Shown piece after piece: positions 1 through 64,000 of a DNA stretch of 64,000 nucleotides (the stretch's first letter is position 1; each line of letters begins with the position of its first letter). The stretch spans positions 434,001-498,000 of the forward strand of contig NZ_BNAF01000001.1 of assembly GCF_014653155.1 (NCBI RefSeq). Direction: 5' to 3'. The notes beneath the pieces are model-generated. The model worked only from the letters and a program-made list of their open reading frames with translations. It was not told the origin of the DNA and did no database searches. The DNA is from Sphingobacterium griseoflavum. GTDB taxonomy: Bacteria > Bacteroidota > Bacteroidia > Sphingobacteriales > Sphingobacteriaceae. Made by a program: the position numbers and the translations under genes.

Positions 1-1
1 G

Positions 2-1636
2 TACAACCGAAATTCATTGGCTTATACCAAAAGCTGGATGCATGGTACACATCTGCTGAATCTTTTTGGCTTTAGCGAAATGGAGATGACAGATTACCGC
101 GCCGAGACCAGCAACCTCGTGGGTACCGTAAACGATCGTTTCCAAGCGGGCTTGAGTTACGATACACGATTTTCCGGAGGAGGTACTTTAGACAATATGA
201 CGAACTACCGATCGGTTTCCTATGCCGGAAGTGCGATGTACAGCTTTAAATCCCGTTACATCGTGGAGGGTACCTATCGTGTGGATGGAACATCGACCAC
301 GGGCGGGGCTTCGCCTTGGTCATACAATCCCTCAGTGGGGCTTCGTTGGAACATTAAAGAAGAAGGTTTTGCGAAGGATATCAACTGGCTGGACAATGCC
401 CTGATCCGAGGCACATACGGGCGAAACATTACGCCTACAGGTAGCCTTTCTGATCTTTATGGCTGGTACAAAATAGATCCGCAAACCTACAACAATCGTC
501 CCACGACATCGCTCGATCTAATCAATGCACCGAATGTCAATTTACGTCCGCAGTCATCGACGCAATGGTCGGGAGCGGTCGAGTTTGGTGTCTTGCACAA
601 TCGGCTTTCCTTTACCTATGAAGCCTACTATCGCCAAAGTGACCAAATCCTACGCTCCAAACCGATCGCCGATCACAATGCGTTTGCGAATGTATTGACC
701 AACGAAACCAGTTTGGTAAACTATGGGCATGAATTCATGCTGAATTTCCGACCCAAGATGGCAAATCCGGACTGGAACTTCACCTTCGGTGCCAATGCAG
801 CCATCAACCGAGACCGCACGGCAGCACTGCCCGACGGCGTGCGGCAATTGCTGCAGCCCGATGGTTCTGCATTCGATTTACCACAACTGTACCGGTTGGG
901 ACGCAATCCATTGGGCTTCGTACTGTATAACTATGAAGGTGTATATCTGCGTGACGAAGATGTGCCCGTCAATCCGTTGACAGGCCTACGTTATCGTGCT
1001 GGGGGGACATTGGCCGAAGGCCGTTTCTTCCGGGCAGGCGATCCAAAGTTTACCGATATCAACGGCGACTACATCCTCGACGAGAACGACCTGGTGTTCG
1101 TGGGTAATTCGCAGCCGCGCATAACTGGGGGTTTCAACACGTTCACGCAATACAAGAACTGGTCGTTGACTACTTCGTTTTCGTTTACCTTGGATCGCGA
1201 TATCCTCAATACGGCGCTGACCGACCGCTTCCGCAACTACGCGGATCCGGCGGGTGTAGGTTTTGCTGGGAGCTACGTGCCGCTCGACGTGTATAACGTC
1301 TGGAGAAACCAAGGCGACAATGCCGATTTTCCTAACGTATCTGATTTTACGCGTTTGCCTTTGTACAATCCCTATCGTTATAATTCGACACTTTTTTTGG
1401 AGGACGGCTCCTATTTAAAATTCAATTCGGCGACCCTCGGTTACAATTTCGATCGGAATTGGACACGGCGGTTTGGTATCAGCTCGGCCCGCCTCTATAT
1501 CTCCGGCTTCAATCTATATAATTTTAACCGGTATTCCGGCCCGGATCCCGAGCTCGTTACGGCGCTGGGGCGCGACGCATCGTCGGGTTTTCCAAACCGG
1601 CGCAGCTACACCTTTGGTATGAACATTCAATTTTAA
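2..1636 (+). CDS. SusC/RagA-family TonB-dependent outer-membrane transporter, 5' truncated by window
   Basis: The reading frame is open from base 2 to a TAA at 1634-1636 (544 residues visible), so the signal peptide, carboxypeptidase-like domain, plug and first barrel strands lie upstream of the window. The visible part is rich in alternating aromatic and polar strands and ends in NIQF, the terminal phenylalanine expected for BAM-dependent barrels. Typical SusC landmarks are present, such as GDPKFTDINGDYILDENDLVFVG-type text near residues 345-370 (calcium-like DxNGDxxxDxxD). A SusD gene follows four bases downstream, which fixes the pair. By family knowledge SusC is the TonB-energised channel that imports oligomers captured by SusD; here the cargo is probably a glycopeptide, inferred from the M60 peptidase downstream. 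The TTG at base 17 is an internal leucine and not the start. Confidence 0.95.
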   Translation, partial: YNRNSLAYTKSWMHGTHLLNLFGFSEMEMTDYRAETSNLVGTVNDRFQAGLSYDTRFSGGGTLDNMTNYRSVSYAGSAMYSFKSRYIVEGTYRVDGTSTTGGASPWSYNPSVGLRWNIKEEGFAKDINWLDNALIRGTYGRNITPTGSLSDLYGWYKIDPQTYNNRPTTSLDLINAPNVNLRPQSSTQWSGAVEFGVLHNRLSFTYEAYYRQSDQILRSKPIADHNAFANVLTNETSLVNYGHEFMLNFRPKMANPDWNFTFGANAAINRDRTAALPDGVRQLLQPDGSAFDLPQLYRLGRNPLGFVLYNYEGVYLRDEDVPVNPLTGLRYRAGGTLAEGRFFRAGDPKFTDINGDYILDENDLVFVGNSQPRITGGFNTFTQYKNWSLTTSFSFTLDRDILNTALTDRFRNYADPAGVGFAGSYVPLDVYNVWRNQGDNADFPNVSDFTRLPLYNPYRYNSTLFLEDGSYLKFNSATLGYNFDRNWTRRFGISSARLYISGFNLYNFNRYSGPDPELVTALGRDASSGFPNRRSYTFGMNIQF

Positions 1637-1640
1637 CGCT

Positions 1641-3146
1641 ATGAAAAAGAAACTCGTATATCCACTATTGACCTGCTTGTCCCTATTCGTGGGATCTTGC
1701 GGACGAAATTTTTTGGATATCAACCAAGTAGATCGTTTAACCGGCAATAACTACTGGACTTCGCGTCGAGATGTTGAACAATTTGTCGGAGGGATCTATT
1801 CCACGCTTCGACAGGCCACCATGCAAAATATTTTTTTTCCAGCCACCGGAGATTTTCGTTGTGCGCCCATTATGCGCACGAGCTCTTCGTCGGATCCGGG
1901 ACGCGATTATTTAACCCTGTTGCGTACAAATAACATCAACGGAATTTTTGCACGCGGGCAGGACTTTAGCTACTTCGGATTCACGCGTATCACCGAATGG
2001 AACACCTTCTATCAGATGGTGCAACATGCCAACATTCTCTACGCACGGCTAGAAAGTAGCAATTTGCCTTTTTTGAGTGCGAGTGAGGTTAATCGATACA
2101 AAGCAGAAGCGGTGTTTTTACGTGCTCTCGCTTATTTCTTGATGGTTCGGGTGTACGGTGATGTGCCCTACTATACAGACGTCAATACCAATCCGCTGCC
2201 ACGAACCAATATGCTGACGGTCTTGCAGCATATTTCGGCCGATTTGGATGCCCATGCCGAGTTTTTGCCTTGGACCTTTTCTGATCCGTCTATTGTGGCT
2301 GTACGTGCCATGCGCGGTAGTGCCTTGGTCCTCAATATGCACGCCAATATGTGGCTAGCGGGCTTCACCGACCAAGACAAAACCCCCTATTATGACAAGG
2401 TGGCCGCGCTCGGACAGCAGCTGATGGAAGAAAATAATAACGCTTATAGTTTGCTGCCCTTGTCACGTACTAGGGAAATATTTAAAGGGCGTACCAGTGA
2501 AGGTTTGTTTGAAATTGTCCAAAATTTAAACTTCGGAGAGACATTTAGCCTAACAGCCGCATTCTCGGATTATGTACTGCGTTTTCCAAACAAGACGACG
2601 AGGGTATCCTATCTCTACTACCAACGTGAGTTTTTTGAAAGGCTTTATCCTCCGCAGGGACAGGATTTGCGCAAGACATTTTGGTTTGATGAGCATATTT
2701 ATAACACAGCAGGGCAGATGCAATGCTTGAAATTTCTAAATGTATTTCGGGAGATCGGAGAAGACGCTAATCCCGATGATAATCAGATGGTTTTCCGCTA
2801 TGCCGATGCCATTCTTTTGCGTGCGGAGGCCTTGGCAGAGCTAAATCGCGATGCGGAAGCACGGGCGGTGGTCAATGTGATCCGCAGACGAGCCGCGGCA
2901 GCCGAGATCACCGAATCAGGGAATGAACTTAAGGATGCTATCTGGTGGGAACGCGCCCGAGAGCTATTTGGCGAAGGCAATTTCTATTACGACCTGGTGC
3001 GCACGGGCAAAGTGATCGATGTAGCGTATACGTTAGCCCCCATGAGTGTGTCAGCCTATCGCAACGGTGGTTGGACTTGGCCGATATCGGCTTCGGCATT
3101 GGCAAATAATCCGTTTATGCGACTGAATACCTATTGGACAAACTAA
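1641..3146 (+). CDS. SusD/RagB-family nutrient-binding lipoprotein
   Basis: A 501-residue protein whose N-terminus carries a hydrophobic signal peptide and lipobox VGSC with Cys20, so it should be lipidated and exported to the outer membrane. Around residues 150-180 it has the SusD text RYKAEAVFLRALAYF followed by GDVPYYTD, and near the C-terminus the block ERARELFGEGNFYYDLVRTG, both diagnostic of SusD. Length is normal for the family. It starts 4 bp after the SusC stop and is followed after 13 bp by a fasciclin lipoprotein, so it is in the same operon. By homology it forms the lid of the SusC channel and binds the imported ligand. The ligand is not readable from sequence; the neighbouring M60 peptidase makes a glycopeptide plausible (inference). 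Confidence 0.95.
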   Translation: MKKKLVYPLLTCLSLFVGSCGRNFLDINQVDRLTGNNYWTSRRDVEQFVGGIYSTLRQATMQNIFFPATGDFRCAPIMRTSSSSDPGRDYLTLLRTNNINGIFARGQDFSYFGFTRITEWNTFYQMVQHANILYARLESSNLPFLSASEVNRYKAEAVFLRALAYFLMVRVYGDVPYYTDVNTNPLPRTNMLTVLQHISADLDAHAEFLPWTFSDPSIVAVRAMRGSALVLNMHANMWLAGFTDQDKTPYYDKVAALGQQLMEENNNAYSLLPLSRTREIFKGRTSEGLFEIVQNLNFGETFSLTAAFSDYVLRFPNKTTRVSYLYYQREFFERLYPPQGQDLRKTFWFDEHIYNTAGQMQCLKFLNVFREIGEDANPDDNQMVFRYADAILLRAEALAELNRDAEARAVVNVIRRRAAAAEITESGNELKDAIWWERARELFGEGNFYYDLVRTGKVIDVAYTLAPMSVSAYRNGGWTWPISASALANNPFMRLNTYWTN

Positions 3147-3159
3147 CAACAATCAAACA

Positions 3160-3915
3160 ATGAATAACTGCAAAAAAATACTGTTTTGTATCTTATTGGT
3201 TGCTGGACTTTTCCAAGCCTGTCAACCCAACTACTTTGATGATTCCGGTACCCACGACCCCAATTTCAACGGTTCTATGTGGGAATATTTGGGGACGCGG
3301 CCCGAGCTCTTCGATACGTTGCGGGTAGCTCTGCGGCTGGCAGATTTTGAAGGAACATTGCAGCGTGAAGATGTTACATTTTTTGCGCCCAGTGACCAAA
3401 CGATCCTGCGATCGGTATGGGCGCTGAACAGTAGTTTAAGAACTGCTGGGCAGGACACGATTACCAGATTGGAGCAGGTGTCTCCTGCCGTGTGGCGCAA
3501 GTTTTTGTCGCGCTACATCTTACGTGGAAACTACCGGTTGCGCGATTTTCCGCAACAGGACACGCTTAATCTTTCGGCTTTCCCAGGACAAGGTTATCTG
3601 ACCTACGATGGCACCGATATGAATATTGGCGTGCTATACAACGATGTAGCCACTGTTACTTCCGACGGTAGCCAGCAGGTCATTAAGTACGCTGGTTACC
3701 GAAGGCTGTATCTCAATATGCCTTATTCGCGAAGTGTTGAGGGAACAGTCAATTTTGTGCCCTTCATCACCGGACCTGTTGCTACAACCGACATCAGGCC
3801 GCATAATGGCGTGCTGCATGTCTTGCAGTTTTCGCTCCACAGCTTCGGTTTTCTTTCCCAACTATTTGTACAAGAGGCTTTAGCCGGAGGTATAACTTAC
3901 CAAAACGAACCATGA
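3160..3915 (+). CDS. Fasciclin-domain lipoprotein
   Basis: A 251-residue protein with a signal peptide ending in a lipobox-like LFQAC (Cys21). The body matches a single fasciclin (FAS1) fold: an N-terminal helix, then VTFFAPSDQTILRSV near residue 70, which is the family H1-like signature, and a C-terminal block GVLHVLQFSL near residue 220, the H2-like region. FAS1 domains mediate adhesion or binding, and FAS1 lipoproteins recur directly downstream of SusC/SusD pairs in this phylum. Here it is probably an additional surface binding subunit of the transporter, which is inference. It overlaps the next gene by 4 bp (ATGA), indicating translational coupling. Confidence 0.85.
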   Translation: MNNCKKILFCILLVAGLFQACQPNYFDDSGTHDPNFNGSMWEYLGTRPELFDTLRVALRLADFEGTLQREDVTFFAPSDQTILRSVWALNSSLRTAGQDTITRLEQVSPAVWRKFLSRYILRGNYRLRDFPQQDTLNLSAFPGQGYLTYDGTDMNIGVLYNDVATVTSDGSQQVIKYAGYRRLYLNMPYSRSVEGTVNFVPFITGPVATTDIRPHNGVLHVLQFSLHSFGFLSQLFVQEALAGGITYQNEP

Positions 3916-5489
3916 TGAAGACAACGATAACCCTATTTTTTGGATGGCTATCCATCGTTTTGCTGATGGTGTCCTGCAATAAAAATCTACAGGTGGGCCA
4001 AGATCCATATGCTGGTGGCCAAGGGTCGCTGGGGATCGGATTTCTGGGGAATTTTCCTACGCCTGAACGTGCCAGGCCGGGCGAGTTGGTGGAGTTTACT
4101 GTACGGGGTCTGACCTTGCACCGTGCCAATCTGGAGTTTTTTATTAACGATACGCCGGTGGAGCTGGTTTCTGTGCAAGATTCGCTGGTTGTCATCCGGG
4201 TTCCGGAAGAAATTTCTTCCGGCAATGCTAAGGTCGTTGTGAACAATCAGGTGTTTTACGGACCTCGCCTGCAAATCGAAGGCGATGCCTCTTTTGATAC
4301 GAACTATGGGATGGTTAATGGGTTTAATGGTCCCGTAAATGACTTTATCGATCACTTAGGCGGCTATATTGTCGTTGGCAACTTCTCGAACTTCGAAAAT
4401 CAAGCAAATAATACCAGCACCTTTATCCAAGGGATACATTTTATTGACGCCAATGGCAGGACCTCGTCTCGGATGACCTTTGGTAAAGGGGGCTTCGGTA
4501 TCAATTCCATCGCGCGCAGCAGCAGTGGGAGTTTCCTCTTGGGCGGTGCGCTATCCACGTTCAACGGCAGGCCGGTGCAAGGTATGGCGAGGATTTGGCC
4601 ATCCGGTGAACTCGACACCATGATTGTGGAAGTCATTAACACCACCGAAAACCCGTTGAACAGTTATGATACGGTGTCGGCGTTCAATGCAGGCGTACGG
4701 GGCTCAATTGTCAGGGTTTTCGGAGCGGCAGACAACAAGGTTGTCGCTGTGGGAAATTTTGACCATCACCTCCATGTAGATTATAGCTACTCGTCTAGAG
4801 ATAACCGGCATACCATACCCACAGTGGCCCGCAGCATTGTTCGGATGCATCCGGACGGACGCTTGGATTCGACCTTTCTGTACAACCATTCGGGCGCCAA
4901 TGGAGTGATTGCAGATGCCTCGCAGATGCCTGACGGCAAAATCGTTATCGTGGGCAGTTTCACGTCGTTTAACGGCCGACCGGCACCCGGCATGGTTCGA
5001 TTGAATACCGATGGAACGATAGACGAAACCTTTGCTGTGGGTAGCGCCGCAAGCCGCATACAGCGTATCAGTTACAACCCTGTACGCAGAAAGTTTGTGG
5101 TGGTGGGCAATTTCAGCAGCTTCAACGGTGTCGCCGCCAAGGGTATCGTGCTGTTGTCCGAAAACGGGACGCAAGACGAGACTTTTCATTTCGGCGAGAT
5201 TGAGGCGGCGCGACCATTATATGGCCAGTTACTGAACAATGGAAAAATGATCCTGCATGGAACTTTTGAGCGTTATAACGGTGTCTCGCGTGCCAACCTT
5301 TTGCTATTGGAGCCCGATGGAAGCTTAGTGCAGCGCTATAACTCTTTTTCACCATTTACCGGAACACTGCAAAAAGTGCTGGAGGCTACATCATCAACGG
5401 GACGTCCTGCGCTGTTGCTTGGGGGCAATATTTCCAATTTTGATGCGCATCGGGTAGGTAATTTTTTTCGGATGGAAATTAGGGATTAA
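3912..5489 (+). CDS. Lipoprotein with IPT/TIG-like domain and delta-60-type propeller repeats (DUF5008-like)
   Basis: A 525-residue protein with a signal peptide and lipobox MVSC (Cys22). Residues about 45-125 form an immunoglobulin-like IPT/TIG-type domain. From about 130 onwards there are at least five repeats built on a motif of hydrophobic strand, G-x-F-x-x-[FY]-N-G, then D-G-x-[LI]-D-x-x-F (for example PDGRLDSTF, TDGTIDETF, ENGTQDETF). These are the delta-60 repeats of a beta-propeller. The protein is probably anchored on the cell surface and binds glycans or glycoproteins, judging from its operon; no catalytic residues were recognised. The start ATG lies inside the preceding gene's stop (ATGA). 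The assignment to DUF5008 rests on recollection of the family layout, not on a search. Confidence 0.75.
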   Translation: MMKTTITLFFGWLSIVLLMVSCNKNLQVGQDPYAGGQGSLGIGFLGNFPTPERARPGELVEFTVRGLTLHRANLEFFINDTPVELVSVQDSLVVIRVPEEISSGNAKVVVNNQVFYGPRLQIEGDASFDTNYGMVNGFNGPVNDFIDHLGGYIVVGNFSNFENQANNTSTFIQGIHFIDANGRTSSRMTFGKGGFGINSIARSSSGSFLLGGALSTFNGRPVQGMARIWPSGELDTMIVEVINTTENPLNSYDTVSAFNAGVRGSIVRVFGAADNKVVAVGNFDHHLHVDYSYSSRDNRHTIPTVARSIVRMHPDGRLDSTFLYNHSGANGVIADASQMPDGKIVIVGSFTSFNGRPAPGMVRLNTDGTIDETFAVGSAASRIQRISYNPVRRKFVVVGNFSSFNGVAAKGIVLLSENGTQDETFHFGEIEAARPLYGQLLNNGKMILHGTFERYNGVSRANLLLLEPDGSLVQRYNSFSPFTGTLQKVLEATSSTGRPALLLGGNISNFDAHRVGNFFRMEIRD

Positions 5490-5495
5490 CATGTT

Positions 5496-7220
5496 ATGAT
5501 AATGATTATGAGCAATTTTTTTAGTACGTCCATTCGACGCATGCTTTTCGGGGCCTCGTTGCTCTTCTTGGCAGGTAGTTGCAATAGGGACTTTCCCAAT
5601 TTGTTGCATGAATTTGGTGCAGCACAGGATCCTGATCCCATACAAGATAAGGTATTGCTGATCGTGGTCGATGGATTGAGCGGGGCTGCGGTTCAGGAAC
5701 TAGAACCGACCAACTTCCGTGTACTGGCGCGTAACGCCATACTGAGCTATAGCAGTCTGGCAGACAGCCGCACAGATGCTAAAATCAGCAATGAAGCCGT
5801 TTGGGCGACATTGATGACGGGGGTGTCAGCCGAAAAAAACGGTGTTACCACCGATAATCTGACCCAGCTCAATACGGCAGACTATCCGACGATGTTTATG
5901 CGTCTGCATAACATGTATCAAGCGCGCAGTTCTACCTTATATACAAGCTCAGCCATTCATGCCGAGGCGCTTGCGAGCGGTACGGCCAGCGTTCAAATTG
6001 ACACTGATGATGATGCTGTTGTGGCGAAGGCCACCGCCCGCCTGCAGATTGATACCACGGCGCTTCAGGTTGTGCATCTAACGGCCCTAGAGGCCGCCGG
6101 CGAGGCCAGCGGATTTACCGCTGCGTCCCCAATGTATGCCGCAGCGATAGGCAAGCTGGATGCGCAAGTCAAGCAATTGATTGATGTGCTGCACGCGCGG
6201 CAAAGCTATCCCAACGAAAATTGGCTGGTGGTCATTACCTCGGGCAAGGGTGGTCTTTACGCGCGGGACACGCCAGATTTCACAGCCTTTGGCGATACGG
6301 AGCGCGAAACCTTTACCATGCTCTATTCCCCAAAATTCTCCGCCAGGGTGCTCGCGAGACCGAGTGTTGCTGATATTCCCTATTCGGGAAGTGCTGTAAA
6401 CTACCGATACAACGCAAATGTTCGCGCGGTATCCGGCAATACACAAGTCGGCAACATCGAAGCTTCAAAAAGCTACACCATCCAATTTCTCTATAAAAGT
6501 AATCATATGGGAGCCTTGAGTTGGCCGGCAATTTTAGGGAAGCGGCCAAGTGCAGACGGCGGTACGGGCTGGACTTTCATCAATGCCGATCAGGGGTGCC
6601 AATTTCATACGAGCATAGGCGTGGCAGGCAACTCCAATGTACAGATTAAGGATGGTAAATGGCACGCGATAACGGGGGTGTTTAATCGTGCGACGAACCG
6701 ACTGATCTTGTATGTCGACGGCGTTGCCGGCAATCCGGCAAACGTAAACGGCAACGAAACAGCGATCAATAGTCACCCGTTGATTATTGGCACAATGCCG
6801 TCTTCTGGCAATATGAATGCCGCCAATTATTTGATAGCGAATCTCCAAATCTACGAGTACGCTTTCAGCCAGGAAGATGTAGAACGCTACGCGGGGCTTA
6901 CCTGGATTGACGAAAACCACCCTTACTATGCTAGTCTGATCGGCTATTGGCCAGGCTATGAGGATGTCAATACCAATACCTTAACGGAGAAGACGGGCAA
7001 AGCGCCCAATTTTCGATTGGATGGCCAATGGAGCTGGGCAAGCTTTAATGAGCTGGTAGATTTCCTTCAACCCCCTATCACGGCATCGATTTACCGCATG
7101 GTGCCCAATGCCGTAGATATTCCCTTTATTATTTACCAATGGTTGGGCGTTAGCGTAGAGCAATCTTGGGCGTTGGATGGCAAAAGCTGGAGCCCCAACT
7201 TTATCCGTGTACGTAATTGA
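5496..7220 (+). CDS. Alkaline-phosphatase-superfamily-like lipoprotein with LamG-like insert, probably catalytically degenerate
   Basis: A 574-residue protein; a second possible start is ATG 5508, with M-S-N-F following. The signal peptide ends in a lipobox LAGSC. Residues about 45-265 match the type I phosphodiesterase/alkaline phosphatase core (KVLLIVVDGLSG, then WATLMTGVSAEKNGV). However, positions that normally bind metal are altered: the usual DHGG appears as GKGG in VVITSGKGGLYA, the usual DxxGH as EAAGE, and the C-terminal HTVDI-type histidine as asparagine in PNAVDIP. Residues about 305-470 are an inserted concanavalin/LamG-like beta sandwich (YTIQFLYKSN, WHAITGVFNRATNRLILYVDG, LIIGTMPSSGN), which suggests carbohydrate binding. 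The core resumes at the C-terminus. It probably binds rather than hydrolyses (inference). It resembles the shorter paralogue at 9275. Confidence 0.75.
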   Translation: MIMIMSNFFSTSIRRMLFGASLLFLAGSCNRDFPNLLHEFGAAQDPDPIQDKVLLIVVDGLSGAAVQELEPTNFRVLARNAILSYSSLADSRTDAKISNEAVWATLMTGVSAEKNGVTTDNLTQLNTADYPTMFMRLHNMYQARSSTLYTSSAIHAEALASGTASVQIDTDDDAVVAKATARLQIDTTALQVVHLTALEAAGEASGFTAASPMYAAAIGKLDAQVKQLIDVLHARQSYPNENWLVVITSGKGGLYARDTPDFTAFGDTERETFTMLYSPKFSARVLARPSVADIPYSGSAVNYRYNANVRAVSGNTQVGNIEASKSYTIQFLYKSNHMGALSWPAILGKRPSADGGTGWTFINADQGCQFHTSIGVAGNSNVQIKDGKWHAITGVFNRATNRLILYVDGVAGNPANVNGNETAINSHPLIIGTMPSSGNMNAANYLIANLQIYEYAFSQEDVERYAGLTWIDENHPYYASLIGYWPGYEDVNTNTLTEKTGKAPNFRLDGQWSWASFNELVDFLQPPITASIYRMVPNAVDIPFIIYQWLGVSVEQSWALDGKSWSPNFIRVRN

Positions 7221-7226
7221 TCAGCA

Positions 7227-9263
7227 ATGAAGATAAAGATTTTTTTAGGGATAGGCCTGTGCCTGATAGGCTGCACGCTTTCCCAAAGTTGTAAAGAATA
7301 CAATTTTGATTTTAAAAACGGCTATCAGCAGGGCGATTCCATACCATCGGATATCTTGACAGACACAACCATGTTCGTTGCGGACAGGAGTATGTATGCC
7401 AAGGCGCGCATTTATCCGGGTTTGGTGGGCGACGCGGTGTCACGCATTCAGAGAGATACGAGCGTGACGCTGGATATGAGCAAGGATTATGTGCAAGCAT
7501 TTGCTTACCGCGTAGCGAGCTCGCCGCGGCCTATATACAGTACGGGTTTGTATGCACCGGCCGGTGAAAATATCCGTATCACGGTTCCCGAGGGTGTGGT
7601 GGGTTTGACCGTACAATTGGGGGCACACATGGATAACAACACAGGGCTTGCTGCGCTTCGGCGTGAACCCATTATCTATACGCGCAAAGAGCTATTCCCG
7701 GGTGTAAACTATGTGAAAAATCTCTTCGGCGGTCTGGTCTGGATTGTTAATGAGATTAAAAAGGAGCAACCTGTTACCCTGCGCTTTGCCGGTGTGGTGC
7801 GTACTTCTGATTTTATTTTGGGAGTGACGGATTTAGAAGCATGGAAGCGAGATGTTATCGCCAATGATGTCCCTTGGTTGGAGTTGCGTTCGCGGCATAC
7901 CGTCTACACGGTTCCGCGCTCTTTGCTGGTACGCTACATACGGCAAGGAAGGGCTGATGGAGTCGCGGAGGCGCTCACGCAATGGAATACGAATTATCGA
8001 CGGGATTTCTACGATTGGATGGGCTTAACCGAAAATGCTGCAGAGGCGCACCACCGCTATCCGCAGTTGCCCGAGCGGGGTGTCATGGACATTCATCCGC
8101 GAGCGGGCTACGCCCATGCCGGTAATCCTTGGGTGATGCAGCAGGATGAGTACTGGCTGGAAACACTTATTGATCCCGTGCGCATTCAGGAGGAAGCTTG
8201 GGGCACGTTTCACGAAGTGGGCCATAACTATCAACAGAGTTCCATCTGGAGCTGGTCAGATCTTGGTGAGACCACCAATAACCTTTTTGTATTTAATGGG
8301 GCGCGAAATCGTGGGATAATGGATCGTTCGACGTTTCACCCGGCGGTGGCGGTAGATTTTCCAAAAGCTGTAGCGTGGGCCATGAGCTCAGGTGCGAAAA
8401 ATTTTTCTGATCTACCCGACGACATTAAAGACAGCGCACCATTTTTCCGGATAACACCCTTCTTACAAATATTTGATAAGGCCGTGGGCCGAAATGGTGA
8501 ATTGGGATGGGATTTTTTCCCATTCTTGTATACGAATGCACGAAATTCCACTACGTCGTTTGGATTCGATCAAGCCAAGAAAGATTATTTCTATAGACAG
8601 CTCTGTCATTTTACCGGGCGGGATTACGCGCGTTTTTTCGCTGCTTGGGGCATTAGTGTTTCCGGTATAGCGCGTCGTGAAATTCGGAATCTGTATCCTC
8701 CGATGGATCGTGCCATATGGGAGTATAATCCGGTGACCCGTCAGGGTGGCGATAACACATTGAGCCCTAGGTATGATTTGGACCGTACATCTTGGGTGGT
8801 GACGGCCTCTACCCAATATCCGGAAGAAGGCAATGGCAATGGCGTTGTGGCAGCGCTTGTAGATGGTAATCCCAATACATTTTGGATGAGCCATCCCAAT
8901 TTGGGACAATCGCCACATGTATTAAGGGTTGATATGGGCGAGCTTACGCCGCTTAAAGGTGTTTTTTATCAGGCACGCAACGCCGGAAGCAATATTCCGA
9001 GGACGTTAAGGATTGAAACGAGTTTCAACGGAACTAATTGGCAGCTTGTTACGCCGGAAAGCCTGACCAATGCCCAAAATTATACTTATGATACGACATT
9101 GGAAGCTTTCCATTTGAGCGAGTGGGATCGCTCCCGTAAGGAGTTTATACTAAGATCTGTCATAGAACCCCGCTACATACGATTTACGTTTCCAAGTGCG
9201 ACATCCTTCAGTGGTAGTCGGTTTGTCGGTGTTGCGGAGATTGGGGCATTTTTCGATAACTAA
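7227..9263 (+). CDS. M60-family (enhancin/mucinase-like) zinc metallopeptidase with C-terminal F5/8C domain
   Basis: A 678-residue secreted or lipid-anchored protein; the N-terminal hydrophobic segment contains two candidate lipobox cysteines (LIGC, SQSC). The catalytic signature HEVGH starts at His329 and is followed by N-Y-Q, with Glu348 14 residues after the last histidine. This fits the M60 pattern HExxH(8-28)E, in which the two histidines and the distal glutamate act in zinc binding and catalysis. An upstream domain (about 95-210) has the usual gluzincin-accessory character with an N-terminal beta sandwich. Residues about 530-678 are a discoidin (F5/8 type C) domain (VAALVDGNPNTFWMSHP, LRVDMGE, IRFTFPS). 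Known M60 enzymes cleave O-glycosylated mucin-like proteins, so this is probably the operon's key enzyme, releasing glycopeptides for the SusC/SusD pair (inference). Confidence 0.9.
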   Translation: MKIKIFLGIGLCLIGCTLSQSCKEYNFDFKNGYQQGDSIPSDILTDTTMFVADRSMYAKARIYPGLVGDAVSRIQRDTSVTLDMSKDYVQAFAYRVASSPRPIYSTGLYAPAGENIRITVPEGVVGLTVQLGAHMDNNTGLAALRREPIIYTRKELFPGVNYVKNLFGGLVWIVNEIKKEQPVTLRFAGVVRTSDFILGVTDLEAWKRDVIANDVPWLELRSRHTVYTVPRSLLVRYIRQGRADGVAEALTQWNTNYRRDFYDWMGLTENAAEAHHRYPQLPERGVMDIHPRAGYAHAGNPWVMQQDEYWLETLIDPVRIQEEAWGTFHEVGHNYQQSSIWSWSDLGETTNNLFVFNGARNRGIMDRSTFHPAVAVDFPKAVAWAMSSGAKNFSDLPDDIKDSAPFFRITPFLQIFDKAVGRNGELGWDFFPFLYTNARNSTTSFGFDQAKKDYFYRQLCHFTGRDYARFFAAWGISVSGIARREIRNLYPPMDRAIWEYNPVTRQGGDNTLSPRYDLDRTSWVVTASTQYPEEGNGNGVVAALVDGNPNTFWMSHPNLGQSPHVLRVDMGELTPLKGVFYQARNAGSNIPRTLRIETSFNGTNWQLVTPESLTNAQNYTYDTTLEAFHLSEWDRSRKEFILRSVIEPRYIRFTFPSATSFSGSRFVGVAEIGAFFDN

Positions 9264-9274
9264 ATGTAGAACTA

Positions 9275-10270
9275 ATGAAAAAACGAACATATAGATGGCT
9301 CGCGTTGGTGCTCTTCCTGCCGTTGCTGCACACGAGCTGTACGCGATATGAAAATCCAGCTCCGATTTTTGAAGAGCAAGAGGAGGATGCGGGACAATCC
9401 CGAAGACGCAAGGTACTCTTTATTTCGATCGATGGAGCCGGGGGTGAAATCGTCGGACAAGTGATGCCAACCCATATTGCGGGTCTATTACCGACAAGCA
9501 AGTATACTTTCTATGGGCTTGCTGATGAAGATACCGGCGATGCAGCCAGCTGGATGACGATGATGGCGGGCGTGTCATCGTCCAGCCATCGCATTGAAGA
9601 CGATAGCTTTATTCCTCGGCCAAATCCGGACAATCCACACGTTAGCCCCGATAGCTATCGCTCTTTGTTCTCGCATTTGAACGCTGTCGCTTCCAGCTTA
9701 CGGAGCTATGTGGTGTCGCGTAGTGAAGGGATCAGTAACAGGCTGCTTGCCGGCGCCACCGAAAGTTTCTTGGAATCATCTGACGAGGCCGTGAAAAACC
9801 GAGTGGTCAGCACGCTGCAGACCAAGACTTCCGATGTCGTGGTCGTGCAGTTTACGGATGTGCTGGCGGCAGGCGTCACAGGCGGTTTTTCGGTAGATAA
9901 CAGCGACTACATAGCAGCTATAGAACGGGTCGACGGCTATGTTGGCGAGATCTTGGCTGCAGTTGCTGCTCGTGGAAGTTACGAACAAGAGGATTGGCTA
10001 ATCATCGTCACGTCCAACCATGGAGGGATAGACCGCTCGTATGGTGGAAATAGCGACCTCGAGCGGAATACTTTCGTCCTTTTTCAAAACAAGAGGTTTC
10101 AGCAATTGGATTTCACTACACTGGATCCGACACCCGACGCCATTTTTTTCCATGCGGTCGACTTTTTTCCGCAGATATTTTACTGGTTAGAGCTTCAAAC
10201 GCAGGAATCCTGGAATTTGGAGGGGCAGATCTTTCTAAACAGATTTGAAGTTGAATTCTTACATCCATAA
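9275..10270 (+). CDS. Alkaline-phosphatase/phosphodiesterase-superfamily lipoprotein, paralogue of the 5496 gene without LamG insert
   Basis: A 331-residue protein with a signal peptide and lipobox HTSC. The core resembles type I phosphodiesterase/nucleotide pyrophosphatases: KVLFISIDGAGG near residue 48, ASWMTMMAGVSSSSH near 90, EDWLIIVTSNHGG near 245, and FHAVDFFPQIFYWL near 300. Compared with the usual family text (DHGG, DxxGH), this copy has NHGG and DVLAAGV. One aspartate and one histidine are therefore lost, while the histidine of NHGG and of FHAVDFF remain. Activity is doubtful but less clearly lost than in the paralogue. It lies 11 bp after the M60 gene and 10 bp before the next, within the operon. 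A role in binding or trimming phosphorylated glycans is only a guess. Confidence 0.75.
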   Translation: MKKRTYRWLALVLFLPLLHTSCTRYENPAPIFEEQEEDAGQSRRRKVLFISIDGAGGEIVGQVMPTHIAGLLPTSKYTFYGLADEDTGDAASWMTMMAGVSSSSHRIEDDSFIPRPNPDNPHVSPDSYRSLFSHLNAVASSLRSYVVSRSEGISNRLLAGATESFLESSDEAVKNRVVSTLQTKTSDVVVVQFTDVLAAGVTGGFSVDNSDYIAAIERVDGYVGEILAAVAARGSYEQEDWLIIVTSNHGGIDRSYGGNSDLERNTFVLFQNKRFQQLDFTTLDPTPDAIFFHAVDFFPQIFYWLELQTQESWNLEGQIFLNRFEVEFLHP

Positions 10271-10280
10271 TAATGCCGCC

Positions 10281-11678
10281 ATGATGAAAATAAAGAACAT
10301 TGTACACCGAGCTGGCGTTGTAATTGCCTGCTTGGTATTGAGCCAATGGGCCTGTAAAAAGGAGAAACTTGTTTTTCCTGAAAGTAGTAACAGTGAGGTC
10401 GTTGTTACGCAGACGAGGCCAACGGCCAGACCACAAAACCTAACAATTGTATCTGCCTTTAATCAGCAGATTGAAATTTTTTGGCCAGTGTTAAGTGACC
10501 GGGTATCTCGGGCGATACTGACTTATGAGGAGGACGGCACACAACGTCAGGTGGAAATCACCAATTTTGAAGTGCCCACCGTCATCAATGTGGATTTGGT
10601 CGGGGATTACAGCTTTGGCGCGACCTATTTTACTTCGGACAACACCGCGTCCAAGCTGACAACGTTTACGGTGCACAGCCTTCCTTTCGAGACGGATTTT
10701 AAGCTCCAAAATATGGACGTCGTCCTTAGTCCGGCCGGCGTCACATTCTATTTTCCAGACACGGAAACGGAAAAGACATTCACCTATGTTGTTAAATACA
10801 TGCGGGAAGACGAGGCTGTAGAGATCAGGACGGAAGCTGTGGGCGCAGCGTCCATCGAGGCCGGCGGCTTACCGGACGAAGATCGGGAGGTGGAATTCAC
10901 TATCGAGGTTTTCGATCAGCAATTAGAGAAGAGAGCGGTGGCCTCCCGCGTTAGTAAGCCAGGAATGTTAAATTACAAACGTCTTGTCGACTTTTTCCAA
11001 TTTCAGGAAGTGGCCGATCAGCGTTACATCTTTTGGAGTAACCCTTTCGAGGAACCGGTGACGGTCACCTTATATTATCTTGTACACGGCGAAGTGTTGA
11101 CCAAGATATATACGGAAACAACAACGGGTCATTCTCTTGCATTTGATCTGGACGATGCGCCGTCGTTGGTTGCCGTGGAAATCACCGGAAAGGAAGGTTT
11201 TTCTACTGTCGCGGAGTTGACACTTCAGGATGCTTCGAATATTGCGCTCGGCAAGCGTACACAGCAATCTTCAACAGCTTTTGGCGGTGCGAGCGAAAGG
11301 GCTGTGGATGGAAATACGGATGGTCGATGGGGCAACAATTCGGTGACGCATACACCTGGATCGGGCGAAGATTGGTGGGAAGTGGATTTAGGTGCTGTGT
11401 CGCCTGGCATTTCAACGATCACGCTATTTAACCGTACAGATTGTTGCGGACAGCGGTTGGGTAACTTTGTGATCTTCATCTCCGATCAGCCGTTTACGGG
11501 AACTTCTGTTGCCGCATCGTTGGCTCAACCCGGCGTTTTAGCTATACCTTACACCGGTCAGGTGGGGGCTAACATCTCCATACCTGTATTGCGTTCTGGG
11601 CGTTATGTCCGTATACAGCTTCGAGGAAACGATCCGCTGTCGCTGGCGGAGGTGCAGGTATTCGGTGTGCAAAAATAA
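10281..11678 (+). CDS. Lipoprotein with DUF4998-like N-terminus and C-terminal F5/8C (discoidin) domain
   Basis: The frame is open from 10245, but ATG 10281 is preferred. It lies after the previous stop (10268-10270) and yields a proper signal peptide with lipobox SQWAC; the 10245 start would place 12 polar residues before it. The product is 465 residues. Residues about 40-300 form two or three beta-sandwich repeats (NFEVPTVINVDLVGDYSFG and similar), consistent with DUF4998-type modules. Residues about 320-465 are a discoidin fold: NIALGKRTQQSS, RAVDGNTDGRWG, WWEVDLG, RYVRIQLRG, LSLAEVQVFG. Discoidin domains bind galactose-type sugars, so it probably anchors the machinery to glycoprotein substrate on the surface (inference). 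It is the last gene of the M60 operon. Confidence 0.75.
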   Translation: MMKIKNIVHRAGVVIACLVLSQWACKKEKLVFPESSNSEVVVTQTRPTARPQNLTIVSAFNQQIEIFWPVLSDRVSRAILTYEEDGTQRQVEITNFEVPTVINVDLVGDYSFGATYFTSDNTASKLTTFTVHSLPFETDFKLQNMDVVLSPAGVTFYFPDTETEKTFTYVVKYMREDEAVEIRTEAVGAASIEAGGLPDEDREVEFTIEVFDQQLEKRAVASRVSKPGMLNYKRLVDFFQFQEVADQRYIFWSNPFEEPVTVTLYYLVHGEVLTKIYTETTTGHSLAFDLDDAPSLVAVEITGKEGFSTVAELTLQDASNIALGKRTQQSSTAFGGASERAVDGNTDGRWGNNSVTHTPGSGEDWWEVDLGAVSPGISTITLFNRTDCCGQRLGNFVIFISDQPFTGTSVAASLAQPGVLAIPYTGQVGANISIPVLRSGRYVRIQLRGNDPLSLAEVQVFGVQK

Positions 11679-11768
11679 AGGGTATATCGATGGTGAAAGA
11701 GATGCACTGCATATTATTTTTGGGTTGGGAGCAAGATGTTCTGTTTCTAACCCAATTATTGAATAAGC

Positions 11769-12848
11769 TTAGAACTGAGGCAATGTCGAATCATCTCGGC
11801 TGTCGAGCGCCAGCGCTACCGGTGTGCCGAGTGTGTCGGTTAAAATGACTTGATTTGGCGAAACATTTCCATTGTCTGTGATCAGAAAACGCAGAACCTT
11901 TTTTGACTTGTCGGCGACATAAAGATATCTACCGGTCGCACGTGGGTCGATAGCGACATCGACTGGCTTTGTGAGGAGCGTGGCAGCGCCAGTGATAATT
12001 CTGGTAGGGGTAATGCTGGCGCCCGCTATCATGCTGTTAAAGTTTTCGAAAATCAAAATTCTGCCGGTACCATTCGTCGTGCCATCGCCGAAATCAGTAA
12101 TGGCCAACATATTTCTTGTGGTATCATAGGCCATACCATGTAGGTTAGTCGCATTTTCAATAGACAGGACACGGGCGGGTGAAAGGTTGGCGGTGGAATC
12201 TGCTACGTTGACGGGACGCGTGGCGACACCTTCGAAGACATAGATACCTCCCGCTTCGCCCTGCTTGGCGACAAACAGTCTATTGTTGTGGTAGGCTGCG
12301 CCCCACATGGGGAGATCACCGGTGAAAAATTGCTTCCAAGGCTTTCTGTTTTGATTGATGCTATTCGGTCTATCCACAACAAAGATACCCGATCGGTTAG
12401 CGTCCGCATTGACGATAAATAAGGCGTCCGATGCGCGGTGGTAGGCCAATCCGCGCACTTTGCGGAGGAACGGGCTAGCCATCATGGCGCCATTAGTCAA
12501 TTGCCCTTGTAGCTGAACTTGGCTGATATATATAGCCGAGTCGCGTTGTTGATCCTCCGGATTGGCACTTGCCTGAATGATCGATTTTAGAAAAGGGTTG
12601 AACAGGAGTACGCCACCTCCGCGTGCCATAGATAAGTGTGCTGTGTCGAGCACGAAGATAGCTGAATCGGCGTTTGTTGAAATCCGTATATTGGTGTCGG
12701 CGATGCCATCGTTAGAACTCTCGTACTCTTCAAAAGAAACGTAAAGTCTCGAAATGGTATTTATGCGGCCTACAGGTTCTTTTTCTTCTTCAGAACAGGA
12801 CGCAGCAAACACGATCATTGCAACAAAGGCAAAAAAGCAATATTTCAT
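11769..12848 (-). CDS. Propeller-like lipoprotein of unknown function
   Basis: A 359-residue protein on the minus strand, convergent with the M60 operon. The N-terminus is a signal peptide with lipobox AASC (Cys18). The rest has repeated strand-turn blocks with text such as VRGLAYHRASDALFIVNAD, LHGMAYDTTRNMLAITDFGDG and PVDVAIDPRATGRYLYVADKSK. These resemble NHL or SMP-30-like beta-propellers that list values over residues 120-345. No catalytic residues were recognised. It is monocistronic, with its own 5' region shared divergently with the 12884 gene. It could be a surface lipoprotein that binds small ligands, but no function can be assigned. Confidence 0.7.
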   Translation of the reverse strand: MKYCFFAFVAMIVFAASCSEEEKEPVGRINTISRLYVSFEEYESSNDGIADTNIRISTNADSAIFVLDTAHLSMARGGGVLLFNPFLKSIIQASANPEDQQRDSAIYISQVQLQGQLTNGAMMASPFLRKVRGLAYHRASDALFIVNADANRSGIFVVDRPNSINQNRKPWKQFFTGDLPMWGAAYHNNRLFVAKQGEAGGIYVFEGVATRPVNVADSTANLSPARVLSIENATNLHGMAYDTTRNMLAITDFGDGTTNGTGRILIFENFNSMIAGASITPTRIITGAATLLTKPVDVAIDPRATGRYLYVADKSKKVLRFLITDNGNVSPNQVILTDTLGTPVALALDSRDDSTLPQF

Positions 12849-12883
12849 CTTGTTATTTTTTCTATAAAAACTCCTCTTCCTAA

Positions 12884-13372
12884 ATGAAACGTCACCTGAT
12901 GTATTTTAGATACAATCCGTTTAGGAAAAATCGCTGCCAAGAGCTCTCCCCAAAAGCTCTTTCTCCAAAGATAAACATTTTTGTCGTTGTTCTGCTCGAT
13001 CACAGACGAAGATCGCTGGTCGAGATGGTCTGTTATTTTGGGCTATTAACAAAAATGGACCACCCGAAAAAAAACGATGTTTTAAATACCCTTATGGTGA
13101 AGATCGTGTTCGAAAAAAAAGTGAAAATACAACCTCACGTTGTAGGAAATGCGCGAACACTTCAGGAAATTTACCGTGCTTATGATTTAGGCTTCGGGGA
13201 GAAGCTGTTGCGGTTCTGTCGGCTAGTACAGAACCGCTTCTTTGAATTAGTACGTTTTGCCAATCCCTGGGATCGGTATCGCCATGTAAATTGGGAGGTA
13301 GTGTCCCCAATTTATGCTCGGGATACGTTACTGATTTTTAACGACCTGAAAAGCAGGTGGGAGGAGCTCTAA
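12884..13372 (+). CDS. Hypothetical protein, start uncertain
   Basis: The frame is open for 162 residues, but the first 47 or so (rich in Arg, Pro and a short hydrophobic stretch) read poorly as protein. In-frame ATGs at 13025 and 13055 would give 115 or 105 residues, the latter beginning MDHPKKNDVL. The C-terminal part is charged and helical, with aromatic residues (GFGEKLLRFCRLVQNRFFELVRFANPWDRYR). No signal peptide, membrane segment or known motif is seen. It lies between a minus-strand lipoprotein gene and the XRE regulator that follows convergently. No family was recognised; it may be a lineage-specific small protein. Confidence 0.45.
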   Translation: MKRHLMYFRYNPFRKNRCQELSPKALSPKINIFVVVLLDHRRRSLVEMVCYFGLLTKMDHPKKNDVLNTLMVKIVFEKKVKIQPHVVGNARTLQEIYRAYDLGFGEKLLRFCRLVQNRFFELVRFANPWDRYRHVNWEVVSPIYARDTLLIFNDLKSRWEEL

Positions 13373-13393
13373 ATCAATGCCATGGTAAGGCGT

Positions 13394-13431
13394 TCCTTCC
13401 AACACCTGCGATCTGAGGATCGCTGCTGGAA
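13394..13431. terminator. Hairpin between convergent 12884 gene and XRE gene
   Basis: An imperfect inverted repeat with arms TTCCA...TGGAA outside and GCGATC...GATCGC inside lies in the 87-bp convergent gap. It could end transcription from both sides. There is a short A/T run on the downstream side only. Confidence 0.4.
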
Positions 13432-13459
13432 AAAGACATGCTTGACTCATTTGCATGCT

Positions 13460-13774
13460 TCAAGCCGTCCGGTCTATCGTTTTTTTTCTATTACGCAACC
13501 AATCGAATACGCATTTTAAATAGTAGCCTATCAATCCAAAAATACTTCCGCCGGTGAAATCGCTTGCCAACGAGGGTGGGAGCAACTCATAGACGCTCAC
13601 ACCAAAATAATCGGCTATTTTATATACCTGATCTACTTTCAGTTTGGTTTCATTGCGCTCAATTTTAGAATAGGCCGCCTGTGACATATCCAATACGAAA
13701 GCCACCGCTTCCTGAGAGATCTTTAAGCTCTCTCTCTTCTGACGAATAAATGTTCCGATTTCACCTTTTGCCAT
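13460..13774 (-). CDS. XRE-family helix-turn-helix regulator with hydrophobic C-terminal segment
   Basis: A 104-residue protein. Residues 5-62 form a Cro/CI-type HTH (IGTFIRQKRESLKISQEAVA, MSQAAYSKIERNETKLKVDQ, IADYFGVSVYELL). Residues about 72-104 are unusual: a glycine-rich hydrophobic or amphipathic stretch (GGSIFGLIGYYLKCVFDWL) followed by a basic tail. That segment could bind a membrane, a partner or a peptide. The gene diverges from the 52-aa peptide gene, with 151 bp between them that contain two palindromes. The first palindrome sits just upstream of this gene, next to a TAGATTTG -7-like box, which suggests autorepression. The layout implies control of the peptide/exporter cassette (inference). 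Confidence 0.85.
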   Translation of the reverse strand: MAKGEIGTFIRQKRESLKISQEAVAFVLDMSQAAYSKIERNETKLKVDQVYKIADYFGVSVYELLPPSLASDFTGGSIFGLIGYYLKCVFDWLRNRKKTIDRTA

Positions 13775-13783
13775 GGTTTGTAC

Positions 13784-13801
13784 GTGCTAGTAGACTAGCA
13801 C
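13784..13801. promoter_or_regulatory. Perfect 8-bp inverted repeat, probable XRE operator
   Basis: GTGCTAGT-AG-ACTAGCAC is a perfect palindrome 10 bp upstream of the XRE start codon (13774). On the minus strand it directly follows TAGATTTG (13808-13801), which fits the Bacteroidota -7 consensus TAnnTTTG. The palindrome would therefore cover the transcription start, a classic place for autorepression. Confidence 0.65.
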
Positions 13802-13847
13802 AAATCTAATAAATATAACCTGAAGTTGTAAGGAAATCGTTGGTTAA

Positions 13848-13878
13848 AACTACAGGTTTTAGCCTAAAACCTGTGGTT
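13848..13878. promoter_or_regulatory. Long near-perfect palindrome upstream of the small peptide gene
   Basis: The core is ACAGGTTTTAG, one base (C), then CTAAAACCTGT: a perfect 11-bp inverted repeat at 13852-13874. It is extended by a T-G wobble and C-G, A-T, A-T pairs on each side. It lies about 50 bp before the ATG at 13926. A related half site, AACCTGAAGTTGT, lies at 13817-13829 and resembles AACCTGTGGTTGT at 13868-13880. It may be an operator for the XRE protein or another regulator, or an RNA hairpin in the 5' UTR. Confidence 0.6.
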
Positions 13879-13925
13879 GTGGCAGACCTTCCGCCGCATG
13901 CTGATTTTTGAATAAAAAACAAATT

Positions 13926-14084
13926 ATGAAAAACGTGAAAAACAAAAACAGCCAAATGACGGACAACCTTCCGGTTCAAGACCTGAGTATCGAAGAACAA
14001 ATTAAAACCGACGGCGGCGGCGATCGCAACGATGAAAAGCAGGGCAGTATCTGGGACAAAATCCTAGGTATTTTCGTGGGTTAG
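13926..14084 (+). CDS. Small peptide with double-glycine-type leader, candidate exported signal or bacteriocin precursor
   Basis: A 52-codon frame starting with ATG and ending with TAG. The first part is polar and helical (MKNVKNKNSQMTDN, then LPVQDLSIEEQIKTDGGG). It contains an LS-x-E-E block about 10 residues before a GG(G) at residues 30-32, as in leaders cut by C39 peptidases. With Gly31 at -1, Leu20 occupies -12 and Glu24 -8, but the usual hydrophobic residues at -7 and -4 are Gln and Thr. Cleavage would leave 20-21 residues: a charged start and the amphipathic tail GSIWDKILGIFVG. A C39-peptidase exporter is encoded 750 bp downstream and an XRE regulator diverges upstream. It overlaps the 3' end of the convergent rhomboid gene by 21 bp. 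No homologue was recognised; calling it a precursor is inference from leader plus context. Confidence 0.7.
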   Translation: MKNVKNKNSQMTDNLPVQDLSIEEQIKTDGGGDRNDEKQGSIWDKILGIFVG

Positions 14085-14732
14085 ATTTAGAATTAGCGGC
14101 CACATTTCGGCTAGCGATTCCGGTCGTACCAGCAGCGCCAAAAAAGATCCCGTGTGGAAAGCGATAATATGTAATTGACGGTTGATGCCGATTTTCGGTA
14201 TAAAAGAAAGCAGAAAAAGGAATACGGTTGCTACTATCCAATATTCCAAGCTGTTACTGACCCAAGCAATGAAGATATTATCTGCTTTCTGCTCTGGGAA
14301 AAAAAAGAGGCCAAAGCCGTAGAGGCCAAGTGTTAGGCCGGAAATACCTACCGAGGTGAAAAAGAAATTATTGCGCTTTATCCAAACTTGAAACAGGTTC
14401 GGAACAACAATCAATATGATGAACAAGCAGGGGGTAAGGAGCGCAGCTGTCAACAATCCGTTTTCTTGTTTTATGCATCCGAACATGTCATAAGCAAGTG
14501 CATAAATAATCAAACTGTTGAAAAGTAGGTGCAGCCAACTTCGGTGTATAAATGCTGATGTTAGCAGCGTATGTATGCGCTTTCCGCGCGCTACTTCATA
14601 AGGATGGAGCAGCAACGCATGGAAATAGGTTTTTCGGTAAAACCCGATGATGCTGCTGATCAAAACAATGGGTACAAGCGTGTAGGAGTATGGTGATTCG
14701 TAAAAGGTCGGTAAAACATCAAAAAGGGACAT
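14064..14732 (-). CDS. Rhomboid-family intramembrane serine protease
   Basis: A 222-residue protein with about six hydrophobic segments. Rhomboid landmarks are intact: LLTSAFIHRSWLHLLFNSL (His68 and Asn72 of the HxxxN motif in TM2), G-I-S-G with candidate nucleophile Ser131 in TM4, and AFHTGSF with candidate base His193 in TM6. Rhomboids cleave membrane-spanning substrates inside or near the bilayer. The gene lies within the peptide/exporter cassette: its 3' end overlaps the small peptide gene by 21 bp and its 5' end diverges from the PCAT gene. In Providencia the rhomboid AarA is needed to release a quorum signal, so a role in maturation or export of the peptide or its exporter is an attractive inference. 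It could also be an immunity or unrelated housekeeping protease. Confidence 0.85.
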   Translation of the reverse strand: MSLFDVLPTFYESPYSYTLVPIVLISSIIGFYRKTYFHALLLHPYEVARGKRIHTLLTSAFIHRSWLHLLFNSLIIYALAYDMFGCIKQENGLLTAALLTPCLFIILIVVPNLFQVWIKRNNFFFTSVGISGLTLGLYGFGLFFFPEQKADNIFIAWVSNSLEYWIVATVFLFLLSFIPKIGINRQLHIIAFHTGSFLALLVRPESLAEMWPLILNLTHENT

Positions 14733-14834
14733 CGGTATAGATAATTTTTGGAAAGATAATGCAAACGAATCAAATCCACAACATGATGCTTGCTACTCGT
14801 GGCGCTAATCCGAGAAAATATTAGTTTCAGGACG

Positions 14835-16994
14835 ATGAACAAAAAAATAAGGGTGAAACAGCAGGATCAGCGTGATTGTGGGGCAGCTTGTATAGCTTCT
14901 GTGGCTGCTCACTATGGCTTGCATGTGCCTATCGCTAAAATACGACAACATTGCCATACCGATACGCAAGGCACCAATATTTTGGGTTTGGTGAAGGGAT
15001 TGGATGCTATGGGATTCCACGCCAAGGGGGTCAAAGGCGATTTGGAAGCATTGAAACACGTGCCGCTACCCGCAATCGCACATATTGTGCTGCCCGAACA
15101 GCGCCGGCATTACGTGGTTATCCATAAAGTGGATAAAAATTTTATTTATGTGATGGATCCTTCCGTAGGAATGTCGGTTACACATAAACTTGAGGATTTC
15201 CAGTCGCTCTGGACCGGGGTGTTGGTGTTGATGGAACCACATGCCCATTTCGAGCAGGGCAACTTGAAAACCAGCAGCTATCAACGTTTTTGGCAACTGA
15301 TCAAGCCACATCGCTCTGTGGCCGTACTCGCCATGGTGGGAGCGGTTCTTTACACGCTCTTGGGGCTGTCTACCGCGATATACGTACAACAGATTACCGA
15401 TGCTGTGCTCTCGGACGGTGATATAGGACTTTTGCATCGTTTGTCCATAGCCATGATTTTGCTCCTTTTTATGCAACAAGGGATCGGTCTTTTGAAAAAC
15501 ACGTTGGTACTGCGAACTGGCCAACGGATTGACCGCTACCTGATCTTAGGGTACTACAAACATCTATTGCGCCTTCCGCAGCGCTTTTTTGATACCATGA
15601 AAGTCGGTGAGATCATATCTCGCGTCAACGATGCCGTGAAGATCCGTACCTTTATCAATGATGCCGCGGTTCAGCTGGTTATCAATGTCCTGATTGTATT
15701 TTTTTCCCTTTCCCTGATGGCCATCTATTATTGGAAGCTTGCTTTGATTGTGGGTGTCGCTATTCCTTTTTATGCGCTGGTCTATGGGTTGAGTAACAGA
15801 TCGAACAAACGTGTGGAAAGAAAATTGATGGAGGACGCCGCCCATCTTGATGCCCACATTGTGGAATCACTGCATGCTATGCGAACCATTAAACAGTTTG
15901 CGGTCGAGCAGTCTTCGCACGAGCGGACAGAGCATCGCTTTTCCATTTTATGGGCAGGTATTCGTAAATCTGTCATGAATAGCCTGTTTTCCGGTAGTGC
16001 GACGGAGTTCCTATCCCGTATTTTTACCATCATCCTTCTTTGGGTAGGAGCAACATACGTCTTACAGGATCGTATGACTACAGGCGAGTTGCTGTCATTC
16101 TATGCGCTAATCGGCTATTTCACGTTGCCGGTATCCCAGCTGGTCGGGATGAACAAAACGTTACAGCATGCCCTCATTGCGTCGGACCGTCTTTTTGACA
16201 TTATGGACCTTGAACGGGAAGAACAATCCAGTAAGTTCGAACTTAAGCCTGAAGATATATCGGATATACGTTTCCAAAATGTAACGTTCCGATATGGCAG
16301 CCGTGTACAGGTGCTGAATGGGCTAACGTGTACTTTCGAAAAAGGGAAAACAACGGCTATCGTGGGTGCCAGCGGGTCTGGGAAAAGTACCATGGCTGCC
16401 CTGCTGCAACAGCTCTATCCTGTGGAAGAAGGGAAAATAAAGATCGGCGATTACGATATCCGTTATATCCGGCAAGACAGCCTGCGAAGCTTGATAGCAA
16501 CGGTGCCGCAGGAAATTCACTTGCTTTCGGGCAATGTTATTGAAAATATAGCCTTAGGCGACGATTACCCGGACATCAAACGAGTAATTGCTGTCGCAAA
16601 TGAACTCGGGATTTCTGGTTTTGTGGAAAAATGGCCAGATGGTTTGCATACCTATCTCGGCGAAAACGGAGTGCTGCTTTCGGCTGGACAAAAGCAGCGG
16701 ATAGGTATTGCACGAGCCTTATATCGACAGCCAGAGATCCTGGTTCTAGATGAAGCGACATCGGCTTTGGATACGGCATCGGAGGAGATTGTGCAGTCAG
16801 CATTGCGGCAATGGCAGACGCTAGGGAAAACGGTGATCGTTATTGCTCATCGCTTAAGTACAGTTGTCCATGCAGATAAACTCATGGTGTTGCACGAGGG
16901 ACAGCTAGCCGAGGAGGGAACCCACCTCGAACTGCTAACGCGGGACAATGGACTGTATACACAGATGTGGAACCGACAGTTTGCTTTTGTTTAG
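14835..16994 (+). CDS. Peptidase-containing ABC transporter (PCAT): C39 peptidase, membrane and ATPase domains
   Basis: The preferred start is ATG 14835, preceded by CAGGA and giving MNKKIRVKQQDQRDCG; the frame also opens at 14790. The product is 719 residues. Residues 5-130 form a C39 peptidase with Gln9 (oxyanion), Cys15 in QRDCGAAC, and a His/Asp pair in RRHYVVIHKV and VMDPS. Residues about 155-440 carry the six-helix ABC membrane domain. Residues about 480-715 are the ATPase, with Walker A GASGSGKST, signature LSAGQKQRIGIAR and Walker B ILVLDEATSALD, then the H-loop AHRLST. PCATs cut double-glycine leaders and export the mature peptide across the inner membrane. The likely substrate is the 52-aa peptide upstream. 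No HlyD-type adaptor or outer-membrane factor is adjacent. Confidence 0.93.
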   Translation: MNKKIRVKQQDQRDCGAACIASVAAHYGLHVPIAKIRQHCHTDTQGTNILGLVKGLDAMGFHAKGVKGDLEALKHVPLPAIAHIVLPEQRRHYVVIHKVDKNFIYVMDPSVGMSVTHKLEDFQSLWTGVLVLMEPHAHFEQGNLKTSSYQRFWQLIKPHRSVAVLAMVGAVLYTLLGLSTAIYVQQITDAVLSDGDIGLLHRLSIAMILLLFMQQGIGLLKNTLVLRTGQRIDRYLILGYYKHLLRLPQRFFDTMKVGEIISRVNDAVKIRTFINDAAVQLVINVLIVFFSLSLMAIYYWKLALIVGVAIPFYALVYGLSNRSNKRVERKLMEDAAHLDAHIVESLHAMRTIKQFAVEQSSHERTEHRFSILWAGIRKSVMNSLFSGSATEFLSRIFTIILLWVGATYVLQDRMTTGELLSFYALIGYFTLPVSQLVGMNKTLQHALIASDRLFDIMDLEREEQSSKFELKPEDISDIRFQNVTFRYGSRVQVLNGLTCTFEKGKTTAIVGASGSGKSTMAALLQQLYPVEEGKIKIGDYDIRYIRQDSLRSLIATVPQEIHLLSGNVIENIALGDDYPDIKRVIAVANELGISGFVEKWPDGLHTYLGENGVLLSAGQKQRIGIARALYRQPEILVLDEATSALDTASEEIVQSALRQWQTLGKTVIVIAHRLSTVVHADKLMVLHEGQLAEEGTHLELLTRDNGLYTQMWNRQFAFV

Positions 16995-17312
16995 AGACTG
17001 CGTCATGCATTTCTCCGAAACGGTGCAATAACAGTTTTTTTGATCATATAGGCGATCAATAGCAGTATGCTTTTGTGCTTAACCTTCGCGTTTCGTGTGA
17101 AGACGCGATAAAATTGCCAGCTACGAGAACGATATGCGCTGAATATTTGGGCACGCAGCGCTTGCCATATGTCGAAGTTAACACTTCTTTTCTACGCGTA
17201 TTATCTTTAAATTCAAATTAAAGTGCAATAAAACTTGTGTTTTTGTTCATTTAGTGGTAATTTCACGGTGTTATTTATCGCTTTTCATTTATGTTTCCCG
17301 AGCATATGCAAA

Positions 17313-17349
17313 AAGAGGAAAGGTCGACGAAGGTCTGATCTTTCCTTTT
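17313..17349 (+). terminator. Rho-independent-type terminator
   Basis: The arms are AAGAGGAAAG (17313-17322) and CTTTCCTTTT (17340-17349), with a G-T pair and a U-rich 3' end. It lies 320 bp after the PCAT stop and is in the right orientation to end that transcript. Confidence 0.6.
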
Positions 17350-17432
17350 ATATAGGCGTAGGTTCGTCCATCGTGGCGCAAACAAAAAAAAATATTAAAT
17401 TTTGTTGTTTAGTAATCTGGTGATTGCTCAAA

Positions 17433-17454
17433 AGCCCTGCTACCCGGCAGGGCT
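17433..17454. terminator. Strong GC hairpin, probable terminator of the oxidoreductase gene
   Basis: AGCCCTGC, six bases (TACCCG), then GCAGGGCT form a perfect 8-bp stem. It lies 58 bp beyond the stop of the minus-strand oxidoreductase gene and could also act from the plus strand. Confidence 0.5.
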
Positions 17455-17511
17455 GCTGGGCCACTGGTGCATCCTGTCATAACAGCCCACGCCCCATGAG
17501 ATTGGACTACC

Positions 17512-18069
17512 CTATACAGGACAATTCATGTCGACAGCGTCTATACTTTCCAGATAAGCCAAGTATGCTGGCACACTTTGCGCTACCCGTTCCGCGGTCG
17601 CATTGTATTCCAGTCCGTAAAATGCAAAAAAGGGTTGATATGCTGCTTTGACATAGGCAAACGACAGTTCGAAAGGACGCAATAATTCTTGGATGGTGTA
17701 TTTGTATTTTTCGTTTTCTTGGTATTCGTGCTCGTCTACACCAACGGACATAGCCAGTCCAATCCGTTTTCCGGACATCTTGTAACCGCTTTTGCTACCA
17801 TAAGCCCATCCATGTGTCAATACCTCATCCATCCATTTTTTCAGAAATCCCGGGCAGCTAAACCAATAAAACGGGAATTGAAAGATGATTTTGTCATATT
17901 GCTCTATTAATCTTTGTTCGGCGAATACGTCTATTTCTCCAGTCGGGTATACGCGGTGAAGCTGGTGTATCACATATTTTTCCGGGAATTTTTCCAGCTC
18001 TTCCACCCAGCGTTTGTTCACTACGGACGAGGTAATGTCGGGGTGGGTTACAATTATCAACGTTTTCAT
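17512..18069 (-). CDS. NAD(P)H-dependent flavodoxin-fold oxidoreductase
   Basis: The start is set at ATG 18069, giving MKTLIIVTHPD, the usual N-terminus of the family; the frame opens 30 bp earlier with a poor leader. The product is 185 residues. The pattern is flavodoxin_2/NQO1-like: a first strand and phosphate-binding loop THPDITSSVVNKRW, the block DKIIFQFPFYWFSCPGFLKKWMDEV (FMN-binding PxYW-type), and GKRIGLAMSVG. The protein probably reduces quinones or electrophiles using NAD(P)H and FMN. It diverges from an HxlR-type regulator with about 100 bp between them, a common pairing for stress-inducible quinone reductases, so control by that regulator is inferred. Confidence 0.85.
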   Translation of the reverse strand: MKTLIIVTHPDITSSVVNKRWVEELEKFPEKYVIHQLHRVYPTGEIDVFAEQRLIEQYDKIIFQFPFYWFSCPGFLKKWMDEVLTHGWAYGSKSGYKMSGKRIGLAMSVGVDEHEYQENEKYKYTIQELLRPFELSFAYVKAAYQPFFAFYGLEYNATAERVAQSVPAYLAYLESIDAVDMNCPV

Positions 18070-18168
18070 GATTGTCATATTTAATATTATATACCACAAA
18101 AGTAAGGTCTGTGATAGGGAAATACTATATTAGCAACCTAATGTTAGCTACTATAAAAAATGTAAGCG

Positions 18169-18552
18169 ATGTCCAAGATTAAAAGAACGTCGACAAATTT
18201 TGCCAATAAAACCGCTTTATCGGATGAATGCCCTGAAGTGTATGCCGCCTATATTATTGGGGGACAGTGGTCGCTGGCGATCTGCTCTTGGCTACTGGAA
18301 GGAAAATTAAGATTCAGCGCGTTAAAAACTAGGCTTCCTAACATCACGGAAAGGATGCTGACCTTACAATTACGTAAGCTGGAGGAAAATGGTATTGTAA
18401 ACCGAACGGTTTACGCGGAGGTTCCGCCACGTGTAGAGTATGAGCTGACAGCAATCGGGAAGGAACTGGCGCCGATTATCAAGCAGTTGGAGGCTTGGGG
18501 CGCGAAGCACCAAAAAATCGTATCAAAGGATAAGGCGAGTACCCAGCTTTAA
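18169..18552 (+). CDS. HxlR-family winged-helix regulator
   Basis: A 127-residue protein. It shows the HxlR pattern: CPEVYAAYIIGGQWSLAICSWLLEGKLRF (helices before the wing, with the conserved N-terminal cysteine Cys23), LPNITERMLTLQLRKLEENGIVNR (recognition helix region), and VPPRVEYELTAIGKEL (wing and C-terminal helix). HxlR proteins often sense electrophiles or oxidants through the conserved cysteine. It is encoded divergently from the flavodoxin-fold oxidoreductase, the probable target. The 3' end carries a short tandem duplication that contains the stop codon. Confidence 0.88.
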   Translation: MSKIKRTSTNFANKTALSDECPEVYAAYIIGGQWSLAICSWLLEGKLRFSALKTRLPNITERMLTLQLRKLEENGIVNRTVYAEVPPRVEYELTAIGKELAPIIKQLEAWGAKHQKIVSKDKASTQL

Positions 18553-18570
18553 CGCAGAGCTTTAACGCAG
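18545..18570. repeat. 13-bp tandem duplication over the HxlR stop codon
   Basis: AGCTTTAACGCAG occurs twice in direct tandem (18545-18557, 18558-18570). The first copy contains the TAA stop, so the duplication does not alter the protein. It looks like a recent slippage event. Confidence 0.8.
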
Positions 18571-18578
18571 CAAAATAA

Positions 18579-18608
18579 AAGAGCAAAGGCTGGTAGGCTT
18601 TTGCTCTT
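18579..18608 (+). terminator. Terminator after HxlR
   Basis: The arms AAGAGCAAA and TTTGCTCTT flank a loop of about 12 bases. It lies 27 bp beyond the HxlR stop; the stem is mirrored, so it also works for the minus-strand small frame that follows. Confidence 0.6.
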
Positions 18609-18641
18609 CGCAATTAGTGTATAAAGCGTAGTTGTAATAGC

Positions 18642-18758
18642 TTAAGATGCTTTGCTAAGTTTTTGTTCTTCTTCGGATTCTTCCAAAATGGCCATCAATA
18701 AAAGATAGTAGCCTTTCTCTAATCCTAGTTTTGCTGCTTGTATTTCTATAGTTTCCAT
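18642..18758 (-). CDS. Possible 38-aa small protein
   Basis: An ATG-started 38-codon frame on the minus strand with an amphipathic, acidic composition. It begins METIEIQAAKLGLEKG, continues with YYLLLMAILEES, and ends in a Glu/Lys-rich tail. The composition looks protein-like (coherent helix, a charged end), and the terminator at 18579-18608 lies just beyond its stop. No homologue or double-glycine motif was recognised, and there is no strong ribosome site. A second open frame without a start lies upstream (18770-18952, minus strand). Confidence 0.35.
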   Translation of the reverse strand: METIEIQAAKLGLEKGYYLLLMAILEESEEEQKLSKAS

Positions 18759-18759
18759 T

Positions 18760-19299
18760 TGGTGTTGTATTAATGTTTTACCATCATGTTTGTTATGTGG
18801 ATATTTTCAAAGCCTGTGCCAAATTTCCCTTGCAAAAACAATTTACGGTTTATTTCTTCGTGAACAGGTGTTTTAACAGGCTCTGGGGCAGAGGAAATCG
18901 TCGCACTGCCGTATAAACACGGAGGAGTACAGGCGTTAGCAACTGTTGGCTGCTATCGCGTTTTACCGTTCATCGAAAAAGTTCTTCCCTTTCGTGCTAT
19001 TCCGGATTCATTTATATGTGCAAAAAGTTAAGGGGAATGTTACTGGTATATTATTTCAAATATTGTTATTAACGTATTGTAAATTAATGGTTTAATTTGA
19101 TTTTTTTATAGTAATATGCTTTGCCAAGGCGCCACTTCTGTAGTAGTTTGACTGGAATTTTAGTGCAGCTTTTAAACAGCATTCGAGCCACCATTCGTAG
19201 AAAAAATATAATTTTATCTATCTCGCGATTTAATATCTAGTATTGATTAATTAATTTAGCATGACTGAATTTGAGATTTTGTTTTAGTTCTTGCAAATT
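18760..19299. other. 540-bp intergenic region, A/T-rich
   Basis: No ATG-started frame of note was found. On the minus strand a 60-codon stop-to-stop frame (18770-18952) reads like protein near its end (VHEEINRKLFLQGKFG) but has no initiation codon at its beginning, so it may be the relic of a gene. The section 19050-19290 is very A/T-rich and probably contains the promoter of the LytTR gene. Confidence 0.4.
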
Positions 19300-20217
19300 A
19301 TGATGTATTTGAAAAAGTTAACTAGCCAATTTTGTGTGGAGAATAAAGTGCTATACTTTCCGTTTTACGTACAGTTCATTATCAGCTTTATACTCGCCTA
19401 TTCGTTTTATTGCATTGCTTCTAGCCACTTGTTAGACCAAATGGAGGATACAATGGACGACGTCGCCTTTATGTTTATTTTTTTATTGATTATCCTTTTT
19501 TCAGGCACGCTGCAGAAGCTGACCGTTTGTCTCGATAGGGGACGTCCTTGGCTTTTATGTTTACCAAATAGATTTTTCCTACAGTTGCTATTTGGCATTG
19601 CTATTCCTGCGCTTTTAGCGACAGCGTGTATGGTCTTTTTCTTTTCGTTGGTCACGGATGAGTGGTCGAGCACATTTTCCTACATTTCCGCGTTATATCC
19701 CGCGCTTTTTATAGTAGGCTGCATCGTCAATGTAGTTTACTTCGTCTGGTTTTTTGTCAAATTCTCTTTTTTTGCTGCCAGGCAGTATGGTGAGAAACAT
19801 CATAAGCTAGCACTGCTGTGCGATCAACTACGAAAAATACGTGAAGAGCAACAAGCTTCCTGCTGGGACGAGGTAGAAGTGCGCTATGGTTTTCGTCGTC
19901 AACTGTTAGGCGTTAAAGATATCGGGGTTTTTGAAGCCTCTGCTGGGGGGCGGTCCTGCGTGCTACGGCAAGGAGGCAAGCGTTACGACTTCGACTACAG
20001 CTTGGATGCTCTAGCGGCACGACTGGATCCGAGAGCCTTCTACAAGGTAAACCGGCGCTACATAATAAATAGGGCAGTAATATGTGGTTACCGAGATACC
20101 CCCAACGGGCGCGTTATCGTTACGTTGAGCGAGGACTTGCAGGACGTCAGAGAGATAGCGGTGAGCAGGGGCATTGCAAAGGCATTTAAAAGCTGGTATA
20201 GGAAGTGTAGCTGCTAA
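19300..20217 (+). CDS. Membrane-anchored LytTR-domain regulator
   Basis: ATG 19300 (or 19303) is preferred to the TTG at 19291. The product is 305 residues, with four hydrophobic segments in residues about 15-165 (LYFPFYVQFIISFILAYSFY, FMFIFLLIILFSGT, FGIAIPALLATACMVFFF, FIVGCIVNVVYFVWFF). A short linker leads to a C-terminal LytTR DNA-binding domain from about 205: VKDIGVFEASAGGRSCVLRQ, DPRAFYKVNRRYIIN, EIAVSRGIAKAFKSWY. LytTR proteins bind DNA as beta-folds. Here no receiver domain is present, so the input should come from the membrane part. It faces the TonB-type receptor at 20413 convergently; a link is not implied by orientation. Confidence 0.82.
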   Translation: MMYLKKLTSQFCVENKVLYFPFYVQFIISFILAYSFYCIASSHLLDQMEDTMDDVAFMFIFLLIILFSGTLQKLTVCLDRGRPWLLCLPNRFFLQLLFGIAIPALLATACMVFFFSLVTDEWSSTFSYISALYPALFIVGCIVNVVYFVWFFVKFSFFAARQYGEKHHKLALLCDQLRKIREEQQASCWDEVEVRYGFRRQLLGVKDIGVFEASAGGRSCVLRQGGKRYDFDYSLDALAARLDPRAFYKVNRRYIINRAVICGYRDTPNGRVIVTLSEDLQDVREIAVSRGIAKAFKSWYRKCSC

Positions 20218-20264
20218 TGCCAACAGCTTAAAGAGTGAAAGTTATACCTCCAATTATAACTGTT

Positions 20265-20356
20265 CGTGGTAAAGAAAAGGGGATGCAAGGCGTGTCATTC
20301 CAATCTGTGTACTGTGCTCGAGTTCACGGCATCGTCTTGCTCCCTTTTCTTCCACG
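20265..20356. terminator. Long imperfect hairpin between convergent genes
   Basis: The arm CGTGG-TA-AAGAAAAGGG-GAT-GCAAG (20265-20289) pairs with CTTGC-T-CCCTTTTCTT-CCACG (20336-20356), with small bulges. It lies in the gap between the LytTR gene and the minus-strand receptor gene and probably terminates both transcripts. Confidence 0.55.
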
Positions 20357-20412
20357 TTGAAGGATCAGCGTGAGAAGGAGTCTCGCTTTTGTTCTCGTTT
20401 TACTACGTCAAA

Positions 20413-23103
20413 TTATTTCGTTTTGATGTAATTAAACTTATGCACGTAACCCAATAAAAAATATTGACGCAGCGTAATTTGGTTGCTGTAGTAGGTGCTG
20501 TTACCATTGTTTCCCCAATAATTTGACACATTTTGATTCAGTATGTCGAAACCCGAAAGCTTGATTTGACTTTGGTTTTTCAGGGTGTAGTAAAACGAAG
20601 TGTTCAAGATATTAAAGTTTTGCCGCTGATTAATTCCGCTGGCACGGTTTTCCAGGGCATAGCTTGCTTCAAGCGAAAAATGTCTGATGGGATTGACGTT
20701 CAATCCCAGTTTAAAAACATGGGTTTGATAGCCTACTTCCGTAAAATCAGGATGATCTTGCACCGTATTGAAGTTCTTATTGTATCCGAATGCATAAGAT
20801 GGGGATATACTGACAAGCGATTTCCAAGCGAGTGTCATTTCTTGCTGGATCTGCGTATTCCAGAGCGTGATCATATTGTCTATATCGTTTATCGAATTGT
20901 AATGTTGATAGCGGTAGGCTGTCGTTTGGTTGGCAGTATACAGTTGCCAGACCGGTGTCTGCAGCAGTTGATAGCGGAGGCTCATCCCCGCTTGACCCGA
21001 TGCTGTCTTCCCGGCTTGATACTGTTGTGTGGTGTATTGACCGGTCTGCGCATTGCGCCATGTGTGCACGCCGATGCTTTTATCTTGTATGTTGATACCG
21101 GTATGTAGGCCAAATTGAATTTTGTTGTTGTATTTGTTGTACGTTAACCTGTAATCCTGAATGCTGATATTGTCAAATTCTGTTGACGGTAATTGAACAT
21201 TTAGCGGATTCAAATTATATTCATTGACGCGGATCGCATGCGTTTGTGGAGATTGCACGTCTTTTGCCCACGTAAAATTCAAATTTTTGTAACGAAGCGT
21301 CAGGTTTGGAAGCCAATATGCTGTCGTGGTCAAGGTGCTTGGTGCCTGTCCAAAGAAGTCAAAGTGGTTGGACTTAAGCAGATAGGAATTTCCGAGATTA
21401 ACAGAAACGTGGGGAATTGGTTTTATAAATAAGCGCATACCGGTAATGTAGTCTTGGTAGTTGTATCGGTAGCTGTTTTCCAATGTCGGTTCCCGTTCGG
21501 ATCCGCTCGCGTTGCGGTCGACAAATATTTCTTGAATGGGATTGCTGTTGTTGTGCCGAAAAGAGATAAAGTACTCAAAATTCAGCTTTTTTATCGACTT
21601 GTTCGCGTAATTGGCGATGATATAAACATTGCTGTTTCGTCGCCGGTTGTTGGTATTGCTCCAAATCCTGTTGTTTGGCGATTCGGTTTGGAAAAGGCTG
21701 ACGTTCTGCTCGTTGACAAGTTGTGTCTTGTCCTGGCCATAGTCTACCGTATTGCGTAAGGACAGCACGTGCACTTTGGCGAATTGTCTTTCCCAATAGA
21801 GGTTGTGGGCGTAGGAGAAATTACGTCCATCTTGATCGGAGCGGCTACTATCGCTCGTCAGCCTTTTTGTTTCGGTGCGCATCTCATTATTGGATTGATC
21901 ATTTTCCCGACGATTTACGCGCGTCCATGTTGGTTGATATTCGATGTAGCTATTGCTATCTATTCGATGCCTGAAAAGGACACGCAGCGAATTGTTTAGC
22001 GAGCGTTGTTGCTGCTCATTGATGTAATCAAAAAATTGCGTTTCCCCGTCATATCGAGAATTGGTGTAGCCATCGCTAGACGTACGATTGTTTTTGTGGG
22101 CGGTCATAAACATGACGTTGAGTTTTGTGTTTTTTCCCCAATTATTGTTGAGGTTAAACCCGATACCTTTGTCGTCGCCTATACCCCAGTAGTTTCGTCC
22201 ACCAAGCTGGTCGAATCCATAATTCTCTGCGCGTGCCATGCCACCGTGTTCGCTCAGTTCGCTATAATCAAAACTTTGGCGATTGATGTTATTTCCAAAA
22301 CCTATTAGGCTAAGTTGCAAGGTGTCGCGAAATGTATTGAACAATGCTCCGCCTTCGTAACGGCCTCGGGTCCCACCACTTGCGTAGGCTTTTCCGAAAT
22401 TCGCACGTAAGAAATCTTTTTTAAATTTTAGGTTGATGGTAACAGGTAGTTCCTCTTCGTTTGTTACAATATTTTTTGATTCGCCTCGGTCTCGATACAC
22501 CTGGACCGTTTTTACTAATGCGGCATCTAGGTTGCGCGAGGCCACACGGAGATCCGATGCAAAAAAATCACTTCCGTTTACCTTTATCGACGACACTTCT
22601 TTCCCCTGGTAATAAATCGTGCCATCGAGGTTTACTTGAAGACCGGGCAGTTGTTTCAACAGCTCCTCCACATTTGCGTTGGGTCTTGTTTTAAAGAAAT
22701 CGGCATTGTATTCCAACGTATCGCCGTGCATCCGGATAGGAGGGGCTGCTGTAATGATAATTTCGTCCATTATGTTGGTTTCCAAGGTGATGCTGTCTAG
22801 ATCTTGGAGTTCTTTTTCCTGAAGCAGTAGCTGTATGCTTTTCGTAGCGCCATCCACGTGCGATATGGCAAGGGTAAGGTTGTGTTGAGCGGGTAAGCGC
22901 ACGAGATGGAATTTCCCCGATTGATCTGTTAAGGTATAGGTCACAACAGAAGAATCAGCGTCGCGAATCACCGATACCGTAGCTTTTTCCAGTGGTTGTT
23001 TATTTTCGTTCAGCACAACGCCTTTGATGGATCCGTACTGTTGTGCAAACAGTACTATCCCATGTGCTAGAAAGAAAAGGAAAAACAGTAGCGTCTTTTT
23101 CAT
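20413..23103 (-). CDS. Outer-membrane beta-barrel receptor, TonB-dependent-like (family 3)
   Basis: An 896-residue protein with a signal peptide (LAHGIVLFAQQ). Residues about 25-100 form a carboxypeptidase-regulatory-like beta sandwich (GSIKGVVLNENKQPLEKATV, LTDQSGKFHLVRLP). Residues about 110-215 are a plug-like domain (IIITAAPPIRMHGDTLEYNAD, NVEELLKQLPGLQVNLDGTIYYQGKEVSSIKVNG). The rest is a barrel of aromatic strands. This layout fits the outer_membrane_barrel family 3 group rather than SusC. The last residues are FNYIKTK, so the usual terminal aromatic is not exactly last. No SusD is adjacent; two lipoprotein genes diverge from it with 217 bp between. The substrate is unknown. Confidence 0.85.
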   Translation of the reverse strand: MKKTLLFFLFFLAHGIVLFAQQYGSIKGVVLNENKQPLEKATVSVIRDADSSVVTYTLTDQSGKFHLVRLPAQHNLTLAISHVDGATKSIQLLLQEKELQDLDSITLETNIMDEIIITAAPPIRMHGDTLEYNADFFKTRPNANVEELLKQLPGLQVNLDGTIYYQGKEVSSIKVNGSDFFASDLRVASRNLDAALVKTVQVYRDRGESKNIVTNEEELPVTINLKFKKDFLRANFGKAYASGGTRGRYEGGALFNTFRDTLQLSLIGFGNNINRQSFDYSELSEHGGMARAENYGFDQLGGRNYWGIGDDKGIGFNLNNNWGKNTKLNVMFMTAHKNNRTSSDGYTNSRYDGETQFFDYINEQQQRSLNNSLRVLFRHRIDSNSYIEYQPTWTRVNRRENDQSNNEMRTETKRLTSDSSRSDQDGRNFSYAHNLYWERQFAKVHVLSLRNTVDYGQDKTQLVNEQNVSLFQTESPNNRIWSNTNNRRRNSNVYIIANYANKSIKKLNFEYFISFRHNNSNPIQEIFVDRNASGSEREPTLENSYRYNYQDYITGMRLFIKPIPHVSVNLGNSYLLKSNHFDFFGQAPSTLTTTAYWLPNLTLRYKNLNFTWAKDVQSPQTHAIRVNEYNLNPLNVQLPSTEFDNISIQDYRLTYNKYNNKIQFGLHTGINIQDKSIGVHTWRNAQTGQYTTQQYQAGKTASGQAGMSLRYQLLQTPVWQLYTANQTTAYRYQHYNSINDIDNMITLWNTQIQQEMTLAWKSLVSISPSYAFGYNKNFNTVQDHPDFTEVGYQTHVFKLGLNVNPIRHFSLEASYALENRASGINQRQNFNILNTSFYYTLKNQSQIKLSGFDILNQNVSNYWGNNGNSTYYSNQITLRQYFLLGYVHKFNYIKTK

Positions 23104-23320
23104 AGATTAAATCATGGTTTGTAGTATTTACCAAAACTACTAAAACCCATTGTTTACTGGTGTTAAGGAAGTGTTAATGTCATGCTTTCATTACCCAATT
23201 GATGAAATCTGTCATTTGTCGTTCGATAAGCGATACAGCGGACCGCAGTTGGACAAATTACTGGTTTTCGTGGATTGTGGTCAAGGAGGTTTACGTGTAG
23301 CTTTGATAAAAACATAAGCG

Positions 23321-24346
23321 ATGTGTAGAAAGATCAAAAAAAGCAACCCGTATGTCGTGCAGTGGATATATGCATGCCGCCGCTACGCTTCATTTCTTGT
23401 TTGCTGCAGCCTATTGCTCATGGGGGCGGGTTGTTCGAAAGACGACTCTTCCGGCAATGGATTCACAAACGGATATCCCAATTCCCTTTCTGGGACGATT
23501 TATTATGATTGGGCGACTGAAGGCATTTTAAAGATGAGCCTTCCGGATGGTACCGGGGGAGCATTTATACCCGACAACAGTAAGCTCAATAACTTCGATA
23601 TTTCACGTGACGGCCGTATGAAACTATCCGTGATTAATGCCAGTACGCTTGGTCAATATGACGTGCGCTTTACAACCGGCAACATGGCAGACGGCAGTAT
23701 CATCGATGAATTTATTTATAATAGTCCTGCCGGGAATAACTTTTGCAAAGGCTATCTATCTCCGGATAACAGTCTGATCGTTGTGACATCCAACGATAAA
23801 GAGGATGGGATCACTATTTTAAAACGAAATGGTGAGTTTGTCGGACGCTTGCATGATATCAATGGAGAAGCGTTCGAATTCAATCAAACGGTATTATGGC
23901 TACCCCAAAACGTATTGTTGCTCAAACATAAGAATTATATTATACGGTTGGACCCACCTTATCAGTCGGGGACGCTCGTGAAGGAGATGGATTATGACGA
24001 CTGGGGTGATTTGCAGGTAAACCAACAGGGAACAAAACTAGCGGTACGTATCGGCAACCACCTCTATACCATGAAGGCTGATGGAACGGAGCTGAAGCAG
24101 CTAACGACAAGCAACTTTAAAGAAGCCGAGCCGGTGTTCTCGCCGGATGGAAATTTTCTGCTTATTGGTACAGAATACCGTCAAACGGGACCTTTTGGAT
24201 ACATGTGGTCTTTAAAAATAGTCCCCAGCGCAGGAGGTCCCTACCAAGTAGATCCGATTGAAGCTAATTCGCCGGAAGTTATACCCGTTATTTGGAAAGG
24301 AAAAGATAGGATGGAGACGGCGGGCGGACAGATGCTTTGGCGGTAA
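23321..24346 (+). CDS. TolB/WD40-like propeller lipoprotein
   Basis: A 341-residue protein with an unusually basic N-terminal extension before a signal peptide ending in the lipobox GAGC (Cys38). The mature part has TolB-type six-bladed propeller blocks: FDISRDGRMKLSV, GYLSPDNSLIVVTSNDKEDGI, LQVNQQGTKLAVRIGNHLYTMK, PVFSPDGNFLLIGTEYR. Such propellers usually bind proteins or ligands, not substrates for catalysis. It forms a pair with the lipoprotein 12 bp downstream, which itself precedes the kinase/response-regulator pair. A sensing or envelope role is inferred from context only. Confidence 0.75.
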   Translation: MCRKIKKSNPYVVQWIYACRRYASFLVCCSLLLMGAGCSKDDSSGNGFTNGYPNSLSGTIYYDWATEGILKMSLPDGTGGAFIPDNSKLNNFDISRDGRMKLSVINASTLGQYDVRFTTGNMADGSIIDEFIYNSPAGNNFCKGYLSPDNSLIVVTSNDKEDGITILKRNGEFVGRLHDINGEAFEFNQTVLWLPQNVLLLKHKNYIIRLDPPYQSGTLVKEMDYDDWGDLQVNQQGTKLAVRIGNHLYTMKADGTELKQLTTSNFKEAEPVFSPDGNFLLIGTEYRQTGPFGYMWSLKIVPSAGGPYQVDPIEANSPEVIPVIWKGKDRMETAGGQMLWR

Positions 24347-24357
24347 AACAAAAATAT

Positions 24358-24972
24358 ATGAAAAATTGGATGTATAAGTTGAGCTTCCTATGGATTGGTC
24401 TATTTCTTGTTAGCTGCGCGAAAACAGATGATGATACGGCAGTATCGGATAGTTTTGTGCACAACTATGGAGGAAAGCCCTTTGTAGGAAGTGCAAAAGG
24501 ACAGCGTACGGTAAACGGTCAGGTTGATTATGAATGGAATGGAGAGGGTAGAGTGGTGTTGATGGACGTAACGGCAGACTCGGTTTCCATCTTGTTTATG
24601 GCTGATTTCGACGCAGAAGGTGAAATCAACTTCAAGGTGAGAGGGGCTTACAACGCGACGGATTTCTTGGCGGACGGAGATGCTCCAACGCAGGTGTTTT
24701 CTGTAGCACGAGAGCGGATAAATGGGCAAGTTGTAAATAGTGCCCAATCGATAGTTTTTAGCGGGAACCTACAGCGGGAAAAAGCAGCTGTCCATATGCG
24801 GGTGGAATTTTTGGAGGGAACATCTGTTTTTCCGGTAAATTCGGTGCTTGACCTTTGGTTTGATACCGAACGCAATATTTCGGAGGGCAGCGACACCGAG
24901 GGCTGTGCATTACGTTTGGTACCCATCTGGAGCCCTACGGGTGTTACAATGGGCATGGTTCCGGATTGCTAA
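24358..24972 (+). CDS. Lipoprotein of unknown function
   Basis: ATG 24358 is chosen over a TTG at 24337 that lies inside the previous gene. The product is 204 residues. A signal peptide with lipobox FLVSC precedes a beta-rich domain (PFVGSAKGQRTVNGQVDY, VVLMDVTADSVSILFMADFD, AAVHMRVEFLEG) ending in GMVPDC. Cysteines near the end (EGCALR, PDC) could form a disulfide. No family was recognised. It follows the propeller lipoprotein 12 bp downstream, so the two are probably co-transcribed and may act together. Confidence 0.65.
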   Translation: MKNWMYKLSFLWIGLFLVSCAKTDDDTAVSDSFVHNYGGKPFVGSAKGQRTVNGQVDYEWNGEGRVVLMDVTADSVSILFMADFDAEGEINFKVRGAYNATDFLADGDAPTQVFSVARERINGQVVNSAQSIVFSGNLQREKAAVHMRVEFLEGTSVFPVNSVLDLWFDTERNISEGSDTEGCALRLVPIWSPTGVTMGMVPDC

Positions 24973-25025
24973 TAACAGGAATTATGCGTATTTTCCGCAA
25001 AAAACTGTGAAATACGTTGATTGTT

Positions 25026-27047
25026 ATGTGCCGATATTTTAGTTTGATTTTGTTGTATGTATGTTGCTCGGCAAACGATCTACTTGCGCAGCCATCCAAT
25101 CGGGTGCAGCAGCATGGGGACAGCCTGTATCGAGCAGCTCTACGGCATCGAGCGATAGACAAGAAAGCAGAGGCGTTGCTTGAACTCAGTTTTTTCTGGG
25201 GAGATTACGACACAGTGAAGGCTTTGAGATACGTAGACGATGCAAAGAAGGTACTGGGCGTGCGCGCTCAAGAGCCGTTTTACCGTGGACTCTTTGCGTT
25301 TTATCGTGCTGCCGTACATTTTGAGCTGAACAGTGCGCTGGCCAAAACATTGTATATGGATGCGGAGGGTCATTTGCGTCCGCTGGGGGATAACCCACAA
25401 GCGCTGCGTTACCGGGCCCGGTTGTGGGGAAGTTATGGTGCGCTGCTGCAGCGCGACGGAGATGCTGCAGGTTATGCAGCGGTGCTTTTGGAAAAAGTGA
25501 TTCCTATAGCCAAGGCAATCCAAGATTCTGTACTTTGGGGTAACAATCTGCAAAACATGGCGATGACCATGATGAATTTGCAGCATTATGAAAAAGCCGA
25601 CAGCTACTATGAAGAAGCATTGCTCCTTTTGCGTGGTAAAGCAAATAGTGGAGAACAAAAGTTGACACTATACGTGAACGCAGCCAAAAACAGTATGTTT
25701 CAGCAGGATATGGAGGCTGCCCGGAAGCTGTTGGATAGCGCAGAAAGGGTCGTTAAACAGGTTCCGTTGTCTAGCTATTTACCACTGTATTATACTGTCG
25801 AGGCTAACTTTTGGGAGCGGAACGGGCAACTGGAAAAAGCGCTACACTATTTAGACCGCGGGCTAGAACTGGCGAACGAAATGCAAAGTGATGACCTCGT
25901 GCCCACGATCCTTTATGGAAAATATGAGATCTACCAACGCGCCAATCGATTGGAGGAAGCAAAAAGAACACTTTTGGCCGTGCTTCCTTATGTGGAGCGG
26001 AAAGCTTTGCTTCGAAACAAACAAACATTATACTATAATGTAGCCCATCTTTATGGGCAGATGGGCAAATATAAGGAAGCGACAAGTTGGTTCGAAAAGT
26101 TCAAACTTATTTCGGACACGGTATTCGCACATGCTGGCGAGCAGAAGATACTGGCGCTGGAGCAAAAATTCCATGCCAAGGAGCGCGAAAACGAGCTGTT
26201 GTTGGCGAGATCCAAAAATCAGGCACAAGAGCTGTCGCTTCGAAAGACACAAGGATGGCTGCTTGTCGCCGGACTGGCGGTATTGGTGCTTTCCATGGTG
26301 TTTTTTCTGTGGTACAGCGCACTCCGTAATCGGAGACGATGGATTTTGCAAAAAAAGCTTTTGCTAGAGCAGGAACTGAAAAACGTACAACAGCGGGAGA
26401 AGATCAACGTTTTTAATGCCATGGTGCAAGGTCAGGAAAAAGAACGTAGCCGTATTGCCCGCGATTTGCATGATGGCTTGGGCGGCATGCTGGCCAGTGT
26501 CAAGCATAAGCTATCTGCCGTAGCTGAGGGGCAGCACAGATCAAACTTAAACGAAACGGATATGGAGCTCTATAACATCATAAAGCAGTTGGATCAATCG
26601 GTGGACGAACTTCGTCGCGTAGCTCGGAATATGATGCCGGAGTCGTTACTTTACATGGGGCTTGAAGCTGCTTTGCGAGATCTTTGTGCCGCCATGGAAC
26701 ATCGCGGACTTCGGGTAGAATTTCAGGCTCGGGGCTTGCGGGACGATTATGGACAGGCATTCCTGATTTCAGTTTACCGCATTGTGCAGGAGCTCTTGAC
26801 CAACGCTGTCAAGCATAGCGGTGCACAAAAGATCTGGGTGCAGTGTTTTGAAAACGATGGACATGTTTACCTTTCGGTGGAGGATGATGGTAAGGGTTTT
26901 TCTTTTGTTGAGGCCAAGCGCTCTTCTATTGGAATAGGTCTTTCCAATATTCAAAACAGAGTCGAACTACTTAACGGAAAGATGGAGGTCGATTCTGCAC
27001 CTGACAAAGGAGCATCGTTTCACATTGATTTCGATTTAAATGAATAA
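25026..27047 (+). CDS. TPR-type sensor histidine kinase (HisKA_3)
   Basis: The start is set at ATG 25026 (the frame also opens at TTG 25017). The product is 673 residues: an N-terminal signal sequence, a periplasmic region (about 25-400) of tetratricopeptide-like helical repeats (YEKADSYYEEALLLL, GQLEKALHYLDRGLELANEM, GKYKEATSWFEKF), one transmembrane helix near 410-430 (WLLVAGLAVLVLSMVFFLW), a coiled coil, and then a HisKA_3 box with phospho-acceptor His482 in ARDLHDGLGGML. The ATPase follows, with N box ELLTNAVKHSGA and G box DDGKGFS and IGLSNIQNRV. It overlaps its response regulator by 8 bp. The signal is unknown; it is probably an envelope stimulus. Confidence 0.92.
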   Translation: MCRYFSLILLYVCCSANDLLAQPSNRVQQHGDSLYRAALRHRAIDKKAEALLELSFFWGDYDTVKALRYVDDAKKVLGVRAQEPFYRGLFAFYRAAVHFELNSALAKTLYMDAEGHLRPLGDNPQALRYRARLWGSYGALLQRDGDAAGYAAVLLEKVIPIAKAIQDSVLWGNNLQNMAMTMMNLQHYEKADSYYEEALLLLRGKANSGEQKLTLYVNAAKNSMFQQDMEAARKLLDSAERVVKQVPLSSYLPLYYTVEANFWERNGQLEKALHYLDRGLELANEMQSDDLVPTILYGKYEIYQRANRLEEAKRTLLAVLPYVERKALLRNKQTLYYNVAHLYGQMGKYKEATSWFEKFKLISDTVFAHAGEQKILALEQKFHAKERENELLLARSKNQAQELSLRKTQGWLLVAGLAVLVLSMVFFLWYSALRNRRRWILQKKLLLEQELKNVQQREKINVFNAMVQGQEKERSRIARDLHDGLGGMLASVKHKLSAVAEGQHRSNLNETDMELYNIIKQLDQSVDELRRVARNMMPESLLYMGLEAALRDLCAAMEHRGLRVEFQARGLRDDYGQAFLISVYRIVQELLTNAVKHSGAQKIWVQCFENDGHVYLSVEDDGKGFSFVEAKRSSIGIGLSNIQNRVELLNGKMEVDSAPDKGASFHIDFDLNE

Positions 27048-27660
27048 ACAGATATCGGTTATTATCGTTGATGACCACCCATTGGTGCTACGAGGTTTTG
27101 AATTTATCCTCCGTCCTAGCAAAGAGATCGGCTTGTTGGGTTGTTTTTCCACAGCGGTGGATGCACTTGATTTTTTGAAGGATAACCCGGTCGACGTGGT
27201 GCTGATGGATATTAACTTGCCCGATATCAATGGGATCGATGCGACGCTGGAATTGAAAAAGAACTGGCCATCTACACATGTTGTGGCTATCAGCAATCTG
27301 AATGAAGCTAGTGTGGCAAAACGAATGCTGCAATGCGGTGCATCGGGTTACCTGCTGAAGAATGTTTCGTCGCACGAGTTGATGGAATCCATCGTCCAGG
27401 TTTGCCAGGGTGAACTAGTTGTCAGTGAGGAGATGCGCCAGGCATTAGCAGAAAAGCAAATGGATATACCCTTTGTGACACCACGTGAGCAGGAGGTGCT
27501 CCATCTGCTGGCGGAAGGCAAAACAACGCCTGAAATAGCTTCGTTGTTATTCATTAGCAAGCTGACGGTGGAAACACATCGCCGCAATCTGCTCCATAAA
27601 TTTAATGTAGCTAATTCAGCTTCATTAATCCGGCGGGCCGTAGAGCTGAAATTTATTTAG
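27040..27660 (+). CDS. NarL/FixJ-type response regulator
   Basis: A 206-residue protein whose start overlaps the kinase stop by 8 bp (ATGAATAA). The receiver domain has acidic Asp11/Asp12, phospho-acceptor Asp57 in LMDINLP, the serine at SN in AISNLNE, and the lysine in GYLLKNV. A linker leads to a LuxR-type HTH from about 145: TPREQEVLHLLAEGKTTPEI, then LTVETHRRNLLHKF. It pairs with the TPR kinase upstream, forming a classic two-component system whose targets may include its own lipoprotein neighbours (inference). Confidence 0.95.
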   Translation: MNKQISVIIVDDHPLVLRGFEFILRPSKEIGLLGCFSTAVDALDFLKDNPVDVVLMDINLPDINGIDATLELKKNWPSTHVVAISNLNEASVAKRMLQCGASGYLLKNVSSHELMESIVQVCQGELVVSEEMRQALAEKQMDIPFVTPREQEVLHLLAEGKTTPEIASLLFISKLTVETHRRNLLHKFNVANSASLIRRAVELKFI

Positions 27661-27672
27661 CCATCCGTAACC

Positions 27673-29016
27673 CTACGGCGCTCTATCAGCAGGTAGCGCC
27701 TGCATTTTCTGGTTACTTGGTTTCTCGCCTTTTGGAAAGCGCAAATGGATGGTCGTGCCCGCATAGGGTATGCTCTCGATACGGATATTTCCGCCGTTAA
27801 TTTCCATCAAGTTATGCACAAGAATCAACCCCAAGCCTGTACCTCGTTCCCCAGATGTGCCGTAGCTTGGATATAGAGGATGGCGAAACAGCTCTTCGAC
27901 CTTTGCTTCCGACATGCCAAGGCCGTGATCGGTAACCGCGAAGTGCACCATGCCATCCGCAGCAGCCACGCGTACGTCCACCATTCCGTTCTCGTAACTG
28001 AACTTGATCGCATTACTTAATATATTACGTAGAATAATGCGGACATGTTCGGGATCAGCTAGGATGTATAGGTCCAAATCGCCGTACGTATCGAGCCGAA
28101 TGTTCTTTTCCAAGCTGTGCGTTTGCATACCCAGCAACACCTGATCCAGCAGTGAACCGACCTGAAAGTGCAACGGTCGGCCTATAAGGCCTTTTAGATT
28201 TTTTGCGCTCCAATGGAGCAGATTTTCCACATTCTCCGTCAGCATTAGAAGTTGTGCATTAGCCTGATGGATAGCTTTTTTTTCCCAAGCCTCATCTGTT
28301 CCGTTTTGGGACAGCATTTGTAAAATTTGGGACGTTGCGGCCAAGGGCGAACGGATATCGTGCGCTACGATAGCGAATAGCTGTTCTTTGTCGCGATTTA
28401 ATTCTTCCAAATGAAGCTGCTGTTTTTCTATTTCTTCTTGGTAACGTTGCTGAATTGATTTAAAATGCCTAACCAATATGAAAATAAATAGGATGGCAAT
28501 AGGGACATTAATAAGAAGACGATCTTCACCAATGGCATAAGAATAGGGAAGATACGCGCTGAAAAACTTGGGAATCAGTATTGCCGCGATCAAGCTGACA
28601 CTAATTACAGCCTGTACCCATACCCGGTGAAAAACAAGAATGCTTACAATCAGCACGCAAAGTAGGTAATACTCGGCGATATTGTAGGATAGAAAGTTGA
28701 TTGTGATCAGGAATATCGATGTTATGATCAAGAGGTAGGCTTTTGCCTCTGCGTAGCGTCGAACGTGGTGGAGTCGAAAGACAACGAGCGTACCCAATGA
28801 ATAAATGAGGTCTACCATGCTTAAGATCGGATGTTCATTGCTGATCAGGTTTCCAAAACCATAGCATAAGGAGCCTACAAAGGCAGAGGCCGTTATCAGG
28901 TTGACCATCTTCAGGCGCCGGCTGTCCAAATAGGACATATCCGTTCTGACGCCGATGGATCCAATCTTCTGCCACATTGTCTGAAGCGGTATCCTACCAC
29001 CTTTTGATCTACACAT
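27673..29016 (-). CDS. Membrane sensor histidine kinase (HisKA/HATPase)
   Basis: A 447-residue protein on the opposite strand; an alternative ATG lies 39 bp downstream (28977). Residues about 35-185 hold about six hydrophobic segments. A coiled coil (RYQEEIEKQQLHLEELNRDK) leads to a HisKA box with His219 in IVAHDIRSPLAATSQI. The HATPase region has N box NILSNAIKFSYENG, G1 TDHGLGM, and G2 GERGTGLGLILV. No periplasmic sensor domain is visible, so the signal is likely sensed within the membrane. It has no adjacent response regulator except the convergent NarL-type gene, so its partner is unknown. Confidence 0.88.
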   Translation of the reverse strand: MCRSKGGRIPLQTMWQKIGSIGVRTDMSYLDSRRLKMVNLITASAFVGSLCYGFGNLISNEHPILSMVDLIYSLGTLVVFRLHHVRRYAEAKAYLLIITSIFLITINFLSYNIAEYYLLCVLIVSILVFHRVWVQAVISVSLIAAILIPKFFSAYLPYSYAIGEDRLLINVPIAILFIFILVRHFKSIQQRYQEEIEKQQLHLEELNRDKEQLFAIVAHDIRSPLAATSQILQMLSQNGTDEAWEKKAIHQANAQLLMLTENVENLLHWSAKNLKGLIGRPLHFQVGSLLDQVLLGMQTHSLEKNIRLDTYGDLDLYILADPEHVRIILRNILSNAIKFSYENGMVDVRVAAADGMVHFAVTDHGLGMSEAKVEELFRHPLYPSYGTSGERGTGLGLILVHNLMEINGGNIRIESIPYAGTTIHLRFPKGEKPSNQKMQALPADRAP

Positions 29017-29263
29017 ACATCATGCTATGTTGATAGTGCATTTATAGTTGACGCTCTTGATAGCATCCTTTCTAGATTTTTGGATTATGTCTTTTGTTAA
29101 AAACATCGAGCATTATACAAATATAATGTTTTTGAAGAATAAGTACCCCTTTGTTTACAGATGTGCAAATCGATGTATCCTAGATGATGACGCGCGCCTG
29201 GACTATCATGCAATACATGTTTGGCTACGAATGTTATAGCTTTCAGATCATGTAAATATCGTG

Positions 29264-30691
29264 CTATTCGCGTAGGGTTTGGACTTGATTTCGGTTTTTG
29301 ACATCGAGCTTAACGTATAAATTTCCAATGTGGTATTTTGTTGTGCTGACGGTTATGAACAGCTTATCGGCAATTTCTTTATTGGTTAGGCCATCCCAAA
29401 TGCACAGCAATACTTCTAGCTCACGGTCCGTAAGATCGAATTGTAACTTAAGCCGTTCGGCTACGGATATGCGCTGTTCGGTATTTGTCTCCACAGATGC
29501 TCCCTGCGTTGGTATGGATCGTTCTGTCGGATCTTCCGCTGTTCCGATCTGTTCAATGGCGAGTAGGTATTTATCCAGTTCCCGCCTGTTTTTTTCGTTA
29601 TCATCCTGCAGTGCCCGCACCTTATAAATGATGGCGAAACTTACGCTTATGATTTCCAGCGCGCTAACCAATCTAAATGTCCCTAAATCAAAAAGATAGT
29701 AGGTGCTGGAATCAATGTGGGTGTAAAGGACATATAGTATCGCAGTCAACACAACCAAGCCGAAAGCCAAAACAAGGAAGCGCGCGTAGACGTCTTTTTT
29801 AAATTTTCCTATCGCCAATGCAATACATGATCCTGTTAGTAGAAAACACAGACTGTATACTGCTGCATAAAAAACAATAAAATCGGTTAGGGTGTAAAGA
29901 AGCGCCGAAAGCAACAAAAGCGCGGCTCCATACATATACCAAGATCGATAGCGACGAAAAAAAGCATGTAAATCCAAAAAATACTTTGTAAACAGGATCG
30001 CGATCAGCGCGGTGACGGAATTGTTCCACACCATGAGGTAGTCAAACGTCCAGGCGCCTTTTGAAAAGTAGTAAAACATGCCATCTTCGTAAAAAAAGGA
30101 AATGAATGTTGTGAGCAAGAGTAGGCAGTAGGTGATAAAACGTCGATCTTTAAAAATAAGGTAAAAAACAAGATTGAAGACCACTGACATTATTGCCAAG
30201 CCATAGTACAAGCCTATACGGAAGAGCCGCATAGACTCCAAGCTGCTGAATTGTAACCTGTCTTCCAGCTGCACCTGTGCAATTTTGAGGGCATGGCCTT
30301 CAAACCGAAGGTAGTAAACCGAATCGTTCGTCTGTAAATGGAACTGCGGAAATCTGCTTCGGAAATGATGGCCTTCCCTGTCTTTCACAGTTGTTTGTTT
30401 TCGTAACATGCCATGATGCGGTAGGAACAGATCGTATTGATGTAAGCGTGCAGATGGTATCTGTAGAATGATCGGCCTCCCTCGCAATGAGGAAGGAATA
30501 TTTCCTTTTATCCAGGTCTCGTTGGCGTCGGCATTGCCCGTAGGATAATTGACAATGATTTTGTCGATGTCGATTTTTCTCCTTAAGCTGTCATTTGGTG
30601 ATCCCGAGACAAGATAGGGAGATACGGTTAATAGGAAAGATAAGAGGCTTAGCAATAGGATTAATGGATCAGCAAAATATGTAGGTCGCAT
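29264..30691 (-). CDS. 7TM-DISM membrane receptor fused to LuxR-type HTH
   Basis: A 475-residue protein with a signal sequence. An extracytoplasmic beta-jellyroll (DISMED2-like) covers about residues 40-165 (IVNYPTGNADANETWIKG, IILQIPSARLHQYDLFLP, YYLRFEGHALKIAQ). Seven hydrophobic segments follow from about 175 to 390, then a short coiled coil. The C-terminal LuxR HTH (LTDRELEVLLCIWDGLTNKE, then STTKYHIGNLYVKL) covers about 412-475. The HTH would be tethered to the inner membrane, so the protein could act as a one-component regulator. The fusion is a complete, uninterrupted frame. The ligand is unknown; carbohydrate sensing is suggested for some DISMED2 domains. Confidence 0.85.
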   Translation of the reverse strand: MRPTYFADPLILLLSLLSFLLTVSPYLVSGSPNDSLRRKIDIDKIIVNYPTGNADANETWIKGNIPSSLRGRPIILQIPSARLHQYDLFLPHHGMLRKQTTVKDREGHHFRSRFPQFHLQTNDSVYYLRFEGHALKIAQVQLEDRLQFSSLESMRLFRIGLYYGLAIMSVVFNLVFYLIFKDRRFITYCLLLLTTFISFFYEDGMFYYFSKGAWTFDYLMVWNNSVTALIAILFTKYFLDLHAFFRRYRSWYMYGAALLLLSALLYTLTDFIVFYAAVYSLCFLLTGSCIALAIGKFKKDVYARFLVLAFGLVVLTAILYVLYTHIDSSTYYLFDLGTFRLVSALEIISVSFAIIYKVRALQDDNEKNRRELDKYLLAIEQIGTAEDPTERSIPTQGASVETNTEQRISVAERLKLQFDLTDRELEVLLCIWDGLTNKEIADKLFITVSTTKYHIGNLYVKLDVKNRNQVQTLRE

Positions 30692-31534
30692 GGTGTCTTA
30701 AATAAAATGAATACAGCTAGGTCGTAGATGATGGCCAAAAATAGGAATAATTTGGAATAACTACCACCTTTGTTTTAGGACGTGGCCTTTTTTAGGCAAA
30801 TGCGCCAGAAACATAAAAAACGGAAGCTTTTGGGGAGGGCCTGGGCTAAAAATTTGCGAATACTATACTTTGGTATAGGTGCGTTTTTGTTGCACCAGCG
30901 TAGATTTGTGCAGTTAGTAAGGGTTTTGCCAAACCAAACCAAAACAGAAGAAAATACACGTACCCTCCTTTCACTTGAAAACAGATTTACACTACCCTAT
31001 GAAAATCATTTTTAGATCTGCTGCTGCCGCTCGGCAGCAGCGTCTAGAACGTAATAGGTTGTATGATGGGCTACATGGTCTATTCGGGAAAATGCTTTTT
31101 TGTGAACAGCCTTTTTTACATGATTTTTAATAAAAATTTGCAAATGTGAAAAGTAATCCCGAAATTGGAAATTCATAATTCAGGCCGCTATGAGCATGGC
31201 GGCAAGTTATAATTGGTTTTGAAAGGTTTTCATTCGCCCGGATGGAAACCTTTCTCTATTTGTGGGTCTTCCGAACGCATACAATTCATATCATAAGCTG
31301 GAAGCCCCCCTAATTGCTGATCTGTTAGTCAGCGCAGAGTTCCTACAGCATGCAACCGGTTTTGAAAAGCTAATCTTCACTCCAACTATTTTAATTTGTT
31401 GATTTTCGATAAGAATTTGTTAAAGACTGTTAATTTGTAACATACTTGATACGATTAGTAAACTATTTCCTTAGCTGATGCGTTTAGTAAGAAAAGAGTA
31501 AATAATTGTATTGTTTAATTAAAGTAATAAAAGT
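30692..31534. other. 843-bp intergenic region with two hairpins and no clear gene
   Basis: The only plus-strand frame (GTG at 30782, 77 codons) is basic and lacks a signal or motif, so it is not called. A GC-rich hairpin at 31020-31041 (GCTGCTGCC, loop, GGCAGCAGC) and the terminator-like hairpin at 31221-31254 suggest that a small untranslated RNA or a decayed gene lies here. The A/T-rich run at 31390-31530 probably holds the promoter of the 31535 gene. Confidence 0.4.
31221..31254. terminator. Terminator-like hairpin in the intergenic region
   Basis: GAAAGGTTTTCAT and ATGGAAACCTTTC pair over 13 bases with one G-T and an 8-base loop. No recognised gene ends just before it, so it may end an unrecognised small RNA. 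Confidence 0.5.
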
Positions 31535-31879
31535 ATGAAAAAGTTAATTTTGACAGGTTTAAGTTTGTTATTTGCATTAACCCTTACATTCGCCCAAGAG
31601 GGCACGCCTGAAGACAAAGCGAAAGCTAAAGTAGAAAAGATTACGGAAAAGGTGACGCTTACGCCCGAACAACAGACCGTCGTCTACGACATTGTATTGG
31701 AACACACCAAAACTAAGTGGGCATTGAAAGCGGATACAACTATCGCCGAGGATGTAGCTAAACAGCAAATGGAAGCGCTATCAGCTAGTGCTGACGCGAA
31801 GATTATGGAAACTTTGACCGAAGAGCAGAAGCCTTTGTACAGTAAATACGTACAAGAGCGTAATGCGAAAAAAGACTAA
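31535..31879 (+). CDS. Small secreted helical protein
   Basis: A 114-residue protein with a clear signal peptide (MKKLILTGLSLLFALTLTFA). The mature part of about 94 residues is all helical and charged: KAKAKVEKITEKVTLTPEQQ, VYDIVLEHTKTKW, IMETLTEEQKPLYSKYV. The repeated L-T-x-E-Q blocks resemble the LTxxQ motif of periplasmic CpxP/Spy-like chaperones, but Spy itself is longer. It is monocistronic and followed by a perfect terminator. It is probably a periplasmic stress or chaperone-like protein; this rests on the motif only. Confidence 0.7.
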   Translation: MKKLILTGLSLLFALTLTFAQEGTPEDKAKAKVEKITEKVTLTPEQQTVVYDIVLEHTKTKWALKADTTIAEDVAKQQMEALSASADAKIMETLTEEQKPLYSKYVQERNAKKD

Positions 31880-31909
31880 GGGCTTTCATAATTTGCAAGT
31901 TGAAGAAGT

Positions 31910-31950
31910 CAAAGAAAAAGCATCATGGTAGCCATGATGCTTTTTCTTTG
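31910..31950 (+). terminator. Perfect 19-bp terminator hairpin
   Basis: A 19-base arm (31910-31928, starting CAAAGAAAAAGCATC), a 3-base TAG loop, and its exact complement (31932-31950) with a T-rich 3' arm. It lies 31 bp beyond the secreted-protein stop and works in both directions. Confidence 0.85.
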
Positions 31951-31976
31951 AAAATATTACTAAAAGTTGTTTTTTC

Positions 31977-32020
31977 TAATTTTGTTTGTATCTTAGTGTA
32001 TTAATTAAATAGTATACTAA
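31977..32020 (+). promoter_or_regulatory. Probable promoter and GntR operator of the ABC operon
   Basis: TAATTTTG (31977-31984) fits the Bacteroidota -7 consensus. Directly after it lies an inverted repeat TTAGTGTA-(12)-TATACTAA (31993-32000, 32013-32020; one mismatch), ending 1 bp before the ATG at 32022. Sites of this type are recognised by YtrA/YhcF-like GntR regulators, and one is encoded in the operon (33671). Autoregulation is inferred. Confidence 0.6.
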
Positions 32021-32021
32021 T

Positions 32022-32864
32022 ATGATAGCTATCCAAAATCTAAATTTCAGTTATAATAAGGGCCGACCCTTGTTTAAAGAAATGGACCTCCAGCTAGGGC
32101 AGGGCCATATTTACGGACTATTGGGAAAAAATGGCGCAGGAAAATCAACCTTGTTGAAAAATATTGCGGGTCTGGTATATCCGGATAGTGGATCCATCCA
32201 AGTATTGGGACACAATCCGAGGCACAGAGAACCAAGTCTGTTGAGCGAAATCAGTTTTATTCCTGAGGAGTTTTATCTACCCCAAGTGAGGTCAGATAAA
32301 TTTGTACGAGCGAATGCCCCTTTTTACCCAAATTTCGACAGCGGTTATTTTAGGGAGCTACTAGGTGAATTTGAAATTCCGCTTAATCAACGAGTGGCCG
32401 ACATGAGCTATGGACAGAAAAAGAAATATTTAATATCCTTTGGCTTAGCCACGAATACCAAGCTAATTATCATGGATGAGCCAACCAACGGCTTGGATAT
32501 TCCGTCTAAGGTGCAATTTCGTAAAATAATGGCTTCAGCCATAACCGACGAACGATGTGTGTTGATTTCTACGCATCAGGTACGTGATTTAGATAACCTG
32601 ATTGATGCTGTTATCATTTTGGATGAGCATCGAGTGGCGGTCAACGCATCGGTATCCAGCATTACGGAAAATCTCTGTTTTAAAAAGGTGAAGGAGCTAT
32701 CTCCAGAAATTATCTATGCGGAACCTGCAATAGGCGGATACAACGCCATACAACATAACAGTTTGGGCGAAGATTCTAAACTCGATCTTGAGTTGCTGTT
32801 TAACGCGGTGTCACAGAAACAGGAAACCATTACCAACCTTTTACACACTCCTCATTATGTCTAA
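32022..32864 (+). CDS. ABC transporter ATP-binding protein
   Basis: A 280-residue ATPase with Walker A GKNGAGKST near residue 36, Q-loop region ISFIPEEFYLPQ, a signature-like MSYGQKKKYLISFGLA (a shortened LSGGQ), Walker B LIIMDEPTNGLD and switch histidine ISTHQVRDL. It is the CcmA/YtrB-like type that works with a small separate permease. It forms an operon with the permease (8-bp overlap), a GntR regulator and a membrane-anchored adhesin-like protein. The substrate is unknown; similar operons respond to cell-envelope stress (inference). Confidence 0.9.
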   Translation: MIAIQNLNFSYNKGRPLFKEMDLQLGQGHIYGLLGKNGAGKSTLLKNIAGLVYPDSGSIQVLGHNPRHREPSLLSEISFIPEEFYLPQVRSDKFVRANAPFYPNFDSGYFRELLGEFEIPLNQRVADMSYGQKKKYLISFGLATNTKLIIMDEPTNGLDIPSKVQFRKIMASAITDERCVLISTHQVRDLDNLIDAVIILDEHRVAVNASVSSITENLCFKKVKELSPEIIYAEPAIGGYNAIQHNSLGEDSKLDLELLFNAVSQKQETITNLLHTPHYV

Positions 32865-33669
32865 TACATTCCATATCAACCGACTTTTTTTACTGATCGC
32901 TCGGCAGTGGATCAGCGTTGGCAAGATCTACTTAATGGCAATTGGCATCGTAGCTGGTGTCATCGCGTGTTTCTACGGTTATGCACTTTACGAATTTAAC
33001 GCTGCTACAGCGGGTTCGTATTACATACCGCAAGGTCTGCTCGATTTTCGTGTTCTGCTTTTTATTTTTTTAGGTATGTTTTTCATAACCATTATCTCGG
33101 GAACCTACTTTTCTGATTATGGACAAAAACCGAAAGCCATTTTTGAGACGCTCATCCCGGCATCGCGCCTTGAGAAGTTTTTAACGGCGATTTTCTATAC
33201 CGTAGTTGCCTGCTTAATTTCCTACATCGCCGTGTTTCTACTGCTCGATTTTGCGTTTGTAAGTTACTTGCGCACCCGAACGGCGGCCCTTTCGGCGATG
33301 GCTGCTGATGATGTCGGATATGTCGATCGCAGCTTAGCCTATTTCATCAATTTGAATATACCCAAGAATGCTAAATATTTTTACTTCTTGCCGTTTCTGT
33401 TCAATGCCATCTTTCTTTTAGGTTCTATTGCTTTTAAAAGTTTTCAATATATCAAAACGGCTATATCTTTAATCGTCTACATTGCCATATGGAGTTTTCT
33501 TACGGTTTACATCATGAAGACATTGACCGAGGGATCGGTATCGGTTCAGCAGCATAACTTTTGGGAAGAGGAGCATCGTATTTTCCAAGTATTTCTGTCC
33601 GCAGGGATCACGTTGGCTATCTTGCTTTGGGGAATAGCTTTTCTCCGTTTAAAAGAGAAGGAGGTTTAA
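32857..33669 (+). CDS. ABC transporter permease
   Basis: The start is ATG 32857, which overlaps the ATPase stop (ATGTCTAA). The 270-residue product has about six hydrophobic segments: YLMAIGIVAGVIACFYGYAL, VLLFIFLGMFFITIISG, and later FLPFLFNAIFLLGSIAF, AISLIVYIAIWSFLTVY and GITLAILLWGIAFLRL. There is no ATPase motif. It fits the ABC-2-like permeases that pair with CcmA-type ATPases. The next gene (GntR) starts 2 bp after its stop, consistent with one mRNA. Confidence 0.82.
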   Translation: MSNTFHINRLFLLIARQWISVGKIYLMAIGIVAGVIACFYGYALYEFNAATAGSYYIPQGLLDFRVLLFIFLGMFFITIISGTYFSDYGQKPKAIFETLIPASRLEKFLTAIFYTVVACLISYIAVFLLLDFAFVSYLRTRTAALSAMAADDVGYVDRSLAYFINLNIPKNAKYFYFLPFLFNAIFLLGSIAFKSFQYIKTAISLIVYIAIWSFLTVYIMKTLTEGSVSVQQHNFWEEEHRIFQVFLSAGITLAILLWGIAFLRLKEKEV

Positions 33670-33670
33670 G

Positions 33671-34048
33671 ATGGATTTTAACGCGAATAAGGCCATATAT
33701 TTACAAATTGCGGAACATGTTTGCGAGCACATCATGCTGGGTACCTGGAAAGACGAGGAGAAAATCCCATCGGTGCGCGATCTGGCTGTGCAGTTGGAAG
33801 TTAATCCAAATACGGTCATGCGTACCTATGATTTGCTGCAGCAGAAAGCAATTATTGCAAACAAACGAGGGATCGGTTTCTTTCTTACACCTGATGCCAT
33901 AAAACAAGTAAAAGCCTACCGAAAATCGGTATTTCTAGCGGATGAGCTTCCGCAGATGTTTCGGAATGTCTACTTATTGGAAATCGATTTGGAGGAGTTG
34001 CAAAAGCGATATCAAACTTTTATTGAGGAAAATTTTAACCAAAACTGA
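33671..34048 (+). CDS. GntR-family (YtrA/YhcF-like) regulator
   Basis: A 125-residue protein. Residues about 5-75 form a winged helix of the GntR type (IYLQIAEHVCEHIMLGTWKD, KIPSVRDLAVQLEVNPNTVM, YDLLQQKAIIANKRGIGFFL). The short C-terminal helical tail has no effector-binding domain, as in the YtrA subfamily. It lies inside the ABC operon and is likely to regulate that operon through the inverted repeat at 31993-32020. The stop overlaps the next start by one base (TGATG). Confidence 0.9.
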   Translation: MDFNANKAIYLQIAEHVCEHIMLGTWKDEEKIPSVRDLAVQLEVNPNTVMRTYDLLQQKAIIANKRGIGFFLTPDAIKQVKAYRKSVFLADELPQMFRNVYLLEIDLEELQKRYQTFIEENFNQN

Positions 34049-34905
34049 TGATGAAAACAAGTTCAAAATTATTAATCATACTAGGAATAGCCCTGTTTTT
34101 GGTGCCTATTTCCATCATGTCGTTCACGGTGCTGCGAAATCGGGTGGACATCTTCGATTACCAACGGGATATGGACGAAGAATCTTCGTCGCTTGAGGTG
34201 GAAGATGTGTATCTGCGTTCCACAAAAGTTGATGCATTTGAGAAAATTCGTTTTGAAGGAAATGACCAAATGGGCCCGATAGAATTGATTGTCGTTAAAA
34301 GCGACCAACACGGCGTAAAATTGGACAAAAATATATCGGAAGCCCTAAAATTTGACGTGGATAAAAATGGCGTCCTAACGGTTAGCGATGGTGGCGGCCA
34401 GCACGTCTATTTCAGTAAGCTATATGTATTTTCACCGAGGATTACAGCTTTGGACCTACAGGATGTGGACTTGCAGATCAAGATTCAAGCGGACAGCTTG
34501 GCAGTAAAAGGTTATAGACTTCGCGGGTTCTCGATACAGCCCGGTTCTAAGGTCGATCACCTAGCGCTAACTGCCAAAGATTCTTACCTAGGTATTGATG
34601 AACATAATCGTGAAGGTAGAGGTGAGTACGAGGTGGGTAGTCTTGTTTTGGATGTCGATAATTCGAACGTCAGTTTGGACAGACAGGGTTGGAGACGCTT
34701 GACGATAAAGGCGAAAGATGCGAAAGTTAGGGTGCGCAATAGTGATAAAGGCCGAGCACTCGATGACTTAATTTTGGCTACGCAAGGAACAAACGACATT
34801 AAATTGGATAGTTTGCAGGCCAAGCGGTTTTCAGGAAGCTTGTCGGATCAAACGGTAACCGACTTGCCGGTCGAGAAGTTGCGAAGTTTAATCATGACCC
34901 GATAA
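34048..34905 (+). CDS. Membrane-anchored beta-solenoid-like protein (DUF2807-like)
   Basis: A 285-residue protein with one N-terminal transmembrane helix (LLIILGIALFLVPISIMSF). A large extracytoplasmic part is built from short beta strands that resemble DUF2807 adhesin-like sheets: FEKIRFEGNDQMGPIELIVV, SGGQ-type turns, LTAKDSYLGIDEHN, VLDVDNSNVSLDRQGW, IKAKDAKVRVRNSD. No catalytic residues were seen. Such proteins are often found next to GntR/ABC operons and are suggested to report on or bind envelope components. The function is unknown. Confidence 0.7.
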   Translation: MMKTSSKLLIILGIALFLVPISIMSFTVLRNRVDIFDYQRDMDEESSSLEVEDVYLRSTKVDAFEKIRFEGNDQMGPIELIVVKSDQHGVKLDKNISEALKFDVDKNGVLTVSDGGGQHVYFSKLYVFSPRITALDLQDVDLQIKIQADSLAVKGYRLRGFSIQPGSKVDHLALTAKDSYLGIDEHNREGRGEYEVGSLVLDVDNSNVSLDRQGWRRLTIKAKDAKVRVRNSDKGRALDDLILATQGTNDIKLDSLQAKRFSGSLSDQTVTDLPVEKLRSLIMTR

Positions 34906-34930
34906 ATAGCGCTTGTAGTTTTAGATAAAG

Positions 34931-34976
34931 GACCTCCATGAAAGCTGTACATAAAACAAAGCATATCATGGAGGTC
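34931..34976. terminator. Bidirectional hairpin between convergent genes
   Basis: GACCTCCATGA (34931-34941) and TCATGGAGGTC (34966-34976) are an exact 11-bp pair with a loop of 24 bases. The hairpin lies between the end of the ABC operon and the minus-strand MscS gene. Confidence 0.65.
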
Positions 34977-34989
34977 TGCTAATTTTGGG

Positions 34990-36081
34990 TTATGAGGCCA
35001 TTTCTTGCTTCGCGTCGTCGTTTGCCAACGTTACACGTGTACGTGACAGGCTATCTGGATAATTCGTACTGATATATTTTATCATTTCTTCGCGAACATG
35101 GCAACGCAATTCAAAAGCTTGACCCGAGTTGTGGCAGCTCATCAAGCAGCGAATTTCCATCGTATGCTCTTTTAAATCCGTAACATGGAGGACGTCTACC
35201 TGTCCATCCCATAGGCTGTTGTTCTTCAGGAGTTCGGTGAGCTTGGCGCGTAGCTTGTCGATCGGAACAGTGAAATCGGTATAAATAAAAACGGTACCCA
35301 ATATTTCTGCCGTAGTACGCGTCCAGTTTTGGAAAGGCTTTTCGATAAAATAGTTGATCGGCAATACCAACCTTCTCTTGTCCCAGATGGCCACAACCAC
35401 ATAGGTGAGGTTGATTTCTTCAACGCGGCCCCATTCGCCCTCTACAACCAAAACATCATCCACCCGTATGGGTTGGGTAAAGGCTATTTGAAATCCTGCT
35501 AAGAGGTTGCCAAGCGATTTTTGTGCGGCAAATCCGATAATAATACCACCGATACCGACGCCGGTAAGAAGCCCTGCGCCAATCTTTCGCATATTTTCAA
35601 AACTTAATAAAATGATGGATAGCGCAACGATGACGATTATGCTCACCATGAGTTTCCTGATGAAGACGATTTGCGTACGTATTTTCCGCTCCCGAAGGTT
35701 GTTTTCTTTGGTGATATCAAAGCGGTGGTAGAGGTAATCCTCAAATACCCGCATCAGCCGAATGATCAAGATTGCAAAGCAGCCCACAAAGAGTATTTCT
35801 GTGATCTTGCCAACGACGGCAAGCGCCGCAGGGTTAAATCGTGTGACCGGCAACAAAGCGTTAAACACCAATAAAGGTACAAAAAGACTGAAAATTTTGC
35901 TGAAATGCCGAATAATCGATCGGATAACTGAATAGTTGCTGCTGTGAAGGGACGGCTTTTTGACCAGCGGAACCAAAAAAGCCTTCAATAAGATGCCCAG
36001 CAATATAGCGAATGCAATGACGGCCATATTCCAGGTCCAAGCTGGCATCTTCGTTGCCAAATCGGATAGATACTGTGTCAT
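34990..36081 (-). CDS. MscS-family mechanosensitive channel
   Basis: A 363-residue protein. About five hydrophobic helices cover residues 15-205 (AVIAFAILLGILLKAFLVPL, IFSLFVPLLVFNALLPV, EILFVGCFAILIIRLM, VSIIVIVALSIILLSF). The glycine-rich pore helix is GAGLLTGVGIGGIIIGFAAQKSLGNLLAGFQI, typical of MscS TM3, followed by the beta domain (PIRVDDVLVVEGEWGRVEEI, RRLVLPINYFIEKPFQNW). It should release solutes under osmotic downshock. It is monocistronic with a promoter region of about 220 bp shared divergently with the DEAD-box helicase. Confidence 0.92.
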   Translation of the reverse strand: MTQYLSDLATKMPAWTWNMAVIAFAILLGILLKAFLVPLVKKPSLHSSNYSVIRSIIRHFSKIFSLFVPLLVFNALLPVTRFNPAALAVVGKITEILFVGCFAILIIRLMRVFEDYLYHRFDITKENNLRERKIRTQIVFIRKLMVSIIVIVALSIILLSFENMRKIGAGLLTGVGIGGIIIGFAAQKSLGNLLAGFQIAFTQPIRVDDVLVVEGEWGRVEEINLTYVVVAIWDKRRLVLPINYFIEKPFQNWTRTTAEILGTVFIYTDFTVPIDKLRAKLTELLKNNSLWDGQVDVLHVTDLKEHTMEIRCLMSCHNSGQAFELRCHVREEMIKYISTNYPDSLSRTRVTLANDDAKQEMAS

Positions 36082-36299
36082 TCTAATTGTTTAAGTTGTT
36101 TCCTAAAAATAACAATGTGTTGACCATAGCGTTTTTTTTATTTCAAATTGATCCCCCTTGATGCAGAGGGGCGCCCTTTTTGGCGGCATCTCTGCCTTGC
36201 CTTTACGAATAAATTACCGAAATGCTCAAACTATTAATGGGTTGACTGTTGCTAATCCTAATTTATTACGCTATTTTTAAAAAAAAACAATAATTAAAT

Positions 36300-37544
36300 T
36301 TGGAATTTACTGAATTTGGCTTTTCCTCTTCATTAGAGGAAGGCCTGGATAGCATGGGATTTGTGGATGCTACTCCCATACAAGCACAAGCAATTCCCGT
36401 CATATTGAAACAGCACGATCTTATCGCGTGTGCACAAACAGGAACGGGAAAAACAGCCTCCTATCTCTTGCCGGTACTGAATAGACTTGCGGAGAATCCC
36501 CAAGAGCGCGTGAATACGTTGATCCTCGTTCCTACGCGCGAACTCGCACTGCAGATTGATCAACAGGTCATGGGGTTTGGATACTTTACGGGAGCTACCT
36601 CCATTTGCGTATACGGAGGGGGCGACGGTATCGGATACGAACAGCAGAAGCGTGCGATTCGCGAAGGTGTAAACATTATTGTGGCCACGCCAGGGCGTTT
36701 GCTAGCCCATATGTCATCGGGAAAGTTCGATTTTAGCCATTTAGAGCACCTTATTCTTGACGAAGCCGATCGCATGTTGGATATGGGATTCCATGATGAC
36801 ATTATGCGCATCATTAGCTATTTGCCAAAGAAACGGCAAAGCTTACTTTTTTCGGCTACGATGCCGCCCAAGATACGGACGCTTGCGAAAAAAATTCTTC
36901 ACGAACCTGCAGAGATTAACGTGGCTATATCGAAGCCTAGCGAAGGTATTGACCAACAGGCCTATTTGGTATTCGATGATAACAAGATAGCGTTGATTAA
37001 GGCTCTTTTGGAAAATCCCAGTTACGAAAGCATTATTATTTTTGCCTCCAAGAAGGATATCGTGAAACGTCTGACGCGTGAGCTTATCAAGATGGGGCTT
37101 TCGGCAGAAGGCTTTCACTCGGATTTGGAACAGGGACAGCGCGAGGAAATTATGCACCGCTTCAAAGCTAGACGACTGCGTATATTGGTGGGCACGGATG
37201 TGATCTCGCGCGGAATAGATATCGTGGGCATCAGTTTGGTCGTCAACTTTGATGTGCCACCTGATCCGGAAGATTATGTACACCGTATAGGGCGTACGGC
37301 AAGGGCTGCAACCACCGGTACCGCGATAACTTTTATTAACGATAAAGATCAAGGACGTTTTGCGCGTATCGAAAAACTGATTGAGAAAGAAGTGCCTAAA
37401 AAAGATTTGCCGGAAGGTTTTCCAGCGGGTCCGGCGTATGAGCCAAAGGCTAAGAAACGACCTAACGGAAACAATAATAATAAGAAAAAGAAATTTCGGA
37501 AGTTTAACAAACCGAAACCCGAAAATAAGTCTAAAATGGAGTAG
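36300..37544 (+). CDS. DEAD-box ATP-dependent RNA helicase (TTG start)
   Basis: A 414-residue protein with all core motifs: Q-motif region FGFSSSLEEGLDSMGFVDAT, motif I AQTGTGKT, Ia PTRELA, DEAD in LDEADRMLDMGF, SAT in LFSATMPPK, IV-V IIIFASKKD, and VI HRIGRTAR. The C-terminal tail (from about 380) is short, basic and Asn/Lys-rich, as in RhlE-like Bacteroidota helicases. The start must be TTG 36300: an in-frame TAA lies 9 bp upstream at 36291-36293, and no ATG precedes the Q motif. Translation efficiency may be deliberately low. It probably helps RNA remodelling at low temperature or in ribosome assembly (family knowledge). Confidence 0.93.
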   Translation: MEFTEFGFSSSLEEGLDSMGFVDATPIQAQAIPVILKQHDLIACAQTGTGKTASYLLPVLNRLAENPQERVNTLILVPTRELALQIDQQVMGFGYFTGATSICVYGGGDGIGYEQQKRAIREGVNIIVATPGRLLAHMSSGKFDFSHLEHLILDEADRMLDMGFHDDIMRIISYLPKKRQSLLFSATMPPKIRTLAKKILHEPAEINVAISKPSEGIDQQAYLVFDDNKIALIKALLENPSYESIIIFASKKDIVKRLTRELIKMGLSAEGFHSDLEQGQREEIMHRFKARRLRILVGTDVISRGIDIVGISLVVNFDVPPDPEDYVHRIGRTARAATTGTAITFINDKDQGRFARIEKLIEKEVPKKDLPEGFPAGPAYEPKAKKRPNGNNNNKKKKFRKFNKPKPENKSKME

Positions 37545-37589
37545 GTCACGGAGCTATGCGGTAGAAGAGCGGGTAATAGAGGAGTGACG

Positions 37590-37862
37590 TTACGAATTGC
37601 GTTGCAGCTTTAGTTGTTCGTTTTGTTGGAGCAAAGCAGCGCAAAGCGTTTCCAACTCTTTTACCTGCTCGCCATCTAGGTCAACAAATTGCAGCGAATC
37701 CAGTCCGGATCCAATGTAATTGTCTATCACCAGATCAAGATCAAATTGGTTTTCCTGTAGTAAACTTAGGGTACGTTGGGTTTTTCTGGCCCATGAATGG
37801 TGGCCATTGCTTTGAAATAGCTGCTCTAGGCGCAACAGGATGCTTGTGATTTCGTTATGCAT
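37590..37862 (-). CDS. Small hypothetical helical protein
   Basis: The frame opens at 38006, but the upstream 48 codons read as unlikely protein, so ATG 37862 (MHNEITSILLRLEQLFQ) is preferred. The product is 90 residues, mostly helical and charged: RTLSLLQENQFDLDLVIDNY in the middle, and a C-terminal coiled-coil-like end (VKELETLCAALLQQNEQLKL). No motif was recognised. It lies convergent with the helicase and upstream of nothing obvious. It is probably an uncharacterised lineage protein. Confidence 0.55.
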   Translation of the reverse strand: MHNEITSILLRLEQLFQSNGHHSWARKTQRTLSLLQENQFDLDLVIDNYIGSGLDSLQFVDLDGEQVKELETLCAALLQQNEQLKLQRNS

Positions 37863-38097
37863 GGCGGAGGTTTTTAACGTGTAATTTCCAGAATGCACCC
37901 ACCACTGTTGTTGTCGATGCCTGTCGCTGATTTGATATGGAAACGATAAGTAATGTTCAGTTAGTTTTGATAGATCGAATATGCCTATTAATTGCAAAAA
38001 AAACAAATTTTTTCTTTCTTTTATGCAATGTTATATTTTGAACTGAAACAATCCTTGCTATGCATGCTGCAAGCAACTATTGTTTCAGTTCAAGGTG

Positions 38098-39162
38098 TTA
38101 TGTATGAGGTGGCGGATCGGGTTTTTGTGTGTTGTTTTTTGTATCATCGCTACTGTAATTATTATAGGCACGTCGCAGGCGCGAAGCTAAGCGGTTGCGT
38201 AGCAACCTAGGAGACAGCACCTGTACAGCTTCACCAAAGCCCAATATCTCCCGCTCCAGCTCGAAGTTAAGCACTACATCCAATCGGATGATGATTTTGC
38301 CGTCCTCTCTGCGATTGACCACCACTTGCGATGCATGCAAGGGTTTGGTCTCCACGTAGGGGGCGGTTCGGGCATCCACTTCCAACATGACCCGCTGCCC
38401 CCGGTCACGCTCGGATTTTGTGACACCGATCGTGTCGGCATAATAACTTTCGAAACTAACACCTTCATAGGGAACGAAGCCTGTTTTGGCCATTTCCTGT
38501 ATGTCTAAAATACGATCCAAGGCCAAGGTGACCAGAATACGCCCCTTTTTGGGCTTCGTAATGACAAACCAACGATTGCGGTATTCCTTTAGCAAATAGG
38601 GGTAGTATACGGATTCAGTAGCCTGCTTGGATTTGAAGGACTTGTACGATATCAAGAGCGGTATGCGCTCGCGAATGGCTTGATATATGGGCGTGATCCA
38701 GTTCAGTCCTTTCAGTAAGCTGTTGCTTTCCAGTTGTATGCTCGTAGCAGCCTCGTTCGCTTGTTTGGCCATATTATGCTCTAAGCGCACGATCATATCG
38801 CTCATTTCCTCAAAATGAGCAAATCCATTGAGGTGCTTGAGAATATCAACAGCCTCTTTCATTTTCTCCATATCATTGTGCGTGAGCGGCGAGTTGCTGA
38901 TGGAATAGGCGGGGTCTTCGTAGGTGTAGTATTTCCTCTTTAACACAATGATAGGCGCATTATAACCGAGCTTATTGCTGCGCATAACCTGTATATCGCT
39001 CTGTATGGTACGTTTACTGACCCCATTGTGGATGCCTTCAAACTCATATAGCGCATCGGAAACACGATCGATAAGGTCTTCCAGCGTCCATTTTCTGTGC
39101 GTTTGGCGTAGGCAATTGTCTATGGTCTTGTAACGTATGAGTGCAGCTTTGTTTGTAGACAT
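38098..39162 (-). CDS. WYL-domain transcriptional regulator
   Basis: A 354-residue protein. Residues about 1-75 form a winged helix-turn-helix (ALIRYKTIDNCLRQTHRKWT, GVSKRTIQSDIQVMRS, and a beta wing). Residues about 165-265 are the WYL domain (IYQAIRERIPLLISYKSF, YYPYLLKEYRNRWFVITKPK), in which the usual W-Y-L is W-F-V. The remaining 90 residues form a WCX-type C-terminal extension (VMLEVDARTAPYVETKPLHA, FELEREILGFGEAVQVLSP). WYL domains bind nucleic-acid or nucleotide ligands in known cases (for example ssDNA for DriD). It diverges from the tRNA-like array and slipin-rtcB operon with about 395 bp between the start codon and the array. It is therefore a candidate sensor of RNA damage that controls them (inference). 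Confidence 0.9.
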   Translation of the reverse strand: MSTNKAALIRYKTIDNCLRQTHRKWTLEDLIDRVSDALYEFEGIHNGVSKRTIQSDIQVMRSNKLGYNAPIIVLKRKYYTYEDPAYSISNSPLTHNDMEKMKEAVDILKHLNGFAHFEEMSDMIVRLEHNMAKQANEAATSIQLESNSLLKGLNWITPIYQAIRERIPLLISYKSFKSKQATESVYYPYLLKEYRNRWFVITKPKKGRILVTLALDRILDIQEMAKTGFVPYEGVSFESYYADTIGVTKSERDRGQRVMLEVDARTAPYVETKPLHASQVVVNRREDGKIIIRLDVVLNFELEREILGFGEAVQVLSPRLLRNRLASRLRRAYNNYSSDDTKNNTQKPDPPPHT

Positions 39163-39557
39163 AGCTAATGATGACGATCTATTGTGTAGCTAAAGCTATA
39201 AAGAATATCTGAATTACGCAATATAGCTGCGTAGTAGGCTCGCTCGTATTATAGCTTGTACATTTTATTTCATTTTATTTGTTTGTATTACAGTTGTTTC
39301 CTTGGTTTTTATGCTGTTGTCGATTCGTTTTTTTTATTGCGCAGTCCTGCTGCGCATAGCTGTTTGCAACTTTGTCATGTCAGCAATGGCAACGTTCTTT
39401 GATAAAACAAGCAATCGCTTAAAGATATAGCTCATCAGAGCTTAAAGAAGCCTTAATTACCGACTTGCACCCTGCATCATCTGCTTCTGCATGGCAGGAT
39501 AGTGTCGATCCCACTGGGACACGATATACTGGGGGTAACGACGTATTTGGGCACCAC
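39163..39557. other. Intergenic region between the WYL gene and the tRNA-like array
   Basis: It contains no gene. The first 130 bp is A/T-rich with a T-rich run near 39260-39330 and probably carries the divergent promoters. A hairpin CCTGC...GCAGG (39471-39498) and a second with TCCC-ACT-GGGA inside GTG...CAC (39502-39520) lie upstream of the array. A short GCTTAAAGA direct repeat occurs at about 39417 and 39440. No sigma-54 type promoter was convincing. Confidence 0.45.
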
Positions 39558-39620
39558 GGCTGAGGTTAGGGGTTCGAGTCCCCTCTTCGAAAGAAGTAGC
39601 TCAAAGGTTAGAGTACAGCC
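39558..39620 (+). ncRNA. Permuted tRNA-like unit 1, opened at the anticodon loop
   Basis: In order: anticodon 3' strand GGCTG (39558-39562), variable AGGTT, T-arm AGGGG-TTCGAGT-CCCCT (39568-39584), capped acceptor CTTC-GAAA-GAAG (39585-39596), TA, D-arm GCTC-AAAGGTTA-GAGT (39599-39614), A, and anticodon 5' strand CAGCC (39616-39620). GGCTG and CAGCC pair perfectly. The acceptor stem is shortened to four pairs. The anticodon loop is not closed; its 3' side would be the bases before 39558 and its 5' side CCA at 39621-39623. Confidence 0.85.
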
Positions 39621-39623
39621 CCA

Positions 39624-39691
39624 TTTGCGGGTCGAAGGTTCGATTCCTTCTTCCGACTTGTCGGAATAGCTCAGAAGGTTAGAGCAGCAAA
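39624..39691 (+). ncRNA. Permuted tRNA-like unit 2, opened at the anticodon loop
   Basis: In order: anticodon 3' strand TTTGC (39624-39628), variable GGGTC, T-arm GAAGG-TTCGATT-CCTTC (39634-39650), capped acceptor TTCCGAC-TT-GTCGGAA (39651-39666, a CUUG loop closed by C-G), TA, canonical D-arm GCTC-AGAAGGTTA-GAGC (39669-39685), A, and anticodon 5' strand GCAAA (39687-39691). TTTGC and GCAAA pair perfectly. Only three bases (CCA) separate it from unit 1. Confidence 0.87.
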
Positions 39692-39695
39692 CAAC

Positions 39696-39773
39696 AAAGT
39701 GTGGGTTCGAATCCCACTTCTACTTCGGTAGAATAGCGTAATGGTATCGCACAGATCTGTAGAATCTGGTTAC
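39696..39773 (+). ncRNA. Permuted tRNA-like unit 3, opened in the variable region, with intact anticodon arm
   Basis: T-arm GTGGG-TTCGAAT-CCCAC (39701-39717), capped acceptor TTCTAC-TTCG-GTAGAA (39718-39733), TA, D-arm GCG-TAATGGTAT-CGC (39736-39750), A, then a complete anticodon arm CAGAT-CTGTAGA-ATCTG (39752-39768) with anticodon GTA (positions 34-36), and GTTAC. No T-arm follows; the T-arm precedes it instead. The break is therefore between the variable loop and the T-stem, unlike units 1 and 2. Confidence 0.72.
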
Positions 39774-40062
39774 ATGTTAAACTTCATCAAAAAGTTAAAA
39801 CGAATGGGTAGGCGATATTCGATCTGGCAATTTAGCGGCTAGTATTTGGGTGCTTTCTTGCAATCGTTCAGCTGCTTCGCGATTGAAAACAAGCTGCTTG
39901 ATGCGGTTTCGAACATAGATGGACTCGTTTTACTGTGGTAGGACAGCGGTCAACAAGAAGTACAAACCAAGGCAGGCGTCTCCTTTTGAATCCCGTAGCC
40001 GACCGATGGATCGGACGATCGCTTACCTTTTTTAAAGATGAAACAATATAAAAATAGAAGAT
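39774..40062. other. Intergenic region between the array and slipin
   Basis: No gene was found. Hairpins include CGAAT...ATTCG (39801-39821) and CAATCG...CGATTG (39861-39885), and a CCGAT-GG-ATCGG palindrome near 40000. Isolated tRNA-like words (GGTTTCGAAC near 39905, TGAATCCCG near 39988) do not fold into arms and were not called. Confidence 0.45.
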
Positions 40063-40917
40063 ATGAAAAGAATACATATAGCCTTTAACCACGTAGGTTT
40101 TGTGGTTAAAAATCAAGTGGTACAACGGGTACTGACATCGGGGAAATACTGGCTGGGCTTTGGCGAGAAGCTGGAGCTTCATGATAAGGCACGGCCAGAG
40201 TTCGCACCTTTTGTGCGGCAGTATAAGTTGGACCCTGCAGAAAAAGGATTGTTATTTGTCGATGGGCAGTTTAAGCAGGTGCTGGAGGGTGGCGTGTACA
40301 CTTGGTGGAAGAATGCTACCGCCATTGCGGTTTCAAAGGTCGATACCCGTGTGTTGTCCATAGACATCAATGGGCAAGAGATCCTGACGAAGGATAAGGC
40401 ACAAATCCGCGTGAACTTTTCCGTGCGCTACAGGGTGCTTGATGTGGTACGTGCGCTGTTGGAGAATAAAGAACATGAAAAGCAGCTCTATATGTTGATG
40501 CAATTGTTGCTGCGTACGTACATAGGACACATGACACTAGACGAGATCATGGAAAAGAAAGATGACGTCAACCAATTTATTTCCTCGGAAGCGCATGTAC
40601 AAGCAGCGTCGCTGGGTTTAGAAATACAATTCTGTGGGATCAAGGATATCATCTTGCCAGGTGACGTGCGGGATATCATGAACCAAGTGTTGATTGCCGA
40701 GAAGCGTGCGCAGGCAAATATCATCACGCGGCGTGAAGAGACGGCATCGACGCGAAGCTTGCTGAATACTGCAAAGCTAATGGAAGAAAATGTTATGCTG
40801 TTTAAGCTGAAGGAAATGGAGTATGTTGAGAAGATCTCCGAAAAGATTAGTACGGTATCGCTGTCCGGAAATGGGCAGCTTATCGATCAGCTTAAGCAGT
40901 GGTTTGTCAAGAGCTAA
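40063..40917 (+). CDS. Slipin-type SPFH/band-7 protein
   Basis: A 284-residue protein. The N-terminal extension (MKRIHIAFNHVGFVVKNQVV) lacks a clear transmembrane helix, although slipins usually have one or a hairpin. The SPFH domain covers about 60-250: LEGGVYTWWKNATAIAVSKV, VDTRVLSIDINGQEILTKDK, VNFSVRYRVLDV, GIKDIILPGDVRDIMNQVLI, and the C-terminal helical region EKRAQANIITRREETASTRS. Slipins are known as common partners of RtcB in bacterial RNA-repair operons. It is followed by rtcB after 138 bp that contain a strong hairpin. Its role in repair is not established; it could scaffold the ligase or RNA. Confidence 0.85.
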   Translation: MKRIHIAFNHVGFVVKNQVVQRVLTSGKYWLGFGEKLELHDKARPEFAPFVRQYKLDPAEKGLLFVDGQFKQVLEGGVYTWWKNATAIAVSKVDTRVLSIDINGQEILTKDKAQIRVNFSVRYRVLDVVRALLENKEHEKQLYMLMQLLLRTYIGHMTLDEIMEKKDDVNQFISSEAHVQAASLGLEIQFCGIKDIILPGDVRDIMNQVLIAEKRAQANIITRREETASTRSLLNTAKLMEENVMLFKLKEMEYVEKISEKISTVSLSGNGQLIDQLKQWFVKS

Positions 40918-40970
40918 TTGTGACGCGAGCTTGGTAAACTAGGTCATAAAAAGATAAAGTCGAAAGAGGC

Positions 40971-41005
40971 GCAAGGGCAACAAAATAAAGAGGTGTTGTC
41001 CTTGC
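40971..41005 (+). promoter_or_regulatory. 12-bp hairpin between slipin and rtcB
   Basis: GCAAGGGCAACA (40971-40982) and TGTTGTCCTTGC (40994-41005) form 12 pairs with one G-T and an 11-base loop. No U-tract follows, so simple termination is unlikely. GCGCAA just upstream can also pair with TTGCGC at about 41034, giving an alternative fold. It may adjust rtcB expression or be a processing site. Confidence 0.55.
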
Positions 41006-41055
41006 TTAAAGAAGAAGTTAATTTTAAACGCTTTGCGCTATAAAAAAGAAGAAAA

Positions 41056-42474
41056 ATGGAAAATAAACGTATAAATGGTAACGATCTATTAGCATTAGGC
41101 TACGATGAAAATTCTGCTTTGGGCGTCGCCTTGCAGATTAATAAGAAAAGATTGGGCTTCACGCGTGAGCAGATGCTAGCTTATTTCTCGGCTGTATTGG
41201 CCAATCCGGAAGCGTATTTAGAAGATGCTATTTTTAAGACATTGGCGCAGGAACTGTTGAAACAAGATGAGCTGGAAGCCTCGTATATCGCACTTAAAGA
41301 AGAGGGGCATTACGAAATTTACGGGGAAGAGCATATTGAAGAAGGGGCGAAGCAGCAGATGCAAGTAGCTATGACGTTGCCGGTCTCTGTAGCGGGCGCC
41401 CTGATGCCAGATGCGCACCAAGGCTATGGCCTGCCTATCGGCGGGGTGCTGGCCACGAGCAATGCCGTCATTCCCTACGGCGTGGGCGTGGATATCGGTT
41501 GTCGCATGGCGTTGTCTATTTTTGATCTACCTGCCGCATACTTGACGGAGCATAGCGATGCGTTAAAGAAAGTCATTATGCAAACCACGAAGTTTGGCGC
41601 TGGCCAAGGTTTCCAAAAAGGAGATCGAGCAAGCCATGCCGTTTTAGAGCAGGATACCTTTGCCATGAATGATTTGTTGCGGTCCTTGAAGGACAAGGCT
41701 TGGGCACAACTGGGCACTTCCGGCGGTGGAAATCACTTTGTAGAGTTTGGTGTGATTGCCTTTGAGCAGACCGATGCGGATCTAGGTGTTCAAGCCGGTG
41801 AATATTTGGCTTTATTAACCCATTCGGGATCGCGCGGGCTAGGAGCAACGCTAGCCGACCACTACACCAAACTAGCTAAGCAGCTTTGTAAGCTGCCTTA
41901 TAAAGCACAACATTTGGCTTACCTAGATTTGGGAACGGCGGAAGGACAGGAATATTGGATGGCGATGAATCTGGCGGGCGACTACGCATCGGCATGCCAC
42001 GAAGTGATCCATGAAAAGGTGCGCCAACAGTTGGGGGCGGAGCGCTTGGCAAAGGTCGAAAATCACCACAACTTTGCATGGAAGGAAATGTGGAATGGGC
42101 AAGAGCTGATTGTGCATCGAAAGGGAGCAACGCCTGCAGCCAAAGGGGTAATGGGTATTATTCCGGGTTCCATGGCCTCGCCAGGATTCTTGGTGCGCGG
42201 TAAAGGACAGATGGAGTCCATCAACTCGGCCTCGCACGGTGCCGGACGATTGATGAGCCGTACAAAGGCAATCAAAACCCTTGCGGCAGCGGATTTAAAG
42301 GCTATCCTAAATGATCAAGGAATCACGTTGATGGGTGCCGGTATGGATGAAGCGCCTATGGCCTATAAAGACATACATACCGTTATGGCTGCGCAGCAGG
42401 ATCTTGTTGACGTGTTGGCTACTTTCTCGCCTAAGATTGTGCGGATGGCCGACGATGGTAGTCGAGAGGATTAG
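41056..42474 (+). CDS. rtcB: RtcB-family RNA 3'-phosphate/5'-OH ligase
   Basis: A 472-residue protein with the RtcB active-site motifs in order: MPDAHQGYGLPIGGV (Asp119, His121), DIGCRMAL (Cys149, the Mn-binding cysteine), GTSGGGNHFVEFG, THSGSRGLGA, VENHHNFAW, VHRKGATPAAKG, MGIIPGSMASPGF, and SASHGAGRLMSRTKA, in which the histidine accepts guanylate. RtcB seals RNA ends with 2',3'-cyclic phosphate (or 3'-phosphate) and 5'-OH, the ends left by anticodon nucleases. Length and motifs are complete. It lies in the slipin operon downstream of the permuted tRNA-like array, with a WYL regulator diverging. It ends before a long symmetric terminator. Confidence 0.96.
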   Translation: MENKRINGNDLLALGYDENSALGVALQINKKRLGFTREQMLAYFSAVLANPEAYLEDAIFKTLAQELLKQDELEASYIALKEEGHYEIYGEEHIEEGAKQQMQVAMTLPVSVAGALMPDAHQGYGLPIGGVLATSNAVIPYGVGVDIGCRMALSIFDLPAAYLTEHSDALKKVIMQTTKFGAGQGFQKGDRASHAVLEQDTFAMNDLLRSLKDKAWAQLGTSGGGNHFVEFGVIAFEQTDADLGVQAGEYLALLTHSGSRGLGATLADHYTKLAKQLCKLPYKAQHLAYLDLGTAEGQEYWMAMNLAGDYASACHEVIHEKVRQQLGAERLAKVENHHNFAWKEMWNGQELIVHRKGATPAAKGVMGIIPGSMASPGFLVRGKGQMESINSASHGAGRLMSRTKAIKTLAAADLKAILNDQGITLMGAGMDEAPMAYKDIHTVMAAQQDLVDVLATFSPKIVRMADDGSRED

Positions 42475-42483
42475 GTTTTGATG

Positions 42484-42528
42484 TTGTTTTATGGAACGGA
42501 TTACGACATAGTCCGTTCCATAAAACAA
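42484..42528. terminator. Perfect 17-bp bidirectional terminator
   Basis: A 17-base arm (42484-42500, starting TTGTTTTATGG), an 11-base loop, and its exact complement (42512-42528). It lies between the rtcB stop and the convergent 42536 frame, with A/T runs on both sides. Confidence 0.85.
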
Positions 42529-42535
42529 TTCCCCA

Positions 42536-42991
42536 TTAAAGCACACTACGAAAATCCCGATCGTACCGCTCCAGCTGCTTGATAAAATTAGGGATATCCA
42601 GCACAAAATCATGGATGTGCTTAACGCCTGTTTGCGGGCTTTGCATAACCAGTATGGTCAATTCAGCAGCGACGATAGCGGTAATTTTGGCCTCCGATTT
42701 GCCAGAGAACGATGCTTCATACAGCTCCTGTTGATCCATGCCGCAGCTCCCTTTTACGGCGAAGCGATCAGTTCCGAGATTGATCCGATAAAACAAACGG
42801 TGGAGCGCTCGCTGCAAGGGTTTATACTGCAGCACTTTCGTCAACCCAATTTTACGACTCCAGAACAGTAACGCTGTGATCAAGAACGAGTCGAAAGCCA
42901 GCCTAGTCTTGATGTTTTTTGTAGGCCAAAGACCAGCCAAGCTATGCTGATCCGAGAAGTTAAAAAGAAAGAAGCGTCGCTTTTTGTCCAT
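42536..42991 (-). pseudogene. Apparent C-terminal remnant of a saccharopine-dehydrogenase-like oxidoreductase
   Basis: The frame runs 227 codons from 43219, but the first 76 overlap the promoter and start of the aldehyde dehydrogenase and read as non-protein. ATG 42991 (MDKKRRFFLF) gives 151 residues. The last 90 residues (FYRINLGTDRFAVKGSCG, KITAIVAAELTILVMQS, GVKHIHDFVLDIPNFI) resemble the C-terminal part of saccharopine-dehydrogenase-like proteins. The N-terminal Rossmann GxGxxG half is missing. It is therefore probably a truncated, non-functional gene. The family match is from memory of the pattern and not from a search; a small stand-alone protein is the alternative. Confidence 0.4.
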
Positions 42992-43200
42992 AGCGGTCCA
43001 TTTCGGTCGACTGAACGATTTCACCAGCGTTGGATGTTGCCAAAAAAACAAAAAGTAAGAGCTGCTGCCTTTACATAATTTTTTGCATATTTTGTACGCA
43101 TACACAGGAACCCTAGATCCGATTTTGAAATTAATAGGCCTGTGCCAAAACGGAAACAACCGGAGCGCAGTTAACAAGAAGAACAGCATCCGAAAAAAGT

Positions 43201-44616
43201 ATGAACGAGTATACAGCAATAGACGATATTAAACGTGCTTACGACGCGCAGGTGCAAAGCCGCACGATTTATAAACAACACGATGCAAGCTGGCGCCAAG
43301 CCATATTGCGTAAACTTGCGCAAGAGATCGATCGTAACCAAAACCTTATCGTTGCTGCCATCGCAAGCGATTTTGGGAAAAGCGCCGTAGAAGTAGAGGT
43401 AACGGAGTTGATGCCTGTACAGATGGAACTGAAGGAAGCAATAGCGAAGCTGCCTCGTTGGATGAAGAATAGGAAGGTTTCCCGTTCGTGGAAGCTGTTT
43501 TCGATAAAGCCTTACCTGCATTATGAGCCAAAGGGCAATAGTTTGATCATTACGCCGTGGAACTATCCGTTTCAATTGCCGATGGCGCATTTGATTTCCA
43601 GCATAGCAGCGGGCAATACGGTAATGTTGAAGCTGTCTGAATTTTCGCCGCATATCAATTCCGTGATTCGGAAAATTATAGAAGCTGTTTTCCCAGCAGA
43701 TCATGTTTTTGTGGTGGAAGGTGCGAAAGATGAGACGACCTTTCTATTGGGTCTTCGTTTTGACCATATACATTTTACCGGATCGCCGGCCGTAGGCAAG
43801 GTCGTGATGCAGGCCGCAAGCAAATTCTTGAGTGATGTTACCCTCGAATTGGGCGGGAAATCTCCCGCTATCATCGGCCCTAAGGTCAATTTAAGGACAG
43901 TGATTCGAAATATTATTTGGGCTAAATTCGTCAATGCCGGACAAACCTGTATTGCTCCGGATTACGTATTGATAGATCATGCATACGAGCACGAGGTACC
44001 CATACTTTTTAAGGAGGAGATCCTCCGTGCATTTGGAGATCGTCCCGCAGAATCTCCCGATCTAGCACGCATCGTTAACGACAAACAGTTTGATCGTTTG
44101 ACGCAGGCGCTGAACGAAGCTGTTGACGATGGGGCTACGATTTGGGTAGGGGGCGATAGTAGTGCAGAGCAACGCTATATCGCACCAACGGTATTGAGCG
44201 ATCTAAAAGCAGAATCAACCTTATTGCAGGATGAGATATTTGGACCTATCTTGCCCGTGATTTACTACACCCACATCGACGAGGCTTTGCAACTGATCCA
44301 AGAAAAGGAAAAACCATTGGCTTTATACATATTTAGCGGCAACAATGCCTTCGTGCAGCGTGTAATTAATCATACTAGTGCGGGAAGCACCTGTGTTAAC
44401 GATGCCATGGTGCAGGTGATGCACCCGAATCTGCCTTTTGGTGGCGTGAATAATTCGGGCATAGGGCAGTCTTTTGGCTGGTATGGCTTTCGCGCTTTTT
44501 CGCACGAAAGGGCAGTAGCCGATGTGAAACTTATGCCGTTGTCAAAGTTTTTCTGGTTCCCATATACCGATAAGACAAAAAGATTACTGCGCTTATTTCG
44601 GCGGTTTATGGCATAG
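43201..44616 (+). CDS. Aldehyde dehydrogenase, class-3/fatty-aldehyde-like
   Basis: A 471-residue protein, shorter than the roughly 490-500 of class 1/2 enzymes and fitting class 3. The motifs are ITPWNYPFQLP (active-site asparagine), FTGSPAVGK (cofactor loop), VTLELGGKSPAI (general-base glutamate) and FVNAGQTCIAPDYVL (catalytic cysteine). There is a C-terminal basic and hydrophobic end (KLMPLSKFFWFPYTDK, LLRLFRRFMA), as in membrane-associated fatty-aldehyde enzymes. It oxidises aldehydes to acids with NAD(P)+. It is monocistronic and followed by a perfect hairpin. Confidence 0.93.
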   Translation: MNEYTAIDDIKRAYDAQVQSRTIYKQHDASWRQAILRKLAQEIDRNQNLIVAAIASDFGKSAVEVEVTELMPVQMELKEAIAKLPRWMKNRKVSRSWKLFSIKPYLHYEPKGNSLIITPWNYPFQLPMAHLISSIAAGNTVMLKLSEFSPHINSVIRKIIEAVFPADHVFVVEGAKDETTFLLGLRFDHIHFTGSPAVGKVVMQAASKFLSDVTLELGGKSPAIIGPKVNLRTVIRNIIWAKFVNAGQTCIAPDYVLIDHAYEHEVPILFKEEILRAFGDRPAESPDLARIVNDKQFDRLTQALNEAVDDGATIWVGGDSSAEQRYIAPTVLSDLKAESTLLQDEIFGPILPVIYYTHIDEALQLIQEKEKPLALYIFSGNNAFVQRVINHTSAGSTCVNDAMVQVMHPNLPFGGVNNSGIGQSFGWYGFRAFSHERAVADVKLMPLSKFFWFPYTDKTKRLLRLFRRFMA

Positions 44617-44632
44617 CGTGCTATAAAAAAGA

Positions 44633-44653
44633 AGCTCCTAAATTTTAGGAGCT
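44633..44653. terminator. Perfect hairpin between convergent genes
   Basis: AGCTCCTAAA, one base (T), then TTTAGGAGCT: a 10-bp perfect inverted repeat 16 bp beyond the aldehyde dehydrogenase stop. It is probably bidirectional, because the next gene converges. Confidence 0.7.
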
Positions 44654-44699
44654 CCATATAAATCATTAAGAAGGGCATTTTCCATTTATGGTTGGTCGC

Positions 44700-45974
44700 C
44701 TACCTTTTCTTATTTTTCTTGGTCATTTTAGCCTTCAGGCCACTACCATAGTTATACGTTTTGCTGTTGCTTTCTTTCTTTTTATGGAAGGCACCTCCCT
44801 GGGTTTCATCGACCTTCTCTTTTTCCTTTGGACCGTCCGTAGGACGATAAATAATAAGGTCTTCTGGTAAAGGCATAACAGGAATCTTTTTGCCGATGGA
44901 TTGTTCTATTTTACGAAGCGCTGGAAGTTCAATATCTGTGGCAAAGGTGATGGCCAAGGCTTCCGAGTCTGGCGTTTTCAGAATATGCGACACGAACACC
45001 TCCCTCTCTTCCGGAATCTCAAAATGGATGATAAATGGGATGTTAGAAAGGTCGATTTCGGCGGTACCCTCATTAGCGACCAAAAGTATTCTGCATTCTG
45101 CTATTTCTAGAAAATCACGGATCTCATCGATACCCGTATCATCATGGAAAAATGGCCGATAGATGGCCGCCTCGCCCTTGCCGACGTGCAGTCTTTTTAA
45201 CAAATTATGCGCCGTCAGTCGGCTATTCACAAACACCACCACCTTATCGAATACTTCCTGATCACGCATGAAGTCATTGAGCAAATTGATCTTTGTCGTG
45301 AAGTTCGGGACATGATAAAGTATAAGATCCTGCGTATCTAACGTATCTTCGCTCAGCTCATCTACTTCGACAGTCGTCGCGAAAGGCATAAAATCGTCGA
45401 TCATCAGGTGCAATTTATCATGGTCTACCGTGCTGAATGCCAAGTACTGCACTTCGCCGCAGCTTTGCGCCAGTTCCCTAACATTGGTTTGCATACCTTG
45501 TTTTACAATTTCTTCGGCATCATCGATGATAAAGGTCTGTATGCGGTTGAGGTTAAGACCCAATTTTAGATAGACCGCACGAGCTCGGCTGGGTGTAGCA
45601 ACGACGATGTCCACTCCGCGTACCAAGTCTTCGATCTCTTCTTCCATGCTTCCGCTGCTTTTCAGCCCCATGATATGAAGCTCTCTATTTTGACTTATAG
45701 CGAAGAAGTTATCAACGATCTCTTTGATTTTTTCTTCATTTGGTGCCAAAATCAAAACTTTCGGGGCTTCGTCATGTGTATATTTCAGCCGCATTAGAAC
45801 GCCCAGTATGTATGTGGTCGTTTTTCCAGCACCTTCGGGTCCAATGCCGATAATGCTATGTCCACCAATGATGCGGGAAAGCGCTTTTAGCTGCATTTCT
45901 TTTGCTGTAAAATATCCTAGATCGTTCATGGATGCATGAAGACGCTTGCTAAGTTTGAGTTTATCTAAAGACAC
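44700..45974 (-). CDS. Degenerate DEAD-box-like helicase
   Basis: The frame begins at ATG 46016, but GTG 45974 gives the usual N-terminus (VSLDKLKLSKRLHASMNDLGY); the upstream 14 codons are unlike protein. The product is 424 residues. It keeps the two-lobed DEAD-box layout: GPEGAGKTT (motif I), APNEEKIKEI (Ia), VATPSRARAVY (Ib), IDDAEEIVKQG where DEAD should be, AFSTVDHD (instead of SAT), FVNSRLTAHNLLKRL, and FEIPEEREVFVSHILK instead of HRxGRxGR. Motifs II, III and VI are changed, so helicase activity is doubtful; ATP binding may persist. The C-terminal tail is short and basic. It could be an RNA-binding scaffold paralogue of RhlE-like helicases (inference). Confidence 0.8.
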   Translation of the reverse strand: MSLDKLKLSKRLHASMNDLGYFTAKEMQLKALSRIIGGHSIIGIGPEGAGKTTTYILGVLMRLKYTHDEAPKVLILAPNEEKIKEIVDNFFAISQNRELHIMGLKSSGSMEEEIEDLVRGVDIVVATPSRARAVYLKLGLNLNRIQTFIIDDAEEIVKQGMQTNVRELAQSCGEVQYLAFSTVDHDKLHLMIDDFMPFATTVEVDELSEDTLDTQDLILYHVPNFTTKINLLNDFMRDQEVFDKVVVFVNSRLTAHNLLKRLHVGKGEAAIYRPFFHDDTGIDEIRDFLEIAECRILLVANEGTAEIDLSNIPFIIHFEIPEEREVFVSHILKTPDSEALAITFATDIELPALRKIEQSIGKKIPVMPLPEDLIIYRPTDGPKEKEKVDETQGGAFHKKKESNSKTYNYGSGLKAKMTKKNKKR

Positions 45975-46172
45975 GGCACAATGTTTAACTGAATGACAAG
46001 CTACAAAGGTAAGCAAAATTTAAAGACTGTTTGCGGCAAGCAGCCGAATCCGTTGAGGAGGTAATGAACCAACCTTATGCAGCTGTAGGCAATACCAAGA
46101 AAAGAAGGAGCGGAAGACAAACGTTTTCCACTCCTTTTAAACGGAATCTACACGCGGTGTAGCGTAGCTAGT

Positions 46173-49100
46173 CTATTCCTCAATTTCCAGCACTATGCTG
46201 CTTGCCCGCGCATTCACCGAGGGATCGTACATAGACCCGATTGTGCTTATGCCCGATTGGAATACACCCGCGTTATTGGCTTTTACCTCGTACTCATATA
46301 CATGCTTGCCTTTCGATAAACGATCGAAAAAGTAATTGGTCGAAGCATCTTTCATGCTGAAGTAGTAGCCTTGCCACCATCGATAGCCTGACGGTTGGTA
46401 GATAGGCTCTACGCCCGACGGACGACTATCCTTCAGATGTAGATTGCTGAATGACTCTCCTGCGATGACGATAAGCCGAACCTTTACTTTTTCGCCAAGT
46501 TTGGCACTTTTCGAAACAATCCACTTTCCATCGCGCTGTACTTGATATTCCTTGCTGATCGAGAGATTGTTAACTACTGCCGAAAGCGATGTTTCGTTGG
46601 CAAAATACTGATGGTTCAGATAGCCATAGATCGCTCGCCTGTTATTGTTTTGAACCCCCAACTCCACATTCTTCTGCAAGTCTTGGCGAGTAAATGTTTT
46701 GGCCACCTGTCCCAAACTGGCGGGCTCGAGGGGCACTGCTTGCTGATCTACGCTCAGGGTAACGCTGTTTTCCAAAACAAATTCGCTGGGATTATTCGCC
46801 AGTAAAAGCGCATAGATTGCATCGACGGTCATCCAAGTCGTTTGCCAATGACTAGCCTGCTTATGGTAATAGATCCACTGGGTAAGGGCGTTTAGCTTGC
46901 TGGGGTCATTTAGCTTATAGGCTTCTACCATATAAGATTGCAGGCTTACGGCGTTATAGCTTTTCATATTACTTTCCCAATACATTCCCTTTTGCGTATC
47001 GTTTAGCACTTCTTGGATGATGCGGTTCCTGAGTTGATCGGTCTGCTCGCCTTTGCCAAAAAGCTGATTTACGATCCAACTTTTAGCAGCAATGCCGGCA
47101 CTGTGTTGTGCTGTGAGGAGGGGAGACTGACTGATCTTATCGGTCAATAGCGCCTGTTGCTTTGTATCCAACGGATAGAGTCCCTGCCAATAATGTCTGG
47201 CGTATAGGTAGTCCAATGCCATACTTGTAGAAGCTTTCTTGTCCACGATCAGGCTATCCGTGTCGAGATATTGCATCAGCTTTTCTGCAATCTTACGCAT
47301 GTCATTGGAAACCAACCGATGGTCTAGGTTCCATACTTTTCCCCAAATCTCCAACAATCGGATAGAGATATAGACATTGGCTCGTCCTCCTTCAAACCAA
47401 GGGAATGCGCCGGTTTCCAGCTGTTGCTTAAGCAGTTTCTTTTCTATTTCGGCGATTTCAAATGTATTGTTTTCGTCAAAAAGCTTGCTCAATGCCGCTA
47501 GTTTTTCACTGTCACGCTTTATATCGCGGATCCAAGGCATCTCTTCGGCGCTAAGTTCTGTTAATGCGCTATTTTCGCTAAGCTTACTTTCGGTTTGCTG
47601 GCTCCGCAACGCACTGAAGTAGTTGGCAATGGCCGGGTACTGCTGCTGTATGTATTGCACCATTTTTAAGCTAAACCATTTGCTGCTTAGCTGTTCGGTA
47701 CAGGCGTAAGGGTAATTGTTGAGGTAATCCAGCGCACCGATAACCTCCAATACCGGGTTGCTCTGTATCTGTATACGGGCCTGCAGATTTTCTTTGTCGG
47801 CCGTCTCCAGTTGGAATTGTTTCGTTTCATTGGGGTGCAAGAGCAGCGGACTGGTTTCGGAAACGAGCACACGGTTAGGCAGAATAGCCAATTCATGGAT
47901 CTCCCCATCGGAGAAACCAGCACTGGCCGCCACAATTTTCACTTGCACGGTGGAGAATCCCATCGGTATTTGCACAGCCCAAGAAACAGTCAAATTTTTT
48001 TTTGAATCTACGGCGAAAGGCTGTGTAGGCTTGTCGAGAAAGCGCGCCGAGATAACTTCATTCGTTTCCGGGTTAATAAATTCAAGCCGTATATTTCCGG
48101 TCATGGCTTCCTCACGAAGATATTGAATAGTAGCTTTTAGCAGCAGCTGATCTCCCTCTCGAAAATAGCGGGGCATGTTAGGGCTCACCATCAACTCTTT
48201 CTGTGTTCGGGTGTAGAAGGTACCCATGCCGGCTTCGAGATTTTTGCCATGCGCGAACAATAACAGCTTCCACTTGCTGAGTGCTTCGGGGCTGTTAAAT
48301 TCTACCGACACGTCTCCTTGCTCGTCGGTGTACAACGCAGGAAAGAAAAAAGCAGTCTCTTGGAGGTTGCTGCGGGTTTGTGCAGCCGTCAACTGCTCCT
48401 GTATTTTACTTCCTTCTTTGGTGGTTATAATAATGACACCCCCTGCCGCCCTCGATCCATACAGTGCGGTGGCCGCCGCATCTTTTAAGACGCTGAAGCT
48501 ATTGATTTGGTCGGGGCTTATTTTACTCATATCGATCTGTTCCATCACTTCCCCGTCGACAACATATAGAGGCGCGTTAGGCGCAGCACTCGCTGTTCCA
48601 CGTATAACGACGACTTCATCCAGTGTGGAGTAGCCGGTTACCGCTATCCCAGCAACACGACCCTGAAGTGCTGATGACAGGCTTTTTGCGACATAGTGAT
48701 ATCGGCCTGCTGTCCATAAACCGTAGGAACGAACTATGGGCGTTTGCATGTACAGTTGGGCTTGGTAGCGCGTACCTACGAAAACATTGCTGCTGTTGGT
48801 TTCCTCGTAAAAATCGCCCAACAAATGCTGCTGCGCCTCTTGTCGGTGGTAGTAATAGGGGTGCGGTCGATCAAAAGAATGGGGGAAGCTGTGTGCCTCA
48901 AATTCATCGAGGGCCGCATCGTACATGCTCAATGCCAGCTCTGCCGGTATCACATCCTCGTTTTGTTTGATCTTAAAACGCCAGCTTTCTGCCTGTCCCG
49001 GTGTTATCTTATCCCGAAAGGTTACGGTTTGGATGGCTAGCTGTTTATCCTTTTGCTTGATGGGTATGTGGATACTCCTCAATTCGGCCATGTCGTTTTT

Positions 49101-52058
49101 AATGATGAAGGCATGGAGCGCGAGAGGCAGCACTGCAACATCCTCTTTATTTATATTGAAGCTGTAAACGGCTTTTCCGTTTTGGATGTCTATGGCGATG
49201 GCTTTGGCAGGTTTACCACGGCGCTTATGAAAAACAAACAGCTGCTTGGCGTCGGCGAGATCGGTTTCAAATCGCACTTGGACCTTATCGCCAACGGCAT
49301 AGCTGCTGCTGTCTAAACCTACAGTAAGGAATTCTTTGGCAGATACCCGTCGACTGACTGGATCATAAATCTGCTTGTAGCTATGAGCCCGGATGGTGTC
49401 CGTACCTTGGATGCTGATGGCCTCGATGCGGTAGTTGCCTCGCGAAAACATAATGCTATCCAAATGAATGGTATCCCTGTCGTTGCTGTTGAACTCGTAG
49501 GTCTTTACCCATGTTTTTTGCTCTTCCTGGCTGAGCAGAAGCTCGTCAAACTGCATTGGAAAATATCGCTTGTAATCCGACACGGATAGCAGATGGTAAT
49601 CTGTACGCATAAAATAGCTCTTCGACCGATCAGCAACGACCAAATCGGGCTCTTTAACTTTGTAAATATGTACCTGACCAGCAAAAGGTAGCGGTTGGCC
49701 ATTCGGATTTTTGGTGGCGATTGTGAGTTCGCTCCATCGATTTTCTGCGCTGGGAGAACCGGCCATAATGTCTATGTTCCAAGGTGTCTTCGCGTAGAAG
49801 TAGCGCTCATTTGCTGATTGCATTTCGCCGGAAGGACTGGTTACCTCAGCCGTATAACGGATAGAAAAGTTACTCTCCTGCAACATGCTGCTGTCGTTGA
49901 GCGGTACGCGTAAGTGGAATTTTCCCTGTTGGTCGGTCTGCGTCACGCTGTCCAACAAATTGTGATGGCTGTAGTTGCGGGATTGACCATAAAGTTCAAT
50001 CTTATAACGTACGTTGGCCTGCGCTATGGGCACACCCGCAAAGCTTTCGGCATGGCCAACGAAGACAGCGGTATCAAGAAGCTTATAGGTCTCTTTGTTG
50101 GTTTCAAAAGTAACTTTAAAAGTCGGTCGCTTATATTCTTCCACACGGATGTAGGTCGAATGTAATTCCTGTTTTCCAGCGAATACCTTTAGATTGAAAC
50201 GACCGCTCAGGGTTTTGAGAGGCAGTTGCAAGATGCCGTTTGCCGACCCGAAAAGGTTGGTTTCGACTTTTAGCGAGTCTACCTTTTGGCCATTGGCGTC
50301 GTGTAAATACACGGCAATCTTCTTTTGTGACAATATTTTGCCTTTTGTGGAGCTATTGTTATAGAGGATCGCTTTGAAGTAAACTTTCTGCCCGGGCCGG
50401 TAGATTGACCTATCCGTAAGGGTAATCGCCGTTTCTTCGCCCTCAAGCTCCTCGTCCATATCGTCTTCATCACCGTAATGCTCGGGTATTTCAAGATCCA
50501 TGAGGGAGATGAGATGATTTTCTGTGGGCAGTAGCAGGTCGTAATAGTCCAAATCGTCGCGATTTCGACGGTCGCTGGTTCTGTAGGTAAACTCTCCCGC
50601 TTTATTCGTCGTGAAGCTCTGTACCTTACGCGCTTTACTTTTAGGATTCGTTTCGTATAGCGCCACTTTTTTATTCGCATAGGCTTTACCCGTATTCCGA
50701 TCGATCAGGAGAATACGGTAGCGCTCATCATGGTCCGTTTCCTCGTCGAGTACCGCCGAAACAAATACATCGCTTACCGTAAAGCTGCTGTGTACGACTT
50801 CTTGGTATAAACCATCGTCTTTGAATTGTGCATTGTTGGAGAGCAGTACCGTATAATGCCCATGATCCAATGGATTGATCTTGTAAATACTATGATGATG
50901 GTAATGATCATCAAATTGACCTAAGGCAATGGATTCTTGATAGGCCAAAGGTGCGTCCAAGCGCGTTTCGTGCGTCGTGGAATCATGACGTATTTTAAAG
51001 GTCTGATAGGGGGAGTTGGCCGTATTCGTTGTTCGGAAAACCTGAATAAATAGGCTGTCGGCATTTCGCGTATTGATCTTGATTGGATGGTAGGCCTGTG
51101 CTGGGATGCGCAGGTCGTGCTGAACATCGATGGATGTTGCCCGTATTTGCTGTTCTATCTTCTCGGCCTCGACCCTCCATACTGAACTAGGGTAGGCACT
51201 AAAAACGCGCTGTACATAGTGCATGGCCTGTTTGTAGTCGGCACGTTCTTGGAATGCCGAAGCGATTCTGCTGAGTATGTAGGCATTATAAGCACTGGGC
51301 TGCTCTTCCATGATGCGGTTCAATTCCGCTAGTCGAGAAGCAATATTCCAAGAGTCGTCCAATAGCTTTTTGCTGAGGAGGTAAGAGGTCGCCTCGGCAT
51401 ATCCTGCTTGCTTGTTGAAGGCCAACACCTCCGCTTTCAATTGATCTGCCTCGCCCAAGCTGTCGCTACGCGATCGCAATACTTCAAGATATTGGTAGGC
51501 TAGGAGGTGGTATAGTGTTGGCATCAGATAGCTGTTTCGCGTATCGTCAAAGAGGGAAGACCATTGTGTTGTGAGCTCCTGCTGCAACGCCTCTTTGGCA
51601 GCTAGCGATGTGCGAAAGACGCTGTCGATGATCTGTTGTTTTTCTTCTGATGTGGCCTTGATAAAGCGATTGGAGCTGATAGGCTGAAACCGGTGGCTGT
51701 TCGATTCTAAGAATAGGGCGTAGAAATTTTTGATAACGCTGCGTTGCACGGTATCGCCCTCCTGTAGGGTGCGCTCGAAGTGCTTTTGAATTTCTTCAAA
51801 TGTCTTATCATCGGTCTTGTTTACACGAAGGGCTTGCGTTTCAGCCAAAAAGGCCCTGATGTATACATCCCGAAGACCGTTTCGCTTAGCATGCGCCTTG
51901 ATATCAGCAAGGATAGGTAGCGTCTGTTCGTAGTTTTTGATGGCAATAAGTTGCTCGATTTGCTTCCATTGACCATCAATGCCGATCCGCAGAGGTTGTT
52001 CTTGTGCACAGAGGAACATCGGTGCTAGAAGCAGTAATAACAGGAGGTTTCGTTTCAT
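46173..52058 (-). CDS. Alpha-2-macroglobulin-family protein with an embedded TonB-plug segment
   Basis: A 1961-residue protein with a signal peptide (LLLLLLLAPMFLCAQ). N-terminal helical repeats cover about 20-320. MG-type beta domains follow (AITLTDRSIYRPGQKVYFKA near 565, SFSGRFNLKVFAGKQEL-type text). Near residues 1115-1215 there is a SusC-like TonB plug stretch (SSALQGRVAGIAV, APLYVVDGEVMEQID, ATALYGSRAAGGVIIITT), then more MG domains and an alpha/alpha toroid. The thioester motif ACTEQ has Cys1453, so the bait-and-trap chemistry is probably intact. C-terminal MG domain and BIG-type ends follow. By homology it may trap foreign peptidases. The plug segment suggests attachment to a TonB-type system. 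It is monocistronic. Confidence 0.88.
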   Translation of the reverse strand: MKRNLLLLLLLAPMFLCAQEQPLRIGIDGQWKQIEQLIAIKNYEQTLPILADIKAHAKRNGLRDVYIRAFLAETQALRVNKTDDKTFEEIQKHFERTLQEGDTVQRSVIKNFYALFLESNSHRFQPISSNRFIKATSEEKQQIIDSVFRTSLAAKEALQQELTTQWSSLFDDTRNSYLMPTLYHLLAYQYLEVLRSRSDSLGEADQLKAEVLAFNKQAGYAEATSYLLSKKLLDDSWNIASRLAELNRIMEEQPSAYNAYILSRIASAFQERADYKQAMHYVQRVFSAYPSSVWRVEAEKIEQQIRATSIDVQHDLRIPAQAYHPIKINTRNADSLFIQVFRTTNTANSPYQTFKIRHDSTTHETRLDAPLAYQESIALGQFDDHYHHHSIYKINPLDHGHYTVLLSNNAQFKDDGLYQEVVHSSFTVSDVFVSAVLDEETDHDERYRILLIDRNTGKAYANKKVALYETNPKSKARKVQSFTTNKAGEFTYRTSDRRNRDDLDYYDLLLPTENHLISLMDLEIPEHYGDEDDMDEELEGEETAITLTDRSIYRPGQKVYFKAILYNNSSTKGKILSQKKIAVYLHDANGQKVDSLKVETNLFGSANGILQLPLKTLSGRFNLKVFAGKQELHSTYIRVEEYKRPTFKVTFETNKETYKLLDTAVFVGHAESFAGVPIAQANVRYKIELYGQSRNYSHHNLLDSVTQTDQQGKFHLRVPLNDSSMLQESNFSIRYTAEVTSPSGEMQSANERYFYAKTPWNIDIMAGSPSAENRWSELTIATKNPNGQPLPFAGQVHIYKVKEPDLVVADRSKSYFMRTDYHLLSVSDYKRYFPMQFDELLLSQEEQKTWVKTYEFNSNDRDTIHLDSIMFSRGNYRIEAISIQGTDTIRAHSYKQIYDPVSRRVSAKEFLTVGLDSSSYAVGDKVQVRFETDLADAKQLFVFHKRRGKPAKAIAIDIQNGKAVYSFNINKEDVAVLPLALHAFIIKNDMAELRSIHIPIKQKDKQLAIQTVTFRDKITPGQAESWRFKIKQNEDVIPAELALSMYDAALDEFEAHSFPHSFDRPHPYYYHRQEAQQHLLGDFYEETNSSNVFVGTRYQAQLYMQTPIVRSYGLWTAGRYHYVAKSLSSALQGRVAGIAVTGYSTLDEVVVIRGTASAAPNAPLYVVDGEVMEQIDMSKISPDQINSFSVLKDAAATALYGSRAAGGVIIITTKEGSKIQEQLTAAQTRSNLQETAFFFPALYTDEQGDVSVEFNSPEALSKWKLLLFAHGKNLEAGMGTFYTRTQKELMVSPNMPRYFREGDQLLLKATIQYLREEAMTGNIRLEFINPETNEVISARFLDKPTQPFAVDSKKNLTVSWAVQIPMGFSTVQVKIVAASAGFSDGEIHELAILPNRVLVSETSPLLLHPNETKQFQLETADKENLQARIQIQSNPVLEVIGALDYLNNYPYACTEQLSSKWFSLKMVQYIQQQYPAIANYFSALRSQQTESKLSENSALTELSAEEMPWIRDIKRDSEKLAALSKLFDENNTFEIAEIEKKLLKQQLETGAFPWFEGGRANVYISIRLLEIWGKVWNLDHRLVSNDMRKIAEKLMQYLDTDSLIVDKKASTSMALDYLYARHYWQGLYPLDTKQQALLTDKISQSPLLTAQHSAGIAAKSWIVNQLFGKGEQTDQLRNRIIQEVLNDTQKGMYWESNMKSYNAVSLQSYMVEAYKLNDPSKLNALTQWIYYHKQASHWQTTWMTVDAIYALLLANNPSEFVLENSVTLSVDQQAVPLEPASLGQVAKTFTRQDLQKNVELGVQNNNRRAIYGYLNHQYFANETSLSAVVNNLSISKEYQVQRDGKWIVSKSAKLGEKVKVRLIVIAGESFSNLHLKDSRPSGVEPIYQPSGYRWWQGYYFSMKDASTNYFFDRLSKGKHVYEYEVKANNAGVFQSGISTIGSMYDPSVNARASSIVLEIEE

Positions 52059-52418
52059 AATTTATAGAATATTAGTATAAATATAACATCTTTTGTTCGT
52101 TTTTTGACGGATGCAGCATGTCGCAAGATTCCATAATCGTACTCGAAATTTATTTCCAGCGCTTATATGCTATCGGGCTTTCAGCACATCAGCAGTGTTT
52201 GCAGAATAGCGGACAACCTTTCTTTTGAACGATACATAACACGCTCGCCTAAGGCTTGCTTCTTTTGATGGATGCTCTATCGTTCCATTTCGGAATTCAT
52301 GCTGGGGCGGCGTTAAGGACGGCGCAGATTTTTCTGATTTTCTCCAGTCAAGAATTGATGAGTCGCAAAACTTTTCTATATTTGGGCAATTTAAAACAAG
52401 TCTAAATAAAAGAAAGCT
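52059..52418. other. 360-bp divergent intergenic region
   Basis: It lies between the A2M gene (minus) and the siderophore receptor (plus). No gene was found. It contains A/T-rich runs near 52080-52110 and 52370-52410 that probably serve as promoters. No convincing Fur-type palindrome was recognised, although iron control of the receptor would be expected. Confidence 0.4.
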
Positions 52419-54755
52419 ATGCTGGTTGCTAGAAAACTACGTATGAATTCGTTGTTGATGGTTTTTTTATGGTGTTTCGGAACGTATGCTTTTGGACAGG
52501 ATATTGGTGTACAGGTGAAGGATGCCACAGGTAGATCGTTGGCTGACGCACATGTTTGGATGAACGGGAAATTGCAGGGCATGACAGACATGTCCGGTAG
52601 TCTGGCTTTTTCTCGACCTGTTGCCAGCAGCATAGAAGTTCGTGTTTCGCAGGGGGTCTATCCCGAGCGTGTGCATCGTGTATACCTGGACACACTGGTT
52701 TCGCCGATACTGGTCGTTATGAGCGATCAACGAAAATTGGACGAAGTTGTGGTCACAGCTGGTCGTAAGCCTGAGAGTATCGCTAATATTCCCTCATCGA
52801 TCTCTATCTTAACAGCGAAAGAGATCGAAGCACAAAGCCAAATCAGCACCAATATTGCCAGCGTATTGGGGAATACCATTCCCGGTCTTGCGGTGGCAAC
52901 CCCAAAGGGTACAAATGCTGGGCAAACGTTGCGAGGGCGGGCGGTGCTTGTGCTGATTGACGGTATCCCACAATCCACACCGCTCATGAATGGTGCGCGC
53001 GACATTCGTTCCATTGATCCGAGTGTGGTTGAACGCATAGAAGTCATAAAAGGAGCAACCTCTATTTACGGAAACGGATCTGCAGGCGGTATTATAAATT
53101 ATATCACGCGAAAGAATGATCCAAATGCGGAAGCTATTGGCGGCTTGACGACATTGCGTGGCACGGTGAATCCTGCTCACAATAAAGAAACAGAAGGCTA
53201 CCGGTTTGCCCAAACTCTTTATGGACGGCGAAACAAGTTTAGCTATACGGCCAGCGGCGCCGTAGATTACACAGGCTTGCAGCGCGATGGGGAAGGTGTG
53301 CCGCTAGGTCAAACGGATGGTCTTTCAAACAGCAGATCCTACAATGCTTTTTTAAAGCTAGGTTATGATATCGATCCAAGTTCCTCCTTACAGATCGTTT
53401 ACAATTTTTTTAATAGCCTGCAACATGCACGCTATATTAGCCAAAATGGAAAGTATGGTCAAACACCAACTATCGGGATACTTGGCGTGGATCCTGGAGA
53501 GAATACCGGGACACGCTACAACCACAATGCGATGCTGACCTATTCGAAAAATCAATTGTTTGGCCATACTTCGCTCAACGCATCGGTTTATTACAATACC
53601 TTTCGCTCTATGAACCGCTACGTCGAACGTGCCAATTCTTGGTATGGTCCCGGCCAGTCGCAGATCAACTCGGATAAAAAAGGATTCCGTGCCGACTTAA
53701 ATACACCTTTTCAATTGGGTAATGTGCTGGGCGGTGTCACCTATGGTATCGACCTATTGAATGATGTGACTTACCAAGACTTGACCGATGGACGGGTGTT
53801 TGTCCCTAAAATGGATATGTTTAATTACGCACCCTTTGCGCAGCTGACCTTGACATTTGTGGATCACCTTATCTTTAAAGGAGGAGCGCGCTACGAAGAT
53901 GCGACGGTGAAGATTAAGGATTTTGAAACCCTGCCAACAGGACCTGGCACGGAAGGAAGTATAGCGGTGCAGGGGGGAACGATACCTTATCGGGGCGTAA
54001 CCTTTAATGCGGGACTGCGCTACAACAAGTATGCATGCTTTAATCCTTTTGTGAGCTTCTCGCAAGGCTTTACCATCAATGAGCTGGGACGTATTGTGCG
54101 GAATGCCACCGATAGCGATCTGAAAAACATACAGACTGATCCTATTGTTACCAATAACTACGAAGCTGGATTTTCTAGTCAAATCAGTATTTTTAATCTT
54201 TCGGCGGCTTACTTCATTAGCACCTCGAAGCTGGGCGTCAACCTAACAGCCGACGAACGCGGTTATTTCTTTCCTGAGCGGGCGCCGGAGCGTATTCATG
54301 GGGTAGAAGTAGCCCTTGACGCGCGACTATCGTCAACCTTATCCGTCGGTGGAAGCTACTCTTATGTGGAAGGAAAACTGAAGAACGAGGATGGTACCAG
54401 AACATACCTAGGCGGTGCGCGTATTATGCCACCGAAAGCGACCGGCTATGTAAACTATGCGCCGATCGATGCGGTGGATCTTCAACTATCATGGGTGCAC
54501 ACCGGCAATCGTGATCGTTTTGAGCCCGGTACAAATGGCGCTTATCTGGGAAATCAAGGGCCGGTAAAAGCGGTAGATATCCTTAATTTTAATGCGGGAT
54601 ATCAGGTGAATAAGCAATGGTCCGTCGGCTTCGGTGTCGCAAACCTGTTAAACGAAGATTATTATACCGTGTATAGCCAATTTGCCGCAACCGATCCTAA
54701 TTACGTGAAAGGGGAGGGTGCTAACATGTCATTAAATCTGAATTACCGTTTTTAA
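52419..54755 (+). CDS. TonB-dependent siderophore receptor
   Basis: A 778-residue protein (an alternative ATG is 52443, MNSLLMVFLW). Signal peptide, then a short carboxypeptidase-like domain (residues about 30-105), a TonB-box-like DEVVVTAGRK at about 108-117, a plug domain (SIANIPSSISILTAKEIEAQ, GLAVATPKGTNAGQTLRGR, VERIEVIKGATSIYGNGSAG), and a 22-strand barrel. It ends in NLNYRF with a terminal phenylalanine. The pattern resembles receptors of hydroxamate- or coprogen-type siderophores. A PepSY-type reductase gene follows 6 bp later, which supports an iron-uptake role. The ligand is unknown. Confidence 0.92.
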   Translation: MLVARKLRMNSLLMVFLWCFGTYAFGQDIGVQVKDATGRSLADAHVWMNGKLQGMTDMSGSLAFSRPVASSIEVRVSQGVYPERVHRVYLDTLVSPILVVMSDQRKLDEVVVTAGRKPESIANIPSSISILTAKEIEAQSQISTNIASVLGNTIPGLAVATPKGTNAGQTLRGRAVLVLIDGIPQSTPLMNGARDIRSIDPSVVERIEVIKGATSIYGNGSAGGIINYITRKNDPNAEAIGGLTTLRGTVNPAHNKETEGYRFAQTLYGRRNKFSYTASGAVDYTGLQRDGEGVPLGQTDGLSNSRSYNAFLKLGYDIDPSSSLQIVYNFFNSLQHARYISQNGKYGQTPTIGILGVDPGENTGTRYNHNAMLTYSKNQLFGHTSLNASVYYNTFRSMNRYVERANSWYGPGQSQINSDKKGFRADLNTPFQLGNVLGGVTYGIDLLNDVTYQDLTDGRVFVPKMDMFNYAPFAQLTLTFVDHLIFKGGARYEDATVKIKDFETLPTGPGTEGSIAVQGGTIPYRGVTFNAGLRYNKYACFNPFVSFSQGFTINELGRIVRNATDSDLKNIQTDPIVTNNYEAGFSSQISIFNLSAAYFISTSKLGVNLTADERGYFFPERAPERIHGVEVALDARLSSTLSVGGSYSYVEGKLKNEDGTRTYLGGARIMPPKATGYVNYAPIDAVDLQLSWVHTGNRDRFEPGTNGAYLGNQGPVKAVDILNFNAGYQVNKQWSVGFGVANLLNEDYYTVYSQFAATDPNYVKGEGANMSLNLNYRF

Positions 54756-54761
54756 GGGATC

Positions 54762-55931
54762 ATGAAAAAATACATCCTTTGGTTGCACAAATGGCTGGGA
54801 ATATGTACGGGTTTGGTGGTGTTTGTTGTTAGTCTCAGCGGCGCTGTATATACTTTTCAGGATGAGCTTAAACTCCTTTGTTATCCGGATAAATATTACC
54901 TTCAAGTTGTTGGGCAGCAGCAACCAAAGCCGTTGACAGCGCTTATCGCGAATGCTCAGGCTGCCTTGCCCGCGAACGAGACAATTTCGCGTGTCGACCT
55001 CTACCCGGCAAATCACAGATCTTGGGTCTTTCGCGCTTCAGGAACCGATCCGAAAGGATTTGGACACTGGAATTATCACACCTATTACAAAAAAGTCTTC
55101 CTAAATCCGTACACGGGGGAAATCCTTGCGGTAGAAGATACGAAAAATGAATTTTTCCAGTTGTGTTTACAGCTCCATATGAACTTGCTGCTGGGTAAAA
55201 CCTACGGTCATGCACTCGTGGGGTATAGCACAGCAATTTTTGCAGTGCTATTAGTATCGGGGATGGTGCTATGGTGGCCCAAGAAATGGCGAGGTAAGCC
55301 GCTGAGGCGTGCCTTTACGCTTCATAGTGGGGCCAAATGGAAGCGGCTCAATTACGATTTGCACAACGTCCTGGGATTTTATAGCTGCTCGTTGGCTTTG
55401 CTCATTGCGGTCACGGGTTTGGTTTTTAGTTTTCCCGGGTTCAAGAAAGTATACGCCGATTTTTTCAATGCTTTCGAAACCGAGGTTGCTCGGACGGAAC
55501 CACGGGTGGAACAGACTACCGCTATAGCGCGCGATTACAAGGATCCATTAGATAATGCATTGCTGCATTTGCTGCGGCAATATCCAAGCGCCGGCATGAT
55601 GTCCATTCGTTTGCGTGACGCCGATGAACCACTGATCGACATACAGATACGCTTGGAAGAAAACCGTAGCGGTGTTTTCAAGTGGTATTATTTCCAGAAA
55701 GAAAACCTACGGGTCAACCGAGTACACCAAAGCCAAAATTTACCCCCGGGGGATAAATTGGCATCCCTCAACTACGATCTGCATACCGGAAATATCAGTG
55801 GAATTCCTACAAAGATCTTGGCTTTTATCGTCTCGCTGATATGTGCGCTATTGCCGATAACCGGTTATATCATATGGTGGCAAAAAAGACGTAAAACCAC
55901 TAAGTCAAAGGCAAAATTGAAAAAGATATAG
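54762..55931 (+). CDS. PepSY-associated transmembrane protein, siderophore-linked
   Basis: A 389-residue protein with four hydrophobic segments: TGLVVFVVSLSGAVYTFQDE near 20, GYSTAIFAVLLVSGMVLWWP near 155, YSCSLALLIAVTGLVFSFPG near 210, and ILAFIVSLICALLPITGYII near 355. The histidine-rich text HKWLGI, LHMNLLLG, HTGNI and LHNVLGF fits a haem-like or ferric-reductase-like PepSY_TM fold. It lies 6 bp after the receptor, the usual pairing in Bacteroidota iron loci. It probably helps reduce or release iron from the siderophore in the periplasm (inference). Confidence 0.88.
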   Translation: MKKYILWLHKWLGICTGLVVFVVSLSGAVYTFQDELKLLCYPDKYYLQVVGQQQPKPLTALIANAQAALPANETISRVDLYPANHRSWVFRASGTDPKGFGHWNYHTYYKKVFLNPYTGEILAVEDTKNEFFQLCLQLHMNLLLGKTYGHALVGYSTAIFAVLLVSGMVLWWPKKWRGKPLRRAFTLHSGAKWKRLNYDLHNVLGFYSCSLALLIAVTGLVFSFPGFKKVYADFFNAFETEVARTEPRVEQTTAIARDYKDPLDNALLHLLRQYPSAGMMSIRLRDADEPLIDIQIRLEENRSGVFKWYYFQKENLRVNRVHQSQNLPPGDKLASLNYDLHTGNISGIPTKILAFIVSLICALLPITGYIIWWQKRRKTTKSKAKLKKI

Positions 55932-56010
55932 GATGGAAGCAAGCTGTTTTCCCTTTCTTGAAACTATTTGCTTCACCTCACTGTTCGATATAACAGTTAA
56001 ATCGGTACCA

Positions 56011-56283
56011 ATGAAAAGAGAAGAATTAGAAAGAGGAAAGCTTATCCGGGAACGGAAAGCAGAAGACCAAACGATGGATGTTGCCTTTCATTACGTGTTG
56101 CTTAACGGTGAGATCGTTGGTGTTGGGCTCTATCACGCCGAAAACAAGGACTGTACGATCGCTATGGTCCGCGATTTTAAAGGTAATCCTTTGGGACAGG
56201 AGGAGTCGGCAGGGTATCCTACCACACAAGGTGAATTAGACGATTTGGACGACTTTTTCCACGATTTTCTGGCTCAAGACTGA
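56011..56283 (+). CDS. Small hypothetical protein
   Basis: The frame opens at 55933, 1 bp after the previous stop, but ATG 56011 (MKREELERGKLIRERKAED) gives the more protein-like 90-residue form. It is charged and probably soluble, with a mixed beta and alpha text (FHYVLLNGEIVGVGLYHAEN, TIAMVRDFKGNPLG) and an acidic C-terminus (DDLDDFFHDFLAQD). No signal peptide or family was recognised. It may be co-transcribed with the iron genes, given the tight spacing. Confidence 0.5.
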   Translation: MKREELERGKLIRERKAEDQTMDVAFHYVLLNGEIVGVGLYHAENKDCTIAMVRDFKGNPLGQEESAGYPTTQGELDDLDDFFHDFLAQD

Positions 56284-56426
56284 TGATGTCGCGCACCCGG
56301 TAGTTAGCAGGTGTGTCTATATATTTCAAGCTGCCTTAAATATGTAATTTTTTAGTGTTAAATAGCTCCTTTCTCGTGTCGGGAGCTATTTATTTTTATA
56401 TTCGAGGCTCAACAGACTATAAAAAC

Positions 56427-58688
56427 ATGAAGAAAATCCTAAGCCTTCTCAGTTTGGTATGCCTTCTACACGGACAGGAACTTAAGGTCTTAGCACAGGC
56501 CAAAAAATCTGCAGTAGATTATGTGAATCCATATATGGGGAACATCAGCCACCTCTTAGTGCCGACATTTCCCACCGTTCATCTGCCGAACAGCATGCTG
56601 CGGGTTTATCCGGAGCGGCCGGATTTTACGGGCGATGAGATCAAGGGATTGCCATTGGTGGTAACGAGTCACCGTGGCCGTTCTGCCTTCAACCTCAGCG
56701 CCACACAGGGAGAAGCTGGCCAAGCGCTTCAACATGTTTATCACTACACCTACGATAACGAAGTGATTAAACCTTACTACTATGAGGTGTCTTTATTAGA
56801 CGAACAAATCGATGTGTCATTCGCCCCTTCCCATCAGTCTGCCATTTATACCTTGGAATTTAACGACAAAGGACTACGTTCCGTGATTTTGAATGCCTTA
56901 TCCGGAAACGTGGAAGTGAACGGGAAAACAATTTACGCATCGCAACGATTACAAAACAATACCACCGTCTTTCTTTACGGCGAGTTCGATGTGGAACCTG
57001 TAGCACAAGGGATGGTTGTTGATCACGCCATCGATAAAAATAAAACGGCAGCGGAAGGACAGGAGGTTGCCGCGGCTTTTCAGTTCGCTGCAAACACACC
57101 AAAGGTCAATTTTAGGTATGGTATATCCTTTATCGATATAGAGCAGGCAAAGCAGAACCTGCGACGTGAGATAAAGGATTTTGACCTGCGAAAAGTCGCA
57201 TTAAGGGGCCGTGCTATTTGGAGCAAAGCACTGTCTTCTATTGAAGTAAAAAGTCCTTTAATAGATGATAAAGAGCTTTTTTATACATCTTTATATCGTT
57301 GTTTCGAGCGTCCCGTTAATATTTCAGAGGGAGGAAGATATTTCAGTGCATTCGACGGTAAGGTGCATGTGGATCCCCAGCCTTTTTATACGGACGACTG
57401 GATTTGGGACACCTACCGAGCCACGCACCCACTGCGCCTACTGATCGATGAACCCACAGAATCGAATATCTTGAATTCCTTTGTTCGGATGTCCGAACAG
57501 ATGGATCATTTTTGGATGCCTACCTTTCCGGAGATTACGGGAGACTCTCGCCGTATGAATTCCAACCATGGGGTGGTAACCATCGCCGATGCCTATGTGA
57601 AAGGACTACGCACCTTTGATGTAGAGAAAGCCTATGAAAGCGGAAAGAAGGCTGTGCAGGAAAAAACTTTGGCTCCTTGGTCGGCTGCACCCGCCGGATG
57701 GCTCGACCAATTTTATAAAGAGAAAGGATATATTCCGGCACTGCGTCCTGGGGAGGAAGAAACGGTGCCCGAAGTGCATAAGTTCGAAAAACGTCAACCC
57801 GTGGCGGTAACGCTTGGCACTTCGTATGACGAATGGGCGTTAGGGCAGTTGGCAACTGCGCTGAACAAAAAAGCGGATGCACAACAGTTCTTAAGTCATG
57901 CAACCAACTACCGTAATCTGTATAATAAAAAAACCGGTTTTTTTCATCCAAAGGATAAAGATGGTCGATTTATAGAACCGTTCGACTACCGCTACGCGGG
58001 TGGACAGGGAGCGCGTGCATATTATGGCGAAAACAACGGTTGGGTATATCGTTGGGATGTACCACATCATGTTGCAGATTTAATTTCGTTGATGGGTGGT
58101 AAAGATTTATTTATTAAGAATTTAAACCAAACCTTCCGCGAGCCGCTAGGGAAAAGTAAATTCGATTTTTACAGCCAATTGCCCGATCATACTGGAAATG
58201 TAGGGCAATTCTCTATGGCCAATGAGCCTAGTTTGCATATTCCGTATCTATATGCCTATGCCGGGCAACCATGGATGACACAAAAGCGCATTCACGAGCT
58301 TATCCGCCAGTGGTTTAGAAACGATCTAATGGGAATTCCTGGGGACGAGGACGGCGGCGGGATGTCGGCTTTTGTCGTCTTTTCTATGGCAGGGCTTTAC
58401 CCTGTAACGCCCGGTTTGCCGAGTTATACCATCGGTAGTCCCTTCTTTCAGGAAACCAAGATCCAATTATCGAATGGGAAATCATTTCGCATCAAAGCGC
58501 TAAACTTTTCAAAACGGAACAAATACATACAATCGGCTAAACTTAATGGAAAGACGTGGAATGCTGCCTGGATCCATCATCATGACCTGATGGCAGGTGG
58601 GGAACTTTTATTGGTGATGGGGGATACGCCAAACCGTGATTGGGCAGCGCAGTCGCCACCGCCCTCTTTCAAGATGCCAGAAAATTAA
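56427..58688 (+). CDS. GH92-family glycoside hydrolase (alpha-mannosidase-like)
   Basis: The start is set at ATG 56427 (MKKILSLLSLVCLLHG), giving a signal peptide; the frame opens at 56355. The product is 753 residues, near the normal GH92 length. The landmarks are VDYVNPYMGNISHLLVPTF, then YTDDWIWDTYRATHP near 330, NNGWVYRWDVPHHVADLI near 535, GQFSMANEPSLHIPYLYAYA near 595, and GDEDGGGMSAFVVFSMAGLYPV near 645. The usual GxxDCG-type block reads GDEDGGG here, so the conserved cysteine is replaced by glycine. GH92 enzymes are Ca-dependent exo-mannosidases of N-glycans. The change may alter specificity. It is monocistronic. Confidence 0.85.
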   Translation: MKKILSLLSLVCLLHGQELKVLAQAKKSAVDYVNPYMGNISHLLVPTFPTVHLPNSMLRVYPERPDFTGDEIKGLPLVVTSHRGRSAFNLSATQGEAGQALQHVYHYTYDNEVIKPYYYEVSLLDEQIDVSFAPSHQSAIYTLEFNDKGLRSVILNALSGNVEVNGKTIYASQRLQNNTTVFLYGEFDVEPVAQGMVVDHAIDKNKTAAEGQEVAAAFQFAANTPKVNFRYGISFIDIEQAKQNLRREIKDFDLRKVALRGRAIWSKALSSIEVKSPLIDDKELFYTSLYRCFERPVNISEGGRYFSAFDGKVHVDPQPFYTDDWIWDTYRATHPLRLLIDEPTESNILNSFVRMSEQMDHFWMPTFPEITGDSRRMNSNHGVVTIADAYVKGLRTFDVEKAYESGKKAVQEKTLAPWSAAPAGWLDQFYKEKGYIPALRPGEEETVPEVHKFEKRQPVAVTLGTSYDEWALGQLATALNKKADAQQFLSHATNYRNLYNKKTGFFHPKDKDGRFIEPFDYRYAGGQGARAYYGENNGWVYRWDVPHHVADLISLMGGKDLFIKNLNQTFREPLGKSKFDFYSQLPDHTGNVGQFSMANEPSLHIPYLYAYAGQPWMTQKRIHELIRQWFRNDLMGIPGDEDGGGMSAFVVFSMAGLYPVTPGLPSYTIGSPFFQETKIQLSNGKSFRIKALNFSKRNKYIQSAKLNGKTWNAAWIHHHDLMAGGELLLVMGDTPNRDWAAQSPPPSFKMPEN

Positions 58689-59191
58689 TACCCTGCAAAA
58701 CATTTGCAACTTCAAGTGTTGGGTGGCAAGCGATGGCAGGATCTTCTTTAGGCTCCTTATCGGTTACACTATGACGCTATCTTGGCTTGGATAAAATATT
58801 ATCTTTGAAAAATTTAGTTGATTGTTTTTCAGGTTATTTGTTCAATTAAATTAATGTTTTTGTTTTTATTAATGTATGCATCGCAATAAGCGTTTTACGC
58901 AGCGTGCATAAGTGCTTGTTGATCGCCATAGTCTTCATTAACGCAATTGCCTGATAGGGAATATAGCCGAATATGAAGGCGGATACATCCCTTAGAAGGG
59001 AAGCCAAGTTTTTTGTATTGCAATGCTAACTTCTAACGTTATATGAATAGCTTTAATAAATAGATTTTCAATTTTTTATGTTTTTCTGTATTCGGTTGTT
59101 ACGAATTTATCAATATCGATCACTGTGTTTTTCTACTGTTGTTGTAACATTTTGGTCTCCCTCTCGACATATAGTGAAAACAACGGAATTT
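58689..59191. other. 500-bp intergenic region
   Basis: No convincing gene was found. It contains A/T-rich stretches at 58800-58870 and 59040-59100 that could be promoters for the S9 peptidase. No stable long hairpin was noticed. Confidence 0.4.
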
Positions 59192-61462
59192 ATGATGAAA
59201 CAGATTTTTTATTCGATGGTATTTGTAATTTTGGGAATGTCAAATACAATTGCACAAATCAAAGGCGATTGGAAAGGTACGCTTGATGTCCAAGGTACTG
59301 CCATCGAGATTATTTTTCATTTTACGGAGACGAATGGTGCATTATCAGGAACGATGGATGTCCCGATGCAGGGAGCTGCAGGCATTCCATTAACGGTGGT
59401 TACATTCGAAAGCCCGGAGTTAACATTGGCCATTGAGCAGGCGGGAATTAAATATAGCGGGACGCTGGATGATCGCAAAATAACGGGTACGTATAGTCAA
59501 GGAGGAATGGATCTACCTTTAGTCTTGGAGAAAACGCTGGTTACCAAACCAGGCGATACGACGTTGGTTTCAACCCAGGAGCAATTGGCCGATCTCATAG
59601 CCTTGGATCGAGGAAGTTTTACCTATAACGTGGAGGATTACTTCGCGAAACCAAAAACATCCGGATTCCAATTATCGCCGAACGGTAAGTACATCTCTTA
59701 CCGGGAAAAGGACGAAAATAACAAACGCCATGTCATGGTGAAGGAAGTGGCTACTGGAAAAGTGGTGCGGGCAATCGAAGAAAAAGACGAGCTTATCCGA
59801 GGCATGGGTTGGATCAACGATGAACGCTTGGTGTATGTAATGGACCAAGGCGGAAACGAAAATTATCATCTCTATGCAATTGATATCGACGGCCGAAACA
59901 GTATCGATCTGACACCGTTTGACGATGTGCAGGCGTCAATCCTAAACATGTTGAAGGAGCAAAAAGACTTTATCATTATTCAGATGAACAAGGATAATAA
60001 GCAGGTTTTCGAACCGTACAAGGTCAACGTTCATACGGGAGCGATGGAAAAATTGTTTACGAACGATGATGCTGCAAATGCAATAGTCGGCTATGAATTC
60101 GATAAAAATGGTGTGCTTCGCGGATATGCAAAAATGTCGAACGGCATTAATACGCAATTCTTCTACAAGCCGGCAGGTGCCACTTCATTTGATCTGTTCC
60201 ATACAACCAAATGGGATGAAACATTTAGTGTGGTTTCATTCAATTATGCTTCCCAAAATCCAGATGAGGCATACGTGTTGACCAATCTTGACGCTGATAA
60301 GGCCCGCATTGTCCTATATGACCTGAAGAACAAAAAAATCTTAAAAGAAATTTATTCCAATGAAGCGTATGATGCTAATCTAATTTCTTTGTCCAGAAAG
60401 CGCAACTGGGAAATTGATTTTGTAGGTTACGAAGGCGAAAAAGTTGTGATTAACCCCATCAGTACAACCTTCAAAAAAATATACAAAAACCTGGAAAAGC
60501 AATTCCCGGGCTATGAATTTTCCATCGCAGGAAAGACGGACAACGAAGATCAACTATTGATCGTCGTGCAGAGTGATAAGCTGTATGGCCGCTATTACCA
60601 TTATGATGCAAAATCTGGCAAATCGACGCTGTTGGTTGATCTTATGCCGCAGTTGAAAGAAGAAGATATGGCTGAAGTGCGTCCAATCACCTTCAAATCG
60701 CGCGATGGGTTAACGCTTCATGGTTATATTACACTTCCAAAAGCGGCATTGAACGGTGAAAAAGTGCCGCTTATCGTCAATCCGCACGGTGGGCCGCAGG
60801 GTATACGTGATAGCTGGGGTTTTAATCCCGAGACCCAACTGTTTGCAAGCCGTGGTTACGCTACGTTGCAGGTGAACTTCCGCGTATCGGGCGGTTACGG
60901 AAAGGAATTCTTGCGTGCCGGTTTTAAGCAGATCGGTCGAAAAGCAATGGATGATGTCGAAGACGGTGTGCAATACGTGATTGATCAAGGTTGGGCAGAT
61001 AAAAATAATATAGCAATCTATGGCGCTAGCCATGGTGGTTACGCCGTATTGCGCGGTTTGACTAAAACTCCGGATCTGTATAAGGCGGGAGTAGATTACG
61101 TTGGCGTTTCTAATATCTTCACACTCATGAGTTCGATTCCTGAGTATTGGAAGCCTTACAAAGAGATGCTATACGAAATTTGGTATGACCTTGACAAGGA
61201 AGATGAGGCAGCCATAGCAAAAGAAGTGTCGCCATTGTTTCATATCGATAAAATTAAGGCACCCCTGTTTGTTGTACAGGGAGCAAACGATCCACGCGTG
61301 AAAATCGCGGAGGCGGATCAAATTGTAAAAGCGTTGCGCGAAAAAGGAGTCGATGTACCTTATATGGTTAAATATGACGAAGGACATGGCTTCGCTAAAG
61401 AGGAGAACCAGATTGAATTCTATAAGGCGATGATGGGATTCTACCATAAGCATCTACAATAA
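59192..61462 (+). CDS. Secreted S9-family (prolyl-oligopeptidase-like) serine peptidase
   Basis: The preferred start is ATG 59192 (or 59195, MKQIFYSMVFVILG), giving a signal peptide; the frame opens at 59078. The product is 756 residues. An N-terminal lipocalin-like beta domain covers about 22-125 (IKGDWKGTLDVQGTAIEIIF). The propeller covers about 155-480 (SPNGKYISYREKDENNKRHV, ITKRY-type repeats). The hydrolase domain has nucleophile serine in YGASHGGYAVL (instead of the usual GGSYGG), catalytic aspartate in GANDPRV and histidine in DEGHGFA. It cleaves oligopeptides in the periplasm (family knowledge). A strong terminator follows. Confidence 0.92.
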   Translation: MMKQIFYSMVFVILGMSNTIAQIKGDWKGTLDVQGTAIEIIFHFTETNGALSGTMDVPMQGAAGIPLTVVTFESPELTLAIEQAGIKYSGTLDDRKITGTYSQGGMDLPLVLEKTLVTKPGDTTLVSTQEQLADLIALDRGSFTYNVEDYFAKPKTSGFQLSPNGKYISYREKDENNKRHVMVKEVATGKVVRAIEEKDELIRGMGWINDERLVYVMDQGGNENYHLYAIDIDGRNSIDLTPFDDVQASILNMLKEQKDFIIIQMNKDNKQVFEPYKVNVHTGAMEKLFTNDDAANAIVGYEFDKNGVLRGYAKMSNGINTQFFYKPAGATSFDLFHTTKWDETFSVVSFNYASQNPDEAYVLTNLDADKARIVLYDLKNKKILKEIYSNEAYDANLISLSRKRNWEIDFVGYEGEKVVINPISTTFKKIYKNLEKQFPGYEFSIAGKTDNEDQLLIVVQSDKLYGRYYHYDAKSGKSTLLVDLMPQLKEEDMAEVRPITFKSRDGLTLHGYITLPKAALNGEKVPLIVNPHGGPQGIRDSWGFNPETQLFASRGYATLQVNFRVSGGYGKEFLRAGFKQIGRKAMDDVEDGVQYVIDQGWADKNNIAIYGASHGGYAVLRGLTKTPDLYKAGVDYVGVSNIFTLMSSIPEYWKPYKEMLYEIWYDLDKEDEAAIAKEVSPLFHIDKIKAPLFVVQGANDPRVKIAEADQIVKALREKGVDVPYMVKYDEGHGFAKEENQIEFYKAMMGFYHKHLQ

Positions 61463-61490
61463 CCTTTTTTTATTGCTTTTTATAAAAATG

Positions 61491-61529
61491 GCCAGCAGCC
61501 TTCCCGAACCGGAGGGCTGCTGGCTTTTT
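61491..61529 (+). terminator. Rho-independent terminator after the S9 peptidase
   Basis: GCCAGCAGCC (61491-61500) pairs with GGCTGCTGGC (61515-61524) and is followed by TTTTT. It lies about 30 bp beyond the peptidase stop. Confidence 0.85.
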
Positions 61530-61708
61530 CATTATCCTACTAATCTAGCCGCTTCGTAAAAAAGTATTTCAACCGGTAAAGGCAAAAGATAACCTGCGAA
61601 ACAGCCATTGGATATGCTTCAGTATTGTTTTTTTTACAAAAAATGCGGCGTTATCCTGGCTTTTGGTACAATGAATATGTTACCTTTATCTGCTTATTCG
61701 ATAGCACA

Positions 61709-62650
61709 ATGAATAATATGAACCATTTAAAAGTTTATTTGCTTGCATTTCTTGTATCCGTCATGTTGCTGGTCGCGATGACTGTGCATGCGCAATCGCT
61801 GACGGTAGGTAGTTATAACATTCGCTACGACAACAAAGGCGATAGACAGAACGGTAATGGGTGGCCACAACGCCTTCCTGTTATTACTTCTATCGTAAAA
61901 AATGTTGACTTCGATGTTTTCGGTGCGCAGGAGGTTTTGCATCATCAGTTGCTGCAGCTGGATTCTCTTATTGGTGACACCTATGGATATGTAGGCGTCG
62001 GTCGTGACGACGGAAGGACCAAAGGCGAGTATGCCCCGATATTTTACAAGAAAGAGCGATTCGATGCAGTGTCAAACGGCGTATTTTGGCTTTCTGACAC
62101 GCCCGACGAGCCTTCTAAAGGATGGGATGCTGCGCTACCCCGCATCTGTACATGGTTGCAGTTGGAAGATAATAGCTCCAAGAAACGTTTTTGGTACTTT
62201 AATCTCCACATGGATCATGTAGGTGTAAAAGCCCGGGAGGAAAGTTGCAAATTGGTGCTGAAGAAAATACAGAAGATGGTTAAAAGCGATGAGATTGCTA
62301 TCCTCACGGGAGATTTCAATGTTGACCAAGAAAATCCGATGTATCAAATTTTAGTTGGATCGTCGCAGCTGCGAGATAGCTATGTTGTGGCAGACTACCG
62401 TTATGCCTGGAACGGAACCTTCAATGCCTTCGATGCAAACCTTTTTACAAACAGCCGCATAGACCACGTTTTTGTAACACCGAATGTGCAGGTTGACAAG
62501 TATGCGGTTTTGACGGATACGTACCGTAGTCCGAAAGGGGAGGAAAAAGAGATAAAAAAAGGTGACTTTCCGAAGGAACTGTCATTTAAAGATTACCTGG
62601 TGCGCATGCCATCCGATCATTTTCCGGTCGTCGTGGATCTTCGCTTTTAA
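61709..62650 (+). CDS. Secreted endonuclease/exonuclease/phosphatase-family protein
   Basis: The start is set at ATG 61709 (MNNMNHLKVYLLAFLVSV); the frame opens at 61625. A signal peptide ends near HAQS. The 313-residue product has the EEP motifs in order: SYNIRYDN (Asn), FGAQEV (metal-binding Glu), NLHMDHVGVKARE (His), TGDFNVD (Asp and Asn), SRIDHVFV and PSDHFPVVVDL (final Asp and His). The secreted form may be a nuclease or a phosphodiesterase acting on nucleotides or phospholipids; sequence alone does not decide. It is monocistronic. Confidence 0.9.
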   Translation: MNNMNHLKVYLLAFLVSVMLLVAMTVHAQSLTVGSYNIRYDNKGDRQNGNGWPQRLPVITSIVKNVDFDVFGAQEVLHHQLLQLDSLIGDTYGYVGVGRDDGRTKGEYAPIFYKKERFDAVSNGVFWLSDTPDEPSKGWDAALPRICTWLQLEDNSSKKRFWYFNLHMDHVGVKAREESCKLVLKKIQKMVKSDEIAILTGDFNVDQENPMYQILVGSSQLRDSYVVADYRYAWNGTFNAFDANLFTNSRIDHVFVTPNVQVDKYAVLTDTYRSPKGEEKEIKKGDFPKELSFKDYLVRMPSDHFPVVVDLRF

Positions 62651-62754
62651 CCGTATCGAGCAACGCACCAAATTATCAGAAGTTTTAGGTTGTGATTTCA
62701 CTTTTTGTTAACTTCACCATCGTTAACAAGTAAATCCCTTTATGATTACGGCTT

Positions 62755-64000
62755 ATGAAAAAGTATCCGCTGCCTAAAAATGAGCAACAGCGGCTGGCGA
62801 AAATGGCTGCATATGGTCTACTCGGTTCGGGAAAAGATCCAGATTTGGATGTTTTTGCGCAGGCCGCTAGCCTTATTGCAGATTGTCCGGTGTCGTTGAT
62901 CGCAATGATGGAAGATAAAAATCAGGTTGTACAAAGCTGTGTAGGGATTTCTTTAAATACCTTAGCGCGACAAGATACTATTTGCCAATACACCATACTC
63001 AACGCGGACATACTTATGATCGAAGACACCGATCTAGATGAGCGGTCCATGAATAACGCATTGGTACGCGAAGGAAAGGTTCGGTTTTATGCGGGCGTGC
63101 CGTTGCTCGATGAGGAAGGGGATGCACTTGGTACGCTATGCGTCATTGACTATAAACCGAAAAAGCTTCAGGATAAACAGGTAAATTCTTTATTGCAACT
63201 TGGAAAAGCTGTCAGTAAAGCCTTGTTGGCCAAAAAGAGAAAGATTCAGGCGACTTATTATTCAGAAATATTCAAATTAACGAAGGATGTTATTTGTGTT
63301 ATTGATGCGTCCTATCGCCTTCAGGATATAAATCCGGCTTTCGAGGAAGGGTTCGGTCGAAGAAAAGCTGACATGATAAACTTGCCGTTCGCTACGGTAC
63401 TGCAAAAGGACGAACGAGCAATGCAGAGTATTCTCTCGAGTGTGCACGAGGGAGGCCACGGCGTTTCCTTCACCAGCACGACCAAAAAAGAAGATGGCCA
63501 AGTTGTTTCGATAGACTGGTATTTGAAATATCATGAAGCCAGCGAAGAAATTATTGGATTCGGCCGCAATGTGACGCATGAGCTTGATGAAAAGTTGAGG
63601 TTGGAACATTCGGAACGTCGATTCCGCATTTTTTTTGAGCATGCAATCGGGCTGATGAGCGTGCACGATCTACAGGGGAACATTCTTGCTGTCAACGAAA
63701 AAGGCAGAAATTTACTTCGGTATAGCGAGGAGGAGGTCCGGCAATTAAACCTCCGACAAGTTGTACCGCTGGCCCATCACGCTTTACTCGACCAGTATCT
63801 GCAGCGCATCGCCGAAAAGGGTGAAGATTCCGGCATGATGGTACTCTTAAGTAAAGACGGACAAGAAATTTACTGGCTATACCAAAACATGTTGGAAACG
63901 GATGGCGATGGGAGGGTCGTCGTGATGAGTACAGCCATCAATATGACCGAGAGGATACAGCTGGAGCGGGATCTATTGTATACGAAGAAAATTCTTGAGC
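62755..64000 (+). CDS. GAF/PAS sensor protein, 3' truncated by window
   Basis: ATG 62755 opens a frame of 415 codons that runs past the window end with no stop. It begins MKKYPLPKNEQQRLAKMAAY. A GAF domain covers about residues 15-160 (ADCPVSLIAMMEDKNQVVQS, VRFYAGVPLLDEEGDALGTL). PAS domains follow at about 175-285 (VICVIDASYRLQDINPAFEE) and 292-410 (GLMSVHDLQGNILAVNEKGR). The text ends in a coiled-coil-like RIQLERDLLYTKK. The usual continuation is a histidine kinase or a GGDEF domain, but this cannot be seen. No stimulus is evident. Confidence 0.88.
   Translation, partial: MKKYPLPKNEQQRLAKMAAYGLLGSGKDPDLDVFAQAASLIADCPVSLIAMMEDKNQVVQSCVGISLNTLARQDTICQYTILNADILMIEDTDLDERSMNNALVREGKVRFYAGVPLLDEEGDALGTLCVIDYKPKKLQDKQVNSLLQLGKAVSKALLAKKRKIQATYYSEIFKLTKDVICVIDASYRLQDINPAFEEGFGRRKADMINLPFATVLQKDERAMQSILSSVHEGGHGVSFTSTTKKEDGQVVSIDWYLKYHEASEEIIGFGRNVTHELDEKLRLEHSERRFRIFFEHAIGLMSVHDLQGNILAVNEKGRNLLRYSEEEVRQLNLRQVVPLAHHALLDQYLQRIAEKGEDSGMMVLLSKDGQEIYWLYQNMLETDGDGRVVVMSTAINMTERIQLERDLLYTKKILE

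Follow-up and report, generated by a model that had tools for sequence, protein, structure and literature searches.

Within the window, the 64,000-nt stretch of Sphingobacterium griseoflavum DNA analysed here, an array of three tRNA-like modules (39558–39768) precedes the slipin and rtcB genes, and its last module bears a closed anticodon arm, which is the new feature of this element. Each module is ordered T-arm, acceptor, D-arm, with the two acceptor strands adjacent and closed by a short loop. The arm order, the covarying stems, the anticodon arm of the last module, the linkage to rtcB and the changing anticodon loop are shown by comparison of related loci at the sequence level. As to function, we give roughly even chances to the array being a Y-RNA-type chain of permuted mimics that would serve as a decoy, drawing tRNA-cutting enzymes to the last module. 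The wider proposal of a phylum-wide, re-targetable RNA bait, in which a tandem decoy with an interchangeable anticodon arm is followed by a ligase that would reseal it, is put forward more tentatively, as a possibility somewhat short of even.

Organization of the array locus

The features of the locus are listed below in order of position.

38098–39162, minus strand: WYL/WCX-domain regulator gene, divergent from the array (Pfam WCX 4.7e-15, WYL 1.5e-9)
39215–39233, unstranded: inverted repeat TACGCA-N7-TGCGTA, possible operator near the start of the WYL gene (pattern search; role inferred)
39338–39356, unstranded: inverted repeat TGCGCA-N7-TGCGCA, which may be an operator for the promoter of the array (conserved in the 23-leader alignment and found by pattern; role inferred)
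39367–39374, plus strand: CAACTTTG, candidate Bacteroidota -7 promoter element (conserved in the 23-leader alignment)
39378–39391, plus strand: hairpin TGTCA-GCAA-TGGCA
39394–39402, plus strand: boxA-like GTTCTTTGA
39481–39497, plus strand: 5' domain hairpin with the 7-nt loop TCTGCAT (conserved in the 23-leader alignment)
39501–39530, plus strand: 5' domain hairpin AGTGTCG..CGATATACT (two-sided stem changes legible in the alignment)
39558–39620, plus strand: module 1, permuted tRNA mimic, open at the anticodon side and closed at the acceptor, CTTC GAAA GAAG (stem inspection, covariation, folding)
39624–39691, plus strand: module 2, permuted tRNA mimic, likewise open at the anticodon side and closed at the acceptor (stems, covariation; 84.3 bits with model R2 in its own genome)
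39701–39768, plus strand: module 3, the last, permuted tRNA mimic closed at the acceptor and bearing a full anticodon arm (ARAGORN tRNA-Tyr(gta) in tRNA order, none in native order)
39757–39763, plus strand: loop of the anticodon arm in module 3, CTGTAGA, with the anticodon GTA at 39759–39761
39780–39796, plus strand: hairpin AACTT..AAGTT after the array (covarying stem)
39806–40029, plus strand: 3' domain, closed by a long-range helix of 39806–39826 with 40007–40029 (covariation)
40063–40917, plus strand: slipin (SPFH/Band 7) gene (Pfam Band_7 3.3e-25)
41056–42474, plus strand: rtcB RNA ligase gene (Pfam RtcB 8.2e-85)

The array lies in a spacer of 900 bases between the WYL gene and slipin, for which the only listed reading frame of at least 80 aa is a 104-aa minus-strand frame overlapping slipin. 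The rtcB gene is the single RtcB match of the genome, and a search of six proteins against a defence library returned a match for the WYL protein alone. A relative (G006, L065) has a 365-aa slipin; that of the window is otherwise very similar but 81 aa shorter, lacking a stretch between two similar N-terminal repeats. Just 3' of rtcB, a strong inverted repeat (42480–42532) is probably a terminator; animal microRNA models match both of its strands below their cut-offs.

In modules 1 and 2, one strand of the anticodon stem precedes the T-arm and the other follows the D-arm; the anticodon side of these modules thus opens into the chain. Their stems are present as the sequence-only reading had given them (GGCTG 39558–39562 with CAGCC 39616–39620, TTTGC 39624–39628 with GCAAA 39687–39691), and its claim of a permuted array in an rtcB locus is borne out by the covariation and by the slipin-rtcB linkage across Bacteroidota described below. 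The first two modules are open at the anticodon loop as it had stated, but it had overlooked that the third is not: here a full anticodon arm, CAGAT CTGTAGA ATCTG (39752–39768), comes after the D-arm. The flanking conserved domains and the WYL regulator had escaped it as well, and the conserved non-coding region extends from about 39375 to 40030 rather than over 39558–39773 only. We take this whole region to be a structured RNA of about 650 nt. The dismissal of a tRNA in normal order agrees with ARAGORN, which calls none in the window, but the Rfam tRNA model does score 33.6 bits (cut-off 29) at 39660–39724; this match spans modules 2 and 3 and its acceptor ends pair poorly. The Rfam search of 39300–40070, with E up to 10, returned tRNA, YrlA and weak unrelated matches and no riboswitch, ribozyme or T-box, and a known element of any of these three kinds was rejected on this basis.

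An alignment of 23 leaders, in which the motifs were read by eye, contains in order TRCGCA-N7-TGCGYA, a CANNTTTG element, a TGTCA-N4-TGACA hairpin (present in most of the leaders), the boxA-like GTTCTTTGA, two hairpins and the array. The boxA-like site was seen by eye in 22 of the 23 leaders and by pattern in 60 of 81 regions (80 loci and the window), and the inverted repeat, counting either site, fits a strict pattern in 52 of the 81. The strict motif of the TCTGCAT-loop hairpin occurs in 34 of the 81, with the window, which departs from it by one base, not among them. The names operator, -7 element and boxA follow usage that we presume to apply here: CAACTTTG is matched to what we take to be the Bacteroidota -7 consensus, and GTTCTTTGA would presumably act in antitermination. 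The rRNA leaders of the same genome carry TACCTTTG and GTTCTTTAA, the latter with a boxA core recognised by eye, and the matches that BLAST gave between them and the array leader were short and at chance level. Promoter, operator and boxA are predicted roles, and the array is predicted to be transcribed together with the slipin-rtcB operon under the divergent WYL regulator. Downstream of the array, the 3' hairpin and the long-range helix covary: among 17 sequences, two-sided changes affect 16 of the 24 pairs predicted, with a low energy of the consensus fold.

Covariation and distribution across Bacteroidota

Folded alone, module 1 adopts exactly the permuted four-stem shape and module 3 forms four separate hairpins, while the T-arm of module 2 is shifted in the minimum-energy fold. 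The folding energies of the three modules correspond to z of -1.6, -1.2 and -1.9, and that of a 698-nt fold to -1.0, its minimum-energy structure being without the permuted form of modules 1 and 2. Folding energy by itself is weak evidence, which counts against the decoy reading, and the comparative evidence is decisive.

A covariance model built on the inner module (R1) gave 45 matches over the chosen loci, 42 of them distinct. Among these 42, 97.1% of cells pair over the whole structure, compared with 73.3% in shuffles and 38–52% in slid controls, the alignment being fitted to the model and hence biased towards the structure. Two-sided changes were found in 218 cells, whereas shuffles averaged 63 (sd 8.8) and slid controls ranged from 7 to 34; the stems thus covary in related loci, which is the check that the sequence-only reading had called for. 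A measure of further pair types was equalled by 50 of 500 shuffles. The anticodon-stem helix, which exists only in the permuted register, pairs in 93.4% of cells and has two-sided changes at five of five pairs. The differing anticodon stems are also legible directly (GGCTG/CAGCC, TTTGC/GCAAA, GTTGT/ACAAC, TGCCA/TGGCA and TACTG/CAGTA); it should be noted that the unit parsers pick the best-scoring stems.

Homologues of the slipin led to 22 loci of the same genus, that of S. griseoflavum included, each with at least one unit upstream of slipin and some with only one. The 45 matches of R1 were used to build a second model, R2, which was run on 80 named loci found via slipin. These are the best 80 of at least 513 and come from Sphingobacterium, Pedobacter, Taibaiella, Emticicia, Chitinophaga, Chryseolinea, Tenacibaculum and metagenome-assembled genomes of Saprospiraceae, Cyclobacteriaceae, Cryomorphaceae and others. 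R2 matched upstream of slipin, with E below 1e-7, in 75 of the 80 loci, of which the Sphingobacterium members overlap those behind the model. In a second sample of 395 genomes of the phylum, 20 possess this slipin and a module match was found in 17 of the 18 loci searched. The rtcB gene falls inside the fetched flank in 67 of the 75 loci with a module match and in none of the five without (p 5e-5), some of these five being short contigs. Tandem tRNA genes match the permuted models too, as longer matches (79–107 nt on L001, L002, L044 and L045), and genome-wide tallies therefore over-count, for which reason we rely on matches upstream of slipin. Viral contigs contained one distant slipin relative (L202), without a module match.

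The neighbourhood varies among the 80 loci, with a WYL homologue near 56 and a TROVE gene near three. An RlaP nucleotidyltransferase gene follows slipin in L141 and separates it from rtcB in L147; the cluster of L196 includes an exonuclease gene. One relative (G008; L200, 6960–7092) lacks slipin, boxA and most of the 3' domain and has two modules immediately ahead of rtcB, an arrangement that is either a natural minimal form or a decaying locus. Versions of the inner-module-type mimic linked to TROVE occur in the same family. Several further observations concern single loci. A TROVE gene shares one cluster with slipin and the array in L141, L145 and L196, and in L196 more module matches follow TROVE. 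In Sphingobacterium, L048 (4847–6700) and likewise L049, L050 and L051 contain a second locus with an ORF of 522 aa or similar, followed by two apparent Y RNAs with longer stems; the ORF of L048 combines TROVE with a Ro60 vWA domain. In L054 (8300–9719), rtcB matches lie in two frames overlapping at 8598–8602, possibly a frameshift or a sequencing error.

The last module and its anticodon arm

We scored as a closed arm a hairpin directly after the D-arm of the last unit, judged on its stem alone. The 81 regions yielded 53 such arms, and 28 gave none by this criterion; the loop is 7 nt long in 31 of the 53 and of another length in 22. All 23 distinct 7-nt arms have U33 (T), and 20 of them a purine at position 37. 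The last modules were then written in tRNA order, namely acceptor 3' strand, D-arm, anticodon arm, variable stretch, T-arm and acceptor 5' strand. In this order ARAGORN called a tRNA in 50 of the 53, compared with none of the 53 in native order, and the controls (2120 dinucleotide shuffles and 738 other rotations) produced no call. An amino acid was assigned in 37 of the 50 calls and a stop in one, with 12 lacking a readable anticodon; in the second sample, 16 of 17 closed units were called, one without a readable anticodon. The regions without a closed last module, the loops of other lengths and the calls without a readable anticodon all count against the decoy reading, as do some anticodons (agg) that are unusual for bacteria.

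The amino acids called are Leu, Pro, Asp, Lys, Asn, Tyr, Ile, Phe and Gln, the window giving Tyr(gta). Six of 17 distinct 7-nt loop sequences are identical to loops among 41 tRNAs read from the S. griseoflavum genome, and the loop of module 3 is one base apart from that of its own tRNA-Tyr. In L224 and L225, one open module is accompanied by two closed ones, called Phe and Asn.

The loop changes faster than its surroundings. Around the array, five of 361 sites differ between the window and a close relative, four of them in the 7-nt anticodon loop. Over the whole spacer, 47 of 900 sites differ from G006, distributed as 27 of 240 up to boxA, none of 155 in the 5' domain, one of 199 in the array before the loop, four of seven in the loop and 15 of 299 after it. 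The loop thus stands out against the 5' domain and array body (4/7 against 1/354, p 2.5e-7); set against all 900 nt of the spacer, its excess of changes is less marked (p 5e-4), which weakens the decoy reading somewhat.

A similar pattern is seen between loci. Among 91 pairs of distinct last modules with bodies at least 90% alike, the arms are under 60% alike in 15 and under 80% in 41, a comparison for which 58 regions passed a stricter body pattern and in which some arms (L159, L165) may be misread hairpins. For example, L014, L020 and L021, all from Sphingobacterium, share an identical body, which bears a TTTAGG arm in the first and a CTGTCCA arm, called Asp, in the other two. On the evidence of these alignments, the anticodon arm is exchanged between close relatives on a nearly constant chain, and a change confined to this arm fits a moving target.

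Possible functions and comparison with known systems

According to the decoy reading, the modules would be neither charged nor used in translation owing to their closed acceptor, and the last module would be bound or cut by anticodon nucleases in place of real tRNAs or in addition to them. The RtcB encoded downstream would then reseal the cut module. The open inner modules, which are like tRNA already split at the anticodon, may hold repair proteins or present the split state, and exchange of the anticodon arm would re-target the decoy once the attacking nuclease changes. The sequence-only reading had already raised a decoy, an idea strengthened by the presence of an anticodon arm in the last module and by the fast change of its loop; the cleavage by nucleases is what we infer. 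The decoy reading is favoured by the covariation, the module matches in 75 of 80 and 17 of 18 loci, the rtcB linkage and the calls in tRNA order with their controls, together with U33 and the purine at 37, the loops shared with real tRNAs, the loop change, the exchange of arms on alike bodies and the G008 modules standing directly before rtcB without slipin. To these may be added a suggestion from Salmonella, where the authors raise competitive inhibition of nucleases by the Y RNA YrlA as a possibility, in the excerpted text of their report (PMC7790460). The same excerpt records no YrlA fragments detected, so YrlA is presumably not cut by a nuclease there, which counts against the decoy reading. 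The inner modules, having no anticodon loop, also need another role under it, and a scaffold with slipin or RtcB is its main rival.

Such a scaffold, in which the modules would tether repair or decay enzymes to a slipin assembly as Y RNA tethers PNPase to Ro60, is the strongest of the alternatives, though we consider it unlikely. Slipin and the array would here stand in for Ro60 and Y RNA at the same place of the operon. Indeed, TROVE takes the place near rtcB in other loci (L111, L113), and among 301 genomes of the family 66 possess the slipin, 37 TROVE and only three both (p 0.03, kinship ignored); a module match lies upstream of slipin in at least 62 of the 66 slipin genomes, among the matches listed. 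The open inner modules fit a scaffold, as does the binding of PNPase by the tRNA-like part of YrlA, described in the excerpted text of PMC8394870. However, this explanation leaves the changing anticodon arm unaccounted for, the modules and rtcB are retained without slipin in G008, and TROVE and slipin occur together in three loci.

Slightly less probable still is a sensor acting in cis, where cutting of the anticodon arm, or a tRNA-handling factor, would alter the leader fold or boxA read-through and thereby switch slipin-rtcB. The position of the array before slipin, the conserved boxA-like site and the 3' domain between array and gene are consistent with it. On the other hand, the analysis identified neither a terminator nor a ribosome-site switch, a fast-changing anticodon would be needless in a fixed sensor, and the 3' domain is largely lost in G008. 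The closure of each module by RtcB into a stable circle, as the sequence-only reading had proposed, draws on the ends of the open modules near the anticodon loop and on the rtcB gene downstream; it appears very improbable, since no processing site was found, the last module is closed at the anticodon and no finding here requires circle closure.

That the last module matures by way of a circular form to give a functional tRNA, as happens in red algae, would agree with its being called a tRNA in tRNA order, but we regard this as barely credible. The joining loops of the acceptor are 2 to 7 nt long (the parser allowed none longer) and leave no space for a discriminator and CCA, the classes called in 50 of 53 modules differ in anticodon and are unrelated to need, and a further 54 tRNA matches exceed the cut-off in the genome, a Tyr(gta) gene among them. 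A permuted gene making working tRNA was rejected for these missing acceptor ends. Finally, a decayed tRNA cluster or chance, for which the matches of the permuted model to tandem tRNA genes might speak, has the least claim of all, given the permuted-register covariation, the operon place kept across families and an array body nearly unchanged in relatives; an ordinary or decayed tRNA cluster was rejected for the covariation, the ARAGORN result and the position.

If the wider proposal of a re-targetable bait is true, the array would be the first circularly permuted tRNA mimic with an anticodon; this anticodon would record the nucleases met by a lineage, and the operon would hold both the lure and its repair. 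It would also be an RNA decoy that switches target by the swap of one arm. The purpose of the tRNA-like part of Y RNA and the natural substrates of bacterial RtcB are questions on which the locus gives a handle, with permuted mimics before rtcB, a genome without Ro60 and an exchangeable anticodon arm. In the literature covered, which takes in the key Y RNA and RNA-repair work only in part, we found no description of a slipin-linked array.

The closest known relative is YrlA (Rfam RF02553; crystal 6CU1; rsr-yrlBA-rtcBA operons), which shares with the array the permuted T, acceptor and D arms, the closed acceptor and the linkage to rtcB. The sequence-only reading knew of no described bacterial example, a statement that does not hold: YrlA, with its D, T and acceptor arms (PMC8394870, in excerpt), has been published as a circularly permuted tRNA mimic (PMC11472068, in excerpt) and is encoded in Salmonella in an operon with Ro60 and rtcBA (PMC7790460, in excerpt). 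Both the permuted fold and the RtcB link are thus already known from YrlA, going by these excerpts. The array differs in consisting of two or more tandem modules, the last one with an anticodon arm, and in lacking the basal Ro60-binding stem, its 5-bp stems running straight into the next module. The Rfam YrlA model aligned over its positions 23–85 and 30–81 in the window (28.1 and 28.4 bits) and 23–88 in the S. griseoflavum genome (best 41), below the gathering cut-off of 69 bits, which was exceeded in none of 99 related genomes. Ro60 (TROVE) had no match in the S. griseoflavum genome and a match in one of 14 control genomes. By sequence, the inner modules are of the YrlA type, and the array resembles, and may work like, a Y RNA mimic; it is not filed as YrlA because Ro60 and the basal stem are lacking and the score is below the cut-off.

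Permuted tRNA genes of algae and Thermofilum share the permuted order and a readable anticodon with the last module. They yield tRNA via a circle, with an intervening sequence and a BHB motif, according to the excerpted text of PMC3978253, whereas the acceptor of the array is sealed by a short loop. In the RNA-repair literature, as excerpted from PMC7824862, RtcB joins the ends left by metal-independent RNases, and TROVE together with its tRNA-like partner is presented as a platform for repair. The genes of such RlaP/RtcB/TROVE repair operons co-occur with slipin in relatives of the array locus. The leader of the synthetase mRNA thrS in E. coli mimics an anticodon arm and, like the array, lies upstream of a coding gene; there the mimic fits the regulated synthetase, whereas the anticodon of the array varies by species and the genes that follow it encode a slipin and a ligase.
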